A DNA stretch of 64,000 bases from the NCBI RefSeq assembly GCF_000264905.1, contig NW_006763139.1, forward strand, positions 507,949-571,948, in the 5' to 3' direction. The stretch's first letter is position 1. Every line of letters starts with the position of its first letter. The stretch is from Stereum hirsutum FP-91666 SS1 (Eukaryota > Basidiomycota > Agaricomycetes > Russulales > Stereaceae). Below the pieces are notes generated by a model. That model saw nothing but the letters and a program-made list of their open reading frames with translations, had not been told where the DNA came from and searched no databases. The translations under genes and the position numbers were made by a program. Of the stretch, positions 1 to 64,000 are shown one piece after another.

Positions 1-3000
1 GCCTCGCTCGTCTCGACGCTCCTTGCGCTCATGGACGGCATGGACGGTCGTGGGCAAGTCGTGGTGATCGGAGCGACGAATAGGCCGGATGCGGTCGATC
101 CTGCGTTGAGGAGACCGGGAAGGTTTGATAGGGAGTTTTATTTCCCGTTACCGGATCTGGGGGCGAGGAGAAAAATATTGGGGATTATGACGAAAAAGTG
201 GCAGGGCTGGGAAGAGGGAAGGGAGGAGGATGTGGAAGGGTTGGCGAAGTTGACGAAGGGGTATGGGGGTGCCGATCTGCGGGTATGTTCTAACCATATT
301 TTCTTCACAGCTACCTTGGTCGAAAACTAACACTGACGACTCTTCGTAGGCGCTGTGCACTGAGGCTGCTCTGAATGCGGTGCAGAGACGGTACCCGCAG
401 ATTTACAAGTCGAACGATAGGTTGCTACTTAAACCAGAGACCATCGGTATCGAGCTCAGAGACTTCATGATCTCAGTCAAGAGTAAGTTTCCTATTTTCT
501 GTCGCTCTTGCACTCCATCTAAATTCGACGCATATTTTACGTTCAGAAATTGTTCCGTCGTCCGCACGTTCATCATCGTCCGTCGCCGCACCACTGCCAA
601 CACAATTCGTCCCATTATTGTCGGAGGCGCTGGACAGAGTCAAGGAGGTCCTCACGAAGGTTATGCCACTCAGTAAGAAGCGCACAGCGTTGGAAGAAGC
701 AGAGTGGGAGGATGTGGAAGGCGACGGGACGTTGGCGCGGGAGCTTATGCTGCAATGTACGTTAAATTCTGTGTTTGCTACCAGCGACTCTGGTTTGTTG
801 TCTACGACCGTTGCTGACATGCCGGATCTATTCAGCCATGGAAACGCTCCGTGTCTACCGCCCAAGGATCGTGCTGCATGGGCCATCCGGGATGGGGCAA
901 CAATACGTGGGGACTGCCACGCTGCACCATCTTGAGGGTTATCATGTTCAAAATTTGGACCTGGGCACTCTGATGGGCGATGCGACCAGGGTGAGTTCAT
1001 AATGCCCCCTTCTTGATACATTGATTAACTCGCTCATGTATGCATACAATTCCGAAGACTGTTGAAGCGGGCATCGTACAACTCTTCGTTGAGGCCAAGC
1101 GACTACAACCATCGATCATTTACATCCCCTCCCTCGCTGGTTGGTGTGCCGCTGTTCCCGAGACATCACGCAGTACGGTTCGGGCCATGCTCGACACACT
1201 CTCGCCTACCGACCCCATCCTTCTCCTCGCCGTAGTCGATGGCCCATTCCTCTCCCTCCCTAGAGATGTTCGTGCGTGGTTCGGCTCCACACGCGAGAAC
1301 CGCATCGACTTCCGATCACCGACTCAAGCACAGCGAGATGCCTTCTTCCAAGGTCTGCTGGATGACGTCAAGAGGAAACCGATTGAGTTCCCAGACGGAG
1401 TGAAGAGGAAGAAGAGGGTGCTAGAGGAGTTGCCGATAGCGCCGCCTTTAGAGCCTAGGAAGCCTACGGTGGCGGAGTTGGCAGTGCAGGAGGAGCAGGA
1501 TGCCAGGTTGATTACGTTGTTGAGGTATAGGCTTGGTCCCATTTTGACGGAACTGAAGAGGAAGTTCAAGAGGTTTACGAAGCGAGCAGTTGTAAGTTTT
1601 TCTAACTTTCTCTTACTCTCAGAGTGTAGTGTCTAATCAGCTTACTTCTTCTCAGGAGGAGTATCAGTTTGATGACGACGATTTGGTCACACCGCCGCAA
1701 GAACCTGCTGCCCCTGCTCCGCCCCCTGTTCCTACCGTCGAGGCCGTCACTACGACAATCGAGATCGAGACGGAACCGAACGGAGTCGTTGAACACATGC
1801 ACCAAGATCACACAGAGGTCACCGTTCGTCCCCCTGAGACTGTCGAATACGAACAGGCTCAGCAGATGATCAGCTTGCCGCCGCCACCAGCCCCCGAATC
1901 AGCCCCAGACCCTAGTCTTCCACCACGGCCCAAGTTGTACAATATGGATCTCGAACGCATGCATCTTGAGCTGTACAAGAACAGGTACCTCACTCCTCAT
2001 GACTTCCTGGACGATGTCGGAAAGATGGTGCATAACGCCGAAGTCAGGATGTACGAGGACCCGGAGAGGCTCCATAGGGCTCAGGCGATGTATACTGCTA
2101 CCGAGGTCAGTGTACAGGAGTTCGAGCCTGGGTTCAGGTTGGAGTGTGAGCGGATGGCAGGGAGGGAGAGACAGAGGAGGCAGGAGAGGAAGGAGCAGAG
2201 ACGAGAGCAGAAGCGCCAGGAGGAGCAGGCTGCGGCCCGACGGAGTGGGAGCGTGCTTGACGGTGACCACCCCGGTGTGCGGAGAAGTGGGAGGAATAAC
2301 GGAAAGGAACCGGAGATGACGCTTACCGACCCTTTGCTACTCGAGAGGAAGCTCAAGCGCCAGAGGTCTCGTGGAGGCAGTAATGATTCGAAAGAATCAG
2401 GGGAAGACAACGTGGATGGAGGGCGGGGTAACAAGAGGTCAAGGGTCGCGAGCGAAGATCCTTTGAATATCGGTGCCGGGCCGTCGTCGTTGGACCAAGG
2501 CGCGAACACTCACAATTCGAACGTGCACTGGGCGGACGATGCATCAGCTCCTGCGCTTCCGCAAATTAACGACACGTTCGGCGCCACCTTACCCAACGGA
2601 GACGTTCTTGCCCTAGAGCCCGATAAGGCCACGACGCCTCTTGCACAAATGAGCGGGTTTGACCCATCATTATTGAATCCTGCCTCCCCCGCACAGCCTC
2701 AGAGATACTTCACTACTCCTCGAGACGGACAAGAACTCCCTCCCATCCCATCTTCCTTCGATAATACTCCTCAGCCTACACCATCGCTACAACCTTCGAC
2801 CAGTTCCAGCCAACCAGCCTTCCCTTTCCAACAACGAGTCGACCAAAACTATCCCATGCCATCCAACTCGGCTACTCCCCAGCCTCAGGCATCGACTTCC
2901 ACTGGACCTCCCTCAACCGCAGAACAGCCGGCTGCTTCGCCGTCCCATCAAATTGACCCGTCCCTGGGCATCTCCGAAGTCGAACCACAACTTCCACATG

Positions 3001-3266
3001 AATCCATGGAGGTTGACCGGGCACCGACACCATTGCCCGACTTCCATCTTCCAGAGTATGAACTCGACATCCTGCGTCGCGAGCTGAGAGACGAGACCAG
3101 CTCGTTATCGGTGGAGCAGCTGGAGCAGTTGAGGGCCATGTGTCTCGGCACGGTATGGCGCAGAAGATCAGAGTGGGATAGGGCCGAGATGGTAAAGGAG
3201 TTAAGAGATGTCGTCAGGGAGTTTGTAGAGGAGGTGAGGATGGACATGGATGAGGATGGGATGTGA
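1..3266 (+). CDS. Yta7/ATAD2/Abo1-type AAA+ ATPase with bromodomain (5' end missing)
   Basis: Chromatin-associated AAA+ protein of the Yta7/ATAD2 family, which in other fungi acts in histone H3-H4 and nucleosome dynamics. The window opens inside AAA domain 1: sensor-1 ATNRPDAVDPALRRPGRFDR (about 75-135) with its arginine fingers is visible, while its Walker A lies upstream of base 1. The second AAA domain (about 840-1340) is degenerate: its P-loop reads GPSGMGQQ, with the Walker A lysine replaced by Gln, and no DE Walker B follows IIYIPSLAGW. This matches the inactive second ring of the family. A divergent bromodomain follows (about 1935-2160, LYNMDLERMHLELY). It lacks the acetyl-lysine-binding Asn (YE instead of YN after NAEVRM). 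A long acidic, Pro/Ser-rich tail ends at TGA 3264-3266. At least five short introns interrupt the gene. Family assignment is firm; exon edges are approximate. Confidence 0.88.
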
Positions 3267-3652
3267 GACGGCATTCAATTTTGGTTATGTTATGACTAAA
3301 TGTGGCGGAGTGGAGTGTACTTGCATGATTATCTCGCCGTCGATTTCTTGTTCTTTGCTGCCTGAGTCTGTACTTTAAATACCACATGTTGAATTGTTCC
3401 CATTCTCTGCTTTCTTTCAATGATGTACCTGCTCACGTAGTGTCTGTGTGGTATCTCAATGGCAGAATGCCCGAAATTCTACCTCAACATTTACATGGGT
3501 TGCGCCAATTCCAGGGAACCAATCAAAGCGGAGTTCAAAGGCCACGCACTCGCCGCCCGACACCTCCGTCAGACCTCGTCAGCCTCTTCGCCAAAGGGAA
3601 CCACCACTTTCAATTTGACTCGTGCCCCGGTCTGTCTGTAACTCTCTTCAGT

Positions 3653-5559
3653 ATGGCAGACACAGTGAATTCCGGATCTGATGGAATCATGGAGCTCTTG
3701 GAGCAAAAGGATGAGGAAATCGCAAAGCTTAGGGTTCGAGTAGCTGAACTTGAAGACATGTTAATGAAGTCGAGCGAGGACGTTAGGAGTTTGACAGCAG
3801 AATCGGAACTTGCAGTGAGTGCATGTCCATTGTTGTCACAATATCAGGAGAGATACACGACCACAAATTGACGTACGTCCGTCGTCTAGAAACGCACCAG
3901 GAAACGGTATGTATGATTTAGATGGCTTCATCATTCCTCGGCAAAAACCTTCGAGCTCACCGGCCCATTCTAGTGCACCCAAAAAGGAAGAGGAAGATAA
4001 CAAACCAGCGAAGCGCGTGAAACACGAACATAATGCCGTCAGGCCACCGTCACCTTCGAGCTCTGGCAAGCGACTTATGAGTGCGGCACCACTCGCAGAT
4101 CATCCGATCGCTGAAAGGTACTTATTAGTGACTGGGCTACCTATATCATCGAGGCCGTTCGTGTCTCATCAGGAGTAGTGCCGCCGTTCGTGCAGCTTCT
4201 GAAGATATAGTCGATGCAATACTCGAGCCGGATAATAACGACGATGATCCCATCCCTGCTTCTCGTGGGCCACCTCGAGAGGTTTCTGAAGAAATCACAA
4301 GTTGCGTATCTCTACACAACTATTGTATGGATGGGTAGGCAGACTGACTCGACGAGGTGTACTCTTAGTTATCGATGCTCCAGCTTTATCTCGTCCTCCT
4401 CGCGGCGTCTCTAAACCAGCACCTAAAATCAAGCGGGAGACCATTGACGTGGACTCTCTTCCTGATAATTCTGCTCCACAGAAAGATGAGCAGGTAGGTC
4501 CATTCGCTATATTGCCCGTAGATTGCCACATTTTTAACACAATTTTCGCAGGCCTTCGTACGGAAGTTTGAGGTCAAGAAAGACACAGAGCTCGTCGGGA
4601 CATCTATCACAAGCCGCATCGAGAAGATCGCTTCCCGTCCAGTCCCTGTGACGTTAGACCCTGAACTTCGCTGGAGATCCTTTTCTCGGCAAACGTTCCT
4701 AAGCCCTTGTTTTGGTGGCTCTCCTCAAGACCCGTGTCCTGGAATCGCAGCGCAGAGGGTCGCAGACCACGGCCACAAGTACTGGTTGTTTGTTAACCCC
4801 CTGTTCCATCCCAATGCACCAAGCCAGCCAGGAGATCACGGAGCGTGGTTCGAGTTTGATACCCTTGCCAACGAACTGGACGATTTGAGCCATGTACGGC
4901 ATGGATTTGTTCGGATGAAGGCCGACGAATGGCTCTATGTAGGGGAGTTGGAAGGTGTTTTAACCGAACCTTTGACACCGACGGAATGGATGATGCAACC
5001 ACAAAAGGCTCGTTCAAATTTCTTTGACATAGTAGTAATTGTACGACTACTAATGACATTGAATACAGGTCAGACAGTCGTGGTGCTCCAACCTCGCAAT
5101 AAAGCCTTGGGGCACACAAGTCAGGGCGGCTGTTCATCTTGAGAAACAACTCCATCGAAAGCCTACTGCGAAAGAGCTTCAAGTCGCAATCAAGAATAAG
5201 ACGATGGACTACAAAGACGTCACCCCTGCTGAAATCATGGCCGCGTATGACAACGACAAGCAGGTAAACATTTGCCTCGAGATCAATCGTGTATCCCACT
5301 CATCGGTCTTATTGCTGTTCAGCGCTTTGCTGTCGTCGTTTTGAAATGTGTGGGATATGATGAAGACTTTCAGCGGGAGCTTGTTCGGAAGTTCGAAACA
5401 TGGGTACCGCCGTCTTCGACCAAGAAGTCGAAGTCTAAAGGGAAGACGGTGAAAGATACCAAGAAGAATGAGAGTGGTAATGTTACTGACGAAGACAATG
5501 CTCCTGAAGAACGGGTGTATGTTCCTAGGGGCACCACTAGCAGGCCCAGAGCTCGTTAA
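3653..5559 (+). CDS. Uncharacterised nuclear-looking protein, paralog 1 (probable DUF6697 family)
   Basis: Function unknown. It is paralogous to the genes at 55158-57042 and 57424-59104. The start ATG 3653 opens a short coiled coil (ELLEQKDEEIAKLRVRVAEL) absent from the other two. A tiny basic exon (3890-3906, KRTRKR) leads into KRVKHEH and later PKIKRETID, both of the sumoylation form psi-K-x-E. The conserved domain runs from about 4550: VTLDPELRW, FGGSPQ, then DEWLYVGELEG...PLTPTEW. A helical segment (KPTAKELQ...PAEIMAAYD) and VLKCVGYDEDFQREL follow. The C-terminus is acidic (NVTDED) and ends in VPRGTTSRPRAR before TAA 5557-5559. All three paralogs share this order of parts. The DUF6697 name is from memory. 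Seven or so short introns; boundaries approximate. Confidence 0.72.
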
Positions 5560-7400
5560 TGGTACACTGATTTTTGGCAGGTTTCATCTGCAGGGAGGTC
5601 GATACACATTTTTCTGTGATTCGATCAATACGAGTCGTTGAACGTCAAAGCTTTACAGATGCAAGATAAGATACCTCATTTAGATGACGTTTATATAGAA
5701 GCGCTCACGGTGCTACCTTCGTAAAGATAAGTACTTGCCCTGAGGGTTGGACTGTGAACCCCGGTCTATGCTACTCATCCGCCGGCTACACACGTGGACT
5801 AATCGTGAGTACCGGCATTCCCACCAAGCGCCATGTCCATTGCAAATTGGCGGACTTTGAAAGATGCCGGGCAAGCCGCACGCCATTTCGACGCGGGCCA
5901 CAGCAAGACTCACCGATTTGGCTGGGTGGCACCTATGTACGAGACCAGTGCGCGTCTAGGGCAAGGTACACCCCACCTGTAAATCTCATAAATTCTGAGA
6001 TATTATTTTACGTTCATTCACTTCATTTGGTTGCGACAGAATTTTTTCACTCTCCTCGAGTGATTTTATATGAGTGTACAGTCCGTCGTGTAGCTCGTTC
6101 ACGCTAAAATTAGAAACTTCTGTCGCGACCAAACGGAAGAAAAGTATTTTAGATGATTTTATGTGTAGCTATATCGAGTGTCACTATGCACATTGTTGCC
6201 TTTGTTGTGTTGCATGTTCAGTAAGTGACAGCCTGCAGCCACTCGGCTACGGCAGTAAGCGAGACGCGGCACAGCGGAGTTTGAACCAGCCCGCAATGGG
6301 TGAGTGCCGGTACTCACTAATCGTAAACCATGAACATGCATATCCCTGATAAGCACTCGTGTTCATTCTCCAGCTAGATATACTGATGATAAACCTCGCT
6401 CACCTCGGCCTCGGTCAACGGTCAGCGTAAGCTCTTTCTTGGACGTCTATCTTTGGACAACATTCCACATCAGTACAGGCGTCCTCTGACCATGATCTCG
6501 TATACGCTTTACATCGACGGACACCAATCTCGAGGATACTTCCAACACCTCCGCAAATACGCGAATTACTGGATCCTACAAGCCGAGATTCTACGGGGCA
6601 CGTTCTATTTTTATCGGGTTCAACACTTCCGGGAAGGATCTATGTGAGCACGTGTGCCGTTCGATGTTTTGAAAGGCTATCGTTCATCCATTCTTGGCTC
6701 AGAGATACCTGGAACCGGCCCTATCGGTTCGTTCGTGGAAGCCGAAATGGGCGAACTACAAAGTAAGCTCCACTAGATCAACGTTCCCAGTCAGGCCTTT
6801 TCTTGCGAAGAAGAAGAAGAACTTCTGACGAGTTCACTACCTCCACAGCACCACCACCAGCAATAGAAAGTTGTGGTTGGATCTCTTTGGCAGTAAAACA
6901 ATATTCGCCGCTTTCTATCCTCTCCCATTTAAACCTGCTCTTTACAGATGCTACAGAGGTTCCAATTAACGTTAAACGATTGGTCCGAATCGCTTCGGCG
7001 ATTGAAGCATTCTGACTTAATGCCAACTTCGCTTGGTATTTTCCGACGCTCACTCGTAGGGATTTTCCACCGCAACGATGATTGGACGGCGAAAAGATTT
7101 ATTTTCTCCAGATCCTCCGATACCCGTATGAGCTCATTCTATCCAGGAGTTTATGCAACAATGGTTCGTCAAGTCAGACAAACTGCTACTACCCTTCCGC
7201 ACGAGTCCGTACGACATTCCAAGGCCTGACCTGACCTGTAGCTCACAAATTGTGTGTCTTGCACCCGTCACCAGGTCTAAATCTGACATTCGCGCTCGAT
7301 ACATTGATTGACCTAAAAATCGGAGCCTCCTAGCCTTGCTCTTACATTCTCCTACAACAATCCCTCTTCGACTCAGAATTTCCGCACCGACTTTCCGATC
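5560..7400. other. Gene-poor interval with coding-like scraps
   Basis: I find no gene model I can defend. A 49-codon ORF (5833-5982, +, MSIANWRTLKDAGQAARHFD) has a protein-like composition. Stretches at about 6520-6650 and 7080-7230 give protein-like phrases (YKPRFYGARSIFIGF; IQEFMQQWFVKSDKLLLPF), but these are broken by stops and do not join through credible introns. The interval could hold a decayed gene. I recognise no family, terminal repeat or transposase motif. Confidence 0.25.
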
Positions 7401-8273
7401 CTAAGGTGGCCTAGCCCCCACGGACAAAGTACCCGGGGCCGTCTTCTTCACCGCCTCGAGCCCATCCATCAAGTCCATCCACCCTTTCAACCTCGGCGAC
7501 AAAACTTCTCCCTCAGGCGTAGCCCTCAAGTCCGCGAGGAGCGGGAACAAGAAGAAGTCCGCCCATGTGACCTTCTTGCCGAAGACAAAGCCGTCGGGAG
7601 CCATAAGCTTTTCGATTTTCGAGAGGAAAAACTTGAGCCTGTCTACCCCTTCCTTGATGTTCGACCTGACCTCGGCGTCTGAAAGCTTAGCTTCGTCAGT
7701 GGCTGCAACGCGCTTTTTGACGCAGCCACCCTCGACGATGGGAAATCCTATGACAGACGGAGACAAGCATAGAGATCAGTAATCTATCACGCCGTAAGAC
7801 CATATAGCTCGACAGCAGAAGCAAGGAAGACGAAGCAACGAGAGTTACCAAACGCGCCAGAGAGACTGACAAACTCCCACATTTTCTCCGGGATGATGGC
7901 ATCAGCAGGTGCACCGTTGGCGACCGCCTCCTCGACGTCTAGATGAAGGGTCGGTTCTGGATGGATTCGATCTATGTATCGCGCAATGGCTTGGGACTCG
8001 CGCAATTTCAGATCGACTTTCTTGCCGTTGATGTCGTGGATGACGAGGGTGGGAAGGAATCCGAAAGGATGGTACTCATCCGCGGTCTCGCTGTGAGGTG
8101 TGACTCTGACCTGGTTGTACTCGACACCTAGTACGACATATTGTCAGGTGTATCGTCAGTAGAAGATCAGATCGCGTCAGGCCTAGAGGCGTACCTTTGT
8201 GCACCAGACCAAGTGTGATGGAACGGGTGAAAGTGCTGAAGGGAGTGCCGATGATGGTGTATAGAGGAGCCAT
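7401..8273 (-). CDS. Glutathione S-transferase
   Basis: Soluble GST-type enzyme conjugating glutathione or reducing electrophiles in the cytosol. ATG at 8273 gives MAPLYTIIGTPFSTFTRSI, the first beta-alpha unit of the thioredoxin fold, with Ser/Thr in the usual catalytic-loop position. FGFLPTL (cis-Pro) and ESQAIARYID (gamma-glutamyl-binding Ser and helix 3) follow. The all-helical C-terminal domain includes FFLSKIEKLM and the capping region VTWADFFLFPLLADL. Three exons: the first junction is AAAG|gtacgc at about 8193, and a second intron lies near 7767-7850. The stop is TAG at 7401-7403. It resembles the fungal phi/Ure2-like group more than the theta group, but the class is not certain. Confidence 0.85.
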
Positions 8274-9052
8274 GTCGTCGAGAGGCGGCGTTCTCACGGG
8301 CTGCCAAAGGCTGACGCTTATAAGTAGGCCCTGTCATGTGCATAGCGCCCGTATGCTTACATTTAACTTCTCATGCCCTTGGGACCAAAGCTAGGAAGTT
8401 AGGCAAAAGTTGGGCGTACAGGAGAAGATGGAGTGGGACAAGGCCTGAGCGGAGATCGACCCCTATTGCTCCTGCTTTTCGAGCCCGCGGCGAAGTTTCA
8501 GACTCCGCGAGCCTAAATTACGTGAAAGTACCGGACTCCGGCTCGCATCTACTTGCGACATTCCACCCCGAATACGATGCAAGCATTCGCCAGGACTCAT
8601 CTGACTGCATTTGACGCAGCCTGAGAAAGGAGCAGGCCGTGCATGCAACATCCTCCCGAAGACATCGGAGGGCTAGAAAACGTTTGTCGACGTGACCAGG
8701 CGCCGACGGCGGATTGAGATGCATGACCCAAAGTGGCCACACGTTCTTAGTACCCATGTCATGGCGCAACGATTTCCCTGAGAGAGATTTGCATACTGCC
8801 TTTTGATGGAAGATGTTCAACCTTGAAGTGCACCATCTCAGACCATCTCGTGTTCACCACCAAATCAAGCTAGCTAGTACATTAAATAGGCTTGGGAAAC
8901 AGCTGACTGCCGTTACGAACATAAAACAATACAGATCCCCTAGGACAGCACTTCGGAACTATTGGGCATACAGACTAAGCGGCGCCAGAGTCAGTCCGAC
9001 ATGACGTGGAAATCTTACGAGAGAACGCACCATGCAAAATTACAATGGCAGA
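8274..9052. other. Intergenic, nothing recognised
   Basis: Upstream region of the GST gene and downstream region of the YqcI/YcgG-family gene. Only short overlapping open frames are present, with no supported exon, repeat or RNA gene. Confidence 0.4.
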
Positions 9053-10176
9053 TCAGCGAGCAGCGGAAGAGGAGCTCAGTTTCGAGAATGGGCAGGCCGC
9101 CGGGATGTTTTCGTCCAACAGGAAGTACTGCTGCGCCTCTCTAGAGCCCTCGTCGCCGTAGTTCTTCAGTTCCGGACTGACCGGGATGGGGTCGTACTTC
9201 TTGAGCAACCCTCTGACCTTACCCAACGACGCAGCGCGTTTAGCTTCGGAGCTGAAGAGGACGCTGTAGAACGCCAAGATAAATATCAGATCAGATCACA
9301 ATTGACGGGGACGATGGCCCGGGAGAGAAACGGAGACTTACTCGAAGATCCACTTGGGTTGGAAAACGATAGTGACCCCCGGTGCATGACGCGAGCGACG
9401 AACCTGATGGGCAGGTGTCTGAATGACACTGAACATCGCCTCGCCCGCGAAACAGAGGCACCACTTGTCCGTATCGATATCCTTCGGGATGTTCTCCGGC
9501 CATGGCTTGGGATCCAGCTTTGCGATGCCGTCAAGCATCTTCCAGTACGCGTCGTTGTACTCATCCATCGGCCTCGGGTTGTTAGTCTTCTTCGCAAGGA
9601 GAACGAGGGAGGTGTTGGGACCGTGGTTGCGAGAGGTCGGAAGGTAAAGAGAGAGCATGTGGGCGAGTTGTTCAATGTGGCGCTGATCGGAAAGGTCGTC
9701 GGAGTCGATGAATGTGTAGACTTGATCGTCAGCTTTGTAGCCCTTCGTGGCGTAGATGCAGGGGAAAATGAGGTCATCGTCGAGGAGGACCTTGGTGTAG
9801 TCGTCGTAAGCATCGCGCTGCCAGGAGCCGGGCTTGAAGAGCTCCTCGACCTCCGTTCTAGGATCGTTCATCAGCGATGCAGAATGTAGAGAATATTAGT
9901 AGACGCATTTACCTTGTGAGAGGACGGTTAGGGATTTTGCTTGCGGTGTTGGCCGTCAACGCGCCCTGGTTTTGTACCTATAATCATAAAACAAATGTCC
10001 TTATCAGATATGCTGAGCGCTGAAACGATAGTGAATTATGGGCTCACAAAGAGGCGTGAAAAGGGCTCTTTGGTAGAGCCGAACAAGGTACCGAGGGCGA
10101 ATCCAGCAAGGGAGGCAGAGATAGCGACAGAGCCGGTACTACTGGTGATGGTGGAGAAGAGGACGTTGGAGGCCAT
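9053..10176 (-). CDS. YqcI/YcgG-family protein
   Basis: Member of the YqcI/YcgG family (biochemical function unknown), known from bacteria and many filamentous fungi. ATG 10176 gives a small, Ser/Ala-rich N-terminus with a short hydrophobic stretch (VAISASLAGFALGTLFG). A second exon (about 9900-9965) joins at TTT|GTA and ends ACA AG|, meeting the third exon at R-T-E-V-E-E-L-F. Family hallmarks follow in order: FPCIYATKG, FIDSDDL, DPKPWPENIPKD, KWCLCFAGEAMFSV, the invariant TPAHQVRRSR and FQPKWIFE. The C-terminal exon reads KKYDPIPVSPELKNYGDEGS and ends at TGA 9055-9053. The whole body lies opposite a 285-codon plus-strand open frame that is only a shadow. The N-terminal segment could be a membrane anchor or organelle signal; that part is inference. 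Confidence 0.82.
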
Positions 10177-10281
10177 GTTTTACGATGTCGAAGAGGTAGT
10201 AGAGGAGTGGTAGGGAGAAGTGGATTCCGGGTGTAAAAGCCCTCGAGTTGTGCTGTACTTTCTGGGCATCCTTCTGGGTCT

Positions 10282-10289
10282 TTTATATG
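10282..10289 (-). promoter_or_regulatory. TATA box of the YqcI/YcgG-family gene
   Basis: TATAAAAG on the minus strand, about 106 nt upstream of the ATG at 10176. This is a usual core-promoter distance for a fungal gene once a short leader is allowed for. Sequence match only. Confidence 0.4.
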
Positions 10290-12263
10290 CTGGTCTTTAA
10301 ATGATTCAGAAAAAGAAATACGTTGTGAGAATGCAGAAGTGCCACCCCTCGCCGGCGCCCCCCGGAACAGACGTGCCAACGGTCACATAGCCACCTAAGT
10401 GATCAACGACCGTAGTCCGCGTGCGCGGACATAGCACGAAGAATGGTTCAAGAAGATGTACAGGTGATGCCACAAAGCTGCAGTGCAGATGGCGCGAAGC
10501 AGCCGTATTCGCAATACGAAAACTTTGTGTAAACGCTCAAGCTGGTGTCGAGCATACCGAGCGTACGAAAAAGACATCACGTCTTGACGCCCATGCTGTT
10601 GTGTGTCATTTTTTCCGGTCATTTGGTTTCGAAGACGAGGCACTGCACACTGAGCACAAGTACTTTTCGCCCATCTAGCAAAGTAGGGCTGAAAGGACAC
10701 ATTTCAGACACATAGATCACAGAAAGGAGGCTCAGATCGACTGTTGATTGGCTGAGGCCCTCACATCTGGGCTTCTGCACGTCAAGGACTCCTAAACTGC
10801 TACGAAAAGTCACTCATCGAAACCGCTGAGGACCTGACGGAATGAAATTTTCAGACCCACGATGTTCGTGCGCTGCTGACGAAGTCCGACCCTGCGCATC
10901 TATTCTGGAGAGCACGTAGTTGCTTCAGGCCATCGTCGAGTCGTAGAGATCATGAAAACCCTAGCAGTAGTGGGACCTACCGTTATGCTCGATATATTGT
11001 CGAAACGTAATCCTCTGTGATTTGCGTCTTCTTGGAGCATCCCGGATCAAATCACGGGTGCCGAAAACCTGGGGCTGACATTCGAATCCGCACTCCCGAG
11101 TGCCAATGCGTGCTGCGTGAAAAAAATGGCGTTGGTCAACAAAACAACGTATAACGGCACTATGAACTCCTTTCATATGCTGCCGCGGCCAGATGTCTCA
11201 AAACCAGGGTGGATCGGAACAGACGGCCACACAACAAAGAAAGCTGACGAAACCATATGCTGGCATGAAGATCAACTCTCATATGCTCGTGAGTATGAGC
11301 ATAAACGCGCAGCAAGTTGCGGGGCGTTTTGGGGGAGGGCTGCACTATGCATCTCCACATGTGAGCTATGCATATTCAGCTTTTCCGAGCATGTTGTGAG
11401 GAGCTTAGAAGCCAAATACGCTTGCAATACGCTTCCTTCAAGTTCGTATGAAGGGACCCGGCGGGAGTGGGGGTAAGTATAGGTCATTGAGGAGTTATTT
11501 TTGGTCAGAATTCCACAGACAGGAGACGAAGAGTATGGTCATGCGTAACGATACAGTTGTGGCATCGTAGCAATTGGATGGTCGGAAGCCGACTCGGAAT
11601 CGCACTTCGCAGAAGACTTCGATGGGAATCAAAATTATGAGAGCAAGGTGGAGAACATACTTTGCCTTCGAAGTCGAGGACAGCTTCTCAGAGAAGCTTT
11701 GACTTCAGTTTTGGCTTGAGCAAGGTCCCTGGTGCACGAAGGTAGAGGAGAAAAGACGGCACCATTAGAACGTGACTACGGTGAACACGCATCAGCAAAC
11801 ATTCCCACGCCGGGAAATGCCGGTATAACGTGAAGTAGAACATCTTCTTCCCCCTGATGTCAACGACACATCCCCTTTGCTCGCTTCATCACCTCCTAAC
11901 AGGCCGACAGTAACGGAACAGAACGTAAGTCAAGCCTGAATCCAATCAAAGCATGACCATTGCAGCTGCTGATGGAAGCCCGACGGAAACAAGATGGAAA
12001 ACGCTTTGCCAGCGGTGACACACAACCCGCTCATCCTTGGCTCGATCAGGCTCGATCCTATATGGAGCAAATTCACTACGCTTAGTCTTCGTGTCGTTTC
12101 GACCCTGAAGGAAATAGTTTGCACTGTGGCTGTTTCAAACGAAGCCTTCAGCCCATATTCGCCCTGGCGATCTGCACATGACCCACGCGCTTTTATAGAA
12201 AGTCATTCGGTACCATGAAGGACGGACACTGCTCTGCCTCGGACTTCTCACACAGTCGCCAGC
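10290..12263. other. Intergenic, nothing recognised
   Basis: Two kilobases between the divergently transcribed YqcI/YcgG-family gene and the catalase gene. Open frames up to 119 codons exist (for example 11117-11476), but none shows family motifs, a signal peptide or plausible splicing. It probably contains both promoters. Confidence 0.4.
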
Positions 12264-14961
12264 ATGAGAGCCTCCACTGGATTCTCTCTTCTTGCTTCAC
12301 TTCTGGGGGTTTGTCTCGCTGCTTCCAATGGGAAACGGGATGACAGTACAGAGTCGTTCGACCTGTTCGCGGGAACTGATGCCCAGGATGCGAAATTCGA
12401 GTCGTCGGCTTCGGACATGCAGTACACTTTGTCTGGAGGTATCCCGTAAGCTATCTCTCCAAGTGCTCTGAAGCATACTGTCGCTGACCGTAGGACGTCT
12501 GTTTTCCAAGGTATCCGAACCCTTTCTTCTTCGACAGGTTAGGAACGACTGGACCGGTTCTCCTGCAAGCTACCAACCTCGTTCGTTGTCCTTTCCTACC
12601 AGTCTCTTTACCGGAGCAGTTCGTTAACACCGCTGTGATCATTTAGATCGAACAGCTGGCGCATTTTGTTCGTGAACGAGTGGTATGTCTTCCGAGAACC
12701 TTGTGTGTACGGAGACACTCATTTTGTGTCCTTTATTTCTTTTTTAGCCCGAGAGAACGGTGCATGCCAAGGGAGCAGGTGCCCATGGGTATTTCGAAGT
12801 CACTACCGACATTGGGGCCCAATACAGTTCAGCCGCCTTTCTTTCCGAGGTTGGAAAGCGTACACCTGTTACTGGCCGCTTCTCCACCATTGCCGGCAAC
12901 CTAGGGAACCCAGATAACGTCCGTGACTTGCGTGGATTGGCATTCAAGTATGCATGCCCTTTTTTTTTCATACACTCCCTGGCAGCTCACGGATGTGCCA
13001 CTTAGGTTCCGCACAGAAGAGGGTATACTCGACTGGGTAATCCTTGAGTTTATATTTGTGGGCAAACGTGCGAGCCTAACGCCTTTTTTTGGGGCGTAGG
13101 TTTTCTTGAATCACCCGGTGTTCTGGATCCGCGATCCGACTAAGTTCCCTCGTGAGCACTTTTCTTTCGGATTATAGGCACCTCTCCTGAATTCCAGAGC
13201 CACTCTAGACTTCATCCATTCCCAAAAACGTAACCCGCAAACCCATCTCACCGACCACAACGTGCGTACCTCGTACGTTACATGCTTGCACCTTAACTCT
13301 AACGAAGAATGCACTGCAGAATTTCTGGGACTTTTTGTCGGCAAACAACGAAAGTATCTACCAGGTCATGCGAACGATGACCGATCTAGGGACACCTTAT
13401 GGTTTCAGGTCAGCTATCGTTATGCTTTCCAGCCATCTTTGCCTAGACTTATGTTCAACGCAGACACATGAATGGGTTTGCGGGAAACACTTTCCGTGCC
13501 GTCAAGGTATGATCTATCGCCTCCTTGTTTTGTTTGGCAGAGCTTAACTTCTACACGTTATTTTCGAAAGGATGATGGAACATGGAGCTACATCAAGTGA
13601 GTTACACGATTACGACCTGTCGACAAGTGTTATGATGCTGATGTTGCTTCGTCGTTCACAGAATCTCTGCCTATAGCGATCAAGGCATCAAGAACAACAC
13701 CCAGGATGAGTCTACTCTCCAAGCCGGCATTAACCCCGACTTCGGTATCCAGGACCTCTTCGAGAATATCGAGGCCGGGAACTATCCCAGTTGGACGTTC
13801 TACTGGCAGATCATGGATCCGAAGACGGCAGAGACCTTCAGATGTACGCCTTTATTTTGTAATTTGTGGCTTGAGCAACTTCGATGGCTGACATACTGTC
13901 CACGTATGCAGATAACATCTTTGACCTTACGAAGGAGTGGCGGACAGATGTCGTACCACTGCAAGAGATTGGCCGCTTGACCTTGACCCAGAACCCGTGA
14001 GTCTACTCTATCGTTTATTCTGTGATTCCAGGGTGCTGATGAATCCTGTTCAGGACGAACTACTTCCAAGAAGTCGAACAGATCGGATTCGATCCTGCGC
14101 AGATGGTATGTGTGCTTCCCGTTCCAACTCGAGTCAAAGGGCGTGATATTGAAAATTATTGTCTAGCCTTCTGGTCTTGAGCCCACCGAAGACCCTATGC
14201 TTCAGGCTCGTCTCTTTGCCTACGGAGGTCCGTACCCTTTCTCATCACGTATATTATGTTGCACATTCTGATGTAGCATATCTACTCAGATGCCCAGAGG
14301 TATCGCATTGGGATAAATCACAAACAGCTTCCCATCAACGCGCCGATTAACCCAGTCGGTACGTCCTCGACCCTCACTCAAAGGGGTCATTCATCCCGTT
14401 AACATCATTCTATCATAGCAAACTTCCTTCGTGATGGTGCCATGGCGTTCAACAATCAGGGAAGGCGGCCAGACTATATGTCGACCATCGACCCCATCCA
14501 GGTCGAGGCCCGCCCTTACAACGACGACAACCACACCATCTGGACTGGGGGCGCCGTTAAGTACGTCAGCACGCCGTCCGAGATCGACTTTGACCTGCCC
14601 AGGATCTTCGTGAGTGCCTGTCCCTCTGTCTGACCAGCATCTCGAGCGGCCTAACTGATTTGTTATTCGACGTGCATGAAAGTGGGCGAACCTCACTACA
14701 CAGGATCAGGACAACCTCGTTTACAACGTCATCGGACATCTCGGTCAAGCTAACAACGACGTCGTTAAGTCGAGAATGTTGGGCATATTCGCGCACGTTA
14801 ACCAGACTCTGGGAGAGAGGATCGCAGCCGGGATCAACATGACCCTTCCCTCGACTAACTCGAGCTCTTCGGATCCTACTGGTACGAGTTCTGCGAATGC
14901 GACCGCTACTAGCGTTATCTCGAACAACCCAAGCCTTGGGAACGAGACATCGTCTATCTAA
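12264..14961 (+). CDS. Secreted monofunctional haem catalase
   Basis: Breaks down H2O2 to water and oxygen outside the cell or in the wall. The protein starts with a signal peptide ([20 protein letters not shown]) followed by a Kex2-like KR at residues 24-25. The catalytic His lies in [15 protein letters not shown], the distal Asn in [12 protein letters not shown] (after a splice at W|V, about 13100), and the proximal haem Tyr in [14 protein letters not shown]. Other family landmarks are [27 protein letters not shown] and RHMNGF. The C-terminus is Ser/Thr/Asn-rich with possible N-glycosylation sites. Length is roughly 550 residues, short for a secreted fungal catalase; large-subunit forms are near 700 and carry a flavodoxin-like domain that is absent here. 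The gene has about twelve short introns. ATG 12264 is the only start giving the signal peptide. Confidence 0.93.
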
Positions 14962-15935
14962 GCTTCACTATCTCCACGCAGTAGGGACGCGGATGGTTTT
15001 GACTTGATTTCATGATTTATACCGCATTTATTTCGTTCCAGCTTCTTTTTATTGCGAGGTTTGAATATCCCTGGGCCGTTCACGTAACGAATTCACGAAT
15101 ATTTCACGTGCATGTAGATGTACGGTTTTTTCCTCTTCTTTCATAATACATGTTTCTTGGACCTCTGAGTATCAACCTCAAGTTCGTTCAGCTTTGTGCT
15201 TAGACTTGGAGCGTAACAAATAGGCCGCATATCTATCAGTTGGTCTACACTGTCCGTGGCCGGTTTTATGAACAACGACTGATTTCACCGCGCTCTCAGC
15301 AGTGTCCCATGTAAATCCGTCGTCCCTCCCGCCTTCGGGTTCAACTACTTCAACGCCATTCAACCTTTCTCCCCGTAGGCCTGATTAAACTATCGTAGAG
15401 GAACACAGTCAGGACGGACCGAACACACCCGGCAATGTGGCGTGCGATAGTAGCTAAGTCACCAATATATTTTACACGCATTGATTTGTTCTTTTTCTCT
15501 GCTGCATATACTTACCACGGCTTTTATTCAGCGCGAAGGGTCTATGCTGAGTGACCTATAGGAAAGACATATAAGTAAAATTCCGGGGTATCTGGAAGTT
15601 CACCCAGTTGAGTCGCCTCTGATCCTCTCAAAGCTTAAAATAATTAATATCGGGAACCTCATCCAGACTTGTCCCGATATCGCAGACTAGGCCACGACAG
15701 AGGTCCGTAGTTGCTTGAAGAGCTAAAATAACTTCCTTCATATCGAACGGATTCCCATCGGCGCCACAACATCTCTGCAATAGGAACAAGCTATCCTCCT
15801 ACGTGCAAACCTTGACTGGCGGCTATCGATTGAGAGGTCTATATAATGCCTTCAGGCGCCATGTCGAACGGGGTTGGGACTCGACATTGTTTACCCTCGC
15901 CCAAAACCTACCTACCCACACCTTGCGCGTCCTAA
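14962..15935. other. Intergenic, one weak ORF
   Basis: Catalase 3' flank and promoter of the next gene. A minus-strand 61-codon frame (15178-15363, DDGFTWDTAESAVKSVVVHK) has protein-like composition, but it has no recognisable domain and no clear upstream exon. Confidence 0.3.
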
Positions 15936-16709
15936 ATGGGTAGACCCCCTCGACCGCAGAGTTTATTCACTCCCACAAAGGAAGAGGTACGCGAGACAGC
16001 CCTGCGTGTTGTCAACATCCTCGAGCAATATGGACTCTCTTGCTGTATGATCGGAAGCGCCGCGACCTCCGCCTGGGGCGCGAGCCGCACACCTAAAGTA
16101 CGTATTGTATTCCTCCATTTTTCTGACTCTCCGCAATGCCAGTGATAAATGAAATCTAAACGAAGCACCATTATTATAATAATGCAGGACGTCGACATGG
16201 TGATCATGACCCGCTCACACAGCCAAGAAGATATCAAACGCCTCATTACAACCTCAGACTCCACCTTCTATCTCGTATCCTCCACCAATCCTCGCAACTC
16301 TTACAAAATACTTTGGCATCGATATCCATCTATCTCTCGCGCAGGCCTCGCGATCAAGATTGACATCCTCGTCCCTCCAACTCTCAATATTCCCTTTGTC
16401 GAGCCACATCTTATCACCACTCGTGACTCACTCCCGATCATGCCCCTCCTGCCCTTGTTACTGCTGAAACTGCAAGGTTGGGACGACCATCGACTCTCTG
16501 CGTATGATAACCAGAGGATAAAGAAATATGTATACGCGGAAGATGTTGAGGAGCTTCTGGTTATCGCATTGAGAGAGGGGGTTGGAAGGTACGATGACAC
16601 ATGGCTGCCGAGTACCTTTACGACGCGAGGCGAGTTGCGGATAAGCTCGTTTGTGAGAGAGCATCCAGGGACGAGAGGCTCTTGGAGACAAATAGGGTTT
16701 CGATGTTGA
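15936..16709 (+). CDS. Nucleotidyltransferase-fold protein (pol-beta superfamily)
   Basis: A 227-residue protein from two exons (15936-16097 and 16188-16709; donor AAA|gtacgt, acceptor gcag|GAC, phase 0). The splice creates the superfamily signature: GSAATSAWGASRTPK joins DVDMVI, giving the G-S...D-x-D pattern of the metal-binding site. A third acidic strand (IKIDILVP) stands where the third carboxylate is expected. C-terminal helices include LLLKLQGWDDHR and a region resembling the small helical domain of minimal nucleotidyltransferases. Proteins like this are common in Agaricomycetes and their substrate is unknown. It might transfer AMP/UMP or be a catalytically modest paralog. No toxin-antitoxin partner is visible beside it. 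Confidence 0.7.
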
Positions 16710-17517
16710 GGGCTACGTCTTTGTGCCATTGTAGTAGATAATGGTCCGATGACGGAGCTCAAGTACAGCTCCTTCGATGGTCTATTTGTTGAGTTTTGAT
16801 CAAGTCATCCGTGACCATATTACTACTCTAACGACCTCTGAGTATACAATGCCATTTCCGAGCACTGTGTCCCGGCGCCTCCATCTTCCTATCAGGACTG
16901 CGTTACAATTCATTACTTTTAGCTGCGCTTCTCATTCTTTCCAGTCTCCTTTGTTTCTACCCTTTTACTTGATACCCAAGTTGCGATGCATGTACATTCT
17001 GTTCCACGTCTTTGCATTTCCAAATTCCAGGTGCCTAGTACTACTTACGCTTGGCCCCAGGCCTACGCCATTGGATTGGGACGTACTGGAATACTCTGGG
17101 ATTTCTCCCACTATCCCTACACAGTCGTCACTCTCAGCTCTAGACTTACGATTTCGGTCATGCACGGACTAGTGCAAGTATGTACTAAATGGCCAAGAGG
17201 TGACCTTAAGAAATATTGTACTCCGCCGGTGATATCTCTTGCAGGCTTTCATGCTCGGCGAGTGCCGAAGCTCTTTTCTCCCTCTTTTCTCCCGGTCTTT
17301 GACTTCGAGCTGACACGATAACTTCAAAGATTTCAGATGGAACCCATACCCATATGTCTTGTGAAAGTTGGAGAATTGTTCTGGTCTTGCCTTGTTCCAA
17401 AGGGGCCGCTAGACTACGCCATGCTTTTGTGGCGCATATCGGCACAATGCCCGCCGTATGATGCAGCTAACTAGGGGCCTTCAACATGGCTAGCGCATCT
17501 AAATACCAATTTTCCAG
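16710..17517. other. Unassigned, possible upstream exons
   Basis: Contains short frames with plausible splice sites, for example ATG CAC GGA CTA GTG CAA before gtatgtac at about 17160-17178 and an acceptor cttgcag near 17245. These could be 5' exons of the gene whose middle lies at 17518-17873, but a stop (TGA) follows soon and I cannot close a model. Confidence 0.25.
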
Positions 17518-17873
17518 CAGATACGATCCCTCTTCGAACTGTTCTCGAGCTCCAGAGGCAGGGGCTCCTTCCCCAATTTACAAGGGATGTGGAGAGATTT
17601 CGCTCTGCAGTCAAAGGTCCAACGCGAAACATGGCAGTTCCACAGGTGCGTCCTCTTCTTTCTTATTATTCGAGAGATCGTTCACAGATACATGCATAGA
17701 GCTAACTTCCGTGGATTCAAAGCACAAAGCCGGGAAGCAACACTCCAATCAAAGTCAGCAAGCAAGGTCGCCTGTATCGTCCCCTTCGCGAATGGTTCAA
17801 TGCGCACCGCGAATTTATTCTCTCTTCTTGGGCCTGGGGAACTGTCAAACGCTTCTTTCAATTGTCTCGGTGT
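17518..17873 (+). CDS. Unrecognised spliced gene (two internal exons visible)
   Basis: Two exons look real. The first (about 17518-17645) reads RTVLELQRQGLLPQF then VERFRSAVKGPTRNMAVPQ and ends at a strong donor CAG|gtgcgt. The second (17730-17873, 48 codons) reads KVSKQGRLYRPLREWFNAHR then SSWAWGTVKRFFQLS and ends at TGT|gtaagt. The intron between them carries a CTAAC branch point. A following hydrophobic exon starting near 17932 (TILTLSVIHGMSHLTGL...) may complete it at TAG near 18032. The start codon is not identified. A 216-codon frame across the same bases (17486-18136) is more likely a shadow. I recognise no domain. Confidence 0.4.
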
Positions 17874-18458
17874 GTAAGTACTTTGGGTATGACTTTCGGA
17901 TGTTGAGATCTCCAGCTCTGATGGTAGTCAGGAACAATCCTGACGCTCAGCGTCATTCATGGGATGTCCCACCTGACAGGTCTTTCCGCAGTCTTTTCCC
18001 TCTCTCTGTGTTGTCCTGCCGCTCCCTAGCGCTCAGCGCTCTTCGGGACATCATCATAGCAACGACACACCTGTTTTCCTCTGGGTACACTCTCGAAGTG
18101 TTCTACAGCTTTGGGCAGCTTTGGGTACATACATGAACTTCTCATACTCGCTATGTTCACTTCGGTGCGTTGAACCTGTCCTAGTACATGTAAGTGCGAA
18201 CAGTTCAAGTTTCCCTTGTCGTGAGAACGCGTCAGTCGACGTCGCAAGTCTCGATCTCGTGGACGTTGCGTTCGACTAGTATTTAGACGGCATCAGTTCG
18301 CTTGTTGCTGAGCTTTGTCCTGACGATTCAGGGCCCGGCCAGGCATCGTTTGGTCGAGACCTTGTGCACTAGCACCAGCGTTTTCACTTCTTTCACTTCT
18401 ACCGTCACGGTCGTCCTAATACACGTCGTAGCCTCGGTGCTGTCGTCCTCTAGCCACC
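17874..18458. other. Intergenic / possible last exon of the preceding gene
   Basis: Apart from the possible membrane-like last exon near 17932-18032, I see nothing. It holds the promoter of the UstYa-like gene. Confidence 0.3.
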
Positions 18459-19254
18459 ATGTTCATACCATCTTCGAGGATGAACAAAGACACGCTCCTT
18501 GAAGCTATCGTCTTTCTTTGCGCCGTCGTCAATCTGATCACGCTGTTTCGTCGCATGTGGCCCATGGCGGAATTTGGGCCCGTGGACATGGACCTCACGA
18601 GTATATACTGTGCGCTTTCTTTTGAATCGCTTCATCACGTATCTCTTGACGCTATATCTCTATCTCATAGCGTACGTCGGCGACGACTATCCCGAACACC
18701 TGCCCTTGCTATCCCCTCTCTACCCTGCTTCCTCGCCCAGCTCTTCACATCCAGCCACAACCTTCCACCCGTCCACATCTCCTTACCCCATCTCCGGTCC
18801 CGACGCTTCCGAACTATGGGAATCCATCTATCCTCCAGGCTACGGGTTCGTCCGCCTCGGTCCGCAATCGCGATTATTATCTGTGGCGATGTTTCACCAG
18901 TTGCAGTGTTTGGACAAGATGAGGAGTTGGCTGGACTCCGGTGAGGATGAGGTGGAAAAGGACGAGGAGGGGTGGGGAGATCAGCAGCATTGTATGAATT
19001 ATCTGAGGCAGGTGTTCTTGTGCAGGGGGGATTTGACGCTCGAACCGCTTGATGTCGATATGGAGCAGTTGAGGTCGGGAGGACTGGGGGCAGATGGTTT
19101 GGGTGGGGAAGACGGATTCGAAGGCTTGGATTTGGCGATGAAGAGCGGAGAGGGTGTGGAGAGGACGTGTGCGGATTGGAGTTTGCTTTATGAGAGGACG
19201 GGGATGAATTATGTGGAGTGGAAGGCGAGGTGGAATACTAGTTCGCCTTGGTAG
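18459..19254 (+). CDS. UstYa-like (DUF3328) membrane-anchored protein
   Basis: A 241-residue protein from two exons (18459-18600 and 18671-19254; ACG A|gtatat ... atag|CG). An N-terminal transmembrane anchor (LLEAIVFLCAVVNLITLF) is followed by a Ser/Pro-rich linker and the DUF3328 core: GYGFVRLG, MFHQLQCLDKMR, QQHCMNYLRQVFLC then GDLTLEP, and near the end CADWSLLYERT with YVEWKARW. In UstYa-type proteins, paired HxxHC motifs are thought to be the active site for oxidative tailoring of ribosomal peptides and other metabolites. Here both are altered: HQLQC and DQQHC, so each has lost one His. No peptide precursor or other cluster gene is adjacent. An in-frame second Met lies at 18480. Family call is firm, activity doubtful. 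Confidence 0.8.
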
Positions 19255-19388
19255 GTATAGAGGGGCGAGAGCACGGGTATCGTCATTGTATGATACATGA
19301 TGTACAACATACATAGAGAACAGGAAACGCAGGATGCACAAATATTTCGCGACTGTTTAGATTGAAGGGAGCTGGACAATGGTGATGG

Positions 19389-20628
19389 CTACGGACGAAA
19401 GGAACGAAAATAGAAGAAAATATCAGGAACGACTTCGCTGACGGATGGTGAGGTACATAGCAACGGAATAAAGTACGCACCCATCCTCGGCACCGTCTCC
19501 GGCTGTTCCTGCCAAAACTCAAGTGCACATTCATCATCGCCTTCTTCAGCACAGGCTACCTCAAAAGTGCTCAATGTACCCGTTCCGCCACAACCGAATG
19601 TCTCACTCCCATCGGAGCGAACCAATCTTTTCTCCTCCCCAAATTCGCCTACAATTGTCCCTAGCTTCTCTATCCTCCGCGGCCTCGTCCATCCAGAAAG
19701 TGTCGTCAGATCAAGCTCGGTAGCTGAGGTCTCAAGAGCCCATATGTCCAGTGCGATGTGTCCCGAGGAAGGTAATATGTTCAATGTCCGGTTTCGTGAG
19801 GCAAGGGTGGCGTTAGAAGAAGGGTCGGGAGGGAGAGTAAGCGCGAGTGTGCAATTGTCGAGGTTATAGTCGGCTACACGAATTTGTGCGATCATGGAGA
19901 CCTAGGTAAAGTTTGACGAATAAGCGTAAGCCGCGTCCGAGTTGCCTTGCAAGATCAAGAATAAGCTTACCTCTTTGTTGATTATGACCTTCGACTCTTC
20001 TGGCGATACGAGCCCATTGAAAGTGACCCTTGCTCTCCCGTCGGTACTCCACACCTTTCCTATTTCTTCGGGGTTCTTGCTCACAGGCTGGAACACATGC
20101 GGGAAAACATCTAACTTCTCGGGAAGAACTGCTCGCTGAATGGTCGAATTGAGCCGCTCAAGGCCGATATATATGTTCGGACGGTAGAGAGACGCGGTGA
20201 GCGCGAGTCGATGAGCGCGGGATGTTGGTTCCGAGTGGATGTAGGATGGTAGGTGTGGTTTCTCGTAAGTTGGGAAGAGGGAGAAGGAAGGGGGTAGGAG
20301 GGAGGCGAGGGTACAGAAGACGGTGAGCCAGAAAGAGAAGTAGGTCCACGACGAGATCGGAGAAATGCCAGAGGGTCTCTTCCAGCGTCCTGAGTTGTGT
20401 GTAGTTAGAATAAAGACGGGAAGATCACGTCTAGACAAATTGAAACATGCTCTCGGATTCGTCAAATTCGAGGCCACTCGGGGTAAGCGGTGTGAGTGGG
20501 GTGAGCGGCATGCCCATAGAGTAGACATCCTCAGAGAATGCAGTATTGGGACTGTAACTACTACCAGGAGTATCGTCGTCGCTATGTGCGCGGAGGAGCG
20601 CGTATCCTTCAGATGAATGACCTGGCAT
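19389..20628 (-). CDS. Single-pass membrane protein, But2-like C-terminal domain
   Basis: Function unknown. The likely start at 20628 gives a cytoplasmic Ser/Asp/Pro-rich tail (MPGHSSEGYALLRAHSDDD, then LTPLTPLTP). The next exon encodes a transmembrane segment (YFSFWLTVFCTLASLL), then YRPNIYIGLERLN, FPHVFQPVSKNPEEIGKVWS and FNGLVSPEESKVI. After an intron near 19905-19970 comes IRVADYNLDNCTLALTLPP and a Cys-containing beta-rich region. This layout matches the large agaricomycete family annotated as But2 C-terminal-domain proteins (from memory). One oddity: the N-terminal exon frame stops at 20431 and does not join the transmembrane exon in frame with any strong donor, so the first junction is unresolved. 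The end at 19389 is also tentative. It is convergent with the UstYa-like gene, 134 nt apart. Confidence 0.6.
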
Positions 20629-21215
20629 CGCCTAGATGACGGCGAGCTGCAGAGTTGGTACTGAAAGATGATAATTATGGAAGGGAGAAAGAAGACGGGC
20701 GCTGTCAAGGTCGACAAGTCTATATGAACTGGGCGACATGGTGATGGAAGGAGGTGAGAAAGTCAGGTTCGACCGGATCATTTTAGTGGCGAAGGACTTC
20801 TGTGGCGCCGGTCTATAAATAGATCACTGCTCTGGAGACTCAATATTTAATCCTGGCTTACTTACTCCCAACCTCATTCTACGGGGTCATATTCAACTTC
20901 AAGCAGCATCTTCGTCTCTCGGATACTCTGTATATATTTTACCTCTTATCTACGCCTTGGATTTTCTCGGATGAACTTCCTCATCCAAGCCTTCTACACC
21001 CATTCACCCGATCACAGATCTGCGTCGTTCTATGAGAGACATGTTGAAGATGGGTCCAAAGATGCTACCCGGAGAAAAACCTTGCTGTTAGTGCGACATG
21101 GTAAAACATACAATTTCTGCAAGTTCTCTCTGAGTCGCCACCTTACAACCAGGCTCTTTGTCGACCTTCTCGCACTCCAGCATCATCGCCAACTTGCTAG
21201 GCCGTTCACCAACTT
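20629..21215. other. Intergenic, nothing recognised
   Basis: Promoter side of the But2-like gene and 3' flank of the RidA gene. Open frames here are short and overlapping, with no supported exon. Confidence 0.35.
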
Positions 21216-21894
21216 TTAAATCGCTCCTGGTATCTCAGCGACGCATTCGATCTCGACTAGAGCCCCGAGTGGCAGAGTCTTTACGCCTACACAGCTTCGT
21301 GCAGGCATCTTGTCTTTCGCAAAGAACTGCCACAAGTCATGAGCAGCTGCTCCAAACAACCGAGAACAATGCCGGAGGAAGAGCACGGTGTGTGATGATA
21401 GTTGAAGGTCAGAAGTTGTAGGAGCAGGAGACGCACCTCAACGTAAATCTCGTTCATCGGGCCAAAATCTCTGTCCATCTCTCGCATGTAGAGGTTCGCT
21501 TTGACGACATGTTCGAGTCCGGATCCGGCGGCTTTCAGGACTTTGGACATGTTTTCTAGGGCGGCACGCTGTTTATTGATGTCCGTTGAACGAGAATTCA
21601 GAGGGATTCGTGTGAGTGATCAGTCATGGTCTCAAAGCTTTGAAACAACAATGGAAAGAGAGGAGATATGTACGATCTCAGCTTGTACGCCTCCTTCCAC
21701 GATCTTGAAATCCTTTGTACAGCCAATGTTGCCAGAGACGTAGACATAGCCGCGCGATATCGTAGCTTGAGCTAATAAATACCAGGTTAAGTGTGAGCCA
21801 AATTCCAAAGAAATTATACAGATAGAGGAGTGCGGTACGTACAGAACGCAGGCAGAGGTGGGACAGCGTCGGGAGTGAACACGAACTCGGGCAT
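21216..21894 (-). CDS. RidA/YjgF/UK114-family protein
   Basis: Small trimeric enzyme that hydrolyses reactive enamine/imine intermediates from amino-acid metabolism. ATG 21894 gives MPEFVFTPDAVPPLPAF. After an intron comes QATISRGYVYVSGNIGC, then DFKIVEGGVQAE. The next exon has LENMSKVLKAAGSGLEHVVK and ANLYMREMDRDFGPMNEIYVE. The last exon has FFAKDKMPARSCVGVKTLPL, the conserved P-A-R-S substrate-binding motif, and ends GALVEIECVAEIPGAI at TAA 21218-21216. Four exons; introns about 45-90 nt. All core residues of the family, including the arginine of PARS, are kept. Assignment is firm; cytosolic versus mitochondrial location cannot be told. Confidence 0.9.
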
Positions 21895-23013
21895 GTCGAT
21901 TGAAATGATCAAGGCGTTGAGGTCAGTCCAGTCGGTATAGTTGAATCACGTCCTTGTATCGAGCAGCAATACGGCTAGGTATTTATGCACTGAAGACTTT
22001 CTCCGAGCTTGTAGAACCAGTGAAGTAGAGGCAGGGAAGGATCTGAATCAGTAAGCGCTATTCCGCTCACGGTCACTGTCATCTGGTGATGACCTAGTGG
22101 CCGAGGCTGAGTACTAATGTTATCAAGCAGTATTCTGTACCAGTGAAATATTACTGTACGGGCGATGCGCTATCTAATGGCGACAAGTGAATATCATGGA
22201 CGTCGAGGTTGTTCAAGACCATCACGGTTTGTTCTGAGTTGTTGCAGTTGTGGCGTAGATCGAGTGTGGGAACTGTGGCTCTCTGGCTGGCCATGGTTCA
22301 GTCTGAGTCCTCGGATCTCCATCATCCCATCATCCAACTGCACTCCTCCGCAAAGAACGCCTTTATGTTCTTACCCTTCAAGAGATGCAATAAACACAAT
22401 ATATATGGACAGCTAGATCGTCGCCACTCATAACATAACGAGTTACAGAACAATCATGCGCGTTCAAGGTCACTTGCATCCTATTTTCGCTCCATAAGCC
22501 AGGTCAGTTGATAGGTCAGTCCAATCTCAGCTCTCACAAGATCGTCAAGTGTCCCCGGTCAGGAGCTCATACGAACGTCTTAGAACGGCTGTGCAATCGA
22601 GTCGCTATCATAGGTCTGTCTCACATCTTGGGAGACGCTCGTCACAGTCGACCGGGAGTGATCCCATCAGGGGCTCTCACACCTAACGCTTCCAGCATCT
22701 CACGGTCAGAGAGGATATATTTATAGGGAGGAGGGCGCCTTTGACCTTGACTTCAACGTTGAACGAACGAACGACGTCTGGAAGGAGACGACGTAGAAAG
22801 TCTTGTCGACATCACGAGCTATAAGTCTCAGGAGCCGAGGTATGTCCCGGAACATGCTGCATGACATTAAACCCCTATGCCCCACACTCAGTCGAGCTTG
22901 ATTCTGACGCTCCACGTACGCTCTAGTAGCGCACCTTTGCGAAGTATATCTACCACCTGTTCATCCCCAACCTCCAAACACCCCCAACTTCTATCCCAAG
23001 TTCAACCCCAAAC
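21895..23013. other. Intergenic, nothing recognised
   Basis: Between the RidA gene and the first F-box gene. It contains T/A-rich patches and only short unsupported frames. Confidence 0.4.
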
Positions 23014-24255
23014 ATGACCTCCGACTCGACAGCTCCTTTCCCAGCTCTTCCGAACGAGCTCGTTCATCATATTCTCACCATCAACGCTTTATACTCCAAG
23101 CGCGCATGCTCCAGCATAACACTCGTCTCATCATGGGCTCGAGAACTTGTGCTGCCCATCTTATGGGAGGACGTGAAGATCGACACTTTTGATCAGGCGG
23201 AGGTGATACAGCATGTGGCGTCGCACTGCAAAGTCATAGCAAAGTCAAGGGAAGCAAGCGATGACGAATCAGAAAGGAGAAAGCAGAACTGCCCATTAGC
23301 GTTCGTCCGGAGACTATGGATATCCACGACCGTCGCCAATTCGAAATTCGGCGCAGGGTTCGACAACACTTTCTTCGCTCAATGCCACAGTCTTCGCGAC
23401 ATCACCCTCCCCAGCACACTCCTACCTTCCCTTTCCTCCCTCCCTCTCCTCTCTACTCCCACCTCGGTTGCGTACGCCTCATCTCAATCAGACTTTCGCA
23501 TCACGCTGCTCGGCGGCGGACTTGAATCACCGAACCCTTCCGCTGGCTTCACTGCAGCCACGTTTATGCACGTCCTCAACCGCGTACCTACCAGACCAGC
23601 GTCCATCTTAAGTTCAATAACCCACCTACATCTCCTCACATACCCCCTCCTCTCGCTCTTCCTCTCCGAATCCGGCGCTCTTCTCAGTCAGATGCCAGCC
23701 CTGACACACCTCACGATCCCATTCTCGCCTTCCGATATGTGTAAGAGGGCGGTGGAGGTGGTGGTCCGAGAGGTCAAACAGCTGGAGGTGCTTGTCTGCG
23801 CGATACGCACAGAAGAGTTCGGAAGGACGGTAGAGAGTAGGATAGGTAGAAATGGTGCGATTTGGAGAGTGGCGATGACCCCGAGGATTGTGGACTCCGT
23901 CAAAGCCCTCCGGAAACGTGTTCTCAGAACGGACGGGATGGGGAAGAGAAGGGAGGTGGTATATTGGGCGAGCTTTGAACCCGCTCTATTTGAGGCCGAT
24001 TGGACGCAGCATGGGCGACGAGACATTTGGAGCAGGGCGATGAGAGAGGTTCAAGAGGCTGAGGCAGCGGAAGCAGAGGAGAAAGCCCGAGTGTCGGTGG
24101 TAGATGGGGATACGAAAGGCAAGGGCAAGCGAGTATGGGTGGATGGGATGTATAACGAAGAAGCCACGGTGGAGGTTGTGGATGTGGAAGACGGTGATAG
24201 CGAGGACGCGTGCACTCTGGGAGCAGAACAGAGATACCCCGAGCTGGCCATGTGA
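23014..24255 (+). CDS. F-box-like protein, tandem copy 1
   Basis: Intronless 413-codon gene. The N-terminus APFPALPNELVHHILTINAL has the LPxELxxxIL core of an F-box, and SWARELVLPILWEDVKI is the usual agaricomycete extension after it. The rest has a repetitive leucine-rich look (RRLWISTTVA, LRDITLPSTLL, ITHLHLLTYPLLSLFL, LTHLTIPF), as expected of LRR-like substrate-binding parts. The C-terminus is acidic and Glu/Ala-rich. Such proteins probably act as substrate adaptors in SCF ubiquitin ligases; no target can be proposed. It is a clear paralog of the next gene, 467 nt downstream in the same direction, sharing PILWEDV and the YWASF/V...DIW segments. Confidence 0.78.
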   Translation: MTSDSTAPFPALPNELVHHILTINALYSKRACSSITLVSSWARELVLPILWEDVKIDTFDQAEVIQHVASHCKVIAKSREASDDESERRKQNCPLAFVRRLWISTTVANSKFGAGFDNTFFAQCHSLRDITLPSTLLPSLSSLPLLSTPTSVAYASSQSDFRITLLGGGLESPNPSAGFTAATFMHVLNRVPTRPASILSSITHLHLLTYPLLSLFLSESGALLSQMPALTHLTIPFSPSDMCKRAVEVVVREVKQLEVLVCAIRTEEFGRTVESRIGRNGAIWRVAMTPRIVDSVKALRKRVLRTDGMGKRREVVYWASFEPALFEADWTQHGRRDIWSRAMREVQEAEAAEAEEKARVSVVDGDTKGKGKRVWVDGMYNEEATVEVVDVEDGDSEDACTLGAEQRYPELAM

Positions 24256-24722
24256 AGAAGCATACGAGGTAGGCTTTGAGTACTGAGGTTGTATTTATCT
24301 GTTTTTTTTTTCGGTGCTGCGGGAATGTACTATTCTCCTCCGCCATTCACTACTAGCTGTTTGAATGTGCCCTCCTTTCGGTACTCCGTATTCTGTATTT
24401 CCGTCATTGTACTCGTACCTGCACATATTATTTATCTTCGTCTCCCCGTGGGCTGAAGAAAAATGTGATACATACTCATACGAGTGCATCCTACTCTGAA
24501 CCTTTCTTTGGCAGGCTTTCAACGTTCAACGCTCAACCCAAGCAGATGATGAAAGAATGAACTTTTTCTTCGCCGCCACACGGTATCTTCCCCAGTGGCG
24601 TCGCGGCATCGCTCGATCAGTTTTCCTTCTATGTAGTCGTCGAACACCTGTGTCTTTCTCTCATGTTTTGCTTGCAGATTCCCTCTACTTACTGAGTTAC
24701 GCGCACTCAACTGATACCAAGC
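24256..24722. other. Intergenic between tandem F-box genes
   Basis: Carries an oligo-T run near 24301-24311 and otherwise only shadow frames. It should include the copy-1 terminator and copy-2 promoter. Confidence 0.4.
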
Positions 24723-25892
24723 ATGGTCCTCGACCCGACAGCACCTTTCCCAGTTCTTCCGAATGAGCTTGTTCAACAGATCCTGACTATATACGCCTCA
24801 TCTTCGAAATCGTCCTGTCTCGATGCGACACTCATCGCTTCCTGGACCAGACACTTGGTTCTGCCTATTCTGTGGGAGGACGTGACGATCGTGACTCCTG
24901 CTCAGGCCGACGCGATACAGCTTGTGGCGTCGCGCTACAAACACTTGACAAAATCTTCAGACGTAGAAACGTCCGATAACGAGGGAGCAAGGCCCAAGGC
25001 CAGCTCCCCGTTATCCTTCATCCGAAGGCTCTGCATCTCTACCGCCATCGCTGCCTCCGATGCCAGCACAGGTGTCGATGCCTCATTCTTGTCTCAGTGC
25101 AACGACTTGCGGGATATCGCCCTCCCAAGCAAACTCTTACCCTCCCTCTCTTATATCCCTTTCATAACACCTCCCAGCCCGTCTGGACATTCTCTATCAC
25201 GATCTACATCAGACCTGCACGTGACTGTCCTTGGTGGGGGCTCACAACCGACTTTTGTCCTTGATTTGCTCATGCTATATCGTTTTTCCGCCACACTCCT
25301 CGCCGCCCCCATATCATCACCAAGTCCGAACACGCCATCCTCTCCTATTTTTCGCCATATAACTCATCTACAAATCCTACGTATCAACATTTTCTCATCC
25401 TTCCTAAAGGGTACTATCCACGGCTCTGGCTCCGTCTCCGGCTCTCTCTTCAGGGAGATGAAAGCTCTTACACACCTTGCGGTTCCGTTGCCCGTTCCGA
25501 AGACTTGCGCGAGGGTGGTGGTGGAAGAGGTCAAATTGCTGGAGATGCTCGTTTGTACTACCTTCGGTGTGGATGGACTGGATAGAGCGACGAACCCTGG
25601 AAGGATCGAAACCATCAAGGAGCTCCGAGAACAAATCCTCAAGAGCGTTGAGGGACCAGATGGGGTGGAGATGAGGAAAGAAGTGATATATTGGGCGAGT
25701 GTTGATCCCTTCAAACTCGAGGATGAGTTGATGCGGCCTACTTATGAAAGGGAAGAAAGGGAAGATATATGGACGAGGGCAAGGAGAGAGGTCCGAGAGG
25801 CTGAGATTGTGGAGGCGGAGGCGGAGACTCAGGGAAACGGGAAAGAAAGCTCCAGTCGATTTGGTAGACGCGGATGCGGAATAGGAGAATAA
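24723..25892 (+). CDS. F-box-like protein, tandem copy 2
   Basis: Intronless 389-codon paralog of the preceding gene. The first 50 residues match it closely: APFPVLPNELVQQILTIYAS and TRHLVLPILWEDVTI. It then diverges in the middle (FIRRLCISTAIA, LRDIALPSKLLPSL, ITHLQILRINIF). The shared C-terminal block KEVIYWASVDPFKLEDEL and DIWTRARREVREAEIVEAEA precede the stop at 25890-25892. The end is shorter than in copy 1 and lacks its acidic tail, so a late frameshift or stop since duplication is possible. Role inferred as an SCF adaptor. Confidence 0.78.
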   Translation: MVLDPTAPFPVLPNELVQQILTIYASSSKSSCLDATLIASWTRHLVLPILWEDVTIVTPAQADAIQLVASRYKHLTKSSDVETSDNEGARPKASSPLSFIRRLCISTAIAASDASTGVDASFLSQCNDLRDIALPSKLLPSLSYIPFITPPSPSGHSLSRSTSDLHVTVLGGGSQPTFVLDLLMLYRFSATLLAAPISSPSPNTPSSPIFRHITHLQILRINIFSSFLKGTIHGSGSVSGSLFREMKALTHLAVPLPVPKTCARVVVEEVKLLEMLVCTTFGVDGLDRATNPGRIETIKELREQILKSVEGPDGVEMRKEVIYWASVDPFKLEDELMRPTYEREEREDIWTRARREVREAEIVEAEAETQGNGKESSSRFGRRGCGIGE

Positions 25893-26821
25893 TATCACCT
25901 TTACAAGCGCCGCGTCGACTGCAATGTATATGAGGACGGGGGTGGTCGTGTAACTTGTGGACAGCGATGGTGACGGCGAGGATGCGCAATGTACACCTGA
26001 AGAAGAGTAGTGGTTGGGTGCCACTGGGACTCTAAGGAGGAAAACCCTAGTATGCATTTATCACTCGTGTATGTTGCTGTGGGAGTTTGGGGTATGCTTT
26101 CCGTTTCCTACAATTATCCTTCGCTGGTTTATTCTCCCCGTACGACAGAGTTAGAAACATATCTGTAGGCCGCCGTGTCGATTCTGAGCCGGTGAATTTG
26201 GGGTTAGGGGCACCATGACAGGTCCGTGGCTGAATCTGGCCAAACTCAACTCACGGATACTACTCGCAAGGTAAGTACTCGAGTTGAACTCGACTCGTTA
26301 TGTATAGGGACTCATAATAGCTCGCGATCTTCGCGCGCATTCTCATTGACATATGTAGGTATAAGATCGACTTGGAAATGAGCAAGGCTGACATTCTACT
26401 AGATTTACCACGTCTAGTACAAAGATGTTCCCTTCAAATTGTCACAGAAACTTCATTCGCTTGTCACTCATCCCTGGCCCGGAGTTTACGAACGCCCACC
26501 AACAATTGCACCCTTCAACTCTGTCTCTCGTCATGCGATAAAGAAATCCATATCCCTCATCCTCTCGCCGCCTCTCGAGCACATGGTCATTGCTCCTTAT
26601 ATACTTGCTCTGTCCCAGTCTGTCGTCGCCTTCCCAGGTACTCGCTCCCAATTATGGGTATCGAGGAGACACGTATGGTCATGGTGCGAACAGGTACAGA
26701 TGCTTCCAGATATACCTGTTCGATGGGCGGGAGATGCAGCCCACTGTGATCCCGAAATATCGCACGCTTTCGCCGGGGTGCTATTGTCCGCTGCCGGCGA
26801 AGCACGTCGACGATAACTCCG
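25893..26821. other. Intergenic, nothing firm
   Basis: Overlapping frames of up to 125 codons at 26372-26816 and 90 codons on the minus strand (26587-26859) show no motif, and their codon use looks random. Probably the promoter region of the carboxypeptidase gene. Confidence 0.35.
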
Positions 26822-26827
26822 TATAAA
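26822..26827 (+). promoter_or_regulatory. TATA box of the S10 carboxypeptidase gene
   Basis: TATAAA 67 nt upstream of the A of ATG 26894, at a sensible distance for a short leader. Sequence match only. Confidence 0.45.
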
Positions 26828-26893
26828 GGGTTCCTCACCAATACCACGTCAGTGAACACATCGCTCAGTCTTTTGTCTTGTCACGGCTACACC

Positions 26894-29689
26894 ATGGCGC
26901 GAAATGTCATACTGGGGCTGTTCTTGGCTGCATTCGCTTTCTCAACGACTTTCACGAGTGCGAGGGATACGTCGCCGGCTGCGCTGAGGGCGAAACACGC
27001 CAAAGCATTCGAGAGGCAGGCGACGGCATTGAGGCGCGATGGCGAGTTCGAGAAGAGGGCATCTGGACCGAACATCAAGAACATAACGTTCGCAAATCCG
27101 AAGGCTTCAGGTGCGTCACCGTATCAACTATGTCTTGATGTTGATCGAGACTGACGAGGAAGCCGTCGTGTGACCGTCGTTGTCGCAGAGTTCTGGGTCA
27201 ACGGAAGCTCTATTCCACTTGTTGACTTTGATGTAGGAGATTCGTGGGCTGGCCTGTTGCCAATCAGTAATGCCACGGACGAAACTAGACAGGTATGGGT
27301 GTTTTAAGTTGGTCCTGCGATAATAATAGGGCTTGCGCTGACAGCAGCGGCTGTGCTCGACGCAGTTGTTCTTTTGGTTCTTCCCTCCAGGTCCTGAAGG
27401 AAGTCTGGACGACTTAATCTTCTGGTGCGTTGACCCTTTTCCTCGGACTACGGAGTCTTTTGTCCTTGCTGATATCAGCCGAATAGGACCAACGGAGGTC
27501 CTGGATGTTCGTCTCTCGAAGGATCTTTCCAAGAGAACGGGGTACGTTTTCGAGCCTCCTTCCTTGGAGAAATATATTTCTCGATGCTGATGCCGTGTCC
27601 AGCCATTCACTCAATCCTGGGGCCAAGCCAAACCTACCGTCAACGACCGAAGCTGGACGAACCTTTCAAGCATTCTATTCGTCGAGCAACCCGTGGGAAC
27701 CGGTTTTAGTCAGGGAACTCCAACCGCTCGAGTGCGTCTCGCTGCATCTCACCTCGTCACCTAATTTATGCTGATGTCGTGTATCATGCTATACAATAGG
27801 ATGAGAATGACGTCGCGGAACAACTTGTCGGGTTCTTCCAACAGTTCCTAGAGGTGTTCAGCGAGCTGAAAGGGAAGAACTTTTACCTTTCTGGTGAAAG
27901 CGTGCGTTTGTTTCCATTTTCTATCCTCCGCATCTAGTTGACGTCCGGACTTTGATTGACTTTGCGCCTAGTATGCGGGGATGTACGTTCCTTGTGAGTG
28001 TCACGATGTCGAATACTTCAGTGGAACTCTAGCGTTTGTGTGTGGCGGTGGCGCTGATGGCTTTGACCAGATATCGCGAACTTCATCTACGAGAATGAAG
28101 GGATGCTAGACCTGAACTTACAGGGTTTCTGGATCTCTGATCGTGAGGAACACAAATTTATTTCGCTTTTGGAACGGACAGCTCTAATGCTACGACTGTT
28201 CACTAGCCGTCATAGGGTGGGACGTGGTCCAGACACAAATCCCTGCCGTGGACTTCGTGCACAAATATGAGCATGTTTTTGCTTTCAGGTACGTGGCTGC
28301 CTTTACTCACTTTACTCGCTTGCTGAGTTTTTTTATGGTGTGCGGAACTTAGTCAAAGTTTCATGTCACAACTGGATGCCACAGCCGCAAGCTGCAACTA
28401 CACCGGATATGTCGACAAATTCGTCACTTTCCCTCCGAGCGGGCCTCTTCCCCTCCCTGGAACGTCTACGGAAGCAAACCGTGGTTGTGACGTCTGGGAT
28501 ATGATCTTCGACGAGGCGGTAAACATCAATCCGGCGTTCAACATCTACAGGATCTTCGACACTGTGAGTCCTCGTACTACGACCTCCAGGCTATCATGAC
28601 GCCTGCTGCTGATAAACGTTCGATTATCCTTCCAATCACATAGTTCCCTATTCTATGGGACGTCCTCGGCTTCCCAGGCTCGTTCCCACAAGCTCAGACC
28701 CTCCCGCTCTACTTCGACCGTACCGATGTCAAAGAAGCGATTCACGCCCCAACGAACGTGAGCTGGTCCGAGTGCGGCGACGTTAATGTCTTCCCGCACG
28801 GCGATGCTTCCTTGCCTCCCGCTGTCAATGGTATCCTTGCAAATGCCATTGAGAAGAGCAATCGGAGTGTAGTTGTGCACGGGCTGGCAGACTTCATCCT
28901 AATTGCAGAGGGAGCAAGGATTGCGCTTCAAAAGTGAGCGATCTACTCTCCTCGGATAATGCTCTGTGAATTGACAACATTTTTACTACATCTTCGCGGC
29001 TTCCCTCTCGCAGCATGACTTGTGAGTGTCTCAGCGCCTCTTCTTCATTGCATTGCTGTCCATGTGAGGCCGCTTTGGCGCTGATAGGATCGGCTACGTT
29101 GTTTGATTCACAGGGAACGGGTTACAAGGTTTCCAAACCCCCATCGCTAACGATTCTTTCGTCGTCGACGGCGTCTCGCTCGGCAATACACACACGGAGC
29201 GCGGGTTGACTTACTACGAAGTAGTCCTTAGTGGCCACATGTACGTCTCTATTTTTCTTGATATCTCCTCTGAGATCCTTCCATGCTATGTGGTTTTTAT
29301 TTGTACTGCATTCCTTGCAACAAGGCGCTCGTTTTTGCTCTTATGGCGACTTTACGAGTCTTATTATTATCTCGGGTTGCGCTCATTCTGCGCCTTTCTG
29401 CGCTCCTAACGGTTCACCGTGACGCCCACGCCCATGTTCTTGTTCCCCATCCGAGCGATATTCATTCATGTGTCGTGTTTCTTGTGGAGATTTACTGATG
29501 CAACGTCTGTTCCTGGAAACCTTCTCGACTATCCAGGATCCCGCAGTTCTCACCAGTTGTAAGTTCCATTGTGACTGGACTTTAAATTATAAGATATCTG
29601 ACGCTTCAAACCACTTTTTTTTCATGTGCCTATTACAGGCAGCATTCCAGATCATGCAGTTCCTCATGGGGTTCAGAGATAGCCCATGA
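26894..29689 (+). CDS. Secreted serine carboxypeptidase, family S10 (copy A)
   Basis: Removes C-terminal residues from peptides in the secretory pathway, vacuole or outside the cell. ATG 26894 gives a signal peptide (MARNVILGLFLAAFAFSTTF) and a propeptide ending near FEKRA. Family blocks across about thirteen exons: IFWTNGGPGCSSLEG (oxyanion hole), [32 protein letters not shown] (nucleophile Ser; the GES|YAG codons are split by an intron), GLADFILIAEG (catalytic Asp) and YEVVLSGHM (catalytic His). The enzyme therefore looks active. The last exons are IPQFSPV and [16 protein letters not shown], ending at TGA 29687-29689. The gene at 62126-64000 is a close paralog on the opposite strand. An earlier in-frame ATG (26852) would put 14 residues before the signal peptide and is less likely. 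Confidence 0.92.
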
Positions 29690-30248
29690 TGCACGGGTAA
29701 CGCGTAGGAGCGGGGTTTTATTGCTATACATACATGCGGGGCTGCGATAGACACGCCGAGAGGCGCTTGAGAATGTCGTTTTACCCACACTAGCCCGTGT
29801 AGGCTCAATTGATGTCATAAAGCTACAATTAGCATCCAGAGGTGATGGTACGGAAGGTTCTACTGGACACTCCCAGTCTCCCACTGTGGAAACTTTGGAT
29901 GCACCGACCGATATTTTTTCAGTTTACAATGCTGGAAAATCGTTGCTCCCTACTCAATTTAAAAAACGCCTGTGCAGGGCCCAACTTTAGTTCATGAAAG
30001 GGTAGGATCAAAGGCATCAACCCGCCGAGGCGCCTAAGATTGACTTCGTGGAGGAATGGGCCACACGATCTTCTTCTTAGCCGCCACCGAATGCGCGAAG
30101 CGGGTCCGGAAATACGGCGCAATACGCCTAAAAGGCGCCAGGCTATGAGTCATGCCCAAATGCGGTATCGTGGGAGAGCTGTGCCGGAACAGAAAATGGA
30201 GGGTCGACGGCACGAAAGCGCCAACTCACCTCTTTCCTCTTGACCACC
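29690..30248. other. Intergenic, nothing recognised
   Basis: 3' flank of the carboxypeptidase and promoter of the RRM gene. No supported exon. Confidence 0.4.
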
Positions 30249-33196
30249 ATGTCTGACCTCGACGCCGACCTCTACGCTGGTGCGTGTATTGCTCCTGTCG
30301 ATGTTCTGCTTATTTGCTGACATTTTTGCATGGTCTCGTGGTTAGACTTGTACGGAAATGACGATGGAGACGTCTCTGGTGCCGCAGGACCTGTAAAAGA
30401 GGAGCCGAAGGACATTGCGCCTTCTACACTGACTGGCGAGCCCCCGATATCGGTCAAAACAGAAGCCACAGAGCCACCAGAGAAAAGCCATACGCCGAAA
30501 GTTGAGGATGCATCGCCTGTCGCGTTAACAAACGCGCCCGCTGCCGCTCCAATATCTACTTCCACACAACCAGCGCCTTCCACACCCCAACATATTGCCA
30601 CATACACCCACGATGAAAAACCTCAAATTGTGCAACCGATGCAACACATCCAAACATACGAGGACTCGAATGGAGATGAGTTTCGTGAACCGGTTTTTCC
30701 TGCGACTTCGAACGGAGGAAATCTCCAGCAGATGGGTGCTCAGCAACGGTCCATTAGGCCGTCAGAAATGAAGGATGAAGGGTGAGTTTTTGTGTACAAG
30801 TCACGGACTGACATTCGACTTTGGCCTATCCGTTCGGAGCCCCTTTGGCTCTGCCCTTATGTTGCGCTTCGACGATATTTGGTGGTCTGTCGCTACACCA
30901 TCGCCACACTGGTGCTGCCGTTCTTCCACGCTATCCCGTAACATCTGGGCAGTGTGTTTCTGTTCCTTGTTGCCATTCTTTTGATTTGATCACAGGTTTT
31001 CCCATGCTCTACGCGGAGATATCGGCGTACAAGATGTCTATCCAGCGGTGGCGAAGCGTATTTGGCGAGGGAGGACACAACGGATGAGGCAGAGCAGAGC
31101 ATGTAGGATACTCAGCTCCGGCTCGTCGACCGCTAGGACTAGAACTACGCCCGACCTTCACTAGCTCTACCGTCGTTTCACGTCCCGTCTAGGCTAGGCT
31201 AGCACTACCTCATGTCGCGTTGCAATGTTGCACAGTATAGTCGTCCCCCATCTATCTCGCTATTTTTTCTCCTCTCTTGTGCTATGACCCCTACATGTTT
31301 TAGACTAGGCATACTAATAGCACTTTTTCTTGCTTTTGCTCCACATATTCGATACCCGATGCTCATTTGTGTCGCGTCCCGTCAACTCCATGCAACGTTA
31401 ACGAACGGACAATCTATCTCGACACCCTATCATCCAACGCGCCTAATGGGAAACTGAAATCGCCGTTCGTTGTCGATCTATCACGACCTAATCGTCCGTC
31501 GTCAACTTCTTACGCCGCACGAATCGATATTCGCCGGATGCCGGAACTTATATCTCATTCGTGTCGTGGGTCGGGTTGGTGGGAGCAGGAAGATGTTTGT
31601 AGGCGGACTAAACTGGGAGACTTCAGATGGTACATACATCGTCATTTCTTGTATTCCAATCCTGTCCACCGTAACCGTAGCGCTGAAATTCATCTCACCA
31701 TATTCCTCCACTTCTAACCTTTCTTGACCCTATTTCATGTTCTTTATTTCCTCCACTTTCATCGTCTCGGTTCGTTATAGAGGCACTCCGAGAATACTTC
31801 ACGCAATTCGGCAAGGTCGACGCGTGCACCATCATGCGCGACTCGGCCGGACGATCAAGGTGCTTTGCGTTCCTCACGTTCGAAGAGGCGGCCTCCGTGA
31901 ATGCGGTCATGAGCCGGGAACATTTTCTGGATGGAAAGATCGTACGTGGTTCATCCGTCCATTCATCTGCTATCTTTTTTTGCTATCAGTTGGCCCCTTT
32001 TCATTTCTTCCTCTTTCGTCCACGCGCTTCAGCGTCCTATTCTTGACTCTGCTTTCCTTTTTCGTCCACGCGGTGCCACACACTGACCGACGTCCACCCT
32101 CTTTCGAATCACTCCATGTATGTAGATCGACCCGAAGCGCGCTATCCCGCGGCAGGAACACCAACGGGCCACAAAACTCTTCATAGGCGGCCTCGCGGGC
32201 TCCGTGACCTCCGAGTCCATGAGAGAATTCTTCTCTCAATTCGGACGGGTCGTCGATTCGACGGTGATGCTGGATAGGGAGACCGGACGGAGCAAAGGGT
32301 TTGGTTTCATTTCTTTTGAGGACACGGATGTGACGCCTTTCCTTGGTTTTGGTATTCTGGAGATCGACGGGAAGTTGGTGCGTATTTTATCGCCTGGGTT
32401 ATTCCTCCCTCCCACCCGCCACCAGGCCACACCGGAAAAAGCTAACCTTGATTTGTTTTGTACACTATAGATTGACGTGAAACTCGCCCAACCACGCGCC
32501 CAACGAGATACCTTCGCCGAAGGGGGCCCTCCGAACCCCACGTCCCAAACGGGCGGTGGAGGCTACAATGAAATGTCCGGAGCTCCCTACGGTGGCGGCG
32601 GGAACAATAACTTCAACGCAGGACCTCGCGGCGGCCCCATGGGTCGTGGTGGAATGGGTGGTCCTCCGTTCAACCTAGCAGCCGTTGGTGGTGGTGCACC
32701 TACAGGAGCGACAGGAGCTGGAGGAGGAGGCCAAACACCGTTCGATCCTGCGGCTTTAGCTGCGTTGTATAGTAGGATCGCAAGTATGAGTGGAGGGATG
32801 GGTATGATGGGTGGTGGAATGGGTATGATGGGAGGTATGGGTGGAGGGATGGGCCCTATGATGGGTGGTCCTGGCATGGGTGGTATGGGCGGGATGGGAG
32901 GTAGTGGTGGGATGGGAGGTCCCGGAATGGGTGGCCATGGAATGGGAGGTGGGATGGGACGAGGTATGGGCGGTGGTGGCCCAGGGATGCATGGTGACCC
33001 GAGAATGGGAAGGGGTGGCGGGATGATGGCTGCAGGCGGTGCTGGAGGGATTGGGCACCATCACACTCCTACTGGGCCTAGTGGACACGGAGGGATTGGT
33101 CCTAATGTGCCCAGGGGTCCGAGAGCGGCGACGGGTGGTGCTGGGCCGCAGAGGACGGGGAGAGGTCAACATAACTATCATCCATATGCTCGGTGA
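30249..33196 (+). CDS. Hrp1/Nab4-type hnRNP with two RRMs
   Basis: Nuclear RNA-binding protein of the Hrp1 group, a component of cleavage factor IB in mRNA 3'-end processing. A tiny first exon (MSDLDADLYA, ATG 30249) leads into a long acidic, Pro-rich N-terminus containing HIATYTHDEKPQ and ending at GAA GG|gtgagt (30782). After an unusually long intron (about 809 nt, to about 31591), RRM1 opens with KMFVGGLNWETSD, the Hrp1-type RNP2. RNP1 is CFAFLTF, where RGFGFLTF is usual. RRM2 has KLFIGGL and SKGFGFISF. After DVKLAQPRAQ comes a Gly/Met-rich tail with RG pairs, ending QHNYHPYAR at TGA 33194-33196. The Hrp1 call rests on the RRM1 opening and domain order; Musashi/DAZAP1-like proteins share parts of this. 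Confidence 0.85.
30783..31591 (+). other. Unusually long intron in the Hrp1-type gene
   Basis: Donor gtgagt at 30783; acceptor gcag just before GAAGATGTTTG at about 31592. Other introns in this window are mostly 50-110 nt. Internal frames are open in places but show no domain. Confidence 0.6.
32780..33005 (+). repeat. Gly/Met low-complexity coding repeat
   Basis: Imperfect repeats of codons for GMGG, GGMGM and MMGG in the C-terminal tail of the Hrp1-type protein. Such tails are prone to slippage and typically drive RNP self-association. Confidence 0.85.
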
Positions 33197-34073
33197 GAAG
33201 GCGAAGCGTCGTCAGTCGAGGATGGGCAGATTGAATGCCCCGTCTCCGCGACCACGGTTCTTCTAGATCTGGCTTTCATTTTCATCTTCTCTTTCCTGAC
33301 CGTCATGGCGTCCATTGCCGCGCCTCTTCTCTCTCAGTTTATATGTTCTTTTGGTCCACACACACAGTCATGTTCCCTCTCTCATTAACCTTTATTGCAT
33401 TCACTACCTGTAATATAACCGACTCCGACGTTCGTCCCAACCATATCTCATACGCTAGTTACAAACTCGACCACGGCTATGACACGGACTACACGGTATC
33501 TATAGCTACGTGTACGGCTCTGAGACTGCTACCATCGAACCAGTCATAGTCGCGCAAGACCTACATACATCACTACTAGCTAGCTAATGCATTTACTTGC
33601 CGCCACTCAGTTGCCATCGTCCACAAGTCAGCTAACAGGAAACCGATCGGTACTTTATACCACAAGAAGTTTAGACAGGAAAAGGTAACTATGCAGACGA
33701 GGGTACCAATGGGTAGAAGGCCAGGAATACATGACATGAAGAGAAACATGAGAGGGATCAAGAAAGGGCCGATTTCGAGTACGATTCGAGCGAGATTTGA
33801 AAGTCTTGATATTTTGATGATTTTTGAATATCTCTTGGTCTTCAGCGCCTTGAGAGTTTCAGTTTAGAGAACGAACTTGAGAAAACTTGATCGCGTTGCG
33901 TGCTTTATATTACGCTTGAAGTTTGAAATGACGAAGACAAAGAGGGTTGATGGCACGCGTTTGACGTTTGAAAGGACTTCAGCTTGACGGGATGGGATTC
34001 AATGATCTTGCTACCATCCTTGAACTTGACGGCTGAACATTAGGTGGCACTGTTTGAGGCTCAGAGCTTGGGC
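33197..34073. other. 3' region between convergent hrp1 and rna14, with a small membrane ORF
   Basis: Contains a minus-strand frame open from about 33830 to 33576. It encodes a basic stretch (LKTKRYSKIIKISRLSNLA) followed by hydrophobic MFLFMSCIPGLLPIGTLVCI and ends LADLWTMATEWRQVNALAS. Composition is strikingly protein-like, but the only ATG in frame is internal, so a spliced upstream exon would be needed. Not recognised. Confidence 0.3.
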
Positions 34074-37000
34074 ACTAGTATCGTCTTCGGTTCTGGGTCC
34101 CACCGCCAGGGCCTTGATACGGGCCATAATCGGGCGGAGGCCTTCCACCAACTAGAGGAAGTCTACGATCAGCCAATAGATTGATCCAGTATCTCCTGAG
34201 GTTGACTTACCAGCCCTAGGAGGAGGAGGTGGGGAACGCGAACGACCACCCGCATTCGGAATCACGGCATTCTTGAAGACTTGAAGTAGATCATCCGTAC
34301 GGAACACAGGTCCTATATCAATGAAACCTCCGAATAAGCATCTAGAGCCACGTAACGAAAATGTTCTGAATACTGACCGTCAAACTTATTCGCAGGTGGC
34401 AACGATCCAATAAACCACGAAAGCACCCCAGGTAAAACCACTGGCTTCTCTTCCTCCGGCACCATCGGAGCATCCCTCACAATGGGCCTCCTCGCCGCAC
34501 CTCCAGGCGGCCCTACATCCCTCTCCCTATCCCTGTCCCAGGAAGGACTCGCATACCTCCTCCTTCCCGTATGTCCATCGCCCCAACGATCCCTATCCCT
34601 TGCTGAAGGTGATCGCGCCCTCTTACCATGCCCAGCTGCGTCCACATCTCTTCCCCTCTTGTAGTCTGGCGAAGCAGGCCTCTTGTATGCCGCTCCACCA
34701 CCCCCACCACCACCGTGCTGTGGCCCAGGCTGAGAGTTACGTGGAGCGCCGTTGTTATTCGACTCTTGAGAGTTCGAAGGCATGATCGATTGAGCCGTGT
34801 CATTGCGAACGAGAGCATTGGTCGACATTTGGTGGCCGGATGATGATTGTCGAACAATGGCGAGGCCGAGATCGCGTGCGGCAATAGCATCAGTGTTGTG
34901 GGCGGTGTGGCGCTGCGCGAAACGCTTAATGGGTGGGTCTGGGTCAAAACGTATCATCAGTCTGCTGGTACTATTGAACGAGGTATGTTGATGTTGAGGC
35001 GACAAACCAGTAGGATACACTTCAGCCATTCGCTTCTCGAGCTTTTGTGCGGCTGTGAGGTCACCGTACTGATACTCATGACGGGCCCAACGCTCCCATA
35101 ACGGCCTGGCTTGATCAGGCGGGAAGGTACCGATAACACGTTCGAACAAGGCCCGAGCATCTGATGAGGGCCGGTTTAGCAAGAACAGTCACGGAGGAGG
35201 CGATGTGAGGACGAACTGTTGTCATCGTTTATGGAGAGAAGGAACATCAAATAATGTGAGACGAACTCCGGCTGATCGCCGAACGTCTCAAGACCTTTCT
35301 CAAAGATACGGGCAGCAACTCCCGACTCTTTGTTGCAATGGTATTCCATCAAAGCTGTACAAAAAATACATGTCAGGTTGTCTTCGCACGATATACAGCC
35401 ACAAGGTTGAAGAAACCCTTGAACGTACCGGAAGACTCATAAACCTCCCATGGGATCAGCTTCTCCTTCCTCGCCTTCGCAAACACCGCCCTCGAGCTCT
35501 TCAATCCCTCAGCTCTCCTCGCAAACCTCATAAACATCGTATAAACCAGACCGAACTCTTTCCTTCGCTCTTCCAGCTCTTTCGCCTTTGGTAGTGGTGG
35601 AGGTGGTTTGTTCCGCTTCTTCTCCTCGCTCTGAGGAGTCACGGTCGCCAGATCCGACGAAATGGTCATTTCTACGTCGCCCGTTCCGGAAGCGGTGCCA
35701 TTGGCGGCAGCCTCTTTCTCTTCTTTGGCTTGAGCTTCAAGAGATTCCAGGTCTGGGCGGAGGACGTCGAGGAACTTGTCAAATGTGCGGTGGACTTCAG
35801 GATAATTACCGTTGATCTCGAGGATCTCGGCATAGGCAAAGTTAAGGAGGAAGCTTAGGACGAGTCGCTGATAAGTCGTTGTCCAGATATTGGAAGATAG
35901 GTGAATGATGGCTTACCTGCTGGGGATAGCCTCGATGCCGTTGCGCAATAGGTTGAGAGCCTCTTCGGTCTTACCAACACTATGGGTCCAGATATACGCC
36001 ATGTACCTGTACGATCAATCAGAGCGATAAGTATATCCGCCACTCGCCACTCGCTCACTTTCATATGAATCTCACGTACCAAATCTCGCTGAAGAATCGC
36101 ATCCGTATCATGGCTTTGCGATATACGCTCTGTACCCGACTAATCAACACCATCTTATCCTTATCCTCAATCTCCAACGGATTACTCTCCTCCCAGCGCA
36201 GATAGGTCTTCCACGCGCCCACCAGAGCTCGTTCCGCCGGATTGAAGCTCGGGAGGGGAGGGAGGTAAATGGAAGGACGGCCGGAGGCAGAGGCGGGCGG
36301 CGGGGGGAAGAGCATGCCAACTTGACGTTGGAGGTTGCGGAGGACGGTGCGGGCTTGCATGTAAGAGGGTGAGAGGTCATTCATGAATTTCTTAGCCTAA
36401 GAGGCAGGCAAAAAATATCGATGATAAGGTTGGACTCAAAGCAGCGCTTGTACGGATGAGATGGAACATACGGTGATCTTGTTCAGGCTGTTCTCGAACG
36501 CTTCGAGTTGCGACCATAGACTTTCGACGTTCTCGAGTGGAATTTGCACGGCGCGATGGTAGACCTTCCGGAGAGCATCCATCTTCTGCTGTTCTTCCCA
36601 GGTCGAATTTGTCTGCGAAAAGACACATAATTTCAGTAAGCAGTATTAATCCAAGCGGTTGATTGGTATAATGAGCAGCGTGTCTTATGACGGCCAAGAG
36701 TGGACAGGTCCAGAGGCGCACACGGGTCGGTGGTCGATCACACAAATCGGACATCACACACGATCACGCTCACGCTCGGGATGGTCACACAGGAAAAAAA
36801 AAAGTTTGATTCGGGTGTATAGTACGACGACATGGAGGTTGGGTGTGATGGAGTGGTAGAAAAAGGAGGATGTAGGGGAATGGGGATGTGAAGTGGCCAG
36901 GATTGCGGAGTGGAGTAGGAGGAAGTGTAACATACCTCACCCGACCTGAGGAATTCGATATAGTCCGTCCATATTTCGCCGCTGTCCTTGTCCTGACCAA

Positions 37001-37689
37001 CGTAGTTGAGAGCAAACTCATAGGCCTTGCGTACAATGTCTCGCGTCTGAGCGTTCGTCCCTGGATTGGTTCGCCTTTTCTGGGAGATGAGACCGAGTGT
37101 TAGATTATACAAAAATGTGCTTCACAGACCTTACATAGGTGAGGTAGAACTTGAAAAGATCCACGGATGGTGAGGTTCGGAGGAACCTTTTAAAAAGGCT
37201 CTCCGCGTGCACAAATGAATTGAGGTTAAGGAAGACAGTAAGGTAGGCGACTTGGGCTGCAGACTACCAGAATAATCAGCGAAAAGCTCAAGACAGTAAG
37301 ATGGCTTTAATGGTCGACGAGCTGTACGGAGGAACATTGAAGGCCCTTTCGGGTATTTCCAAGGACCACATATTTTTCTTTGGGGCGATGAATCTGTGTT
37401 CAATATCACGACTCACAGTATTCGGATACATCTCCAACAGCGCCTCGTATGAATCCTTCACTTTCTCGATGTCCCCTGATTCTTCCGCAAGCGCGACAAG
37501 CCGGTTCCATCCCTCCGGATTGTGAGGTTTCTCACGAAGTTGCGCACGTAGAAGATCCCACTGTGACGGTGGCACAGCGGATGTTAGCGCACTTTCTGAG
37601 ACAACTTGAGAGGCTGGTCCTTCGTTCTCTTCAGTCTTTACTGGCCCAGAAGAGTCTTGCTGGGACGCGTTCGCGTCGGTGCTAGACAT
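34074..37689 (-). CDS. RNA14: Rna14/CstF77 mRNA 3'-end processing factor
   Basis: Scaffold of cleavage factor IA (CstF77 in animals), which dimerises through HAT (half-a-TPR) repeats and organises the pre-mRNA cleavage and polyadenylation complex in the nucleus. ATG 37689 gives an acidic N-terminus, then HAT-type helices beginning SQWDLLRAQLREKPHNPEGW. Later come ESLFKRFLRTSPSVDLFKFY, WTDYIEFLRSG, VYHRAVQIPLENVESLWSQL, AWKTYLRWEESNPLEIED and, in the Suf domain, VYTMFMRFARRAEGLKSSR, RIFEKGLETFGDQPEF and FERVIGTFPPDQARPLWERW. The C-terminal part is low-complexity with SR/RD dipeptides and the monkeytail-like VLSWFIGSLPPANKFDGP. It ends NRRRY at TAG 34076-34074. Many short introns. Family call is firm; a few exon edges are approximate. 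Confidence 0.93.
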
Positions 37690-37994
37690 GTTACAAAAAG
37701 TCACTATGAGACTGAGTTGTGGCGTTCTTGCGTCGGTTGATCTTCTCCGGGGGGTTTTGTGGTCTTGATACTTGAGATATTGACGACAGTGTCGACAGGG
37801 AAAAGGTAATGTGAAGACAAAAAATTTGTTGACACGACGATGAGGGTACGGGAACAAGAGAGTTGGGACCATTGTGACGCGTGTCCACGATTAAAAAGCA
37901 GCCGGGCTCCGAATTTACAAGCTCCGCTTCATCCGATGTCTGGCGAAAGTCACGCCCTAAACTTGAAACGGTGCCACATCACCGTCGAACAACG
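37690..37994. promoter_or_regulatory. Divergent promoter of rna14 and the GH85 gene
   Basis: 305 nt separate the two ATGs (only 191 nt if the GH85 protein starts at the in-frame ATG 37881). Both genes must be driven from this short interval. I do not see a clear TATA box. Confidence 0.6.
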
Positions 37995-40918
37995 ATGCCC
38001 ATTGTCGGCGTGGACATATCTTCGCACACTGGAGATGAGTTGCCCTTCTTTGACTCACTTTTGGATCTAGACAAGTGGACGGATACCCCCTCCAATAAAC
38101 TTGGTAGTATCCCAAAGTACTACCCTCGGCGAGGGCGGGATGGTGGCGACGACAAAGAACGGAACGGGAGACTACTGGTGTGAACTTGTGTCAATTTGTG
38201 CCAAGTACATACATCTGATCTTGTTGTAAAGGTCTGCCATGATTACAGGGTAATTCTGTTGCTCTCACTACCACAAAATCTTTGACCTCGGTATTAACTT
38301 CTGGGTGTTAGGGTGGCTACAATGAAAGTCCAACGTCGTTTACCTACACTTTCAACTTCTGGCCCTGGTGCGACGTATTTGTATAGTAAGCCCCTTGTGC
38401 CCCGATTGGGACCAAAGACGTCCAATCAATTTGAGGCTAACCCCCTGAGTAGTTTTTCTCACCACAGAGTGACAATCCCTCCATCGGGATGGACGACGGC
38501 TGCACATCGTCAAGGCGTGAAAATGCTCGGGACTTTGTTAGTATTTCTTATCTCCTCCTGCATCCACAGAGACTTGAAAGTGTGCAGAAGTGCACTCGCA
38601 ACTGTGCAAAGTAGCAGCATGTTCAATCTAATGAACAATATCTTCGATTATCATTGACTGTGAAGCTGAGACGTCCATAGCGCTCTCGATGGATTCGAAG
38701 GGCTCGTCTGTCTTCTCTGAAGAACCATTCGTACAATGACAGGTCCCGTCGTAGCCTGCTTTGGATTTTTTTTGCGTCTTTCTAATCATACTTATCTTCT
38801 GGTATCTCGTATAGAATATTTGAACACGAATCTAGTGAAAGCGACTGCCTTCGACTACTCTTTGGTCGTCTTCCTCGATCCCAGACAGGCCCCGCTGCGC
38901 CTTCCCAAGATGGCACCGTTCCCGTCTCACCACACTATGCCCGCATTCTCGCTGATCTCGCATACCAGCGCGGGTTCGATGGGTATCTACTCAATTTTGA
39001 GTATCCGCTACGTGCTGGTGGTGGTGTTGGGCACACTCGTTCTTTAGCAGCTTGGATTGCGCTGCTAAACAGGGAGTTGAAGAAGAAAGTGGGTCCACAC
39101 GCGGAGGCTATTTGGTCAGTGTGGTCGCTTATTACACGACAGGTTCTTGATCTCATTAGTGATTCGTCCTCGTAGGTATGACAGCGTCGTCTTCACCGGA
39201 CAGTTGCGTTGGCAAGACCGACTGAATAACTACAACCTCCCGTTCTTCCTCCCATCCACCGGATTCTTCACGAATTATACCGCAAGCTTTCCTGCCTTAT
39301 CGTCTCGCCTTGCTCTTACTGACGACCGCCTGCCCAACAGTGGCCTGCCCATTTCCCTTCCGTTACCACGAAATTCTTCGACAGCCTGCCATCAGCTACC
39401 CAACATCTCTCCCCCAAAACCCTTCAAGACGTCTACACCGGCATTGACGTTTGGGGCCGTGGCTCTCATGGCGGGGGCGGCCTCGGCTGCTACAGAGCCC
39501 TCGAGCACATCAACCCCAAACCTTCTCCGACCGAAGTCGAGTCTGACCCTGCCATCGACGCCCGTGGCAGCATGAGCGTCGCTCTCTTCGGCCAGGCCTG
39601 GACTTGGGAAAGCGAGCAAGACAAGCCCGGCTGGGATTGGGATCAGTGGTGGTCTTTCGAGCGCAAGTTGTGGTTAGGTTCCGAGGACACGAATGAGAAT
39701 GTCGAAGTTCCGGACGCCCCTGTCAGGAGAGAAGGGGAGCCTGTATGTCCACATGGACCTTTTCGACCACTGACTGAGTTCTTCGAACCGAAATCACCGC
39801 CCGATCCTGCGGAGTTACCGTTCTTCACTTCGTTCTCTCCTGGTGTTGGGCGGGGATGGTGGGTGAACGGGTCCAAGGTGTGGATGACGGAGCTCCAGGG
39901 GAAGGAGAAGTTGGCCGGGTGGACGGATGTGTCGAAACAGGGGTCTCTTGGAGACTTGCTCTGGCCTACACCTCGGGTGAAGTGGGAGGATGTAGGGCGG
40001 GAGGAGGCGTTGCCACAAGGGCGGTGCAGCTTCGAGTTTGGAGATGCGTGGCAGGGAGGGAATAGCTTGAGGGTGGCGTTCGACGTGCAGGGTTCCGAGG
40101 CTGATGATGCCTTCTTCCGGTCGATGTGGCTCCCCGTTCAATCGTTCGCCCTTACAGCAGGGAGATCCTACGATGCCTCTATTATCTTCAAGTCAGAGAG
40201 CGAGAACATCGATGTAGGCCTATCGCTCAAGTTTCCTCGGGCCGATGCCTCAACAACCGAAGAACTACCGGTGTCCGTGTCGGAGGAGCTCGCGAATGGG
40301 TGGACGAAGTTATCTCTCAGCTTCACACCTACCTCGAACGCAGCGCATATCGGCCTTATCGTTGGTTTCGCGGCGGAAGATCCTTCCGAGGGTCTCCATC
40401 TCTGCTTCCTTATTGGCCAACTGGTCGTACATCCTTCGCCGCCGCCACCACCCACTCTAACATCGATTCCTCGCATCCTATGGGCGGACTTCCAAAGATC
40501 CACAGCACCACCTGCTCCTCCTATCAACGCCACCGCCACCATGACCCCAATGGGTATCCTCACCTGGGAAATTTCCGCTACATTTCTGCCTTTACCCCTC
40601 TCTACAACCATCCCTTCCGTCGACGATCCCAATCCCATATGGCACCTCGACGTTTCAGAACACTGGTTCCCTTCTTTTCTCTACTTCAACATATATGTCC
40701 AGGTACATGATTCGGAGGGGAAAGTGAAGGGGCCTGAGAATGCGAACTTTGTGGGCACGACGGGTTTCGATGGGAGGAGGGGAAGGTTTTGGGTCGATGG
40801 AGGTGTGATGGGTGGTGTAATCCCGGCCGGTTCCGGGAAATTGAGGTACTACGTGCAGGGGGTGACCGAGAAAGGAGAGGTGTTGACGTGGGATAGGTGT
40901 TGTTACGTCGACACGTAG
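37995..40918 (+). CDS. Endo-beta-N-acetylglucosaminidase, GH85 (ENGase)
   Basis: Cytosolic enzyme that cuts the chitobiose core of free or protein-bound N-glycans. Seven exons can be joined exactly: 37995-38177, 38232-38249 (18 nt, VCHDYR), 38312-38385, 38453-38536, 38815-39114, 39176-39281 and 39341-40918, giving 780 residues. GH85 landmarks appear in order: LLVCHDYRGGYNESP, FWPWCDVFVYFSHHRVTIPP, GVKMLGTLIFE, YQRGFDGYLLNFEYPL (the N-x-E pair holds the catalytic Glu), WYDSVVFTGQLRWQDRLN, FFTNYTW and YTGIDVWGRGSHGGGG. A beta-sandwich-like C-terminal half follows. Intron 6 starts with GC (ACC|gcaagc). There is no signal peptide, as expected for a cytosolic ENGase. An upstream in-frame ATG (37881) would add 38 basic residues. 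Confidence 0.93.
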
Positions 40919-41174
40919 GCGAGAATATAGCTCTGGTGAAAGTAACGACGTACTCGCAGCTGTAAACACGGGAAGAAATCTGTACGATACTTGTGCTTGT
41001 ATATTTGCGTTATCTGCTGCGGTTAATATAGTCTCTTTTCGATGTCAGAAACGGAGATGGTGTAGAGACACAGCAGGCTAGTATATATGGTCACCATACT
41101 GATACAGAAAAAACAACAAGAGCTACATGCTACATGCTGACTTTTATGACCCGAATAAAGAGATTATATCCATT

Positions 41175-44167
41175 TTACAAAACCTTATCCAGGAACCGAC
41201 CCCAAGCACTACTTGACCGAATCGCCGCGTCCGCCATTTCCTTCTGTTCTTGTAACGTAAGCTCTTTGTGAGTCTCGTCTCCTCTGCCCGACATGAGGTC
41301 GATCTCCCTTAGAGGGATAAACTGTGCAATGCAAACCGATGACCATCAATACTCGTCATATGGGATGCTTGGAGTTGTGAGAGGGGGAAGGATACGAACC
41401 TTCGTGTGATGCCACCATTTCCAGCCGTAACTGTGGGAGTAATAGGAGAGAGGTTAGGCAAGCCACACTTGATAGGATCGAGGCAGATACGCACTAAAGG
41501 AGAACGAAGATTGGAATACTGAACACCACTATTCGTCAGTCAAAAGTAAAGAATTTGACAATGTTTAGACGGACCTGATATACGCGGACACAAAGGTCTG
41601 AGGGTCCCACTCGACCTTCAAAAATACGTTGTATCCGGAGATCAAAGCAAGGATCCCTGATAGGCATCAAGAAAACTGAGTTAGCTCTCGACTACAGGAA
41701 TCACGAGAAGAAGGGAACATACATGAGGACCACCAGCCAAAGTAGGCAGTATACGGCATGAACCTCCCTCGGTAGGGAAGCGTCGACCGATTGACACCTT
41801 GTACGGTCAGTGCCTTGTTAAATCGGACCCAAGTCCAGCAAATACACCCTGTCATTTGAGAACAAATAGAAAAAGATTAGCATATTTACGGGACAGCTAG
41901 CGCGATAAAGTTTCTTACCCCAGTTGATGAGTCCGGAAACGGAGGTGAGCGCCTGAAGCCAAAGGAAGACCTGGGATGCACTGCTCGAAATACTGAGGTA
42001 TGCGAGCGCTCCGAAAGAGCACGAAATTATTGTGGCGTAGAGAGGCAACCCGTGTCGAGTGACTGCCGTCGGGCCATAGTGTGAGTTTTGGATTGTCTGG
42101 GAATCCTAAGATGACGAACCCTTAGCAAATATCTTCGGTGCTCTACGGGAAAGAGCGAGCGAATAAAGCGATCGTGCTGATATATCTGTAGTCACCCAAG
42201 TCTGTGAGCTAGGAGTAATGGGGTTATGGGCAGTGGTACGAACACGCGTAAGAGTTTCCAGCGCTCCAGGCTGAGACGAGGAAGACTGCATTGAGACTAC
42301 GGAGGTTTGTTAATATTGCATATCATGGGGGATCAAGAAAGGACCTACACATGGGGCAGGACGCTGATGCCTCCTTGTTGAATAGCAATGACGAACGGTG
42401 AACTAAGGAGAAATACGGTATTTCGTCAAGGGCTTGTCCTCCATATAGAAAGAAATGGGGACGCACGCCGCAGCTATGGAGAGGATTGGTCAGATAACGT
42501 ATGATACGTCGAAAAAACTCTATCATACTCACCACTCGAATCAGCACCGAGCTGCGCGTTGTCGGCTGGTACGAGCATGCCTACCAGCATGATTCCACCT
42601 GGAGATGAACTTGCGGTGAGTCCTGATAAACCCGAGGAACGTAAGATGATCGTACCGATATAGAAGAACAACTGAGGGAAAGAGCTGATGTTAGCGTGAG
42701 TATTCTAACTGAGGTGAACGATTAGGACATACGATTCGGTAGGCTACTTTCTTGATGGCACGAGGGATTTCTCGGACGGGATTACTGGTCTCTCCGGCTG
42801 CAAGGACGATAGCTTCGGTACCAAGGTATGTGTACGCAGCGCCCACGATAGAATAGAGAAACTACACAGAGGACGTGCATCAGGTAAAAGCAATGATACG
42901 AAGTTTAGAAAAATCTTACAGCACAGAAGCGTCCGGTTGCTCCTGAAATACCGTCATACTGAACAAAAGGTTGGTCTCTCCAGTACCTCTATACAATCCA
43001 GGAAATCAGTAAGGGGGGCTGTTAGGTGGTGTCCTTGTGGGCGGTGAACTCACAAATCCGATCCTATCGTGGCTAGGGGCACCGCCGAGATCGATGACTA
43101 TGCCGACGATGAAGAGAACGACAAACGCTAAAATCTTGAGCGTCGAAGTCTAGGATTCAGGCGTGAGAACACGAAGAGAGGCTCAAATCGGTAAGGAACC
43201 TTACGATGACTTCAACTTCGCCGAAGTACCTGACAGGAAGGAAAACTAAAATAATAGACAAGACCATAAAGATCGTGCTGAGAGGCGTCAGTTAGTTTAA
43301 AGCGTAATGATGTCACCAGAAACTCACATCCACGCCGCAAGGGGTAATGGGGTGTCCCAGTACTCTATAATTACAGTAACCGCAGAGAGCTCGCTGGCGA
43401 AACTGACGGCATTGCCTTTGAGATGATGACGATATTAGCTGGGAAGAAGACCAATGCTTCTGACATGTTTCCTTACCATACCAATAGCTGACACCTGGCT
43501 TCAAGTGGTGAGTACTATCTTTAGTTCGATATTATCTGATGAACCTACCGATACTGAAACCAAGCGCAGGATCTAAGAACCGACCAGCAAAATGTGGAAA
43601 ACTCCCGGCACTATGTAGACCGTTGATAGTCAGACAACTACAACCGGCCTAATGAACATGTCACGGTAGGGTCAGGCTTACCCAGGGTATAGAGTGGAAA
43701 GTTCGCCGAGACACTCCATAACAGACCAGAGAACGAGGCCCATCACAACATACCCAAGGAAGATAGCCACTGGTCCGCAAACTGAAAGCGAATAACCAGA
43801 ACCGATGAACAATCTGGATAGACAGCCACTGCCAGTCAGAAGGACGAAGTGTGTTTGAGTACGCGAAGATGGTTTACCCTGTACCGATAGCCTAGTATTA
43901 AAGGTATTCATGAGATAATCAGTTGCAATACAAGGGTCGCTCTATGTAACGGAACTGACTCCACCAAGACCTATCATCTGAGAAATTGGGTCAGTAAAGC
44001 GTAAAGAACCGGCGTCTCAACACTCTAACCTGAATGTGGCGAGGCTTCAGTTGTCGTTGGGTTTGGCCGATACCATCCTCAAGATCATATCCACGCCCCA
44101 TGAACGAGCTCGACACTTCATTGAGCCCTGATTCAGGGCTCTTCTCGTTCACTTTGTCGTCTGACAT
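41175..44167 (-). CDS. Amino-acid permease (fungal YAT/APC family)
   Basis: Plasma-membrane amino-acid/proton symporter with about 12 transmembrane helices. ATG 44167 gives a hydrophilic cytosolic N-terminus ending LKPRHIQ. TM1 is assembled from very short exons: 43960-43977 (18 nt, MIGLGG) and 43878-43891 (14 nt, AIGTG), then LFIGSGYSLSVCGPVAIFLG. The result is the family signature RHIQMIGLGG-AIGTGLFIGSG. GLVLWSVMECLGELSTLYP forms the next helix. Downstream exons are short and numerous (about 15 introns). The C-terminal cytosolic tail FIPLREIDLMSG...ELTLQEQKEMADAAI and SSAWGRFLDKVL ends at TAA 41177-41175. It lies 938 nt downstream of an OPT peptide transporter on the same strand. Specific substrate unknown. 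Confidence 0.88.
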
Positions 44168-45105
44168 GGTCTGCCTTTTGATGATGGTTAGTGCCTCTAC
44201 GCTTCGATGCGTAGTGATACCGTCTGTGGCCCTAGAGAAGCGTAAGTAGTTCGGACTCAAGGTACGGACTTGAAGACGAAGGAAGGAATCGAACTCGAGT
44301 TCTTCGAGCTCTTGATACAACGGCAGAATTGTTCACCGAGCCGCCGGAGCACGCGATTGAGTGCATATGGAAAACAATTTTCTTTTCTGCAAAAACTTCC
44401 ACGCGTCGCCTTTTCGGGACTTCATTGAGTCTGGACGATCGCCGCGACTCACCTCGGATCGCAGTTTGCCAAGTATACGGGCAGGGCGCCATACTGAAGC
44501 CACGGGAGCCTTGTGGACCTTGCTCGAGCATCATGCACATGTATCGACACTCGATAACTTCGAAGCTACAAGAAAGATTCCGTAATGGGCGCGACGCCCA
44601 AAATAGCAGGCTCCTGAGACCGACCGGACCCGGGGAGACACGGCCTTGGCAAACACCAGCAAATAATGTCGCGCCACAGTGGCGCAACACCTGCGTTGCC
44701 CCACGTACGGCCTGTTATGAGCGTCCAGAAGACGAAATATGCCTATACTTCTCACCACTTCAAGATAGAGTGTCGACTGGCTTGCCAAGAGAACACACAA
44801 AATCATCGCGGAAGTAGAGATCGTTGCATTCATTTGACACTGCTTCGTAACATTCGACATCGCTACTCGTTCATGCTGAAGGTAATGACCCAAAAAACAA
44901 ACACAGCCATGTAACCTACAGAATAAAAAAAAACCAAAAAATACCACCCAACAAGGATAATCAGACCAGAAGTTACAGGGGAAAAAGAGTGACGAAAAGG
45001 GAAGGTGAAGGACAAGTGCGATGGCAGCAGCGCTTGCTACCGATGCAAGGCAGAGTCATAACGTCCTACTCAATTGACAAGTTGTCTAAGAATGTACGTG
45101 CACCA
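44168..45105. other. Intergenic between OPT and permease genes
   Basis: Promoter of the permease and 3' flank of the OPT gene. Frames of up to 162 codons exist on both strands but none resembles a protein. A tRNA-like T-loop on the minus strand near 44280-44300 was considered and rejected. Confidence 0.4.
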
Positions 45106-48100
45106 ATTACGATGGCGGATTGTATGCAGAATCCGGAAGGTAAAAGCCTGGGGAAGAATAGGGGTTAGTCTGATAGGAACGCGACGAAAGAAGAAAGACA
45201 TACATCGTTCGACAGAGTCAGCGTTGTTACCCCACCAGTTGGGCATGGAGGTAGTCTTCACCGCGCTGAACGCAATGAACAGGAACAGCATGTTGAAGTT
45301 GTATCCTGTGTCGGCTGCTGCACCCGCCAGATAGGCAAACTTCTTCCAGAACCCATAACGGTCTACCGACAAAACGGTAAGAAACAAAGCATCTGCAGCG
45401 CAGGACAAAGGGCAACATACAGCGCTTGAAGTACATGTGGTTGATCGTTCCGAGGACGAACCAAGTCAGGAGGTAGTTGCTGAGGTTGCCGTAGAAGTTC
45501 TCGAAAGTAGTCGCAAAAATGGGGATGTTGACAAGATCCGCGCGCAGTTTCGGCCACTTCTTATGAATGAGCCACAGGATGATTGGCACAATGGCGCCGG
45601 CTACAAATCCGTAGAGCTATTCCGTGGAAGTGAGCGGCATGGGTGTGAACGGTGTCGGAAAGATGGACGTACCATAGGCGCATACATGGGATCGTCAAAG
45701 AGGAGTTTGGGTCCGATCAAGCCGAACGCGATACCTTGATTGTTGAGCGAAATCACGGTTTGGCCCTGTACAAGATCATAGCGTCACAAAACGTATGTCA
45801 GATATCAAGAGGCGTATATACTTACAGTCCATTGGTGGTTGGGATCGCTCGCGGCTCCGGACAGAACGTCGGCCTTAGTCTTGCACACCCAGAGGACTAG
45901 GGAAGACGACGTTTAGTTTGGCCTACCACGTTGAATTAGGTCGATGGACTGCGATGCTCACTGGTGGCATAATTGATGGGTACACCGATGAGAATACCCC
46001 AGACCTGTGCAATGAGAGTGGCCCGAGGTGGGATATGGAAGTAATGACCGCTAACAGAAGAAAATGTAGGGTAAGCTACCAAGGAACATAGTCGCAATGA
46101 ACTGTATGATCACTTACAGCTTCATATCCGCCAACATGGCCTGAGCCTCGTACCAGCCTGATTACAGATAATAGATTAGACCCAAAGAAAAAGAGAAAAT
46201 GAAAATGAACTGCGTACATTGACCGCTGATGACACGATAACTAAGGGAGCCTACCGGGTGGCGAGAACCGCCGAGGTTGATGGCATAACCGTAGAACAGC
46301 TCGTTGAAATATCCGACTGGAACCTGGTAACCAGTGACGGAGTAGATATAGCCTGTGGAATATGGAGAATAAGTACGAGTGTCCACAGATCCAGCGAAGA
46401 TTCAAACAAAGCGGAGGAAATCCCTTCGAAATTGATAACGAGACTTACTCATGGGCACCACGATCACGGCACCAATCACAAGACCGATATATAGCATATA
46501 TGGTGGGTAATCTTTCGGGGCGGAGACGTTAGCCTTACTTCCAAATATAAGGAGGTAATAAAAACATACACTGCATGATGTGGCGCAGTGACGAATCGAG
46601 AGTCAGATTACGCGTGTAGTGAAGAAGCACAGTTAGTTGAAGCTCATGAAAGGATCAAATTGCATAAGAGGGGCACGTACACTACGGGTATATAAAGTCA
46701 GTCAGCCGTTCTGAATGATGAGATGAAAAAAGGAAAAACATACACTGTACGATTTAGAACAATGATCAAGCGACCAACCGAGTGGGTCCACCGTGTTCGC
46801 GAAGGCAGTGGATTAGTGCAATTTCATAGAACCTATCAGGGACGACGTACGTAGACCAGTGTGGGAGAACGCGATGAGAATGATGAAAGGAACAAGGAAC
46901 AGCGCGAGGTTCCACCAGATGGGTACTGTTGGATATTGCCGAATGATTTGGCTGAGCTATGAAGAAGGCAGAGCGTTAGCGCATTTTGAGGATGGACTGA
47001 AATCAGGATTATTACCTTGTCATCGAAAGCTGCCTTCCGTTGCCATCTCAGCTTCACTGTTCTGTATATCTCCGGGCCCTGGAAGAGAATGCACGAGACG
47101 AAAGCACCGAGCCACGCAACATACGAGAAGAAGTCTGATCAAGGGAACAGGGTAAGAAAATAGCATGGTGCTTGTTGAGAAGATGAAGTGCTTACATCCC
47201 CAACGAAGTTGTGCCGACATCATAGGAGGGCCAACCTCTGCGAAAAGCTCGCTGTTGAGCGAGAAATCGGAGTTCATGAGACTGGCCGTCGGATACTGCA
47301 AACAAAACGAATTGAGACGCATCGAACGAAGACGACAAAATAGATAAACTGACCTTAGTCCCATTGCGCATCCACAACGTCTGGCTCTGAATGGGGTACT
47401 TGTCACTTTCCCAGATACCCATGTAGTAGGAGATGGGAATGAGGATCCATGCAGAGATGACGTAGGATGCAAACATGTTCAATTGAGTCCACCACGGGTA
47501 ATAGATCATGGTAGAGCCAATATTGGACCAGTCAAGGGTGACATTCAGCAGGCCGACACCGCCGAGACCAGAGCCTAAAAATTATGCACACCAATATGGA
47601 ATTTTAAACAAAACGAAAATGCAAGAGTGATAGTGAAACCTACCAAGGAACTGGGCGGTGGAGTTCTTCGTTACCCAGCAAAGGAATGCGAGAGAGGATG
47701 TGAACGGGAAGATATACTATAATGATTGCGGTAAATTGGTCGGTCAATTGAGACATAAGAAGATAGGACGCTAATGTCACGCACCTCAGGCAGGAATTCC
47801 CAAAGGAAGAAGATCAAGATTCCGTACCAGAACACGCGCATCTGGGTCTTTGCGGTTGTGCTCGCCGTTGAAAGAGACATACGCTGTGCCTTGAAAACCG
47901 AGACTTGCTGAAGAGCTAGAGTAGAGAGTCAGTGTCCAATATTCTTAGGCTGACCATCTGGCAGCCACATACTCAATGGGAATCTATGAAGTAAGAAATG
48001 ATCCCCGTGTTAGGTTCAATGAAAACACAATGGACTGCGTGACTTACGTCGTGTTGGGATTCTCGATAATGAACGTCTTTGCCAGCGTGGCATACGAGAA

Positions 48101-49082
48101 CCCAATGAAGACCGCGGACCACTGTCGCAGAAGATGAAATGGTGAATGCTACGACAGCTCAAGAGTAGACGAACCATGAACAAGATAGCGATCCAACCGT
48201 TCATTGCTAGATAAGACGGACTCTTAAAACAATATTATAGATAAATATAGATGAAAGGTCACGCACGATCGTCGTAGAATACAGCCAGAGGGGCAAGGAC
48301 GTAATCGCCCAAGTTATTCGTGGCTCCGGTGTTCGCACTGTGAACCATGCGGAACGAGGGTCGGTCAAGAAATAGGAGACGTAGCATGGTATCCCACACT
48401 CACGCCAAGACGACAGCGACGTGCTCCTTGACAGAGAACTCGCCAGGGTTTAACTCGAACTTGAATCGTCCAAAGCCAACTAACTTCTGTGGAAGGGTGG
48501 CAGCCAGGAATCGACCGAAGAAGAGGGAAGCGATCTGCACGAAGTAGACTGCAAAGTGTATAATAAGTATATCACAGTATGCCATCTCCATATAGAAAGA
48601 CGATGAACGCACTGGAGTACGGGATGTAAGTCGTTCGGAAGAAACCCATTTGCGTGAGCCATCTGCATAGATGTTAGCCATAAGGTCTGTATTTGCGTGA
48701 CAGAAAAACTTACGCGCCAAGGGCGGTGAAGATGGCGGACAGGAAAAAGAACCTCCATGTCAAGACGGGGATGCTGGGATCGTCCTCAAAGTCACACAAC
48801 TCGCGAACAATCTGAGGGAGAACATTGTAGGCAGGATCGTTGTCATCACCTGTATCGTGTCAATCAGCCACGGAGAACATCGACTAGTATGATCGGATAC
48901 TGACCTTTGATTTCGAAGGCTGCCTCATCATCGTATGAGCTGGAATGGTTGTCATACTCCTTGGCGATGGCGACGTCGTCGATGCTCTTCTTGTCGTCCA
49001 AGTACTCCGAGTCCTCGCGGCCGAGGGTCCTCAGGGTGGGCACCGTAGGGTGGTCAACGCTCGTCGTGAGGGCGGCGGACAT
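45106..49082 (-). CDS. OPT-family oligopeptide transporter with single-nucleotide exons
   Basis: Proton-coupled importer of small peptides. ATG 49082 gives an acidic cytosolic N-terminus. OPT landmarks: DFEDDPSIPVLTWR with FFFLSAIFTALGAW, LNPGEFSVKEHVAVVL (the NPGPF-like motif, here NPGEF), ANTGATNNLGDYVLA, FWYGILIFFLWEFLPEY, WSNIGSTMIYYPWWTQLNMF, VPVGYFNELFYGYAI, WYEAQAMLADMKLGHYFHIP, SNYLLTWFVLGTINHMYF and YNFNMLFLFIAFS. It ends RCFYLPDSAYNPPS at TAA 45108-45106. About twenty short introns. Exons include one of 11 nt (47973-47983) and, within the stretch 46512-46850, three of one nucleotide each, which give HTG-L-L-Y-Y-PPY at that point. Three GATA-type sites lie upstream, as in many nitrogen-regulated fungal transporter genes. 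Confidence 0.93.
46512..46850 (-). other. Four consecutive introns separated by 1-nt exons
   Basis: On the minus strand: exon end CTAC at 46851; intron a 46850-46745 (gtacgt...CTAAAT...acag); exon T 46744; intron b 46743-46682 (gtatgt...CTGAC...gtag); exon T 46681; intron c 46680-46571 (gtacgt...CTGAC...gcag); exon T 46570; intron d 46569-46512 (gtatgt...CTAAC...aaag); next exon begins ATTACCC at 46511. C+T+T+T+AT spells CTT TAT, Leu-Tyr. A single 339-nt intron would give CAT (His) and also stay in frame. Confidence 0.75.
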
Positions 49083-49234
49083 GTTGCGCTACTGGACGGG
49101 AGGAAGCAAGAAAGAGCACGGCCCAGGTGCCGGGAAGAACAAGAGTCTGTATAAGTATCCGATACGATGGTAGCGTCATCGAAGATAGAGGAAAGCGCTG
49201 CGCTCCAATGTCGAAAAGACAGAAGGTATGGCGC

Positions 49235-49563
49235 TTATCGCGGCATTACACCACTCTGCAGAGACAGAATAGAAAACGGAAGCGCACGGAGCACATGCCA
49301 TGAACATATCGCGAGATACGGAATGCGTAGTTGGGAGCCAAATTCGCCGAGGAAAGACACAGGAAGATAAAGCCAGGAACGGAGGAAGGAAGGAAGGAGA
49401 TCTATAGAAGGCGTGCAGCGCTCAGAGTGGAGAAACAGGGGCCCGTGGACTCCTGTAGAGCACGCTACGCAGAAAGGCACGATGGTAGACCTTGGCGAAG
49501 AAACTGGTGAACCTGAGGTATCTTCTGGTATTCCAGCCGATTCGGAGGTGGGAAAGGTGATAA
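49235..49563. promoter_or_regulatory. GATA-type sites upstream of the OPT gene
   Basis: Three HGATAR-like cores: CGATAA on the minus strand at 49240-49235, AGATAA at 49365-49370 and TGATAA at 49558-49563. All lie within 0.5 kb of the ATG at 49082. Nitrogen-control GATA factors bind such sites in fungi. Short motifs like this also occur by chance. Confidence 0.35.
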
Positions 49564-52500
49564 GATGCTATCCGGGCGCTTTAATTTATGACAGCGGGGG
49601 AAGTTCAGCGGGAAGTGAACAGGCACGCACGCAAACGGAATGACAGGGAGAGCCAAGTGTTGTTTAGTTGCATGGCAGTCCTCACTGAAGTTTGAGTTGT
49701 CGCCATATCTCGCGTTCGTTCGCCAGTATGTTGCTGCGGAGTTCTACGATCGGATAAAGTGTTGGACCGAGGATATATGTCGCCAAGTGAGAGTATAAAC
49801 GCATAAAAGGAAGCACGCGACCTAAGAGTAAAGAGAGGTGTGTCCAGAGATTATGTATAGACCACGCGGTAGAAATGTTGGCTAAGGCCTAAGCTCGCCA
49901 AGGAGTCGGGCGAGGGGAAGTCGGCTAGCGGAACCGGGACATGTCTTCATACATGTTTGGCTGGTGCTGGCATGAATATTTCTTGATTTACGTGCACATT
50001 GCTCAAACATATGTAGCATGTCCTGCCAACGAATAGCATCAATAGACGAAGCAGCTCAAGAATTGCGGTCAAGACAGTGGGATGGAAGGTCGTTGCGGCT
50101 GGGAGCGGACACCTTGACCTAGAACGGCCACCTTCCAAGTTCCCCGTGGCCATTTTTGTATAATGCGTGTGCTGGTCCGATCAGAGCCATGTTATAGGGA
50201 GAGATAGACAAGCTGAGCAATGAGGATCCGTTCTTTGTTGATCACCACAAAGCAAATCAAGCGTGGGCATATTTCGGACACAGCCGCTCGGAGTGCGAAA
50301 GTTGTTGTGCCTTGTCTCGGAGCCGCATCCTGATTGTTTAGCGCACCCTTCGCGTCCCCGTTGCGTCCCCGGGCCCACTCTTGTGCTTTTGGACCTATCT
50401 GCATGCAACAACAATCGTCTACTTGAAGAAAGTCTTACAAAAAAAAATCTGGGCACTCGTCAGTCTTGCAGCGGGTGATACTCCTGACTTTCTTTCAACC
50501 GCGTTGAAACTTGACTCTCAGACTCAATTCGAGTACGAAGCAGTCAAAATTCATGTCGCCGTTCCGGTGCCATTTCGAGTAGCGAGCTCGGAGCCTCAAA
50601 ATATCGCAGTCGGTGCCCGGCCCAAGAGGCCCTAACGAGCTCAGGCCTTCGGATAGCTTCGTACGTTGAAACTCTTTTGTATTTGCTTCGTCAGTGCACT
50701 CAACGTCCAACGATGGCTCAATCGGTGAGTACTTACACCACTCCCCAACCTTTCCCTCCGGAATGCACGAGAAGCGCTGGTTACAGGTTTTTTGTGCGCA
50801 TGCTATCCATTCTGCTCCATGTCTTGAGATTGTATACGCACTGTATTGTCTACTAGTGTTCGTAACGGACCTATAGTAACTTAAAGCCTGGCGGCAGCGC
50901 ATGTGTACGCCGATGAGACTTAATGCATTGATGATACAGCCCTGCTTCAGCTCGATGTTACGATACAGCTACTAGAGAAGCTCCGAGACTCGAGGCCGAT
51001 ATCTTACTGCGGTTCTCTATAACATCTTCCCGATTTGAACTAAGGCCAGAATAGCTCCGCACATTACAATCTGGCAGGACTGACTATTCTCGACTATGTA
51101 TATGCAAAACCAGCGCCACGAGCACGCAAAAACCCTCCTGTTGCATTAATTGGAGGATTGATTTGAATCAAAATCCTAATAGTGAGGGACAGTGGCGAGA
51201 TCGCAGTTTATGATATGCACGCTACAGACGGTTTTCGTACATCTACGGCGCCATACTCTAAAACCTTCACGTTATTTCACGTGCATTAGACGTCGTGGTA
51301 GTTTTTCAAAACACATCGTTTCTGCTGTCAAATGTAGACGGAGCTAAGGCCCTTTGCCTTCAGGACACTTCATGGCTGCGGACGTTGGAGGAAGGTCACT
51401 AGAACTCGTCGTCCACTGATTATTTCGCTCGTGAAGCATCAGCGTGCCGAAATACCACAGTGCCTTTGGTGTGCCTCCACCGCTTACTTCGCATCGATTG
51501 AGAACGGGTAGGGGCAATCTTAGGAACGTTTGAGGTCTTTCATCGGACGTTGGAGACCCCTGAACGCCGCTACACGATATCGGTGCACATGCACGTAGAT
51601 AAGCTCAAAAGCGACAAGATCACTCAAGTGATCAGGTCTTCATGCCCACAACCTTGGCTAGACTGTTCTCGTATGTGGTGGCCGTGATACCCTGTAACGC
51701 TCAAGCTCCGCACACCACTGGTGAGAGCGTGTGCTGAGACTTTGAGTATAATGGGGATAAGCGTGGGGCTTTCCCAAACCAATAGCACTAGTTATGCTGT
51801 GTTTCTTGCGTAGATTCCCATGCATCACTCTGTGTTCCGGATATCTTTGACTATGACGCAACATGCTGCATAATGGGGTCGAACCATTGAGCTGCTGACC
51901 TTGCGCTCGAGAGTTCTTCCTTCTTCATTGTTTCCATCCCAGTAAGTACTCTTTTCTCATTAACAATTCGTTGTATGATCCAAATTTTTCTGAGCGAGCA
52001 GTAAAATATGATTGGTGGAGGTGTAAGAATATAATACCAGCACCTGGAGCCTGATCCTCCGATTGAGTTCACAGGTTGGACGTAGTATACCCGTTTAAAG
52101 CATCAATATAATGCAAGACCGGATGGAAAGGCATTAGCTGCTTTCCACGGGAGGAACATTGTCATACTACCATTTCCTCAAATTTCTTAGATAACCTGAT
52201 TCCAAGTCTTCATTGGGTGCTTTTCAGGCTCAGTCCAGTGCTCATACTTAGTATCCAAACCTACTTGGATGACATGTTGATGACACGTAGGTTTCTCAAA
52301 GTAATCGATGTCCTGCATGCGATAGCACTAAATCAAAAGTCCTTTTCGTGAGCTAAGTGCTGTATGTACTATCGTATACGAATATGTCAAACATATTCGC
52401 ATATAGCGCACAGCGCCACTCATGCGCCACATTTTCTCAGGTTGAACCAAGTCGCTAAATGCCGGAAGGACTCCCGGGTGGCCGGGCCGCCTACCTTCCC

Positions 52501-52737
52501 TAATCAACGGAAGTCCGTGAGGGCGGCGCTTATCTATCATTCAAACTCCCACAGGCTCAAGGCGGTGAGCCTGCCAGCTCGACGTCTTATTTTTCCATCA
52601 TCATCTGTCTCTAAGTCTGGGCAAGCATCTAACAATCAAGAAGCGACACAGAGGTTTGTGCTGATATAGATCAAAACTTTCTGTTTTATCGACTCATTGG
52701 ATCCGTACAGCGCAAAAGTAAAGGAGTCGGAGGAGTC
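49564..52737. other. Gene-poor interval
   Basis: About 3.2 kb with no supported gene. A 33-residue spliced possibility (MAQS from ATG 50713, then VFCAHAIH... to TAG near 50876) and a 135-codon minus frame (50495-50902) overlap each other and show no motifs. I saw no terminal repeats, transposase or reverse-transcriptase motifs. Confidence 0.35.
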
Positions 52738-54924
52738 ATGACTGCACCAGCTCCCGGGATCTTTAGCCTTCTCAGAATCACGACATTGCTCGTGTCACTT
52801 CTCGCCGCACTCGCATCTGGAACCAACTATGTAGGGCTCTCGTCGATGGGCGTTACATCTCGAACTAATGAAAGTCATGTTACAAATGCATAGGTTATCT
52901 CAGGTTAGGAGCTGCTTTCGAGCAGTATTGAGCAGTCTACTGACTGCACCGTTAGCTTATGCACCGCAGCTGGGATCGAGACTACGCTTATCTCATACAC
53001 AGCTCAACTTCGTAGCTCTCGCTGGAAATAGTCTGTATCTCAATTCTCTTACCATACCAGATCGAACCTACTAACTTTTTCACGACTTCGACAGGTGGCG
53101 TTTACTTCAGCGCACCCGTTTGGGGGAAGCTGGTCGATGCTCGTGGGCCACGCCCTCTGCTTGCGCTTGCCTGCGTATTTCTGCTGGCAGGATACTCCGG
53201 AATTCGTGGCATGTTCGATTTGGGACTCGACGATGGCGAGAAGCTCAGCAAGCTCCACCTTGGCCTGCTCCTGTTCTGCAGCTTCCTCACCGGTGCAGGT
53301 GGCAGCGCCGGGATTTGTGGCGCCATCAATCCCGCAGCGAAGAATTTCCCTGACAAATTGGTATTTCCCCATGGACCTCCGCCTGCTTTTTTTTGTTTTG
53401 CTTTCTGACCACGCTGTTTTGTAGCGGGCCACAGCTGTAGCCATAGTTATATCAGGCTTTGGCCTCTCCGCATTCCTTTTTTCTTCAATATCGCACATTC
53501 TTTTCCCAGGAAACACCTCCGAATTTCTTCTCGTTCTCGCTCTAGGAACCTCCATTCCCATGGTCATCGGTTTCTTCGTTATCAGAACCATCCCACTACC
53601 CTCACAAGACGCCACACACGTCTTCGAGCACGGTTCAGACGAGGACTACGAACCCCTATCCGCTTCAGAACACTTTCATCACATGAATAACAGTAACACT
53701 CACCTTCTCTCCCACGAAGAGTCCGACGAGGACGACGTCATGAGGCCCGATCTACATCAGTACCCACGCGAAGCGGGGGTTAGCCCTGCGACCGTGTTGG
53801 CCGCGGTGGAATTATCTCCATCAGTATCCGCCGATGGGCTCCGGAATATGAGCAGGAGTCGTTCGCGGAGTGTTGCTGCCAGCCATCGGCTTAGAGAACA
53901 CGAGAAACACCCAGAGGGACACCACCTCGATATTAGCGGGCGCGCGCTATGGATGACTCTCGACTTCTGGATATTGTTTACTATGAACATCCTATGTAGG
54001 ATACCTTGCTTTTCTCTGATATTGGACATTCGCTAATCAAGTCGCCTCTAACAGTGGCCGGGACAGGACTGATGTGTAAGATATCTATTCTATCTGTCTC
54101 TATATCGAGCTGAGGGGTCAGTGCAGACATCAACAACGTTGGCTCTATCTCTCAAGCTCTCTTCGCCAAGAATAACCCCGACTTCGATGAAGCTCAATCC
54201 ACATCCTGGCAGGCCACTCAGGTCTCCACTATCAGCATCATGAACTTCTCTGGCCGTCTGCTCATCGGCGTCATCGCGGATCTCACCAAGTCTCGCCTTC
54301 ACTACCCACGATCCTTCTGTTGCATGCTCGTCACCAGCATGTTCGTTCTGTCGCAGATAGTGACCCTGACCATGGACGATGTACGACAGCTGTGGAAGGC
54401 CAGCGCTATGCTCGGCTTCGCATACGGGAGCTTGTTTGGACTGCTCCCGACCGTTACTATAGAATGGTTCGGGCTTCGTAAGTCTCGAGGCGTGTTTGAA
54501 CCTCCCTCACGACAGGTACTGACGGTGTTCGCGTACTCCAGATCACTTCTCCGAGAACTGGGGATACCTCTCGCTCGCACCCGTTGTCGGTGGCAACCTT
54601 TTCTCCCTCGCCTTCGGCCGCAACCTCGACGCCCACGACTCGCCTGAAGCCTCTTCCGACGCTCTCGCTGCCCTTTCATCTGAGTCAATCACTTCAACTA
54701 ATCTCACTGACTCCATTCGGCGTGCCGCTCTTCCAGGCCAAGGACCCCAATGTTTCGAGGGCAGAGACTGCTATGTCGCTTCGCTCTATTTGACCCTCGG
54801 GGCATGCATTGTGGCGTTTGGGTTGTCGGTTTGGGCGGGTTGGAGAGACAGGAAGGAGAGGGGCAACCCTCATGCGCCGGTAGATGAAGTGGAAGTGTGG
54901 CGAGAGACGATTCCGGAGGAGTGA
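52738..54924 (+). CDS. Nodulin-like MFS transporter
   Basis: Major-facilitator protein of the nodulin-like/monocarboxylate-type group, probably in the vacuolar or plasma membrane; substrate unknown. ATG 52738 starts TM1 (ITTLLVSLLAALASGTNY). A 10-nt exon (52894-52903, GTTATCTCAG) supplies VIS and joins AYAPQLGSRLRLS, restoring the family phrase GTNYVISAYAPQLG. Next come GVYFSAPVWGKLVDARGPRP (MFS loop 2-3 motif), LTGAGGSAGICGAINPAAK and ATAVAIVISGFGLSAFLFSS. A long acidic, His/Ser-rich central loop is followed by LDFWILFTMNILLAGTGLMY-INNVGSISQAL, RLLIGVIADLTKSR and WGYLSLAPVVGGNLFSLAFG. A Cys-containing loop (PQCFEGRDCY) and the last helix end at TGA 54922-54924. Confidence 0.88.
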
Positions 54925-55157
54925 TACGTGTTCGACGTATCTTGATAGAGGATGATGATCGCTTAGACAGCAATCGTGGAATATGCTAGACTATCATACG
55001 CTATTTATTTAATGCCCTTGGACTAGATCTTCATGCATTGCTGAGGCCTGGGTATCACGCATTGCATAGATCGCCTTCCGTGGCGTAATACCAAGTCTTT
55101 CAATTGGTACAAGATCTACGTGTCCCCAAGCCGAGATACAATGATTTGGCGATAGCG

Positions 55158-57042
55158 TCAAGAGCTGGAAGGTCGTGGACGACTTTTTGTTCCCCGAGGA
55201 ACAATAGGTATCTCATCATCGTCGCTCTCCTCTTCCGTCACGTTCTTCGTTGTCGCCTTCCCTTTCCCTCCGTCATTCTTCGCGGGTTTCCGCTTTACTA
55301 CCTTGCCTTTACTCTGTACACTTGCTCTCCCTTGCTCTCCTCCACTGTCCACTTCCTCCGCCTGCGCAGCTTTTTTCGCCTCATTCTTCCGTTTTTCTTC
55401 CTTTCGGTATGCAACATACCATTCTTCGGGTGAGCGAGACGCGATGTCGCGTTGCAGTTCTTCGTCGTAACAGACACACTTGAGCGTGAAGACGCCCAAC
55501 CTCTACATAACGAATCTTTGTGAGCCCGAAGGGATCAAAACAATCGAAGGGGTGAACGTACTTGTTCTCCCGTGTTAAATGCACGGAGGACATTCTGTGC
55601 CGTCAAGTTCGTATATTTTCGAGCTGTCGCATCCTCGTATTCCTGCGCAATAGGTTTCCGGCCGTGGTCCCGACGAATGACAATGTCAGCCTTGACATGA
55701 GGATGTCCCCATGACAATATTCCGTTGGCCCACCATGACTTCAACTATCGAGCGTGGTAGAAATCAGCACAACCGTAAAGGGCCAACTTGAAGGATTATT
55801 GCCTACCTTGTGGCTCTGGATAGCCCAACGAGCCGGTGGCAGCGGAGGTGCAAGGCTAACTTCATACAAGCCAGCATACAACCACCTCGAATTTCCCAGG
55901 TTGATGAAGAGATTATGGCTGCCACTGTAGGGGTTTCTGTCAAAGACCTTTTCATGGAACATGACGCCATTGTACCCCGGGGTCCATGGTCCGTTAGGGT
56001 GTCCGTTCGCGACATTGAGGAATAGGAAGTTTCGCCAACGAGTAAGACCCGAGGTACGGCAGGCATTCATTGTCTGCGGGGAGCCTCCGTAGTGTTTGCT
56101 CATAAACATTCGGGTGACTTTCACGAAGCGAATATCTGGGTCGAGCGTGACGTCGTAGGGATCGATTCCTACACGAGAGATAATATCGGCATAAGTATCG
56201 TCGTCGACTTCACTGTCCTTCTTGATCTTCGGTATGGCACCGTAAGCTCTTGCCAGCTAATCATCACATGTATACATGTCACCATACATACGTAGTATGA
56301 TGGGCGCAACTACACATACCCGTCGAGCCTCTTGAGGGGACACACTAGGCCGAGCGGTCCCAGAACTTCGGTTGCTGTCAGGAGCCTGTACATTAGCTTT
56401 GTCGTCGAGCTCGCTTTTGGCGCGCACGTTAGATCGAGCTGGAGATCGTCGTGACGATTGACGCGTGCTTTGGACCTCGCTCCTTGGAGGGACGACGGAA
56501 GGAAGGCTTGGATGTCCGCCTGTCAGGTCAAAGCTGGGTAGCTCATCGACATTCGCGCCTAAAATCACTCAGGGTCATTATCGACCAGGACAGCATACAT
56601 CCGACTTGGGAGATGGTTTGAAGACATACCAGAATCGACGAACTGAGAACCTGTAGTTCCTGCGTGGTCACCAGTGACGAAGTCTTCGCGTTTCGCATGA
56701 GCACCGTCAAGGGTATTAGGTGGGCCAGTACTACAGGCCCAGTTTAAGTACTGACTACTCCGACCTACGCACACTGATTCAAGATCAGGATAACGTACTC
56801 AGATGGAGCAGCCTGATGTGATACAGATCTCTTCGGACGCTGATACAGAGATCGTAGCGGTGTAAGAACAACTTCCATCTTGACTCGCTTCATGGAGTCA
56901 TACCCGAAGGCAACGATATAAGTAGATTGTAATACGAGGGGACTCAGACGAAGACTGGGAAACGGACCTTAGCTGGCGTCTGAGACCTCAGTGGTTCTGG
57001 CTTTATCGTGATCAGGGGAGAACGTTTTCGTTTCATAGACAT
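55158..57042 (-). CDS. Uncharacterised nuclear-looking protein, paralog 2 (probable DUF6697 family)
   Basis: Function unknown. ATG 57042 gives MSMKRKRSPLITIKPEPLRS: a basic cluster suitable for nuclear import plus an IKPE psi-K-x-E site. After an intron comes KRVKMEVV, a second such site. A long Ser/Pro/Arg-rich linker leads to the conserved domain: VTRMFMSKHYGGSPQ, then FLNVANGHPNGPWTPGYNG and RWLYAGLYEVSLAPPLPPAR with W. The helical segment RKPIAQEYEDATARKYTNLT and LKCVCYDEELQRDIASRSPE follow, then a Lys-rich acidic tail ending IVPRGTKSRPRPSSS at TGA 55160-55158. About eight short introns. It lies head-to-tail with paralog 3 (381 nt apart), which has the same N-terminal and C-terminal signatures. 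Confidence 0.75.
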
Positions 57043-57187
57043 GGTGTCTCGCTAATTCACTAAACAGTGATACTCAATTCGCTCAACGGATACGACAACA
57101 AAGAAAACCCGAGGGGACAGCGATAAGAGAAGAAAGCAAAATGAGACGATATGGTGGAGGTTCGGAGGCAAGAGACGACCATCGTTT

Positions 57188-57204
57188 CTACGTAATTTAC
57201 GTAG
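57188..57204. promoter_or_regulatory. Perfect inverted repeat CTACGTAA-T-TTACGTAG upstream of paralog 2
   Basis: An 8-bp palindrome with a one-base spacer, 146 nt upstream of the paralog-2 ATG. The same block, including the following GTAGTC[G/A]CCGC, is found upstream of paralog 3 at 59225-59244 with four bases missing. Either a bound site or simply retained duplicated promoter. Confidence 0.45.
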
Positions 57205-57423
57205 TCGCCGCTTCGCGGAGTGGCGGTGGCGCCAGACATAGACAAGGCGGGATGTGAAAATTGAGGACGAGGACATCTGAGATTTCGGCTTTCCCATTTT
57301 CTACGTGAAGGCAATAACTATGAGTGGGGCCTCGTACATTCGCAGACATTCACACAGAGATATAGATGCATATGCCCCTATACAATGTAACAGCAACACC
57401 ACGAGCCAACGTAGCACTGGGTA

Positions 57424-59104
57424 TCATGAACCAGAAGGCTGAGATCGCCTTGGGCGACTCTTTGTTCCCTGAGGGATGAAGGTCATCCCCTCGCCATTGT
57501 CCTCCTCGTCCGTCACGTCCTCGGCTTTCGCCCTTCCTGTGCCTTTCGACCTTCCCTTCCCTTTTACCCTTCCTTTCCCCGTTCCTTTCCCTTTTCTCTC
57601 TCCTTTTCCTTGTGCCACTTTCCCTTTTGTAGCATTCGAGGCAGATTCTCCGGCTGCCTTGTTTGCCTTGTAGGCGCGATACCAACCTTCTGGATCCTTC
57701 GCGGCGATATCACGCTGGAATTCATCGTCGTAACCGATACATTTCAGAGCATACATCCCTAGTCTCTGAAAAGCGACATTGAGAAAGCGTCAGTCCAGCC
57801 GTCTGGGTATGGGAAGTAAAGTGAATTCGCAAGCGCACTTGCTCTCCATGGTCGAAAGCCTGCAGTATTTCCAGCTCTGTTATGTTTTGAAATGAGTTTG
57901 TTGATTGATACGCTTCTTTCAACTCCTGCATGGTGGGTTCTCGCTGGAGGTCTCGCCGGAGGATGATACTCCCTCTCACGTCATGTCCCCAATCCATCTC
58001 TTTGATACGGTTTGCCCACCACATCTTGAGCTGAACTTGATATCAGCTGAAGCCTAGCAGTGAGGATCGAGAAGCGGCTTACACTCTGATTCTGCAGGAT
58101 CCATCGAGCTTGCGACAGCGGCGGCGCCAATGTCGCACGATAGATCCCTTGTTGCAACCATCGGTGCTTGCCCAGGTGCGAGAATACTATAAATTCTGCC
58201 CCGTTTAGCGAGTGATCTCTATCGTGCGGTTCTTGCATGAATAACAACCCGTTGAATCCAGGGATTCGGGGCCCACTCGGATGACCTTCGACGATGTTGA
58301 GGAAGCAGATACGGCGACCCTTTAATTTCTCTGTGACAAACATCATCTGATGATGGCAGCCGAAGACGGTGCTCATGAACCTGCGAGAAACCTGGAGATA
58401 GCGGATGGCGGGATCGAGCGTGACAGGGAAGGGATCGTTCCCGATGTTGCGGAGGAGTTCTTCCATGGCGTCATCGTCGAATCCTTTATCGTTCTTGGCC
58501 TTGGCCAGGACACCGTACGTTCTTGCGAGCTGCATGCATGTGTATTGGAGAGTCAGATCTGGAAACATAGAACTCATTCGAAGAACACGACGTACGTCTC
58601 GAGCTTCTTGGACAGAAGGCGTCTGTCGAGTGCCATTCGTTACTGGATTGGTAGTGAGTACCTGAGCGACGCTGTCCTCGCGACGTTCGGCCTTGATGCG
58701 CGCGGGGGGGCGAGATGACGTGCGTTGTGGCGTACGTGAACTTGAAGGGCCCTGGGCCGCTGCGTTTCCCTGAACATCGCTGAGAGCAGAAAAACCGGCT
58801 CTAGATCTCAGTCAATTTGACGATTGAAACGCGAAAACCAGACCATCATACCGCGACGATTCGGCTCGACGTGACTGAGACCGCTCACGCTTCGCTTCTT
58901 GCAGCGTCGGCACCACAACCTCTAACTTAACCCGTTTCACGCTGATGACAGGCTTGATATCCTGAATATCGTCGAGAGAGTCAGTATCATCATGCTACTT
59001 GGCGAAGGGTTTGAAGGGAGATAAACCTTCGCATCCGGTGTTAAAGACCTAGGCGGTTCTGGCTTCACAATCACCAAGGGAGAACGCTTCCTTTTCATAG
59101 ACAT
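57424..59104 (-). CDS. Uncharacterised nuclear-looking protein, paralog 3 (probable DUF6697 family)
   Basis: Function unknown. ATG 59104 gives MSMKRKRSPLVIVKPEPPRS (basic cluster plus VKPE), then DIKPVISVKRVKLEVVVPTL with a second psi-K-x-E. The domain includes PFPVTLDPAIRYLQVSRRFM, RRICFLNIVEGHPSGPRIPG, FIVFSHLGKHRWLQQGIYRA and LAPPLSQARWILQNQ. The helical segment is REPTMQELKEAYQSTNSF with ITELEILQAFDHGEQ, then MYALKCIGYDDEFQRDIAAK. A Lys/Gly repeat tract (57535-57640) and the acidic DVTDEEDNGEG lead to FIPQGTKSRPRRSQPSGS at TGA 57426-57424. The order of parts is identical to paralog 2. It shares a 563-nt divergent upstream region with the p31comet-like gene. Confidence 0.76.
57535..57640 (-). 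repeat. Lys/Gly-rich codon repeat in paralog 3
   Basis: Runs of codons for GKGERKGKGTGKG and VKGKGRSKGTGRAK form a near-tandem tract in an otherwise alignable protein. Paralogs 1 and 2 have only a short Lys-rich stretch here, so the tract expanded after duplication. Confidence 0.75.
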
Positions 59105-59667
59105 GGTTTGTGGTCGATATTTCGTCGAGTCAAGCGGATAGTGAGCGAAGATATATAGCAGCCCGACGATGATGGAGGTAATGACAGAAGAGAACGCTTG
59201 GTTGGCAAGCTGGTGCCGTTAACTCTACGTAATGTAGTCACCGCTCCAGCCTGAGGAACTCGAAGACAGACATGATTGTGCGGCGGGTCGAGGAGTATCA
59301 TAGCCAAAGTAAAAAAGAGTTCCCAATAATTTCAACTGGCCACGCAACTAAACTAGAGGTCACATTGTATATGGGTCAAGTTCCCTGTTGTGAAAGTAAA
59401 AATCAAGGGCTCACCGGAGGACAGAATTTCAACCGCCTCACGGTCACGGGTATTTCCGACGCGGGAATAACGACCACGTGATGGACGCGTGTCGGAGTCT
59501 GAACGTGCAGCGCGTCGTGTCACCAGTCGAACGAACATAAGACACGACTAACACTTCTGCACTCAACGCTCATCTCCCATCCGCCGTATACTCTAGTTGC
59601 TCTCTTTTCTATTGCCGACTATTGATCATAAGCGATAACCACCTAAAGTCGACTATCATAGCTCGAC
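59105..59667. promoter_or_regulatory. Divergent upstream region of paralog 3 and the p31comet-like gene
   Basis: 563 nt without coding evidence. It carries the CTACGTAAT-GTAGTC block at 59225-59244 that is also seen upstream of paralog 2. Confidence 0.45.
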
Positions 59668-61352
59668 ATGACCGTCCTAGTACCATCCTTTCTACCTCCA
59701 CCGCCTTCTACACACCAGCCTCTCCCACTTATTGTCAAACCAACTCTAGAGCCTCGACAGCACGCGGAACCAACACCAAATCTGTCAAAGTTACCACAAG
59801 TGGGGACACCTTTGGAAGAAATACGGTTGAGCATCCCCGAAGTACGTCTCCCAGTGGCGAGCATATCGGATGAGATGGCAGCGGCAATGACGGTTGGATT
59901 ACTTGGACATGTTTTGTTTCTCAAGAACCAAATACCATTGTATGTTCCTTATTTGAGACTCTGTACTTTCCTTTGCCCGACCATGCACGAGAGCGGTACT
60001 TCCATCGCCTTGCTCTGGTCTTGCATACCTTTTCTTCTGCCGCACTAAGCTCACACTGTTTTTTTATCACCTCAGACCGATAAACCAGCTCTACCGACTG
60101 TCATCTCCACCATCCAAAAAAACTACACCCTCTAATACGCTCAATAGCCAAAAGGCCATCAAAAAGCGCACCGACCTCATCGAAGCTTTCGATGAACTGT
60201 CCTGTCACCTCCAGTCTACTTTCAGCGCCCTCAGTACCGCCCTCGCTCACTCCAAATCTCCTCACCAATCGAATCTTCCAATTGGACGCTCAGGGCGTCA
60301 GGATGAGAATGCGCAGCCCATGGATGGACAGGGGATAGGTGGAGGAGCGGTGCAGAGAGCCAATGCGTATGTGGCATTTGTGTTGGGGCCGACGGTGGGG
60401 GTTCCGAAGGCAAGAGTTATATTATCTCTGGAAGGCCTCGACGTGAAGGTATGGGGAACTAGGAAGGAAACACCGTCGGTTCAGCACTCTAGCTCCGCCG
60501 ATCCGAACGAGGGCAGGGTGAAAGTTGAGGAAAGTAGCATCTTTGACGAGGATATTGAGGCGGACAGTGACGTCGAGCCCCTCCCGTCTGACAGCGACGA
60601 TGAGGATTCCGATACAGCTAGTTCCAGCGAGACTGAGAGCGAGGAACCCACATACGCCGCACAGCAAGCATTTCTTGACGCTCAAACTCGCCTTCTATCC
60701 AGACGACTGGCGGAAGCCAATGCGTCCGAAGAAGGCGGTCTTGCTAGTGAAATGGGTGCGTGACAAATTCTCTGATCTCATGATATGTAGGTGACCCAGC
60801 TTTTTCATATGCTAACCTTCCCCTCGCCTTCCAGGACTTACACAAACGCACGTCTTGATCCGCGCTCCGCGTCGCTTCACCCATCCATCCTGGCGTCCCC
60901 TCCAATCCCACACTTCTTCCCTGGACAACACCCTCCGCGACTTTCTAGACTACTCACAACTCTCGGTGTCACCTACCACTGCCTCCGCTAGTGCCAACAC
61001 CACCACAACCACCACATCTCGCCCGGATAGTGAATCTCCGGAGGAAGCAGGCGCAGATGATTCCGCTCGTTCTTCAGTAGGCGGGGGATCGTTCGGATTG
61101 GCGATGAAGGCGAAGAAAATGTGGAAAGGGGGTGTAAAGACGGAAGGTGTTTGGATCGGATGTGATGGTGTGCGGAGAACGAGGCATTCCATTGATACTG
61201 GCCGTCGTCCAGATGTAGACTTGACTGTCGAAGGAGAGACCGCGGCGGGCGAAGTTCCACGGATGGAGGCGGAGGGTGGCGTAGTGGACGAGGAGGATGA
61301 GATGATCTGGTGGGCTTGGGACGGGAAGTTGGTTGGCTTTTCGGAGTGGTAA
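59668..61352 (+). CDS. Likely p31comet (MAD2L1BP) homolog
   Basis: 489 residues from three exons (59668-59939, 60076-60755, 60835-61352). After a Pro-rich N-terminus, residues about 70-110 read AAAMTVGLLGHVLFLKNQIP, then LPINQLYRL. This matches the start of the human p31comet HORMA-like core (LLKHIMYQ...QLPLPYEQL, from memory). KKRTDLIEAFDELSCHLQST follows as the next helix, then VPKARVILSLEGLDV in place of the human strand ending ELDLSL. An acidic Ser-rich insertion (60540-60660) is lineage-specific. The C-terminus EMIWWAWDGKLVGFSEW matches the human ending YIWFQAPVTFKGFRE. p31comet binds closed MAD2 and, with TRIP13, silences the spindle checkpoint. The match is remote but covers both ends in order. 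Confidence 0.62.
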
Positions 61353-62125
61353 GATCGGTTTGTCGTTACTATATGTGAGTATGCCGGTGGGGCGGTCGGT
61401 GTGCTCTTGAACTCATGGACATATATGTGTCTACGAAGGTCTGTATAGTCTCGGAGGTTCAGATTTTTTACGTGCATTTTGCTGTCCTTTTTCTCTACGC
61501 ATCTACGCAACACACCATTCATCATCACTAACCCGCAACATAGCATCATTCAATCATCGACGTAGGACACTGTCTGTACATAGTCATGACCACAATCACA
61601 TACAAGTACTTCTCGTAGCGCCCAAGGGTCGATGTTCTTTTGGGTTATTTCGCCGCCACATCTTGCATGTGGCAGCGTCACTGCCAATGGTCTTACGAAC
61701 TTAACTCCCACGCATTCTACAGAACACGAATTTATCCGATTTTCTCCTGTCCCACTCTTGTACGACGTTTTGTTCTTACTAACTACACCATCGTCCAACT
61801 ATCCTTGGAGGACAAGTGCGGAATAATGGTTGACCTCAAACAATCTCTGAGCATCGTTGTGATCTACGAGACTTGCGCCGGTCAGATCCACTGCCTAGGG
61901 GATAGTCGATGTCGTACCCACTGGCACATACGAGTACTTAACTCGAGTGGGGAGCCACGAGCATTTCTGGTTCGTGTTGTCAACTGGATGTAACACCAGT
62001 TATGTTCTCGTTTGCTTTCCCATAATGTAGATTTACAACATCAATTGGGGCTCCCGTGTGCGTATTCGCCTTGTCTATCAAAGTCCTACGTCCACAACCA
62101 TACATAAGTCCATTGGACATGGATC
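61353..62125. other. Intergenic with a possible small Cys-rich ORF
   Basis: On the minus strand, 61550 to about 61750 encodes KFVRPLAVTLPHARCGGEIT, then ALREVLVCDCGHDYVQTVSY before TGA. A likely acceptor (ctgtag) precedes it near 61754. The CGG...CDCGHD pattern suggests half of a zinc ribbon, but no upstream exon or ATG is evident. Overlapping plus-strand frames look like shadows. Confidence 0.3.
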
Positions 62126-64000
62126 ATGGGCTGTCTCTGAAACCCATGAGAAACTGCATGATCTGGAATGCGGCCTGTAATAGAAGAATGGAAAGGAGTG
62201 TTACGCGTCAGCTCTCATATTCGTTCGCAGGAGACGTTAGGTATAAGGTTCAGTCGGGCTTACGATTGGTGAGTATTGCGGGACCCTAGATGACAGAGAA
62301 CGTATCGGGAAATGGAAGTCGTCAGCATATCTCAGCGTAAACATCAAAATGCGAGGTATGACGGGAAGGGACATCGAGGAAAAGAAAGACGCACATGTGT
62401 CCACTGAGAGCGACTTCGTAGTAAGTCAACCCGCGCTCCGTGTGTGTATTACCGAGCGGGACGTCACCGACGATGAAGGAATCGTTGGCGATGGGCGTCT
62501 GGAAGCCTTGGAGCCCATTCCCTACGTATCAACAGCACAACAGAAGAGCTCATCAGAATCAAAACCGCCGCGGAGGACAGAAGTGCAGTCAAGAAAAGAC
62601 GCTCTGGTACGTACAGGTCATGCTGCGAACCAAGATTGTTATTAGGACATAGGTGACCATCCGACAAGGGTCGAGAACCACTTACTTTTGGAGCGCAATC
62701 CTGGCTCCATCCGCAATCAAGATAAAGTCTCCCAGACCGTGCACAACTACAGTCCTGTTGCTCTTTTCTATCACATTGGCGAGGACACCATTGACAGCGG
62801 GAGGCAACGATGCGTCACCGTTCGGGAAGACGTCCACGTCGCTACACTCGGACCAACTGACGTTCGTTGGGGCATGGATCGCTTCTTTGACATCGGTACG
62901 GTCGAAGTAGAGCGGGAGGGTCTGAGCCTGTTCAAAAGAGCCTGGGAAGCCGAGGACGTCCCATAAGATGGGCCACTAAGTCCGAAGCCGTCGTCAACAC
63001 TATAGGCGCGATTGTGATATGTGTTGTAAGACTCACGGTGTCGAAGATGCGGTAAATGTTGAACGCAGGGTTCACAGTGACCGCCTCGTCAAAGATCATG
63101 TCCCAAACGTCACATCCACGGTCGTTTTCGGTAGACGTTCCGGGCAGGGGAAGAGGCCCGTCTGGAGGGAAGGTGACGAATTTGTCAACGTAGCCGGTGT
63201 AGTTACATTTTGCGGCAGTGGCATCGAGCTGGGCTGTAAAATTTTGACTATATTCGATATTACCAAGGAATATGTTATTGAGATGGATCGAAATGAGAGC
63301 ACAGAAATACGGACCTGAAAGAGAAGACATGTTCATATTTGTGCACGAAGTCTACAGCGGGGATCTGACTCTGGACTACGTCCCACCCGATCACAGCTGA
63401 TGAGCACAATAATGTCAGTCGCAGACACCGTCACTGGGGAAGATGAGGTTCCGCTCACGATCCGAGATCCAGATACCCTGCAGGTTCAGGTCTAGCGCCC
63501 CTTCGTTCTCGTAAATATAGTTCGCGATGTCTGTTCTCAGCTATTAGCGACACCGCTACACCAGGACACCATGCCTCCACTCAAATAGTCGATATTCCAA
63601 TACTCACAAGGAACGTACATTCCAGCATACTGGCCGTAAATTTGATTAATTAACGACGTCAGCTAGACAGAATCAGGAAAGCAACGCACGCTTTCTCCAG
63701 AAAGGTAGAAGTTCTTCCCTTTCAGCTCGCTGAACACCTCAAGGAACTGTTGAAAGAACCCTACGAGTTGTTCCGCGACGTCATTCTCATCCTATTAAGA
63801 AGCGATCAACGTCGTACATCAATCTTTGTCAAGGAGAAAGAGGTTTCCAGTCAACGGGGACGCACCTGAGCGGTAGGTGTACCCTGACTGAATCCAGTTC
63901 CCACGGGTTGCTCGACAAAGAGGATACTCGACAAGTTAGTCCAACTTCGATCGTTTATGGTCGGTTTAGCTGTGCCGGTAGCTTGAGTGAATGGCTAAGA
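62126..64000 (-). CDS. Serine carboxypeptidase, family S10 (copy B, N-terminus beyond window)
   Basis: Close paralog of the gene at 26894-29689, on the opposite strand. Visible from [20 protein letters not shown] at the right edge to GFRDSP and TGA 62128-62126. The catalytic Ser is in FYLSGES|YAGMYVP (split by an intron at the same position as copy A), the Asp in [14 protein letters not shown] and the His in [15 protein letters not shown]. Between them are [43 protein letters not shown] and [11 protein letters not shown]. By eye the exon coding [20 protein letters not shown] differs from copy A at roughly one base in eight or nine. The signal peptide and the NGGPGCSS exon lie outside. All catalytic residues in view are intact. 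Confidence 0.92.

What the first reader, a model, noticed from the sequence alone, without database searches (positions are those of the whole stretch)
46512..46851. Three successive single-nucleotide exons in an oligopeptide-transporter gene
What looks like one 339-nt intron contains three sites where an acceptor AG, exactly one T, and a donor follow directly: acag-T-gtatgt (T at 46744), gtag-T-gtacgt (46681) and gcag-T-gtatgt (46570). This gives four introns of 106, 62, 110 and 58 nt, normal sizes here, each with its own consensus donor, a CTRAY-like branch point and an acceptor. Including the three T bases turns CTA C..AT TAC into CTA CTT TAT TAC (L-L-Y-Y instead of L-H-Y). Both readings stay in frame, so an annotation pipeline would miss the microexons. 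Single-nucleotide exons are very rare (I recall one plant case). Three in a row would need exon definition without an exon, or stepwise removal of abutting introns.
Basis: partly seen in the sequence, partly recalled or inferred. Interest (0 to 1): 0.92.

Follow-up and report, generated by a model that had tools for sequence, protein, structure and literature searches.

The report
Three one-base exons in a row
In a wood-decay fungus, one codon's worth of a transporter gene seems to be supplied by three separate exons of a single base each; related proteins and the splice signals say so, but no RNA has been seen yet to prove it.

Summary
The window lies in Stereum hirsutum FP-91666 SS1 (Russulales). 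The public model (777 aa) skips them and reads GLHYPPY. Homologs say this is one residue short: of the 67 nearest that cover the site, 62 have exactly the length that the three Ts give, and the Ts restore the conserved Leu-Tyr (GLLYYPPY against GVLYMPIY). Of 56 stop-free in-frame products of all GT-AG paths tried, the three-T product fits three homolog profiles best (+6.6 to +7.8 bits over the annotated one); a single path makes it, through four strong donors. Equal peptide score with donors of 8 bits or more arises in 3 of 20,000 shuffles, or 32 of 20,000 with a tandem duplication built in. New here: the stretch is an old 170+169-nt duplication, so two of the Ts are copies of one site; splice-site columns stayed 16/16 identical amid 66% identity; a probable relative keeps the first site. 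RNA is lacking. I put 0.78 on three real one-base exons. Single cases are published; three in a row I did not find.

The parts
45107..49082 (-). OPT oligopeptide transporter gene, ATG at 49082, stop codon ending at 45107; 22 introns if the 339-nt interval is one, 25 if it is four
   Evidence: hand-built gene model; Pfam OPT PF03169 E 1.5e-127; product identical to public protein P0001
46851..46956 (-). exon 14, ending ...GGT CTA C
46745..46850 (-). intron I1, 106 nt, GTACGT...ACAG, similar to I3
   Evidence: same length in probable relative P0103
46744..46744 (-). one-base exon T (first)
   Evidence: ACAG-T-GTATGT
46682..46743 (-). intron I2, 62 nt, GTATGT...GTAG, paired with I4 by the duplication
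46681..46681 (-). one-base exon T (second), at the border between the two duplicated units
   Evidence: GTAG-T-GTACGT
46571..46680 (-). intron I3, 110 nt, GTACGT...GCAG
46570..46570 (-). one-base exon T (third), copy of the first
   Evidence: GCAG-T-GTATGT
46512..46569 (-). intron I4, 58 nt, GTATGT...CTAAC...AAAG; its acceptor scores below the 21 other acceptors of the gene
46449..46511 (-). exon 15, beginning AT TAC CCA CCA TAT ATG
46681..46850 (-). duplicated unit 1 (170 nt: I1, T, I2, T)
   Evidence: aligns to unit 2 with score 16.5; 500 shuffles mean -11.6, largest 2.5
46512..46680 (-). duplicated unit 2 (169 nt: I3, T, I4)
   Evidence: 103 of 155 aligned columns identical to unit 1

Best explanation
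The 339-nt interval is four GT-AG introns separated by three exons of one base (T, T, T). The mature mRNA reads CTA CTT TAT TAC (Leu-Leu-Tyr-Tyr), which keeps the length and the Leu-Tyr that near OPT homologs have at this place. Each short intron carries its own donor, branch site and acceptor and is recognised by itself (intron definition). Acceptor and next donor lie within a few bases, so two neighbouring introns can hardly be held by two spliceosomes at once, and removal should go step by step; each step joins one T to its neighbour and leaves the remaining splice signals whole. Partial skipping is costly: one T gives a stop after 540 aa, two Ts after 494 aa; only none or all three keep the frame. 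The arrangement arose by duplication of a unit with intron A, T and intron B. Shown: sequence, splice-site strengths, homolog length, the duplication, the first site in a probable relative. Inferred: the actual splicing, its order, and how the introns were gained.
For: (1) 62 of the 67 nearest homologs that cover the site have the three-T length; 81 of 90 spanning homologs have a residue at the missing column. (2) Of 88 in-frame splice paths tried, 77 are stop-free and give 56 products; GLLYYPPY scores 32.7, the next 22.8, the annotated one 19.1 (rank 8 of 56), and one single path makes it. In the full protein it is first of 56 with three profiles, +7.8, +6.6 and +7.8 bits over the annotated product. 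(3) Equal or better peptide score with all donors at 8 bits or more: 3 of 20,000 shuffles; 32 of 20,000 when a duplication is built in. (4) The three inner donors are as strong as the outer one; 0.6 to 1.4% of all GT in the window score as high. (5) Since the duplication the splice-site columns stayed 16 of 16 identical against 87 of 139 elsewhere (hypergeometric p 0.0009). (6) In P0103 the readable codons fit an I1 of 106 nt without indel and no change at CAG-T-GTATGT (7 letters fixed and the same, 3 compatible). (7) Each of the four introns has a branch-like site with no AG before the acceptor.
Against: No RNA was available; the public model does not contain the Ts. Acceptors of I2 and I4 are weak. 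If weak donors are allowed, 1639 of 20,000 and 3159 of 20,000 shuffles also reach the peptide score, so the peptide alone is not compelling; it is the peptide together with strong donors. Nine of 90 spanning homologs lack the residue, seven of them distant named fungi and one near one (P0039), so the position is not immune to loss. Because both readings are in frame, the Ts are not forced by the frame as in APC11 and CYP621A. Duplication explains why further AG-T-GT sites appeared, which weakens the argument from their number. I2 against I4 taken alone is not significant (p 0.23). Conservation in P0103 is mild: 44 of 54 fixed letters in the interior of I1 are also unchanged.
Confidence: 0.78

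Rival explanations
1. One long intron of 339 nt, as in the public model. An intron grew by internal tandem duplication; the inner AG-T-GT sites are leftovers of the copied intron ends, and the protein has simply lost one residue.
For: Public model; the duplication is real and by itself places an acceptor next to a donor; both readings are in frame; some distant homologs lack the residue.
Against: 339 nt against 51-96 nt for the 21 other introns; three inner donors as strong as the outer one would have to be ignored, one of them only 58 nt from the acceptor; near homologs keep the residue, among them Basidiomycota, Penicillium and Entomortierella; the inserted letters restore exactly the conserved Leu-Tyr; splice-site columns stayed identical while the rest drifted to 66% overall.
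Confidence: 0.14
2. Both forms are made: a mix of all-T and no-T mRNA, that is, an optional codon, with part of the transcripts frameshifted by one or two Ts and presumably removed by decay.
For: Weak acceptors at I2 and I4; both full forms are in frame, the partial ones hit stops after 540 and 494 aa.
Against: Among the 67 nearest homologs that cover the site only P0039 lacks the column, so a shorter working form has little precedent. No RNA to test it.
Confidence: 0.06
3. Another splice path through weaker sites, with fewer introns, supplies the extra residue.
For: 55 other stop-free in-frame products exist, e.g. GLLVYYPPY or GLLYYYPPY.
Against: The best of them scores 22.8 against 32.7 and its listed path needs a donor of 0.3 bits. 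Full-length profile scores put the next product 5.3 to 5.6 bits behind.
Confidence: 0.02

Closest known systems
Fusarium CYP621A one-nucleotide exon (PMC12940212, 2026; parts 1 and 2 of 3 read)
   Same: Nuclear spliceosomal gene of a fungus; AG-N-GT inside an over-long 'intron'; annotation missed it; argued from homolog length and shown by reads; the authors call it the first in a fungal gene.
   Different: One such exon (G), needed for the frame, in an ascomycete. Here three in a row (T, T, T) in a basidiomycete, the frame is kept either way, the stretch is a duplication, and there are no reads yet.
Plant APC11 and VPS55 1-nt microexons (PMC4674806, part 1 of 3 read; PMC8831610, passages)
   Same: One base between two introns, proved by cDNA and mutagenesis (APC11) or RNA-seq (VPS55).
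   Different: Single exons; in APC11 the base lies 333 nt into a 422-nt interval and is needed for the frame.
Fungal stwintrons, nested spliceosomal introns (PMC9024468, PMC12403724, PMC8469720: abstract starts in the listing; PMC7138796: passages)
   Same: Fungal, packed introns removed by consecutive reactions; in Lipomyces the authors propose duplication of donor sequence within a long intron.
   Different: In a stwintron an internal intron splits a splice signal of the outer one. Here all four introns have whole signals, and a coding base lies between them.
Recursive splicing at ratchet points, zero-nucleotide exons (PMC8605326, start of abstract in the listing)
   Same: Juxtaposed acceptor and donor, stepwise removal of one long interval.
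   Different: Ratchet points lie in long Drosophila introns and, as I recall, leave no base in the mRNA; here one base would stay at each step and the units are 58-110 nt.
Mitochondrial one-base exons (rnl-576/577 group II introns, PMC12308204, passages; placozoan cox1, named there and in the listing)
   Same: Two introns separated by one base; a ratchet-like consecutive removal is proposed for rnl.
   Different: Organelle introns of other types, no spliceosome.

Membership tests
Single-nucleotide exon, nuclear spliceosomal | one base directly between an acceptor AG and a donor GT | tested here: met
   three times: 46744, 46681, 46570
Single-nucleotide exon, nuclear spliceosomal | flanking introns have their own donors, branch sites and acceptors | tested here: met
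   donors strong, branch-like sites present; acceptors of I2 and I4 weak
Single-nucleotide exon, nuclear spliceosomal | the base is needed for the conserved protein | tested here: met
   length in 62 of the 67 nearest covering homologs and the Leu-Tyr motif; 81 of 90 over all spanning rows
Single-nucleotide exon, nuclear spliceosomal | the base is needed for the reading frame (seen in APC11 and CYP621A; not part of the bare definition) | tested here: not met
   all three or none keep the frame, one or two Ts do not
Single-nucleotide exon, nuclear spliceosomal | the base is present in mature mRNA | not testable with these tools
   no transcript of Stereum was recognised among the protein hits
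Stwintron | an internal intron interrupts donor, branch site or acceptor of an outer intron | tested here: not met
   all four introns have whole donor hexamers and AG ends; nested readings were weighed by eye only
Recursive splicing, zero-nucleotide exon | AG directly followed by GT, no base kept | tested here: not met
   a T lies between at all three sites
Introner element | many similar copies in the genome | tested here: inconclusive
   the 339 nt match only themselves in the genome at E up to 10; that search can miss diverged short copies

The most novel reading that the evidence does not exclude
Three successive one-base exons, each between complete spliceosomal introns, at C^T^T^T^A in a basidiomycete gene: four introns at four consecutive nucleotide positions, which the spliceosome must clear one at a time, created by duplicating an intron-T-intron unit or by repeated reverse splicing of the introns into a TTT run.
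Probability: 0.76. Interest if true: 0.88.

Novelty: new variant of a known kind. Interest (0 to 1): 0.82.

Why it matters
Introns at four consecutive nucleotide positions leave no room for exon definition or for exonic enhancers, so they test how far pure intron definition can go and whether the spliceosome works in steps. The gene gives a small natural construct (about 400 nt) for asking in which order abutting introns leave. The duplication offers a visible route by which one-base exons can multiply. For annotation it is a warning: a missing conserved residue next to an over-long fungal intron should trigger a search for AG-N-GT, also when the frame is intact.

Tried and rejected
Considered and dropped: nested (stwintron) readings, weighed by eye only; further splitting of I1 or I3 (by eye on the letters I saw no inner AG-N-GT there); an 'intron' at 47886 (CAGCGTATGT), which I read as exon 9 coding sequence because it runs through in frame and the product equals the public protein. 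The other sites were not tested; for 42077 and 42692 I looked at the sequence and went no further. Paralog pieces in the genome are at most 49% identical in short stretches and were not used for intron positions. One search was a first null run whose threshold was a hair too high (32.69 against the observed 32.67), so it missed ties; one search replaces it. Searches were made to find transcript pieces of Stereum; I recognised none, but they gave P0103. A combined literature search on duplication, intron gain and microexons found no paper; a search on Stereum hirsutum and oligopeptide transporters listed three papers, none of them opened.

Full report
What it is. The window comes from the genome of Stereum hirsutum FP-91666 SS1, Russulales; a wood-decay fungus (recalled). 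The annotated product of the gene is identical over all 777 residues to a public protein of that strain. The gene is an OPT transporter (Pfam PF03169, E 1.5e-127) on the minus strand from 49082 to 45107. I built its model by hand from the sequence: 22 introns, 21 of them 51-96 nt and one of 339 nt.

The observation. Inside the 339 nt, at 46744, 46681 and 46570, a single T stands between an AG and a GTATGT, GTACGT and GTATGT. If these are splice sites, the interval is introns of 106, 62, 110 and 58 nt. Against position matrices made from the 21 other introns, all four donors rank high (above 15 to 18 of 21), the acceptors of I1 and I3 are ordinary, I2 is weak (above 1 of 21) and I4 is below all 21. 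The last acceptor is used in either reading. Each sub-intron has a branch-like site with no AG before its acceptor.

The protein test. The public model, which skips the Ts, reads G-L-H-Y-P-P-Y. In the alignment of the 95 proteins the place reads G-V-L-Y-M-P-I-Y or G-K-L-Y-L-P-L-Y in most near homologs. Of the 69 rows P0002-P0070 (fungal by name, apart from 12 unnamed jgi or lgn rows), two do not cover the site; of the other 67, 62 have exactly the length that the three Ts give, three are one longer, and two are shorter (15 and 16, P0039 and P0046, odd Lentinula models). The rows P0071-P0095 (15 named plants, 8 named fungi, 2 unnamed; 22-42% identical) were left out of that count. With them, 81 of 90 homologs that span the column have a residue there; the 9 without are P0039 and eight distant proteins of 22-28% identity, seven of these eight named fungi such as Tulasnella and Penicillium. 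So the position can be lost, but among near homologs it hardly is. The Ts give GLLYYPPY, which restores the conserved Leu-Tyr. Two metagenome pieces, P0096 and P0097, run through this place without a break; the end of P0097 looks like a run into an intron, so it is probably unspliced DNA and then shows the longer form in the genome itself, with no intron there. That suggests that the introns were gained later in the Stereum line; this is inference.

All other paths. I enumerated every chain of up to five GT-AG introns of 45-400 nt that joins exon 14 to exon 15 in frame with at most 33 extra bases: 88 chains, 77 without a stop, 56 products. The three-T product is first (32.7; next 22.8; annotated 19.1, rank 8). 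Put into the full protein and scored with three profiles (44 closer homologs, 21 more distant ones, and 67 together) it is first each time, 7.8, 6.6 and 7.8 bits above the annotated form. The 44 are P0002-P0053 less eight that I dropped as short, misaligned or distant; the 21 are P0048-P0070 less two; the first two sets share P0048.

Chance. Two null models, 20,000 draws each, with at most 12 extra bases. A: interior shuffled with dinucleotides kept. B: a shuffled 170-nt unit copied in tandem at 35% divergence with unit ends kept. If any GT and AG may be used, 1639 (A) and 3159 (B) draws reach the observed peptide score, so the peptide alone proves little. With all donors at 6 bits or more it is 37 and 125; at 8 bits or more, as observed, 3 and 32. 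Four or more introns with donors of 6 bits in frame and without a stop occur in 1 and 29 draws.

Duplication. Units 46850-46681 and 46680-46512 align end to end (score 16.5; 500 shuffles: mean -11.6, largest 2.5), 103 of 155 aligned columns identical. I1 against I3: 1 of 300 shuffles as good globally, p 0.023 locally; I2 against I4 alone is not significant (p 0.23); the other four pairs show nothing. So the first and third T are copies of one site and the second marks the border between copies. This lowers the surprise of finding three, but adds evidence: the donor, acceptor and T columns are 16 of 16 identical, the rest 87 of 139 (p 0.0009; ten of ten if the GT and AG letters are set aside). 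Selection on the inner sites of both copies would explain this; in one long intron they should drift. The optimal alignment was used, which may favour the end columns a little.

A probable relative. P0103, 157 aa from an unnamed contig (source lgn), reads like an unspliced translation of the same gene from a near relative: exon 13, an intron, exon 14 in another frame, then I1 and 46 of the 62 nt of I2. I1 has the same 106 nt without indel, and at CAG-T-GTATGT seven letters are fixed by the amino acids and the same, three compatible, none changed. In the I1 interior 44 of 54 fixed letters are the same, so this support is mild. It does not reach the second and third T.

How it would work. Fungal introns are mostly recognised across the intron (general knowledge). 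Here acceptor and next donor lie within a few bases, so two neighbours can hardly both be engaged; removal should be stepwise. Any order works on paper, since each intron owns its signals. One T in the mRNA leads to a stop after 540 aa, two to a stop after 494 aa, so selection should favour all or none, and the near homologs say all. For the origin there are two routes, both inference: tandem duplication of intron-T-intron-T, which adds two coding bases and needs a two-base correction, perhaps the shift that left the odd AAAG acceptor of I4; or repeated reverse splicing of the introns into a TTT run, which keeps the frame at each step.

Known and new. One-base exons of nuclear genes are in print for plant APC11 and VPS55 and for Fusarium CYP621A (PMC4674806, part 1 of 3; PMC8831610, passages; PMC12940212, parts 1 and 2 of 3), and in mitochondria (PMC12308204, passages). 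Searches for such exons, alone or in a row, list no paper that I could recognise as two or three successive one-base exons in a nuclear gene; only open-licence papers are held, most listed papers were judged by title and start of abstract, and I opened five. Longer microexons in a row are known, for example three in RPS24 (start of abstract) and a 5-nt beside a 12-nt one in rice (PMC8831610, passage). The finding is therefore a new variant of a known kind. It stays a prediction until RNA is read.

Noticed in passing
window 46512-46518: The acceptor CCGAAAG of the last sub-intron scores below the 21 other acceptors of the gene, which would fit a recently moved splice site.
   Followed up: partly
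window 47973-47983: Exon 8 of the same gene is only 11 nt (ATTCCCATTGA), between introns of 64 and 57 nt: a further, ordinary microexon.
   Followed up: no
P0103 (157 aa, source lgn): What looks like an ORF call on unspliced fungal DNA gives readable intron sequence of an unnamed probable Stereum relative; such spurious proteins can serve as intron data.
   Followed up: yes
P0031, P0034, P0038, P0039, P0042 (Lentinula raphanica models): Several L. raphanica OPT models differ just after the VLPM stretch or lack residues near this site, perhaps annotation errors at neighbouring introns.
   Followed up: no
G000 C1:3693283-3709580 and C8:1214571-1319212: Stretches with several further, distant OPT matches in the same genome.
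   Followed up: no
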